Positions 1 to 21,129 of a stretch of DNA of 21,129 nucleotides are shown here, one piece after another; the first letter of the stretch is position 1, and each line of letters begins with the position of its first letter. The notes below the pieces were generated by a model, which made no database searches, had not been told where the DNA came from, and worked only from the letters and a program-made list of their open reading frames with translations. The DNA lies in the IMG/VR virus record IMGVR_UViG_3300031566_014043, positions 1 to 21,129 of that record, one strand, 5' to 3'. Position numbers and translations under genes: made by a program. The DNA is from a virus.

Positions 1-2343
1 TTGCACTGGTATAAAAAATACATGTATACCAGTCGACATATTAAAGACTTATTCATCATCTGTCAGGAAGAGCATCGACCCTTACGAGGTAATCGGATTC
101 ACAATCAGGTATTTTTCCGATATGTTCCTGTGGCTTCCTTTTATGAAGAGGATCTTGCATCTCAAAAGATTGCAGCTATTCAACTGGTAGAAGCAGGTTT
201 GGCCTCAATAATAGAAGCATCGGAAGTGGTAAAATTGCACCGCAACACCATTTCAGAGGCTATGAAGGCCAAGCAATTGTTGGGAATTGCCCATGCGATT
301 AAAGATGATCGCGGCCGCAAACAGGCAATTCATTACACCCCTGCGATGAAGGCCCATATCACAAGGCTTCTTGAGGATCATCCGGATTGGACTGACGCAC
401 AAATTGCCGTGCAGGCGGGGAAGAATCTCAAAAGCAGGGTTTCCCGGCAAGCCGTGGCTCGGATTAGAGTAAGCCATTTTGAGGCTGCCACTAAGCTTTC
501 ACCTCCAAGTAAAAGGGATCTCATGGAGATTGAAGCTATGACACGTCATATGGAGGAGCGGATTACCAAACATGTTCAACTGAGTTTTAACTTCAATGAA
601 GAGCCTGAACTGAAGAAAAAAGTTGATGATTTTGTGGTTGAATCAGCGCCTTATGCCAATTGTGCTACTGAAGAAAAAGCTCTTTCTCAGCTTCAAAAAG
701 GGATGGCTACTCCTTATGCAGGATTATTCTTTTATCACCTTTTTACATGCGAATTGAATTTCAATCAACTTTTCATGGGGTTTAAGTCAGGTGAAAATGA
801 TAAATCAGGTGAAAATGAACAGTATCGTGCAGATGAGATTCTGTTGGCTATTCTTTTTGGCCTTGCTCATGGTCTGCCTTCGATCGAGGCTCACAAGTTG
901 CTGAATCCATCACAATTTGGTCCCCTTTTTGGGATGCCTCGCAGTCCTGATCCGGTTACCATCCGCGGCTGTTTAGAACAGATGGCTGAGCAAAACCTGA
1001 GCGAGTCAATTATTGATAAATTTGCCTTGCAGGTACTTAAAATAGGAGTCATAGATCCGGAAGTATTTTTTGTTGATGGGCATTTTTTACCCTATTATGG
1101 TTTAAGTTTGATATCAAAAGGGTACCATACCGTACGCAGACAAGTTCTGAAAGGTAACGAGATCTATGTAGTGAGCGATATAAGAAAACGGCCTCTGATG
1201 TTTATTACTGAAGGGTGTGAGATAGATTTCAGACCAATCATTGAGAGGATAGCAGATAAGATTATCGGCTATGGTATTGATCGGCCTGTACTTGTCTTTG
1301 ATCGGGGTGGCTATGGGGTACACTTCTTCAGTGAATTAAGTCTTAAGGCCGATTTCGTTAGCTGGGGGAAATATGTTCGTGACGAGGACCTATCTTCTCT
1401 GCCGGATGATAAATTCAGGGTGGGCTTTCGCTGTGGTGGCGGTTGCTATGAGATAGGCGAAATAGACAAAGAGTTGATCGAATCAGCCAGTACAGCCAGG
1501 AAGGAGGGCAGACAAGAGTGTAGTCATATAGAAGTGCGAATGATAGTCATAAGAATGATTGATGAAAAAACCGGTAAAGAGACAGGAAAGAGGTTGTCCG
1601 TATTTACCAGCGCCAGGAATCGGGAAGCATGGAAGGTTGCCTGGTTCATGCTGAATCGGTGGGGGAAATCAGAGAATTTTTTCAAAGAGATAATGGCCAT
1701 TTTTAATTTTGACTATCACCCTGGATATGCGATCTACGAGATGGAAGAGCAGCCGTTGTTTGATAATCCTCAGGTGCATATCATTCGGTCAGCTATCAAA
1801 ACTCTTGAGAAGGAAATCAGGAGGCTTGAGGGTGAGTGCGCCATTTTGCAACTGGAATATCAGAAAAAGGAAAAAGCCAAAATACTAACCAAGATCAAAA
1901 AGATAGAAGCCGAGAGACAGGAAAAGGCAGAAGATAAGGGAGGGCTTGAGAAGAGACTGGAAAAGTTGCCTGCCAAGCTATCGTTAGAATCTCTTCTTGA
2001 TAGTCCAATGAGCTATTGTGATTTAGAGAAAAAGCGTCTCTATGATTTGGTACAAATCATTGCCTATCATGCACGGGAACGCTTGGTTGAAGAATTCAGA
2101 CAATGTTACCCCAGACCGCAGGATGTGAAACAAATATTGGACAAGATAACTCATAAGGGAGGATATGTACGTCTAATAGGTAATACCCTGGTCATATTAT
2201 TGGACTGGATAGAAAGACCAGCCCATCGTCAAGCCGCTGAAAACTTATGTCAACGCATGAATGCGTTAGGAGTCATGGCCCAAGGACGTCTACATCTGCG
2301 ACTCCATTTTGCGGTCGCTCATAAGCCTTTGCTTGGCGTGTAA
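1..2343 (+). CDS. Large DDE-type transposase with N-terminal helix-turn-helix
   Basis: A 780-residue protein, open from the first base of the window (TTG); ATG at 22 is an alternative start and the true start may lie upstream. Residues about 50-160 look like paired helix-turn-helix segments for binding element ends. The catalytic core resembles RNase-H-fold IS4/IS1182/IS1634-type transposases. D359 lies in FFVDGHFLPYYG, D434 in VLVFDRGGYG, and E558 in RWGKSENFF, the usual position of the third acidic residue. Residues about 595-660 are a charged coiled coil. It would cut and rejoin DNA at the ends of an insertion element. The family call is from motifs; I cannot assign a named IS. It is not MuA, which has a different architecture. 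The gene looks more AT-rich than the phage genes after it. It lies directly before a truncated terminase end, so it is probably the inserted element that broke that gene. No terminal repeats could be paired because the left end is outside the window. Confidence 0.8.
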   Translation: MHWYKKYMYTSRHIKDLFIICQEEHRPLRGNRIHNQVFFRYVPVASFYEEDLASQKIAAIQLVEAGLASIIEASEVVKLHRNTISEAMKAKQLLGIAHAIKDDRGRKQAIHYTPAMKAHITRLLEDHPDWTDAQIAVQAGKNLKSRVSRQAVARIRVSHFEAATKLSPPSKRDLMEIEAMTRHMEERITKHVQLSFNFNEEPELKKKVDDFVVESAPYANCATEEKALSQLQKGMATPYAGLFFYHLFTCELNFNQLFMGFKSGENDKSGENEQYRADEILLAILFGLAHGLPSIEAHKLLNPSQFGPLFGMPRSPDPVTIRGCLEQMAEQNLSESIIDKFALQVLKIGVIDPEVFFVDGHFLPYYGLSLISKGYHTVRRQVLKGNEIYVVSDIRKRPLMFITEGCEIDFRPIIERIADKIIGYGIDRPVLVFDRGGYGVHFFSELSLKADFVSWGKYVRDEDLSSLPDDKFRVGFRCGGGCYEIGEIDKELIESASTARKEGRQECSHIEVRMIVIRMIDEKTGKETGKRLSVFTSARNREAWKVAWFMLNRWGKSENFFKEIMAIFNFDYHPGYAIYEMEEQPLFDNPQVHIIRSAIKTLEKEIRRLEGECAILQLEYQKKEKAKILTKIKKIEAERQEKAEDKGGLEKRLEKLPAKLSLESLLDSPMSYCDLEKKRLYDLVQIIAYHARERLVEEFRQCYPRPQDVKQILDKITHKGGYVRLIGNTLVILLDWIERPAHRQAAENLCQRMNALGVMAQGRLHLRLHFAVAHKPLLGV
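5..33. repeat. 9-bp perfect inverted repeat at the transposase start
   Basis: ACTGGTATA at 5-13 and its exact reverse complement TATACCAGT at 25-33 are separated by 11 bases, and the candidate ATG at 22 lies in the spacer. It could be an operator for transposase autoregulation, a hairpin that hides the start codon, or chance. No matching copy was seen at the right end of the element. Confidence 0.5.
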
Positions 2344-2360
2344 TCCATGCACATTTTCAC

Positions 2361-2693
2361 TTGAGAAAAATCGGTCAATTTTGTGGATGTCTGACACATA
2401 CAACATCAAAAGAATCTCGCATTATCCGGCTCTCTCCGCTGGTAGAGCGGGGAATTTTGCGTTTTCAGGAAAATCAGGGAGACCAGGGAGTGCTCATCGA
2501 GCAGCTTTTGGTTTTCCCTACTACTACGGATCATGATGATGGCCCTGATGCCCTTGAAGGGGCGGTCGATCTATTACAGACAATGGCCGGTGGCGGGGCA
2601 CAGGTAACTTCCCGCAAGAGGAATGGCGGGGAAAATAGACTGTTAAGAGGATTCGGGAAAAATGTCAAAAAACTTATCAGGGGTATGGATTAA
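2361..2693 (+). pseudogene. Truncated large terminase subunit, C-terminal remnant
   Basis: The reading frame ends at 2693 and overlaps the portal start by 32 bases. From about base 2394 it encodes TSKESRIIRLSPLVERG, then EQLLVFPTTTDHDDGPDALEG. This is the characteristic C-terminal end of Mu gp28-like large terminases: an RI..L.P.VE.G block followed by QL..FP and a DDGPDAL motif. Only roughly the last 100 residues of a protein normally several hundred long are present. The ATPase (Walker) part and most of the nuclease domain are absent. The transposase gene lies immediately upstream, so the simplest reading is an insertion within the terminase gene, with the junction somewhere in 2344-2400. 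The TTG at 2361 is just the first available start and is probably not used. The role of the intact protein, ATP-driven DNA packaging and genome cutting, is known for the family; loss of function here is inferred. Confidence 0.75.
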
Positions 2694-4404
2694 CCCATCG
2701 CAGTACGTAAAATTCAGCGATGCGAGCCAGCAAAGAAAAACGCTGTCCACCGAGATAGCGACCCGCAGCCGGTCGATTGATTTCGGTTATTTGGCAGGAT
2801 ACCTGCCGGACCCAGACCCGATCCTGCGGGCTACAGGGCAGTCTATTTCCGTATATAGGGAGCTGATCTCAGACGCCCATGTGTTTAGCTGTATTCAGAG
2901 CCGTAAGGCGGGCACACTCTGTAAGGAATGGAGCATTGAGCCTGCAACGAATAGCCGGAAGGATAAATATGCGGCTGACCTGGTCAAGTCTCAGTTTGAG
3001 GCATTGAAACGGCAGATGCAAAGGATTGTCTCCGAGATCCTGGATGCGGTTTTGTATGGCATGTCACCGTTAGAGGTTTTATGGCAGACCGATGGGAACA
3101 GTATCATGGCCGCCGATATCGTCGGTAAACCGCCTGAATGGTTTATATTCGATGAGGAAAATCGGCTGCGATTCCTGACCAGGGGAGACATGATCAGGGG
3201 TGAAGAGATCGGGGAAAAGAAAATCCTCCTGGCAAGGCATCTGGACAGCTATCAGAACCCTTACGGTGAGCGGGTTCTGAGCCGGTGTTTCTGGCCTGTG
3301 ACCTTCAAAAAAGGCGGGTTCAAATTCTGGGTTGTGTTCACCGAAAAATATGGCATGCCCTTCATGGTGGGCAAGGTGCCGCCAGGCACCGGAAGTCCTG
3401 AGCGGGAGGCCCTGGCCGACATGCTTGAAGACATGATCCAGGATGCAGTGGCGGTCATAAACGACAATGAGAGCGTAGATATGAAGGAGAGTGGAAGCAA
3501 GTCCGCCAGTGCCGATATCTACGAGCGGCTTATCCAGGCCGCTAATGCTGAGTCCAGCAAGGCCATTGTAGGCCAGACGCTAACCACTGAGGTAACAGGC
3601 AGCCAGGGCAGCTATGCTGCCAGCAAAACCCACCAGGAGGTCAGAACTGACCTGGTAGAGCTGGGAGATAAGCTGGTTATCGGCACGCTGTCTGAGTTTA
3701 TCCAGTGGGCTGTAGATTTCAATGTTGACGGGGCAGGGTATCCGACGTTTTCCTTTATTGAGGAAGAAGATGTTCAGAAGGATCGAAGCGAGAGGGATAA
3801 AAACCTGATTATCTGCGGATGGAGACCCACTCCTGGGTATTTTGAGAAATCCTACAATATGGACCCTGCCGATTTTACTATTGTGGAGCCATCTCCTATG
3901 GGACAGGGTGCAGGGTTAGCCGGTGGGCAGGGGGCAGGATTGGACGGGGGCAATGGGGCAGGGGAAGACGGGGGGCAGGGGAAGATTTCTCCCGTTGGTC
4001 GAAATGACAATGCGGTACCTGGGGAAACGTCCGGGAGAGCCGGTAATTACTCAGATTTACCGAGCGCTGCGAGCTCTGTTTTTTCTGTGGATAACTCGAA
4101 GGGTAACCAGCAGATATCTTCCTTTGCCGGACAAAGATTTACCCCTGCTCAGCAGGCCATCGAGGACATGATTGATGAAGCGGTTGGTAAGAGCCGGGGT
4201 GCGTTTGATGGTATGTCTGAAGATATTGTCAAGCTGGCAAAGTCATGTTCATCCTACGATGAATTACAGCAAAGGATTCTGGCCGCATATCCTCATATGG
4301 ATATATCAAAATATGAGGAGGTACTTCAGCAGTCCCTCTTTGCGGCTGAAATGTGGGGCCGGTATCAGGTTATTCAGGAACGCAAGAATAGAGGTGCCAG
4401 ATAA
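2662..4404 (+). CDS. Portal protein, Mu gp29-like (DUF935)
   Basis: A 580-residue portal protein of the Mu gp29/DUF935 type, forming the ring at the head vertex through which DNA enters and to which the tail attaches. Family-like signatures include DAHVFSCIQSRKAGT near residue 72, a DAVLYGMSPLEVLW block near 127, KYGMPFMVGKVPPGT near 230, and the TEVTGSQGSYAASKTHQEVRTDL region near 308. The SD AAGAGG at 2645-2650 fits ATG 2662. Its stop overlaps the next start by one base (TAATG), so the two genes are probably translationally coupled. Odd feature: residues about 414-490 form a low-complexity linker. It begins with glycine-rich GAG/GG repeats, and residues 441-449 (KISPVGRND) are encoded by a dispersed palindromic repeat arm. 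The C-terminal segment after this linker (FTPAQQAIEDMIDEAV onward) looks like the normal family end, so the frame survived the insertion. Confidence 0.88.
   Translation: MSKNLSGVWINPSQYVKFSDASQQRKTLSTEIATRSRSIDFGYLAGYLPDPDPILRATGQSISVYRELISDAHVFSCIQSRKAGTLCKEWSIEPATNSRKDKYAADLVKSQFEALKRQMQRIVSEILDAVLYGMSPLEVLWQTDGNSIMAADIVGKPPEWFIFDEENRLRFLTRGDMIRGEEIGEKKILLARHLDSYQNPYGERVLSRCFWPVTFKKGGFKFWVVFTEKYGMPFMVGKVPPGTGSPEREALADMLEDMIQDAVAVINDNESVDMKESGSKSASADIYERLIQAANAESSKAIVGQTLTTEVTGSQGSYAASKTHQEVRTDLVELGDKLVIGTLSEFIQWAVDFNVDGAGYPTFSFIEEEDVQKDRSERDKNLIICGWRPTPGYFEKSYNMDPADFTIVEPSPMGQGAGLAGGQGAGLDGGNGAGEDGGQGKISPVGRNDNAVPGETSGRAGNYSDLPSAASSVFSVDNSKGNQQISSFAGQRFTPAQQAIEDMIDEAVGKSRGAFDGMSEDIVKLAKSCSSYDELQQRILAAYPHMDISKYEEVLQQSLFAAEMWGRYQVIQERKNRGAR
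3925..3981 (+). other. G-tract cluster (potential G-quadruplex) inside the portal gene
   Basis: Seven runs of three or more G occur on the coding strand (3925-3927, 3930-3934, 3946-3950, 3955-3958, 3961-3964, 3970-3975, 3978-3981). The last four have loops of only 2, 5 and 2 bases. They encode the Gly-rich portal linker. Folding potential is inferred from the pattern only. Confidence 0.5.
3982..4009 (+). repeat. Single arm of a dispersed palindromic repeat, in frame within the portal gene
   Basis: Starts AAGATTTCTCCCGTTGG and ends CGAAATGACA. It equals the right arm of the large hairpin at 11131-11164 and is read in frame as KISPVGRND. Related arms occur at 9711-9743 and, in inverse orientation, at 11088-11121 and 15699-15730. 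Confidence 0.85.
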
Positions 4405-5132
4405 TGCCTGCTATTGTTCCAGAAATTATGCCATTCTTGGAGGCCATTAAATTCTGGCAAAGTAAGGTGCCACTCTCCCGGAGTATTTATCTCCAGCTCA
4501 ATGCTGAGGCAAAGCAAAAAGCCTTTAGCATGGCTGGGATTAATAAGCTTGATGAGTTGAATACAGTTTATCAGGCTCTTGGAGACGCAACGAAAAACGG
4601 TATTCAATTCGTAGATTTTTGCGACTCGATAAGAAATGTTATCGAGGATCATGGGTGGACCGGACCAAAGCTCTGGCGTGTATGGAATACCTATCGGACC
4701 GGCCTGCAGGTGAATTACAATGCCGGGCGTTATTCCCAGATGCTTGAAGAGACTGCTGACCGGCCATATTGGATGTATTCAGCCATAAATGATGACCGGA
4801 CACGCCCTGCTCATTTGGCTCTGGACGGAAAAGTTGCCAGGTACGATGACCCGTTCTGGGATCACTTTTATCCGCCTAACGGGTTCATGTGCCGCTGCCA
4901 GGTTATTTCCTTAAGCCTGGAGGAAGTACAGGATATGGGGCTGAAAGTTCAAACCGGTGAGGAGCTGTACAACCGGCCCTATGAGAGTAAGGATAGGGGG
5001 ATTGTGGTTCAGGCCCTATTGCCCGATGAAGGCTGGGACTTAAACCCGGCAAAGATCGGATGGGACCCGGATATGTCGAAGTATCCGCAGGCACTCCAGG
5101 ATGCGTTTGCGAAGTATATGCAGGGGGTGTGA
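4404..5132 (+). CDS. Minor head protein, Mu gpF-like head morphogenesis protein
   Basis: A 242-residue protein of the Mu gpF / SPP1 gp7 head-morphogenesis family. The C-terminal half carries the family signature: YSAINDDRTRPAHLALDGKV (residues 125-144), then DDPFWDHFYPPNGF (148-161) and MCRCQV (162-167). D130, D131, R132, H137 and the CRC pair are the conserved positions. The N-terminal part is helical and family-like but less distinctive. Proteins of this family are made in few copies and bind the portal inside the prohead. The start overlaps the portal stop by one base, consistent with translational coupling. At 242 residues it is shorter than Mu gpF itself but typical for compact Mu-like prophages. 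Confidence 0.85.
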   Translation: MPAIVPEIMPFLEAIKFWQSKVPLSRSIYLQLNAEAKQKAFSMAGINKLDELNTVYQALGDATKNGIQFVDFCDSIRNVIEDHGWTGPKLWRVWNTYRTGLQVNYNAGRYSQMLEETADRPYWMYSAINDDRTRPAHLALDGKVARYDDPFWDHFYPPNGFMCRCQVISLSLEEVQDMGLKVQTGEELYNRPYESKDRGIVVQALLPDEGWDLNPAKIGWDPDMSKYPQALQDAFAKYMQGV

Positions 5133-5139
5133 GAATATA

Positions 5140-5232
5140 GGTAGATAGGCTATAGGAAAAGATAGGCTGTAGGAAAACAGGCTGTAGGTAGATAGGGCTT
5201 TTAGCCTAACAGCCTAACAGCCTATAGCCTAA
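5140..5232. repeat. Intergenic palindromic repeat of the TAGGCTGTAGG family (copy 1)
   Basis: Tandem short units (ATAGGCTGTAGG, ATAGGCTATAGG) on the left face complementary units (AGCCTAACAGCCTA, GCCTATAGCCTA) on the right, around a TTTT-containing loop near 5200. It begins 7 bases after the gpF-like stop and ends with CTTCTTT. The same family fills five other gaps. A long hairpin transcript is likely; its function is unknown. Confidence 0.8.
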
Positions 5233-5307
5233 TAACCTTCTTTAGATTAGTGGACAGTGGTCAGTCGCCAGCGAAAAAACAACTGAACCGCTACCATTAC
5301 CCTATCC

Positions 5308-5328
5308 CCTCCCCCTTGAGGGGGGAGG
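5308..5328. repeat. GC-rich hairpin CCTCCCCC / GGGGGAGG
   Basis: An 8-bp perfect stem (5308-5315 with 5321-5328) with a 5-base loop TTGAG, followed by GATGGCTGGGGGTG. There is no T-run after it, so it is not a clear terminator. It resembles dispersed chromosomal repeat elements rather than phage sequence. Confidence 0.55.
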
Positions 5329-5399
5329 ATGGCTGGGGGTGAATAATATCCGTACGACAAAACCCACGACAAACGTGTTACGAATGGTTTGGTCAGGCG

Positions 5400-5522
5400 A
5401 TGATTGAAAATATAGTGATGCGATTTAGGAAAACCATAATGCGATGGTCATCGATGATGCAAACCGCAAAAAGATTGATGGAGGCTGCCAATCATGGCCG
5501 TCTCGACATGAGGTTAACATAA
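5400..5522 (+). CDS. Possible 40-residue ORF or gene remnant ending LMEAANHGRLDMRLT
   Basis: The frame runs from ATG 5400 to TAA 5520-5522. It ends LMEAANHGRLDMRLT, and a second copy of this ending (LMEAANHGRLDKRLT) is encoded at 5621-5668. Between the two DNA copies two of three base changes are silent in this frame, which suggests this frame was coding. The upstream part lacks a convincing SD and is unrecognised. It may be a real small gene, or the tail of a larger gene broken by the repeats that fill this gap. Confidence 0.3.
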   Translation: MIENIVMRFRKTIMRWSSMMQTAKRLMEAANHGRLDMRLT

Positions 5523-5535
5523 CATGAGTACAGAA
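5474..5535 (+). repeat. 62-bp direct repeat, copy A
   Basis: Runs from ATTGATGGAGGCTGCC to GAGTACAGAA and matches 5620-5681 with three mismatches, offset 146 bases. It includes an ORF end, a GAGG SD-like element and an ATGAGTACAGAA start. Confidence 0.9.
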
Positions 5536-5673
5536 CACATGAAGAAGGGGCTGGCCAAGAGGGCGGTGATTGAGGAACTCGATGGTAGAGGGTCTCCGTT
5601 GCGGCCAGCCCCGCCGCAAATTGATGGAGGCGGCCAATCATGGACGTCTCGACAAGAGGTTAACATAACATGA
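5524..5673 (+). CDS. Possible 49-residue ORF overlapping the protease start
   Basis: ATG 5524 opens MSTEHMKKGLAKRAVIEELDG, and the frame closes at TGA 5671-5673, overlapping the protease ATG (ATGA), an arrangement typical of coupling. The upstream sequence GAGGTTAACATAAC is identical to that before the protease start because of a 62-bp duplication. The first about 22 residues look like a soluble helical peptide. The later part is read out of the frame that seems conserved between the two repeat copies, so a frameshift joining MSTEH... to ...LMEAANHGRLDKRLT is a possible history. No known family is recognised. Confidence 0.35.
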   Translation: MSTEHMKKGLAKRAVIEELDGRGSPLRPAPPQIDGGGQSWTSRQEVNIT

Positions 5674-5681
5674 GTACAGAA
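5620..5681 (+). repeat. 62-bp direct repeat, copy B (carries the protease start)
   Basis: Second copy of 5474-5535. It supplies the SD-like GAGG and the ATG at 5670 used by the protease gene. In the LMEAANHGRLD frame two of the three differences from copy A are synonymous. Confidence 0.9.
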
Positions 5682-6788
5682 ACAGTAACTCAAACACAGG
5701 CCACCGCACCAACAGGACAGGCCCAGACCGGCCAGGAGGAAACTGACTGGGTAGCAGTATTCCGAGCGGGGAAATACCCTCAAGGGGATTATTCCGAGCA
5801 GGATCTCGATGAGATCGTGCGTCGCTATGATCCGCAGGGTGCCCATGAGGCACCGATTTCCCTTGATCATCAGGACAAAGGCCCTGCCCTGGGCTGGGTT
5901 TCACAACTGAAACGGCAAGGGGATCTCCTCTTTGCCAGATTCAGGCAGGTATCAGAGGACTTTCTCCAGGGGTTTAGGGCGGGGCGTTACAAAAAGCCCT
6001 CTGTCGAGATCTACAAAGACTATGAAGGGAAGGGATACCCTTACTTAAGGGCTGTTACCTTTCTTGGAGTACAATCACCGGCGATAAAGGGCCTTCCGCA
6101 GGCCTCATTTTCAGAGGGCGCAGGCCAATATATAACCATAACCTTTCAGGAGGAAGAAGACATGGCAGGAGAGGAATTAGCCAAGCAATTGGCGGATAAA
6201 GACGCGGAGCTTGCCAAATTCCGTGAGGCACAAGCGGTGAAGGATCAAGCCCTGCAGGATAAAGACGCGGAGCTTGCCAGGTTCAGGGAGAAGCAAAAGA
6301 CTGATGAGGAGGCGCTCAAGGCCAAAGACGAGGAGCTTGCCAGGGTTAAGAAAACCACTGAGACGCGAGAGGTCAGCAGCTTTTTCGAAGCCCGGATCAA
6401 GGAAGGAAAGGCCCTCCCCGCCTGGGTAGCTGCTGGCATCGTGGACTTTTCGATGACCCTGGATTCCGGAGCCAATCAGGAGCTGGCTAAATTTGCGGAG
6501 GCTGGCACTGAAGGCCAAACTCCCACGATGAGCCAGCGTGACTGGTTCAAGCGGTTTGTGGCTGGCCTCCCCGCTGTTGTTAATTTTAAGGAAGTCATTA
6601 CCACAGGCAAGGCCCCCCAGGGACAGGGAAGTGGTGACGCAGGAGACAGACTCCATGAGCTTACCGTCCGCAAGATGCAGGAATGCAAGGATTTGAACTA
6701 CAGGCAGGCATTCAGCGAAGTGCAGAAGGAGAATCCTGTCCTGGCCATGAAACACATGGAATCTGCCCCGGAAGCCAATAACAGCTAG
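5670..6788 (+). CDS. Prohead protease with C-terminal scaffold, Mu gpI-like
   Basis: A 372-residue protein of the Mu gpI-type capsid maturation protease family. Residues about 25-150 form the protease: the block APISLDHQDKGPALGWV holds the likely catalytic H67, and RYKKPSVEI holds the likely nucleophile S111, followed by FLGVQSPAIKGLP at 131-143. Residues 165-235 are a strong coiled coil, as expected for a scaffold that fills the prohead and is then digested. The coiled coil has three 21-residue (63-base) repeats beginning KDAELAKF, KDAELARF and KDEELARV. The last part (240-372) is probably the capsid-binding end. The gene lies between the minor head and decoration genes, the standard place. 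Its start is inside the 62-bp duplication. Catalytic residues are assigned by motif position only. Confidence 0.85.
   Translation: MSTETVTQTQATAPTGQAQTGQEETDWVAVFRAGKYPQGDYSEQDLDEIVRRYDPQGAHEAPISLDHQDKGPALGWVSQLKRQGDLLFARFRQVSEDFLQGFRAGRYKKPSVEIYKDYEGKGYPYLRAVTFLGVQSPAIKGLPQASFSEGAGQYITITFQEEEDMAGEELAKQLADKDAELAKFREAQAVKDQALQDKDAELARFREKQKTDEEALKAKDEELARVKKTTETREVSSFFEARIKEGKALPAWVAAGIVDFSMTLDSGANQELAKFAEAGTEGQTPTMSQRDWFKRFVAGLPAVVNFKEVITTGKAPQGQGSGDAGDRLHELTVRKMQECKDLNYRQAFSEVQKENPVLAMKHMESAPEANNS
6148..6153 (+). promoter_or_regulatory. Internal AGGAGG ribosome binding site for the scaffold
   Basis: A perfect AGGAGG lies 8 bases before the in-frame ATG at 6162. It is better than the site in front of the full-length protease gene and sits exactly at the protease/scaffold boundary. 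Confidence 0.75.
6162..6788 (+). CDS. Head scaffold protein from an internal start (Mu gpZ-like)
   Basis: A 208-residue product in the same frame as the protease, starting at M165 (MAGEELAKQLADK) behind a perfect AGGAGG with 8-base spacing. It holds the whole coiled coil with three 21-residue repeats and the C-terminal region, and none of the protease. Mu and lambda also make their scaffold from the 3' part of the protease gene through an internal start, so the layout matches a known scheme. It would give many scaffold copies per protease copy. Expression is inferred from the SD, the domain boundary and the family precedent. Confidence 0.72.
   Translation: MAGEELAKQLADKDAELAKFREAQAVKDQALQDKDAELARFREKQKTDEEALKAKDEELARVKKTTETREVSSFFEARIKEGKALPAWVAAGIVDFSMTLDSGANQELAKFAEAGTEGQTPTMSQRDWFKRFVAGLPAVVNFKEVITTGKAPQGQGSGDAGDRLHELTVRKMQECKDLNYRQAFSEVQKENPVLAMKHMESAPEANNS
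6259..6345 (+). repeat. 63-base periodic repeat in the scaffold coiled coil
   Basis: GATAAAGACGCGGAGCTTGCCA occurs at 6195-6216 and again, identically, at 6258-6279. A variant (AAAGACGAGGAGCTTGCCAG) follows at 6324, each step exactly 63 bases. This is 21 residues, or three heptads, so the duplication keeps coiled-coil register. Confidence 0.8.
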
Positions 6789-6790
6789 AC

Positions 6791-6872
6791 CGTTAGGAAA
6801 ACAGGATGTAGGTAGATAGGCTGTAGGTATTTAGCCTAAAAACCTAAAAACCTATAGCCTAATAGCCTTCTT
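6791..6872. repeat. Intergenic palindromic repeat of the TAGGCTGTAGG family (copy 2)
   Basis: Starts three bases after the protease stop with GTTAGGAAAACAGGATGTAGG, passes through TAGGCTGTAGGTATTTAGCC, and returns as AACCTATAGCCTAATAGCCTTCTTT. The SD AAGGAG of the decoration gene follows. Confidence 0.8.
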
Positions 6873-6895
6873 TCAAAATTAAGGAGAAAAAATAA

Positions 6896-7666
6896 ATGTC
6901 TACAGAAAATCAAGTCCTTTGCCTTCCATTTGAAGCGGCGGAGGATCTATCAGATTACCAGTATTGTTTTGTCGTACTTGACGAAACGACGGGCAAGATC
7001 AGGCTCGCTAACTCTGCCGTAGATGTTCCCCTGGGAATCCTCCAGGACGCCCCGGAATCAGGACGCGGTGGTAATGTTATGATCATTGGCAAGAGCAAAC
7101 TCGTAGCTAATGCGGCTATTGCTATCGGCAAGTTTGTCGGGCTGGAATATGTTTCGGCGACTGATAACGGTAAAGGCGCTGACATGTCCTCTAATCCAAA
7201 ATTGGTGCGAGCCTTTGTTATGGCTGCCTCGACCGCTGAGGATGAACTGCTGTCGGTTGATCTTATTGGCCCACTGCCCAAAGGAGCTAACCCGCTGATA
7301 GGCAAGACAACCGTGTCAACTCTCGCTACTGCCGATGTCGTTACCTATACGGCTGCACAGTTTCTCGGAGGACTTATTCTCAGAGATCCTGCTGGCGGGG
7401 CCAGGTCTGACGTGACTCCTACCGGGACACTGATAGCCGCTGCCCTGGTAGCTGCCGGAGCTGGCAGTACGGTCACCGGTTTGAGCTTTGAATTCACCAT
7501 CAGGAATACTGCGGATGCTTCCGAGACAATCACGGTAACTGCCGGGGCAGATGTTACTCTCTCAGGCACCATGACCATTGCCCAGAACAACAGCAAGCGA
7601 TTCCTCTGTGTTATGGATTCAGCCACAACGTGTACTATCTACAGTCTAGGTACGGTCGTTCATTAA
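6896..7666 (+). CDS. Head decoration / capsid cement protein (DUF2190-like) with C-terminal beta domain
   Basis: A 256-residue protein preceded by AAGGAG with good spacing. Residues 1-130 resemble small phage capsid cement proteins of the DUF2190 type: polar start, then VPLGILQDAPESGRGGNVMIIGKSKLVA, and a GKFVGLEYVSATDNGKG block, all beta-rich. Such proteins sit on the capsid surface and stabilise the expanded head. Residues about 135-256 are an added beta domain (GGLILRDPAGGARSDVTPTG, then SFEFTIRNTADASETITVTAG and MTIAQNNSKRFLCVM). A similar domain is attached to other phage surface proteins and may project outward; its ligand is unknown. Its place between protease and major capsid genes supports the call. 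Confidence 0.7.
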   Translation: MSTENQVLCLPFEAAEDLSDYQYCFVVLDETTGKIRLANSAVDVPLGILQDAPESGRGGNVMIIGKSKLVANAAIAIGKFVGLEYVSATDNGKGADMSSNPKLVRAFVMAASTAEDELLSVDLIGPLPKGANPLIGKTTVSTLATADVVTYTAAQFLGGLILRDPAGGARSDVTPTGTLIAAALVAAGAGSTVTGLSFEFTIRNTADASETITVTAGADVTLSGTMTIAQNNSKRFLCVMDSATTCTIYSLGTVVH

Positions 7667-7693
7667 TCAGGATTAACTGATCAAGCATAGTGG

Positions 7694-7712
7694 AAGCGGC
7701 TTCCAGCCGCTT
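7694..7712 (+). repeat. Hairpin AAGCGGC-ttcca-GCCGCTT just before the capsid SD
   Basis: A perfect 7-bp stem with a 5-base loop, ending 3 bases before the AAAGGAGG SD (7716-7723) of the major capsid gene. No T-run follows, so it is unlikely to be a terminator. It could protect the 5' end of the capsid message or be a small dispersed repeat. Confidence 0.6.
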
Positions 7713-7728
7713 GATAAAGGAGGAAGTA

Positions 7729-8682
7729 ATGGGACGAGTTCTTCATGTCGATACGCCTCTCAGCAATGTATTGATAGCGTATAAAAACGCTGAATTCATT
7801 GCTGACAGAGCGGTTCTAACGGTTCCTGTAGGAAAGCAATCGGATAAGTATTTTTATTTCCCCAAAGGGGCAATTTTCCGCGATGAAGCCGGGTTGATTG
7901 CTGGCGGGGCTGAATCTCCCAGAGGAGATTTCCCCATCTCGGCTGATACATTTTACTGCAATCCTTATGGATTTGCCGTAAATATCCTCGATGATGACAG
8001 GGAAAACGCTGACGCACCCCTAAACCCCGAACTTGATGCAACCGATTATTGTGGAAGTAAAATCCTGCTGAAGAAGGAGGTTATGGTAGCCTCCAAATTA
8101 TTGACCAGCTCTAACTGGGCTGCCGGACACGCTATGGATTGTGAAGGGACATGGGTGGCAGGGGAAAGCAATACCTTCATTGCCGATGTGGAATATGGCA
8201 TTAAGTACATCCTGGACCGTACTGGCAAAAGGCCGAATGTCATGATCATGGACGGTGGGACTCTCGGAGCAGTAAAAAGCGAGTCTACCGTATTGGAGCG
8301 CATTAAGTATGTCGAGAGAGGCATTGTCAGCGCACCTTTGATCGCGGCTCTCTTTGAACTTGATGAAGTCCTCATCGGGGATGCCCTGGTATCAACAGCG
8401 GTTGAAAAGGCCGATGGAACTGATTTTAGCGGAAAGAAGATATGGGAAGTTAATACGGGTCAAGGATCTGCTTTGTTGCTATATAGGCCGCCAGTTGCCG
8501 GGATCAAAAACCCATCGTCGGCATATCTTTACTCCTGGGCAAAGAATGGGCTTGCCAGGATTATTAATCGATGGAGAGAGGATAAGAATCACAGAGATGT
8601 AGTCGAAGGAATCGAGCGGTTTGACTGCAAAATTACCGGGTCTGATCTGGGGTTTTTGTTCAGTGACACGATTTCAACGTAA
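7729..8682 (+). CDS. Major capsid protein (HK97-fold)
   Basis: A 317-residue major head protein. ATG 7729 is chosen over the in-frame GTG at 7690 because AAAGGAGG lies 5 bases before it and the hairpin at 7694-7712 lies between the two. Family-like motifs are LSNVLIAYKNAEFIADRAVL near residue 10, VPVGKQSDKYFYFPKG near 32, FAVNILDDDRENADAPLNPE near 85, and the IKNPSSAYLYSWAKNG block near 260. The pattern resembles widespread phage major capsid proteins, probably HK97-fold by family. The strong SD fits the most abundant virion protein. Position after the decoration gene and before the connector genes is standard. Confidence 0.82.
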   Translation: MGRVLHVDTPLSNVLIAYKNAEFIADRAVLTVPVGKQSDKYFYFPKGAIFRDEAGLIAGGAESPRGDFPISADTFYCNPYGFAVNILDDDRENADAPLNPELDATDYCGSKILLKKEVMVASKLLTSSNWAAGHAMDCEGTWVAGESNTFIADVEYGIKYILDRTGKRPNVMIMDGGTLGAVKSESTVLERIKYVERGIVSAPLIAALFELDEVLIGDALVSTAVEKADGTDFSGKKIWEVNTGQGSALLLYRPPVAGIKNPSSAYLYSWAKNGLARIINRWREDKNHRDVVEGIERFDCKITGSDLGFLFSDTIST

Positions 8683-8691
8683 CCAGGTATT

Positions 8692-8740
8692 CAGGGGTTT
8701 AGGCTGTAGGGGTTTAGGAGATAGGAAATTGTCCTATCTC
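8692..8740. repeat. Degenerate TAGGCTGTAGG repeat with a 9-bp hairpin (copy 3)
   Basis: TTTAGGCTGTAGGGGTTTAGG is followed by a perfect hairpin: GAGATAGGA (8718-8726), loop AATTG, TCCTATCTC (8732-8740). It begins shortly after the capsid stop. It is the shortest member of the family and has no T-run. Confidence 0.7.
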
Positions 8741-8789
8741 ATATAACCAGAAGCTAGTAATTAAGAGCCATTTTTTGAGGAGGTTAACC

Positions 8790-9041
8790 ATGAAAGTAAG
8801 ATTTATCGGACCAAGATCTGAGATCAGAACATCTACGGGGATTCACCGTAAGGGTGAAGTGAAGGAATATTCTGACGCGGTTGGCAGGGAATTGATTGAA
8901 ACCGGAGTTCGAAACAAGTTTGAGGAAGTGATGAACGCTAAGGAAGTGAAGGACGCCACTGGTGAAACCGTTACCAGCCAGGCGGCTGATTCCGGAGCGG
9001 AAACCAAGAGTAAGGCCGAGAGTAAGACCAAGAGCAAATAA
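8790..9041 (+). CDS. Small protein in the Mu gp35 / HI1506-like position
   Basis: An 83-residue protein starting at ATG 8790, seven bases after GAGGAGG (8777-8783). Residues 1-50 are a compact mixed region (MKVRFIGPRSEIRTSTG, then GVRNKFEEVMNAKEVKD). The last 30 residues are a Lys/Glu/Ser-rich tail made of KSKAE/KTKSK-type repeats. In Mu-like phages a short gene with a charged tail commonly sits between the major capsid and gp36 genes, so its position suggests a gp35-like role. Sequence alone is not diagnostic and function is unknown. Confidence 0.55.
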   Translation: MKVRFIGPRSEIRTSTGIHRKGEVKEYSDAVGRELIETGVRNKFEEVMNAKEVKDATGETVTSQAADSGAETKSKAESKTKSK

Positions 9042-9056
9042 GGAAGGCAGGAAGCA

Positions 9057-9482
9057 GTGGCTTATTGCACATTAGAGGAAGTTGAGCGACAGCTCGAAGA
9101 GGCAAAGATTATCGAGCTGACAGATGACGCCGACACTGGAGCCATAAACATGGATAATTTCAACTCCTGTGTGTCCAGCGCAGACCGGAAAATAGATGGC
9201 TTATGCCAGGCACGGTATACGGTGCCGTTTTCGGCACCGGTACCGGCCCTGGTGGTAGAGATGTCTATTAAGCTTACTATCTGTGAGCTCTTTGCCAGGA
9301 AGCGTCAGGGAGATAAGACCGTTGAGGAAATGAAGAAGTCCCAGGAGGCGCTCCTGGCAAAGATAAACAAGGGAGAGATACAGATCGGTATCAGTGATAC
9401 ATCTCCGATCTCTCCCCAGGCTACGGCAGCGTTGAGGGCGCGGACAAAGATTTTCGATTCGGATAAAATGGATCAGTATTAG
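9057..9482 (+). CDS. Head-tail adaptor, Mu gp36-like (DUF1320)
   Basis: A 141-residue protein with a GTG start 15 bases after the previous stop. It opens MAYCTLEEVERQLEE, has a helical ADRKIDGLCQARYTVPFSAPVPALVVEMSIKLTICELFARK core at residues 42-82, and ends with a short strand region. The DGLCQARYTVPF...VP..V...S..L...ELF pattern is that of the DUF1320/Mu gp36 family. This is a head completion protein that binds below the portal. The match is good across the whole length. Confidence 0.82.
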   Translation: MAYCTLEEVERQLEEAKIIELTDDADTGAINMDNFNSCVSSADRKIDGLCQARYTVPFSAPVPALVVEMSIKLTICELFARKRQGDKTVEEMKKSQEALLAKINKGEIQIGISDTSPISPQATAALRARTKIFDSDKMDQY

Positions 9483-9490
9483 GAAAACAG

Positions 9491-9626
9491 GCTGTAGGTA
9501 TTTAGGCTGTAGGTGTTTAGGCTAAAAACCTAAAAACCTACAGCCTAACAACCTGCTTGCTGTAGGTATTTAGGCTGTAGGTGTTTAGGCTAAAAACCTA
9601 AAAACCTACAGCCTAACAACCTGCTT
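9491..9626. repeat. Perfect 68-bp tandem duplication of a TAGGCTGTAGG palindrome (copy 4)
   Basis: 9491-9558 and 9559-9626 are identical. Each unit is itself near-palindromic (GCTGTAGGTATTTAGGCTG on the left, AAAACCTACAGCCTAACAAC on the right). The lead-in GGAAAACAG starts directly at the gp36-like stop (TAG). A partial third right arm (GCCTAACAGCCTAATAGCC) follows to about 9651. Confidence 0.92.
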
Positions 9627-9663
9627 TTAGAGCCTAACAGCCTAATAGCCTGCTTTCGGGATG

Positions 9664-9743
9664 CTCTGTCATCCCGAACGGAGTGAGGGATCTTAAGGTC
9701 AGCGGAAGCTTTAAGATTTCTCCCTCCGGTCGAAATGACAGAG
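9664..9743. repeat. Imperfect composite palindrome (CTGTCATCCCGAACGG...AAATGACAG)
   Basis: The left arm 9664-9696 (CTCTGTCATCCCGAACGGAG to GATCTTAA) pairs imperfectly with the right arm 9711-9743 (TTAAGATTTCTCCCTCCGG to GAAATGACAGAG), with a 14-base spacer. The arms belong to two diverged subtypes of the same dispersed element. It is related to 11088-11164 and to the single arms in the portal and NlpC genes. Confidence 0.82.
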
Positions 9744-9781
9744 GACGCAAGATAGGACGCAAGATAGGACGCAAGAGGACG
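9742..9781 (+). repeat. 12-bp tandem repeat AGGACGCAAGAT, about three copies
   Basis: AGGACGCAAGAT at 9742-9753 and 9754-9765, then AGGACGCAAG at 9766-9775 and a partial AGGACG. The repeat edge creates the AAGAGGA SD (9773-9779) of the next gene. Confidence 0.85.
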
Positions 9782-9787
9782 ACTGTA

Positions 9788-10387
9788 ATGCAAATCACCA
9801 TCGACATAACCGGGCAAAAGGAAGTCGCGGAGATCCTGGCCAAAGCAGGTCAGAGAGCCGCCGACCTCTCCCCTGCCTGGCCTGATTTCCGGGGGCATAT
9901 GAGGTCAAGTATCGAGACGACTTTCCGTCAAGGTGGCCGCCCGGATAAATGGCCGAAATCAAAGCGGGCAGAAGAGCATGGCGGGCAGACACTCCTGGAT
10001 AAGGGACTGCTGCGAAACAGCTTCACCTTTAAGCACGATGCCAATTCCTTCACTATGGGCTCTCCTGATATCAGGGCACGGATACACCAAGAGGGCGGGA
10101 CCATTGTCCCTCGAAACGCTAAGGCACTGGCCATTCCCATCAATGCACCTGAAGGCATCCGGCCTCGTGATTTTCTTCGCTCCCTGGGGGAGAAAAACTT
10201 TTTCGTAAAGAAGGGAAAGGATGGCAATGGCATCATATTTCAAAAGCTGCCGGGTGGCGGGTTATCGCCATTGTATGCTTTGCGAAAGTCGGTAACCATG
10301 CCAAAGCGAACCATATTGCAGATGCTCCCGGAAGACTGGGATTATCTCAGAAAGTGCCTATTGTGCCATATTTTGGGAGAGAAATAG
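9788..10387 (+). CDS. Virion morphogenesis protein, Mu gpG-like / P2 gpS-like
   Basis: A 199-residue protein. ATG 9788 is preferred to an upstream in-frame start at 9683 because AAGAGGA lies 8 bases before it, and because the 35 extra residues would be encoded by repeat DNA. The N-terminal strand MQITIDITGQKEVAEILAK and the block FRGHMRSSIETTFRQGGRPDKWPKSKRAEEHGGQTLLDKGLL followed by RNSFTF are typical of the phage virion morphogenesis family. The HQEGGTI and GIRPRDFL elements near residues 102 and 124 also fit. These proteins act in tail completion or head-tail joining. The N-terminus is tightly flanked by repeats, so its upstream region has been remodelled. Confidence 0.82.
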   Translation: MQITIDITGQKEVAEILAKAGQRAADLSPAWPDFRGHMRSSIETTFRQGGRPDKWPKSKRAEEHGGQTLLDKGLLRNSFTFKHDANSFTMGSPDIRARIHQEGGTIVPRNAKALAIPINAPEGIRPRDFLRSLGEKNFFVKKGKDGNGIIFQKLPGGGLSPLYALRKSVTMPKRTILQMLPEDWDYLRKCLLCHILGEK

Positions 10388-10525
10388 AGGAAAACAGGCT
10401 GTAGGTGGATAGGCTGTAGGCTGTTAGGTAGGAAAAGATAGGCAGTGGGTATTTAGGCTTTTAACCTAACAGCCTAAATACCTACAGCCTAAACAACCTG
10501 CATTCCTCAGCCTAAACAACCTAAA
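10388..10525. repeat. Intergenic palindromic repeat of the TAGGCTGTAGG family (copy 5)
   Basis: Starts directly after the gpG-like stop with AGGAAAACAGGCTGTAGG, carries several TAGGCTGTAGG-type units, loops near GGCTTTTAACC, and returns as AACAGCCTAAATACCTACAGCC and further AGCCTAAACAACCT units. The SD of the next gene follows directly. Confidence 0.82.
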
Positions 10526-10542
10526 AAGAGGAGGATTGAGGA

Positions 10543-11058
10543 TTGGCTGGATATTCTATTATAGATGTTGAAGACGCTATTTTAAAGGTGCTAAAGCCGC
10601 TGTGGATAGATCCTGACAACCCTGCTGATCCACCGCCTGTCCCCCCTCAAATTCTCAAAACACTGAAAACCTATCAGGGGGAACTTGAAAAAAAGGAAGA
10701 TGCAGAACATTTGATCGAACAGGTCAAGGGCATTACTCCTGCTATTTTTACCATTTACGCCGGGTCAAAATTTCAAAACAATAACCAGCAGGTTAACGAA
10801 ACCATGTTTTGGGGCCTGTTTACCGTAGAGGAGTCCCTGAGAGGCCCGGAGTGGGCACGGAGGGGATCTAAGTCTAATACTGGAGTTTATGAGGTCATCA
10901 GGCGGATGAATGAATTATTAGTGAATAATTCCTTGGGATTAAACCTGCTCCCGATGGAGATCCAATCCCAGGATGGCATTTATTTCGACAATTCCATAGC
11001 AATTTACAGCACGCTCTTTATGACTGAGCAAAGCTATATTCAAGACTATGTGAGATAG
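10543..11058 (+). CDS. Tail terminator / connector protein, Mu gp37-like (DUF1834)
   Basis: A 171-residue protein starting at TTG 10543, 8 bases after AGAGGAGG. It opens with a helix (IDVEDAILKVLKPLW), has the GITPAIFTIYAGSKF strand near residue 63, a NETMFWGLFTVEESLRGPE segment near 85, and a VYEVIRRMNELLVNNSLGL helix near 112. This matches the DUF1834/Mu gp37 pattern, whose members cap the tail tube where it meets the head. The rare start codon may keep expression low, suiting a protein needed in few copies. It is the last connector gene before the tail genes. Confidence 0.75.
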   Translation: MAGYSIIDVEDAILKVLKPLWIDPDNPADPPPVPPQILKTLKTYQGELEKKEDAEHLIEQVKGITPAIFTIYAGSKFQNNNQQVNETMFWGLFTVEESLRGPEWARRGSKSNTGVYEVIRRMNELLVNNSLGLNLLPMEIQSQDGIYFDNSIAIYSTLFMTEQSYIQDYVR

Positions 11059-11087
11059 ACGCATTATTTCGAGGCATCTGTTGGTGC

Positions 11088-11164
11088 CTCTGTCATTTCG
11101 ACCAACGGGAGAAATCTTATATCGCTCACTTATAAGATTTCTCCCGTTGGTCGAAATGACAGAG
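11088..11164. repeat. Perfect 34-bp inverted repeat (dispersed palindromic element)
   Basis: The left arm 11088-11121 (CTCTGTCATTTCGACCAACG to CTTATA) is the exact reverse complement of 11131-11164, with a 9-base spacer TCGCTCACT. It lies in the 216-base gap between the gp37-like and chaperone genes. A second small stem, GAGGCA (11071-11076) with TGCCTC (11085-11090), abuts it. Confidence 0.95.
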
Positions 11165-11244
11165 AAGAAACTGGTCGAAATGACAGAGAAGAAACTGGTC
11201 GAAATGACAGAGAAGAAACTGGTCGAAATGACAGAGAAGAAACT
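11149..11244 (+). repeat. 24-bp tandem repeat, four perfect copies
   Basis: GGTCGAAATGACAGAGAAGA plus AACT is repeated exactly at 11149, 11173, 11197 and 11221. The unit is the outer end of the palindrome at 11131-11164 plus AGAAACT, so it arose by local amplification of the element edge. It ends 15 bases before the SD of the chaperone gene. Confidence 0.95.
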
Positions 11245-11274
11245 GAGCAAACTTATTAATAAGGAGATAATGGA

Positions 11275-11757
11275 ATGCGAATCATCGGCAAAGACGTAAG
11301 AAACAAAATAACTATAACAGACCCAATCGGAGGGGGAGATGTCGAGTTTTCCTATCGCACCCCGACCACAGAGGAGAGGCAGCGATATAACTCCTCACTG
11401 TTTAGCGCGAAGGGCCGCAAGGTTAAAGTGACCATAGCTGAAGCGCGTCAGAAGTATGGCCTGATTATCCTCATGGGGATTCGTGAGGGTGATTTCCTAT
11501 ACGCTGATACTGCTGATCAGGCAGGTAAGGCTGAACAGGCAGGTAAGAAAAATGCCCCTGCAGTCCCTATTTCCTCCGATCCATCATCCCCTAATTACCG
11601 GGCTGACTGGAAAACACTGGTCGCCAGCTATGCAGCCGACATGGTGGAAACAATGACCGCTCACGTATTCGAGGGCGCAAGGGTCCAGTCAACTGAAGAC
11701 CTGGAGGATGAAGCGGAGACTGAAGATCAGGCAGAGGAAATCAGCGAAAAAAACTAA
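11275..11757 (+). CDS. Tail assembly chaperone, short form (lambda gpG-like)
   Basis: A 160-residue acidic protein with AAGGAG (11260-11265) before ATG 11275. It lies just upstream of the tape measure gene, where long-tailed phages encode their tail chaperones. It has a small beta start (DVRNKITITDPIGGGDVEFSYRTP cut at residue 29), a central helix, an Ala/Gly/Lys linker near residues 78-100, and an acidic tail. Recognition is by position, size, acidity and the frameshift signal at its end rather than by a strong motif. It ends GAA AAA AAC TAA, which forms a canonical -1 slippery heptamer at 11748-11754. Most ribosomes should stop here, while a fraction continue into the next ORF. Chaperones of this kind bind the tape measure and bring tube subunits. 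Confidence 0.68.
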   Translation: MRIIGKDVRNKITITDPIGGGDVEFSYRTPTTEERQRYNSSLFSAKGRKVKVTIAEARQKYGLIILMGIREGDFLYADTADQAGKAEQAGKKNAPAVPISSDPSSPNYRADWKTLVASYAADMVETMTAHVFEGARVQSTEDLEDEAETEDQAEEISEKN

Positions 11758-11798
11758 GAGTGCAGATCAAGGCCCTGCTCAATGGCCGGATCTGCACT
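11733..11798 (+). promoter_or_regulatory. Programmed -1 ribosomal frameshift site
   Basis: Three elements lie in order. An SD-like AGAGGA is at 11733-11738. The heptamer A_AAA_AAC at 11748-11754 is in the correct X_XXY_YYZ phase of the upstream ORF and immediately precedes its stop. A perfect 10-bp stem, AGTGCAGATC (11759-11768) with GATCTGCACT (11789-11798), begins 4 bases after the heptamer and holds a 4-bp inner GGCC/GGCC stem (11771-11774 with 11784-11787). A -1 slip moves translation from the frame of 11275 into that of 11760, giving a 260-residue fusion. This organisation matches known dnaX-like and phage G/GT signals. Efficiency cannot be judged by eye. Confidence 0.82.
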
Positions 11799-12056
11799 GA
11801 GGAGCACGAGACAAAGTGTTTAGAGAATTACGAGGAAATAGCAAGAGATTGGGCCTGTGCAAACTGCAAAGGATGGTTAAAGGAAGTCCATCCCTGGGTT
11901 GCTCATCTCTTTTCGGTTTACAGTCTGCAGCAGGCTGGATACCCATTCGATAAGAATGATCTGAGCATGGAAGAATGGATGGCACTCGGAGTCATTAACC
12001 AGGAAGTAAAGGCGCTGGAAGCCGGAGCACAGCAAGAGGAAGATAATGGCGACTGA
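11760..12056 (+). CDS. Frameshift extension of the tail chaperone (lambda T-like domain)
   Basis: A 98-residue frame in the -1 phase relative to the upstream chaperone. After slipping, reading would pass from AAA AAA to CTA AGA GTG CAG and stay open to 12056. Independent initiation at GTG 11760 is unlikely: the nearest SD-like element is 21 bases away and the GTG lies in the base of the predicted stem. The domain carries CANCKGWLKEVHPWVAH, with a Cys pair, and a helical VYSLQQAGYPFDKNDLSMEEWM segment near residue 53, plausible for a protein that binds the tape measure. It overlaps the tape measure start by 11 bases. It is probably made only as the C-terminal part of the 260-residue fusion. 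Confidence 0.7.
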   Translation: MQIKALLNGRICTEEHETKCLENYEEIARDWACANCKGWLKEVHPWVAHLFSVYSLQQAGYPFDKNDLSMEEWMALGVINQEVKALEAGAQQEEDNGD

Positions 12057-14067
12057 AAACAAGGTAGAAGTTGTCCTAAAGGCGAAAGACGAGATGAGCC
12101 CGGTCGTAGACAAAGCGACTGACGATACTCAAAATCAGCTCGATAAGTTAAAAAGCTTTGTCAAAGATCATTGGATGGGCATAGCTACAACGCTGACAGC
12201 AGTCAGCGCCAGCATAACCGCTGCATTCTATAAGTGCACGGAAGCAGCGATGGTCCAGGAAGATGCATTAAACGATCTGGTCGCAGCCATGCAAAAGGCA
12301 GGCACCTATACTCCAATTGCCGAGCAGGAGCTGGTTGACTATGCCAGAGCATTGCAGGGTGTAACCAAATATGGAGATGAGGCTATTATCTCCATTGAGG
12401 CAAACTTGCAAGGATATGGCATGACTGTAAGGGAAGTAAGGGCGGCTACCAAAGCTACCCTTGACCTGGCCGCTGCCAAAAAAATTGACCTGTGGGCAGC
12501 TTCTGAGCTGGTCGGAAAGGCGTTCGCCGGTGAGACCGGCACACTGTCCAGGTATGGCCTGATTCTTGGGGATAATATCCCGAAGACTGAGAAATTTGCG
12601 GCTGTACTGGCACTGATTAACGAGAAATATGGTGACAGGGCACAGCGGGATGCTGAGACCTATCGCGGGAAGATGATACAACTCAGTAATGCCTATGGGG
12701 ATTTGAAAGAGGCCATAGGCGGGGCAATCACTAAAAGCGATGCTATGAATAACAGCCTTGATATGTTTAAGGGTTTTATCGAAGGGCTTACCAATTTTAT
12801 AGAGCAACATCCTGCAGTAACCAAAATCATTCTTATCGCCGGAGCAATTACCGCCGTTGCAGGGGCATTAGGAACACTCGCTTTGATATTGGCTAAAGTG
12901 GCGCCTATTATCGCCGGATTGGGAGGAACTGCTGCTCTGACAGCGCTGATGGTAGCTGCGCCTGTGGCTGGTACTGCTTTGGTAGGGGGCGGCGGCGGGT
13001 GGATGCTTGGAAATTATATCCTAAGTGGTGGTACAAACCTTTTTACCCGTGATAATGCATGGGAGGAAAACGCTGCAACAGCAGAGGCTGACCGTCTCCG
13101 CAAGGAAGCGGAAGATGAGCAAAAAGTGCTTTTGGCAAAACTCCAGGCCAAAAAGGCCAGCATGTCAGCCGGTGGCCCCTCTGATCAAGTATCAATGAGC
13201 CAATCACTTCAGGAGATCCGGGATAAAGTTGAGAACGACGATATCTCTGCCAGAATAGCCAAACTGGAACGAGATAAAGAGCTCCATCAGATGGGATACA
13301 ATACTGAATCTAACTGGAAAAATACCCGGATAGCTGATCAGCAATTCAAGGAAGCCTCAAGTAATTCACTGCAAAATCAATTTAACCAGCAAGAGGAAGC
13401 GGATTATGAAGCATGGGCAAAAGAGCAGGAAGAAAGGCAGACAATCCAGCTCGAAAACTTTGAGGTAACCAAAACAAAAATGAATGAATTCTATGGCTGG
13501 ATGGAAAGCAGATCAAGGGAGGCGTCAATTGCTGCCCAGGCGAATTTTTCCAGCTACTTTTTTGATATGTTCACCGGGAAGATCCTCAATCTGAAGGATC
13601 TCTGGAAAGGATTTTGTGACAGCATCTGGAATGCATGGGCTCAGACTATGGCTAATATGGCGGCGCAGAAAATGACAACAGCGTTATTTGGATCATTATT
13701 CGGTGGATCTATAACGGCAGGCTGGTCGGGGGAACAGATGACATGGCAGACCATGCAGGGGGTGGCTAATTCCCCATTCATGGCCGAAGGCGGAGTTCTC
13801 AATCGTCCCACCTTCACGCTGGCGGGTGAAGCAGGCCCAGAGGCGTTCGTGCCATTATCCCGGGGCCGTTCAATCCCTGTGGAGATGCGAGGTGGCGGGG
13901 GCAGCGGCCAGTCTACACAGAACGTCACGATTAATATAGTCAATCCCCTGGATGGTGACTCGGTAAAGCGGATGCTGGCCAAAGAGAAGGATACCATTGC
14001 AGGCATTATTGTCCGCGACCATAACGACAGGGGTCAGGTTTACAATATGTTTCAGAATCGGAGATAA
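12046..14067 (+). CDS. Tape measure protein
   Basis: A 673-residue tail length ruler. The N-terminus (MATENKVEVVLKAKDEMSPV) and the following coiled-coil stretch are typical. Residues about 255-335 are strongly hydrophobic (IILIAGAITAVAGALG, ALILAKVAPIIAGLGG), probably the segment released into the host membrane at infection. Residues 345-480 are a charged coiled coil. The C-terminus has the familiar FMAEGGVLNRPTFTLAGEAG then PEAFVPLSRG signature near residue 585 and a final NVTINIVNPLDGDSVKRML segment. It begins inside the end of the chaperone extension. At about 1.5 angstrom per residue (a known ruler relation) the tail would be around 100 nm; this is an estimate. No lysozyme-like domain is visible. 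Confidence 0.9.
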   Translation: MATENKVEVVLKAKDEMSPVVDKATDDTQNQLDKLKSFVKDHWMGIATTLTAVSASITAAFYKCTEAAMVQEDALNDLVAAMQKAGTYTPIAEQELVDYARALQGVTKYGDEAIISIEANLQGYGMTVREVRAATKATLDLAAAKKIDLWAASELVGKAFAGETGTLSRYGLILGDNIPKTEKFAAVLALINEKYGDRAQRDAETYRGKMIQLSNAYGDLKEAIGGAITKSDAMNNSLDMFKGFIEGLTNFIEQHPAVTKIILIAGAITAVAGALGTLALILAKVAPIIAGLGGTAALTALMVAAPVAGTALVGGGGGWMLGNYILSGGTNLFTRDNAWEENAATAEADRLRKEAEDEQKVLLAKLQAKKASMSAGGPSDQVSMSQSLQEIRDKVENDDISARIAKLERDKELHQMGYNTESNWKNTRIADQQFKEASSNSLQNQFNQQEEADYEAWAKEQEERQTIQLENFEVTKTKMNEFYGWMESRSREASIAAQANFSSYFFDMFTGKILNLKDLWKGFCDSIWNAWAQTMANMAAQKMTTALFGSLFGGSITAGWSGEQMTWQTMQGVANSPFMAEGGVLNRPTFTLAGEAGPEAFVPLSRGRSIPVEMRGGGGSGQSTQNVTINIVNPLDGDSVKRMLAKEKDTIAGIIVRDHNDRGQVYNMFQNRR

Positions 14068-14073
14068 CTGATA

Positions 14074-14418
14074 ATGGCCATACAGACCTTCACCTGGATT
14101 CCCAATCACGAGTATAAGGAAGAAATTGATTACGACGTTGATCAGACGCAGTATATATCCGGAGCCCAGCAGCGATACCTGAATAATCCTGACCCGATAG
14201 GGCATAAATTTCATTTAAATTTCGTGAACCGGGCCACGTCTGAGATCACGGACATCGTGAATTTCCTGAAGGCCAGGAAAGGCCCCTGGGAAGCGTTTTA
14301 TTACGTCAGCCTCCTGGACGGCGCAACCTACACGGTACATTTCATAGGGCCTATTCCTCCTGCTACACAGACTAATACCAGGCGAAAGATAAGCCTGGTA
14401 TTCGAGATAACGAATTGA
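14074..14418 (+). CDS. Minor tail protein, lambda gpM-like
   Basis: A 114-residue protein six bases after the tape measure stop, preceded by GGAG. It opens QTFTWIPNHEYKEEIDYDV and continues with a GAQQRYLN patch, a FHLNFVNRATSEITDIVNFL segment, and the ARKGPWEAFYYVSLLDGATY motif near residue 67. A compact beta-rich protein with this F.W.P...Y and A.KG..EAFY pattern is typical of lambda gpM-like and related tail tip proteins that contact the distal tube. Its place between the tape measure and the gpL-like gene matches the lambda order H-M-L-K-I-J. Confidence 0.75.
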   Translation: MAIQTFTWIPNHEYKEEIDYDVDQTQYISGAQQRYLNNPDPIGHKFHLNFVNRATSEITDIVNFLKARKGPWEAFYYVSLLDGATYTVHFIGPIPPATQTNTRRKISLVFEITN

Positions 14419-14533
14419 GGAAGACAGGCATTTAGGCTGTAGGCATTTAGGCTGTAGGTAGATAGGCTGTAGGCTTTTAGCCTAACAGCCTACAGCCTAA
14501 CAACCTACAGCCTGCATTACTAATAGCCTTCTT
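14419..14533. repeat. Intergenic palindromic repeat of the TAGGCTGTAGG family (copy 6)
   Basis: Begins at the first base after the gpM-like TGA stop (GGAAGACAGGC) and carries TTTAGGCTGTAGG units on the left and GCCTAACAGCCTACAGCC units on the right, around TTTT near 14477-14480. It ends with ATAGCCTTCTTTT next to the SD AGGAG of the following gene. Confidence 0.82.
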
Positions 14534-14546
14534 TTAGGAGTCCATA

Positions 14547-15593
14547 ATGTCTCTATCCGAAGCGTACCTGACTGAAAAAGACAAAGAAGAAACCCAGCCT
14601 GTTGACCTGTACGAGTTCAAGATCAATGGGACGTGGTATTACTACGCTAATAGCCGACTGTCCGTAAGCTACAACAGCCACACATACACTGCCTGGGCTG
14701 TCCGCCGATCAGAGGTCAGCAGGACAGCGGATGGCAAGGCAGATAAAGTCGGCCTATCCCTTGATAATACGAATCGCGGGTTCACTTCCCTCATGCAGTA
14801 TTACCGGCTCACAAATTGTGAGTGTAATATCCGCCAGGTATTTCGTAATCTTCTGACCGCAGGCAATGACCGGCTGCTATTTTCCGGCTATCTGGCCAAT
14901 CCCATCCTTGATTCCAATAATTTTTCCATTGATGTGGTCCAGCATATCTATACCCTCCAGATCCAATGCCCTCGCAGGATGTACCAACGATCATGCAATT
15001 CGCAGTTCGGAGATGTATCCTGTCTGACCTATGCAGGCCAGGCTGACAGCGGCACTACTACCAGGCTGAATGATGATGCGCTGGATCGTCCGACCAATTT
15101 TTTTTTCCTGGGTACGCTGAAAATTTTATCCGGAGCGAATGCCGGTCAGAGCAGAACGGTTAATGGCTCCTTTACGGGCTATATTCAATGGGCAACTCCA
15201 TTGACCTATACGATAAGTGCAGGAGATGCCTATACTATTACCTGGGAGCCATTATCCAAGATTGGATTGACTGCCGAGACCGGTAGCACTACGACGAGGA
15301 TTCAAGACGGGCCTTCATATAACTGGGCGGTCAATTTTTGGCGTTACGGTTATGTGCATATCACCAGCGGAGCAAATGCAGGACAAAAGAGACTGATTAT
15401 AGCTTCAGGATCAAACTATATAGATTGGGCATTGCCATTGTCTATTCCGGTTATGGCCGGTGATGCATATAACCTATATCGCGGATGCGATAAGACATTG
15501 GATACATGCAGAGATCAATTCCATAACGAGCCCAATTTCAGCGGATTTACGGAAATAGCTGATGTCCAAAACCTGCGGAGATACGGGGGATGA
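14547..15593 (+). CDS. Minor tail protein, lambda gpL-like, with Fe-S type cysteines and an inserted repeat domain
   Basis: A 348-residue tail tip protein with AGGAG before ATG 14547. Residues 1-140 resemble the N-terminal part of lambda gpL/DUF2163 proteins. Four cysteines, C150 and C159 (nine apart) and C314 and C321 (seven apart, in GCDKTLDTC), match from memory the spacing of the lambda gpL ligands for a [4Fe-4S] cluster. The last part, FHNEPNFSGFTEI, is also characteristic. Between the two Cys pairs, where lambda has only a short stretch, lies about 150 residues made of two copies of one beta module (about 167-233 and 243-311), each with SGANAGQ.R and GDAY. The module would project from the tail tip. 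The stop overlaps the next start (ATGA). The Fe-S assignment is by analogy. Confidence 0.78.
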   Translation: MSLSEAYLTEKDKEETQPVDLYEFKINGTWYYYANSRLSVSYNSHTYTAWAVRRSEVSRTADGKADKVGLSLDNTNRGFTSLMQYYRLTNCECNIRQVFRNLLTAGNDRLLFSGYLANPILDSNNFSIDVVQHIYTLQIQCPRRMYQRSCNSQFGDVSCLTYAGQADSGTTTRLNDDALDRPTNFFFLGTLKILSGANAGQSRTVNGSFTGYIQWATPLTYTISAGDAYTITWEPLSKIGLTAETGSTTTRIQDGPSYNWAVNFWRYGYVHITSGANAGQKRLIIASGSNYIDWALPLSIPVMAGDAYNLYRGCDKTLDTCRDQFHNEPNFSGFTEIADVQNLRRYGG

Positions 15594-16162
15594 ACCAGGA
15601 GAGGGATACTCTGGAAAGTAGTGCTATGAAATCTGATAGTGTGGAAAGTAATGCTATGGAAAACGGTAATGTGGAAAGTAGTGCTATGGAAGGTAACAGT
15701 GTCATTTCGACCGAAGGGAGAAATCTTAAAAGCGACCGCCTCCGCCAGCTCGTGGGATTACGCTACAAGCGCACTGCCGGAGATCGGCAGGGTAATGATT
15801 GCTTCGGATTGGTCCGAAGCTTCTGGAAAGAGCAGGGCATGAAGCCATGCGTTGCCGATTGTTTTATCTTTCCCTCTCCGGAGGGAAAAGTTTACCGAAG
15901 GCAGGTTGATCTGCTCCTTCGATCGTTTATACCTGTATATTCGATAGCTATTTTCAAAATAGCTAATTATGGGCAGGGTGACATTCTTCTGTTTGCACTT
16001 AAATCGCCCTCAGCGATAGACCATCTGGGGATTTGTCTGACCCTTTGCCCTTATACCCATAATTTTCTTCATATGACCCGTCAGTCCGGATCGGTCATAT
16101 CCGACCTTTCCGATAACTGGCAAAAGAGATTGAAAGGGGTGATTAAATGCCGGCAGGAGTAG
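15590..16162 (+). CDS. Tail tip NlpC/P60 peptidase, lambda gpK-like, with a repeat-derived N-terminus
   Basis: A 190-residue protein overlapping the gpL-like stop by four bases. Residues 50-190 form an NlpC/P60 fold: catalytic C71 in GNDCFGLVRSFWKE, H145 in IDHLGICL, and H161 in NFLHMTRQSG as the likely third residue. Such tail proteins cut peptidoglycan or process the tip. The N-terminal JAB/MPN domain found in lambda gpK is absent. Instead, residues 8-37 are three 10-residue repeats (VES.AME.. type) from a 30-bp tandem repeat, and residues 38-48 (VISTEGRNLKS) come from a dispersed palindromic repeat arm. The real domain probably starts near residue 49, and an inner start cannot be excluded. 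Confidence 0.78.
   Translation: MNQERDTLESSAMKSDSVESNAMENGNVESSAMEGNSVISTEGRNLKSDRLRQLVGLRYKRTAGDRQGNDCFGLVRSFWKEQGMKPCVADCFIFPSPEGKVYRRQVDLLLRSFIPVYSIAIFKIANYGQGDILLFALKSPSAIDHLGICLTLCPYTHNFLHMTRQSGSVISDLSDNWQKRLKGVIKCRQE
15611..15700 (+). repeat. 30-bp tandem repeat, three copies, coding
   Basis: Units begin CTGGAAAGTAGTGCTATG (15611), GTGGAAAGTAATGCTATG (15641) and GTGGAAAGTAGTGCTATG (15671). They are in frame and encode LESSAMKSDS, VESNAMENGN and VESSAMEGNS. The first 18 bases of each unit are conserved and the last 10-12 vary. Confidence 0.9.
15699..15730 (+). repeat. Single arm of the dispersed palindromic repeat, in frame in the NlpC gene
   Basis: GTGTCATTTCGACCGAAGGG followed by AGAAATCTTAAA; read in frame as VISTEGRNLK. 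It is in the opposite orientation to the arm in the portal gene. Confidence 0.85.
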
Positions 16163-19100
16163 CTATTGGAGCTGGATTTGGTGCATTGATGGGCGGCGCC
16201 ATTGCCGTAGGTGCAGCGGAAGCTACAACCTGGAGTATCTTTGTAGGTGCCCTGTACGGAGCTGCCATAGGCAGTTCCCTGGGCAGCTTATTAGATCCTC
16301 CGAAGGCCCTCACACCCCAATCTCAAGCGTATGAATTGGCTGTGGATCGAAATACCATAGCCACAGGCATCCCTATACCGATTGTTTATGGCAAGAATAA
16401 GGTATGGGGAAACGTATTCCGTCAGGAGCAGGCTACGCTGAGCCATATGCTCATCTGGGTTGGCCTGGGAGAAGGTGAAATCTACAATGCCTCTGAAATC
16501 AGGATAAATAACAAGCTATTGACTGATCTGAAGATTGACATCATTCGAACGATCACTGGAACTAAAAAAAACTATCTTAGATTCAATCCCTCTTCTTTCA
16601 GTTCAAATCAACTAAGCTCAAACTATTGGGTTGGAGCAAAGATTACTATCCAGGAAGGCCCGAATAGTGGAGTTATTCTGCTTTGCACTGCTAGTCATTC
16701 CTCTTTCGGCTTTTTTATTATAGAGGTAACGGGGGCTAACCTTGAGGAAGAAGTGGAGGAACGGGATTGTTTAATACAAAAATTTACCAATCAGGTTTAT
16801 CTCGGAGATCGGACCGGCACAGAACATAAAGACACCGCCTATATTTATATCGAGGTTTCACCGAACAATTACGTCAGGACAACCTCTTTGGAGGTTTCGT
16901 CCATTGTCGAGGGGTTGAAAGTATATATCCCATCAGGGTGGCCTGATCCTGAAGATATTGATCGTTTTGCCTACACCAATAACCCTGCCTGGTGTATTTA
17001 TGATTTTCTGGCTGCTGACCGCCCCGATGGCATAGGCATGCCAAAGGTAAATTATGGGGCCGGGATACCAAGATCATGGCTGGATTTAGATTCATTCAAG
17101 GCAGCGGCCACCTATTATGCCGAGATCATGGCCGACGATGGAGGCCCTCGCTTTGAGTGCAATTACATTATAGATTCGAGAAAGTCAGGAATGGACCATC
17201 TCCTCGTTATGCTCGGTGCCTGTAATTCCTTCCTTATCCATAAGGAAGGCAAGTTTTATCTTACCCCGCAAAAAGGCGATGATCCTGTAGTGCAGGTCTT
17301 CAATAATGATAACCACAGTGACCTGAAATATTCCCCTGAAGGGACTGATCGCCGGGCAAATCAGATTAAGGCAAAATTCACTGAGGCACCGTATGAATAC
17401 CATGCAGGCACTGCCACTGGTGGCGGTGCCAAGACTATCACACTGGCCGCAACAGCCAGTGCTGATGATGATGAATATAACGGCATGGTAATTGAGATTC
17501 TGACCGGGACAGGGGTTGGACAGATAAAGGATATTATTGATTATAACGGCAGCACGAAAGTGGCTACGGTCGAAGATAACTGGCAGACACAGCCTGTTTC
17601 CGGGTCCACCTACCAGATCCGGAAGGGTAATTTTGAGATCATCCAGGCCGTTGTAGATGATCCTATAGCTCAGTCGGAAGATCTTGAAACCATATCGAGA
17701 GAAATCGACCTACTGCCCAGCAATCGATTCAGCCAGGCCGGAAGGCTGGCCCAGATGCACTTGGACGGTATCCGGCTGGGAAATGGGGTGTGCCAGTTTA
17801 TTGCCGGGCTGAATAGCGTTCATTGCAATCCTGGGGATGTTATAGAGATTAATTCCTCACGCCTGATGTGGGGATCAGGATGCACCCAGCAGGCGGTGTG
17901 CGGCAATGCGGCTTGCCCAGGGACCTATGTAGCATGCGTAGAGACCTATGCCGCTACAGCCTATTATGCAGGGGATGGCCTGTTATTTCGGATTCTCCAG
18001 ATCCGGGAACGACAGGAACACAGAGAGATGGAAATCATTGCCAAACGGGAGCATCCGGGCATTTACCACGATTATTGCTCAGGGAAACAGGAATCTAATG
18101 CTATGGCGGCCCGTAATCCACTCTATGCTCCTGATCCGGTGACCGATTTGGTTTTGGAGGATGCGGGGGAACGGGAGCCTGATGGCAAGTGGCGAAAGGC
18201 TATTGCCATTACCTTTGTCCCGCCAATGGACCATTTCTATAAAGAGGCTATTATCTCCATTTCGTATGATGGGGGAAATTCATACGAGGAAGTTGCCAGA
18301 ACGGCAGATATTGCCTGCAAAATCTTTCCCAAGAAAGAGGGTGTACGGGCAGGGATAGCAACGGGCTCCTATACTAAGACAATATTATATGATAATGACC
18401 TGACAGATAGGGATGTTAATTTTTTTGTCGGTGCTACGTTGACCATTACGGCAGGAACCAACATAGGGGAAACCCGTACAATTACAGCCTCTGGGGAAGG
18501 GTATGTGGAGTGGGAAATTCCAATGCCCAACTATATTGCTGATTTCTCCGAGTATACCCTGACTGAATTTTTTGTGTTGGTACAGTCGATGAATAAGTTC
18601 GACATTGTCTGTAAGAGCGAAAATGCTCCGATTGCCTCTATCGTGGTTTCATCGCCTCCGATGTCTATTATCAACGATACAATCTTTGAGGCTTTGGACT
18701 CGCTGAAGAGCCTATCTCCCACTGTAGAATCGTTTAATTTCCTCGCAGAATCAAATGATGTTTGCAGTCTTTCTGCTTTTGTTGATTTTAGTGATTCATA
18801 TTTGGGATTGTTCTGTGCATATCTAAAAGGTTCGGGGAGCGGATCTGTCTGGATCAATAACACCCAGATTTATACAACCGCCTATGATGGTCTGTCCATG
18901 CATAGTACCCGTAATGGTTATGTCTATTTGTGTATGTATCTCCAATCCGATTTGAAATTATATATAGGCAGAGTAAATGCTGATCTGACAGGGGCTACAA
19001 CACCTGTGGAGATTAATATAAGTGGCCAATTTCAATTTCCACAAATTATCATGAAAACGGATACCACGTTCTACTGCATTAGCTGTAGAACTGCACTCCC

Positions 19101-19731
19101 GAATCATGATCTGGTATTATTCGTGGCTGGGGTAGATGGTACGGTTTCAGGCTCGGTTTTATCTATCGATGTAGGGACTACTGTTTATCCTATGCGGGGA
19201 GATATGGTCGTCTCCGGAGACGATATTTACATTACTTACATCAAGCAATCCGTAGCTGGAACTTTCGATGTTTACCTGCAAAAAGCGACCGGTTCCCCAG
19301 CTCTGGCATTGGTTGGAACCCCTAAATTCCTTTTTAGTATTGACGAAAGCTTCTATGTGTATGGCAACTTTCCAAGAATAGAGAAATTAGACAATTCTTT
19401 ATATTTTTTATTCACCGGAAGGATTGATCCTCATGCTTTTATAGATACTGACAATATCATTCTGATGGCAATTTCTGACCTGGATGGTAATATGACAGTT
19501 TCTCCGCATTACAGATACTCATTGATAGATAACGGTTTAAATTTCCCCAGCTTTTACGATATCGATTTGTTTGTAGGGAATAAAAATGTTTCCACACCCA
19601 GTACTATTCAAAACGTTTGGGTAGAGAGATCATATAATAGTAGTTTTTATTACCATTTTTATTATCATAGGCTACAAAAAATAAATATTTCCAATCAAAA
19701 TATGAAACAATTGTACAGTACCTTGATTTAA
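16147..19731 (+). CDS. Tail tip / host specificity protein, lambda gpJ-like
   Basis: A 1194-residue central tip protein overlapping the NlpC stop by 16 bases. Residues 1-50 are Gly/Ala-rich and hydrophobic, perhaps standing in for a separate gpI-like protein. Residues 60-660 are the gpJ-like core: IPIVYGKNKVWGNV near 77, MLIWVGLGEGEIYNA near 101, a DFLAADRPDGIGMP block near 286, a Cys cluster (579, 585, 590, 597), and ILQIRERQEHREMEIIAKRE near 616. Three copies of the beta module seen in the gpL-like protein are inserted (about 136-212, 419-492, 735-806). From about residue 845 the protein changes to a repetitive beta region (patterns such as SGDDIYITYI and LYFLFTG) with lower GC coding DNA, probably a propeller-like receptor-binding end. 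The core call is firm; the C-terminal role is inferred. Confidence 0.82.
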   Translation: MPAGVAIGAGFGALMGGAIAVGAAEATTWSIFVGALYGAAIGSSLGSLLDPPKALTPQSQAYELAVDRNTIATGIPIPIVYGKNKVWGNVFRQEQATLSHMLIWVGLGEGEIYNASEIRINNKLLTDLKIDIIRTITGTKKNYLRFNPSSFSSNQLSSNYWVGAKITIQEGPNSGVILLCTASHSSFGFFIIEVTGANLEEEVEERDCLIQKFTNQVYLGDRTGTEHKDTAYIYIEVSPNNYVRTTSLEVSSIVEGLKVYIPSGWPDPEDIDRFAYTNNPAWCIYDFLAADRPDGIGMPKVNYGAGIPRSWLDLDSFKAAATYYAEIMADDGGPRFECNYIIDSRKSGMDHLLVMLGACNSFLIHKEGKFYLTPQKGDDPVVQVFNNDNHSDLKYSPEGTDRRANQIKAKFTEAPYEYHAGTATGGGAKTITLAATASADDDEYNGMVIEILTGTGVGQIKDIIDYNGSTKVATVEDNWQTQPVSGSTYQIRKGNFEIIQAVVDDPIAQSEDLETISREIDLLPSNRFSQAGRLAQMHLDGIRLGNGVCQFIAGLNSVHCNPGDVIEINSSRLMWGSGCTQQAVCGNAACPGTYVACVETYAATAYYAGDGLLFRILQIRERQEHREMEIIAKREHPGIYHDYCSGKQESNAMAARNPLYAPDPVTDLVLEDAGEREPDGKWRKAIAITFVPPMDHFYKEAIISISYDGGNSYEEVARTADIACKIFPKKEGVRAGIATGSYTKTILYDNDLTDRDVNFFVGATLTITAGTNIGETRTITASGEGYVEWEIPMPNYIADFSEYTLTEFFVLVQSMNKFDIVCKSENAPIASIVVSSPPMSIINDTIFEALDSLKSLSPTVESFNFLAESNDVCSLSAFVDFSDSYLGLFCAYLKGSGSGSVWINNTQIYTTAYDGLSMHSTRNGYVYLCMYLQSDLKLYIGRVNADLTGATTPVEINISGQFQFPQIIMKTDTTFYCISCRTALPNHDLVLFVAGVDGTVSGSVLSIDVGTTVYPMRGDMVVSGDDIYITYIKQSVAGTFDVYLQKATGSPALALVGTPKFLFSIDESFYVYGNFPRIEKLDNSLYFLFTGRIDPHAFIDTDNIILMAISDLDGNMTVSPHYRYSLIDNGLNFPSFYDIDLFVGNKNVSTPSTIQNVWVERSYNSSFYYHFYYHRLQKINISNQNMKQLYSTLI

Positions 19732-19788
19732 CAGTAGATTAATTTTAAAGGTGAGCTTTGGGTATAGCTGAGATAAGAGGGGTAAATT

Positions 19789-21129
19789 ATGAAAAGTTCT
19801 CTCCATAAATTAGGCGGTGTATGGGTTTCCAGGACAAAGGAAACTACTGCTGGCACCTACCAGGAATCTAACTTGATGCGGCTCCCCTGGGAGCCTGGTA
19901 TGAAGTTTGAGCTATCAGCGGATAAGCAAGACGATAGGGACAGAATCACCGGGAAAGAAGGCCCGACGCAGACATACGAGCTGGCCAGGACTGCATCCGG
20001 ATCACTGAGCCAGAATGTCTCTATGGCAGATTTTCTTACTTGGATTTTTGCGTTTTATTTTGGTGAATGCGCTGATACAAACCCTGGGACGCTGGCAATG
20101 CAGCACGTCATTACGCCATTGACCTCGATAGACCATCCCACTTTCAGCGCATACCAGAAGCTCGGAGACGGGGTTTTCAGCGAGCGGTTCGCTGGCATGG
20201 GGGTGAATGGCTTTAATGTTGAGATTGGTAGCGGCTGGATCAAGTCCAGTTGCGACCTGAAAGGATGGGGTAAGAGCCAGGTAGATTTCATCAAGGCCAC
20301 CGGCACGCTTACTTCTACCACAACGCTTACCCTCGCGGAATACACTGCTGCAATGGAAACCGCAGGAGACGGCCACCTTAGGTACGCCGGAGGGACCAGC
20401 ACGGATCTAATCGCGGGGGCTACCGGTCCTGAACGACTGGAAAATATCCATAGAGTCAGGATTCAAAAGGCAGATGGCACATGGGTTACGGCCACCTTAA
20501 CCGATTGTACCGGACCAACAGGCGGACCCAGCGTTATTACCTTCTCGGAAATAGCTGAGCTGGTAGGGACTGAGGCATTCGAGATCTATTATATCGCAGC
20601 ACAGGCAGATTCCTGGAAGACACCGCCTGCTATTAACCAGGAGAGTCCGCTGAAGCTGGTAGACTGCACTTTAACGGTCAATGGCCTGTATGCTGGTGGT
20701 ATCACAATCACCGGAGGGGATACCGTTATCAATAACACCTGGGGAGGTCTTACCATATCCGGAGACAATGGCCTGCAATTGTTCAACATGCCAGGCTCTG
20801 GTAAGATCTACGCCACTAAACTGCTCAGGAGTCAAAGAGTTATCACCTTCCAATTGAGCGATGAGCTTCGCTCTGCTGTTATGGCGGCTGATATCGATGC
20901 TGGGGATACCCTTTCCCTTCAGATCAATGTCGAGGGAGCTGAGATCGAAACCGGTTATAAATTCGGTTTCCGGTACATCGTACCGAAGGTTGGAATTATC
21001 GGAAGGACTATCGATGTGCAGGACAAATACAACTACCAGAAGGGCAATTTAATTGCCCTCGAAGACGATACCTACGGTGTCGGTAAGATTATTACATGGA
21101 ATAAGATCGCCACCTATATTTCCGCGTAA
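19789..21129 (+). CDS. Tail tube-like major tail protein
   Basis: A 446-residue protein with AGAGGGG (19776-19782) before ATG 19789, ending at the last base of the window. The first 175 residues follow the pattern of phage tail tube proteins: an early TAGTYQESN segment, RTASGSLSQNVSMADFLTWI near 66, HVITPLTSIDHPTFSAYQ near 105, and the FAGMGVNGFNVEIGSG motif near 133. A Thr/Gly-rich insertion at about 176-290 (including TATLTDCTGPTGGPSVITFS) may be a surface domain. The final third returns to long strands, ending IGRTIDVQDKYNYQKGN. No other tube candidate exists between the gp37-like and chaperone genes, where this gene normally sits, which supports the assignment, but its place after gpJ is unusual. 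It could instead be a tube-fold distal tail protein. Confidence 0.62.
   Translation: MKSSLHKLGGVWVSRTKETTAGTYQESNLMRLPWEPGMKFELSADKQDDRDRITGKEGPTQTYELARTASGSLSQNVSMADFLTWIFAFYFGECADTNPGTLAMQHVITPLTSIDHPTFSAYQKLGDGVFSERFAGMGVNGFNVEIGSGWIKSSCDLKGWGKSQVDFIKATGTLTSTTTLTLAEYTAAMETAGDGHLRYAGGTSTDLIAGATGPERLENIHRVRIQKADGTWVTATLTDCTGPTGGPSVITFSEIAELVGTEAFEIYYIAAQADSWKTPPAINQESPLKLVDCTLTVNGLYAGGITITGGDTVINNTWGGLTISGDNGLQLFNMPGSGKIYATKLLRSQRVITFQLSDELRSAVMAADIDAGDTLSLQINVEGAEIETGYKFGFRYIVPKVGIIGRTIDVQDKYNYQKGNLIALEDDTYGVGKIITWNKIATYISA

Follow-up and report, generated by a model that had tools for sequence, protein, structure and literature searches.

Programmed -1 frameshifting between the two open reading frames (ORFs) that encode tail assembly chaperones is widely conserved in tailed phages, Mu being exceptional in its use of a -2 shift (PMC5009743). 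In the lambda G/GT system, the tape measure gene is preceded by two ORFs; the second, T, is in the -1 frame relative to G, and a slippery heptamer close to the 3' end of G allows a short and a long product (PMC5009743). In systems of this type, the two products are made in a set ratio and are absent from the virion. Among Mu-like phages, a -1 frameshift at T_TTT_TTC was predicted for the Pseudomonas siphophage PaMx73 (PMC4378225), a verified -2 frameshift is recorded for the gp41 region of Mu (GenBank AF083977 note citing PMID 15469818), and KS10 was reported without an identifiable frameshift site (PMC2628397).

The window analysed here is a whole IMG/VR record of 21,129 bases. Its head genes are Mu-like (Pfam matches to Portal_Mu, 2.8e-97; Phage_Mu_F, 8.9e-22; and Gp37, 2.3e-10), while siphovirus-type tail genes and a 673-aa tape measure protein are encoded 3' of a pair of small ORFs, ORF1 and ORF2; the window therefore resembles the Mu-like siphophages. 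As in lambda, the two ORFs immediately precede the gene for the tape measure, the second is in a shifted frame, a phased heptamer lies near the end of the first, and a short and a long product are predicted. In the relatives of this pair, the genes 3' of it likewise match tape measure PHROGs. We consider it very probable that ORF1 and ORF2 together form one locus for tail assembly chaperones of the kind typified by lambda G/GT, expressed with -1 programmed frameshifting. The locus differs from lambda G/GT in that its proteins belong to no Pfam or PHROG family, in the four near-invariant cysteines of its T domain, and in a stem and a Shine-Dalgarno (SD)-like element that recur across its family.

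With D3112 and PaMx73, the window shares Mu-like head genes, a flexible tail and a pair of short ORFs ahead of the tail components; unlike in the window, 43 codons separate the PaMx73 heptamer from the stop, and ORF36 begins with an AUG (PMC4378225). Proteins of the D3112 region gave no credible match to the profiles of the window family (E 0.35 or worse). Mu has related head modules (Portal_Mu, Phage_Mu_F, Gp37) and the same position of the chaperones before the tape measure gene, and differs by its -2 shift and its tail sheath. No match to the family profiles was found in Mu 20000-30000, the chaperones having no profile similarity. The cassette itself has a well-known counterpart in an unrelated gene, E. 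coli dnaX, where an SD-like element, A_AAA_AAG and a stem direct a -1 shift; in cassettes of this type each element raises frameshifting. The window presents all three elements, likewise ordered and similarly spaced, each with family-level support, and carries A_AAA_AAC where dnaX has A_AAA_AAG. A point against our reading is that in E. coli the former slips less than the latter, a ranking that may not be that of the window's host.

Table 1. Features of the chaperone locus and repeats of the window (positions are those of the window).
Feature	Position	Strand	Basis
ORF1, G-type tail assembly chaperone (very probable), 160 aa, acidic C-terminal tail	11275..11757	+	homologues in 86 pairs; fold; SD
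AGAGGA, SD-like element, 9 nt 5' of the heptamer	11733..11738	+	sequence; family anti-SD peak
A_AAA_AAC slippery heptamer, phased X_XXY_YYZ, flush with the ORF1 stop	11748..11754	+	sequence; family conservation
TAA, 0-frame stop of ORF1	11755..11757	+	sequence
Predicted T-type domain read in the -1 frame, 100 codons past the slip, then a stop	11754..12056	+	translation; conserved cysteines; AF2 model
Stem-loop: outer 10 bp (11759-11768 with 11789-11798) and inner 4 bp GGCC/GGCC	11759..11798	+	folding; family covariation
GTG within the stem, nominal start of the 98-codon ORF, considered unused	11760..11762	+	SD energy; AGG in the 85% relative; no start codon in 49 of 63 relatives
Gene of the 673-aa tape measure protein, following the pair	12046..14067	+	PHROG tape measure families, best 1.1e-14
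Palindromic repeat arrays	5124-5243, 6793-6873, 8676-8725, 9479-9627, 10388-10503, 14409-14534		sequence repeats
Repeat TTTCTCCCGTTGGTCGAAATGACA	3982-4009, 9667-9740, 11088-11243, 15697-15730		

An initial annotation, made from the letters of the window, had placed a correctly phased A_AAA_AAC at the end of the 160-codon ORF and predicted products of 160 and 260 residues. Both proposals stand: ORF1 ends in GAA AAA AAC TAA, and reading in the -1 frame from the last base of the heptamer runs for 100 codons, entering the 98-codon ORF. The junction peptide it offered, EKKLRVQIK, needs correction, as the usual tandem slip would give mainly EKNLRVQIK; the junction would read KKLRV... if the A-site codon were read after the slip. 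A search for tryptic junction peptides was rejected as a poor test since trypsin would split the fusion point, leaving NLR and VQIK; Glu-C would leave the junction peptide KNLRVQIKALLNGRICTE.

In the mechanism that we propose, most ribosomes would terminate at the TAA and release the 160-aa G protein. Some would pause, with the SD-like sequence on the 5' side of the heptamer and the stem-loop on its 3' side, slip one base back on A_AAA_AAC and continue in the -1 frame to yield the 260-aa G-T fusion. If lambda is a guide, the G protein would coat the tape measure protein, while the T portion of the fused product would recruit tail-tube subunits. The sequences show the layout, the phase, a heptamer conserved in function, stem covariation, the SD-like element and the lack of a usable ORF2 start; that slippage takes place, how efficient it would be and what G and GT do are inferred.

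Scanning viral and genome contigs with proteins and profiles recovered relatives forming 86 distinct ORF1-ORF2 pairs. All but one (85) place ORF2 in the -1 frame, the exception being L023, where it lies 217 nt downstream. A canonical heptamer no more than seven codons from the ORF1 stop was present in 63 of the 86 pairs, against 1.6 expected, and it was flush with the stop in 42, against 0.2 expected in 86 genes; the chance rate was taken from in-phase heptamers of such types within the body of ORF1 (29 of 12,147 codon positions, or 0.24%). Eight kinds of heptamer make up the 63: A_AAA_AAC (26), C_CCT_TTG (17), C_CCA_AAC (6), G_GGA_AAC (6), G_GGA_AAG (4), C_CCT_TTC (2), A_AAA_AAG (1) and A_AAA_AAA (1). 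The G_GGA_AAG borne by four relatives is what we take to be the lambda heptamer, and C_CCT_TTG has at least two origins on the tree. The alignment of homologues that the initial annotation had advised thus upholds the slip site in these 63 pairs, with the function kept while the letters changed.

The position of the T domain leads to the same element. This conserved domain begins right after the heptamer and has its first cysteine 10-15 codons from it, both where the ORF1 stop abuts the heptamer and where it comes as much as 21 nt later. Since the T domain tracks the heptamer at any distance of the stop, the anchor of the arrangement is the heptamer and not the stop.

In eleven further pairs, ORF2 is again in the -1 frame, but a canonical heptamer and an overlapping start are both missing (L011, L048, L060, L064, L065, L069, L077, L083, L099, L103 and L114). 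They are scattered tips on the tree, unexplained by either arrangement, and some carry near-heptamers such as C_CCT_ACC, C_CCT_TCC, C_CCG_GAC or G_GAA_AAG.

Upstream of the slip site, AGAGGA is found where it had been described, nine bases before the heptamer, and it is a probable stimulator of frameshifting. Across the family, where an SD-like GAGGA recurs at this place, the hexamer anti-SD energy peaks 6-12 nt 5' of the heptamer, with means reaching -4.7 against about -1 farther up, and an AGG/GGA-type motif occurs at 59 of the 63 sites compared with 16-27 in control stretches. This signal is partly confounded, because the linker is acidic and GAG-GA codons are expected there anyway. The choice of GAG over GAA at the SD-like spot (44:19 versus 58:58, p 0.012, with relatedness left uncorrected) supports selection on the nucleotides themselves.

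On the 3' side, AGTGCAGATC pairs with GATCTGCACT over 10 perfect bp enclosing GGCC/GGCC, so that the outer and inner stems of the initial annotation are both present, starting 4 nt after the heptamer. Such stems usually lie 5-9 nt away, and the spacing in the window is slightly short, which counts against the proposed mechanism. A folded 66-mer of the window reached a minimum free energy of -23.3 kcal/mol (z -3.53), and none of 200 shuffles was as stable; Rfam returned no match in the window. Among the relatives, 50-nt stretches that begin 4 nt past the heptamer had a mean z of -1.17, with 33% below -2, whereas at six control positions the mean z lay between -0.21 and 0.10, with 3-8% below -2.

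Compensatory changes in the stem, suggested beforehand as a check, were looked for in two ways. At 36 non-redundant sites of the A, G and CCA types, duplexes between a site's own arms averaged -15.35 kcal/mol versus -10.89 kcal/mol for swapped arms, and none of 2000 permutations, in which relatedness among sequences is not corrected for, was as low. The own-over-swapped gain fell to 0.55 kcal/mol at a +39 control (60 of 2000 permutations as low), and no such effect was seen at a +66 control or among the C_CCT-type members. A clean example is the change from ATT/AAT in L039 to GTT/AAC in L042, the 3' change being synonymous. The ungapped pair count gave a smaller signal: over 24 ungapped sequences, the helix covariation score was 0.252 versus 0.204 when shuffled (2/500) and at most 0.173 when slid, which points to a modest covariation excess. 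What is conserved across much of the family is a stem at the same place. Strict conservation of the 10-bp stem was rejected, as three outer pairs are gone in the closest relative (L002), which keeps a 7-bp stem together with a different inner stem; relative to the register of the family, the window's own stem is displaced slightly, by a few bases.

The same stem bears on the alternative that ORF2 is a separate gene, translated from its own GTG and coupled to termination at the TAA, which we judge very unlikely. This GTG sits only 2 nt past the ORF1 stop, one clade of homologues has overlapping starts with good SDs, and three relatives (L015, L095 and L112) combine a heptamer with an ATG beside the stop. 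Against these points, the GTG of the window lies within the 10-bp stem, and its anti-SD energy is -0.5 kcal/mol, whereas the starts of ORF1 and of the tape measure gene reach -9.3 and -6.0 kcal/mol, in keeping with the initial description of a buried start lacking an SD. It is replaced by AGG in an 85%-identical relative where the heptamer is unchanged, and 49 of the 63 heptamer-bearing pairs have no ATG, GTG or TTG between the slip site and the first cysteine.

RNA polymerase slippage on the A7 run would be another way to fuse the frames, through a mixed pool of mRNAs. Such slippage is a known route to fused frames (PMC5009743), and the slip site does hold seven A (11747-11753). We nevertheless regard this reading as highly improbable: many relatives with C_CCA_AAC, C_CCT_TTG or G_GGA_AAC have the same layout with no long homopolymer, and slippage of the polymerase would predict neither the SD-like element nor the covarying stem. 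Least credible of all, with next to no probability, is a single ORF split by an assembly or sequencing indel in A7 or by the decay of a prophage gene, an idea that a homopolymer in a metagenomic contig invites and that the relatives have refuted in practice, with a separate contig (IMGVR_UViG_3300032046_000440, ~85% identity) carrying the same A7C TAA and a -1 relation in 85 of the 86 pairs, many of them lacking a homopolymer.

Ribosomal -1 frameshifting thus being our reading of the window, a second arrangement exists within its family. Eleven heptamer-less pairs, whose genomes are of Desulfobacca, Syntrophobacterales and similar types, group in a single clade, fully supported in a tree built by a quick method, with SH-aLRT as its only support measure and unrooted. 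Most members have an ATG or GTG (TTG in L032) overlapping or just 5' of the ORF1 stop, and the SDs of the clade starts are mostly at -9 to -10 kcal/mol (-5.9 in L031); L022 and L023 have later ORF2 starts. Outside the clade, L056 on its own has a TGATG-type overlap and no heptamer, which brings the pairs classed as separate-start to 12. Homologues with both ORFs and no slip site had been named in advance as counter-evidence, and they do occur, in this clade and in L056, whereas the window's lineage is not among them. Because most of the clade carry a strong-SD start at or near the ORF1 stop, it looks like a derived or alternative arrangement, and no refutation for the window.

That the Desulfobacca/Syntrophobacterales-type lineage abandoned the fusion, or never had it, and starts T separately, with neither acidic linker nor slip site, seems to us an evenly balanced proposition; gain and loss of the heptamer are indistinguishable since the tree is unrooted. 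If true, a single family would offer T both fused and unfused as natural alternatives, and the lineage would directly test why the G-T fusion is needed. The separate-start loci (L117, L118 and L119 in genomes G004 and G005; L022-L033) are apparently chromosomal Mu-like particle clusters that look single-copy. They hold a Mu-like portal, gpT capsid and Gp36, with one Mu portal match per genome in the six genomes searched and an unusually short tape measure gene of about 250-290 aa; these clusters are possibly a domesticated, gene-transfer-agent-like element.

The identity of the proteins as tail chaperones, also proposed initially, is supported by gene order, the tape measure gene coming next, and by a weak fold match, but by no named family. 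Neither ORF1 nor ORF2 matched a family in Pfam or PHROGs, the Pfam search covering the window ORFs and 19-20 relatives, and the absence of any Pfam tail-chaperone match in that set leaves them apart from the Mu gp41/FluMu gp41 family. ORF1 had no match in NCBIfam, the family profiles detected no related PDB sequences, and tblastn against 50,697 phage records found no match to window ORF1, ORF2 or the ORF2 of three relatives. A few weak single-member family matches were judged to be due to chance. The AF2 model of ORF1 (pLDDT 89.6) has tail assembly chaperones as its best BFVD matches (top E 1.9e-3, TM 0.43), a weak and suggestive resemblance, and no fold match in the PDB. The ORF2 model (pLDDT 93.0) gave no structure match. 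Its T domain keeps four cysteines, at residues 14, 22, 35 and 38 after the slip, in 75-76 of 76 members, a pattern that suggests a metal site.

The frameshift mechanism is ordinary for phages, and none of the libraries searched contains the protein family. In the literature, we found nothing specific on the heptamers of this family or on a switch from frameshift to separate start in tail chaperones. A large, previously unnamed family is thereby added to the frameshifted tail chaperones. It offers some 60 natural variants of one cassette, in which the heptamer letters, the stems and the distance of the stop vary. This natural-variant set and the separate-start clade are its most useful parts: by comparing relatives, they would make testable both the need for the G-T fusion and the share of each stimulator.

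Other features of the window concern its gene content and its repeats. A 780-aa transposase-like protein (Transposase_29, 7.2e-9) occupies the left end (1-2343), adjoining the portal gene. At the other side, a tail tube gene (Phage_tube_2) follows a 1194-aa tail gene in 19789-21129; several relatives have a tube-like gene immediately 5' of ORF1, unlike the window, possibly reflecting a rearrangement. A 62-nt direct repeat is present at 5474-5535 and 5620-5681 (95% identical, 146 nt apart), its second copy spanning the start of a 372-aa ORF at 5670. Palindromic repeat arrays (TAGGCTGTAGGTATTTAGG... / CCTAAAAACCTACAGCCTAA) are found at gene junctions across the head-tail region, and one 28-base pattern of this repeat had no exact match in the loci searched. 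A second repeat, TTTCTCCCGTTGGTCGAAATGACA, occurs in inverted pairs and as a tandem array with a 24-nt unit immediately 5' of ORF1, and also lies within the portal and NlpC/P60 reading frames; it is present too in the contig of the closest relative.
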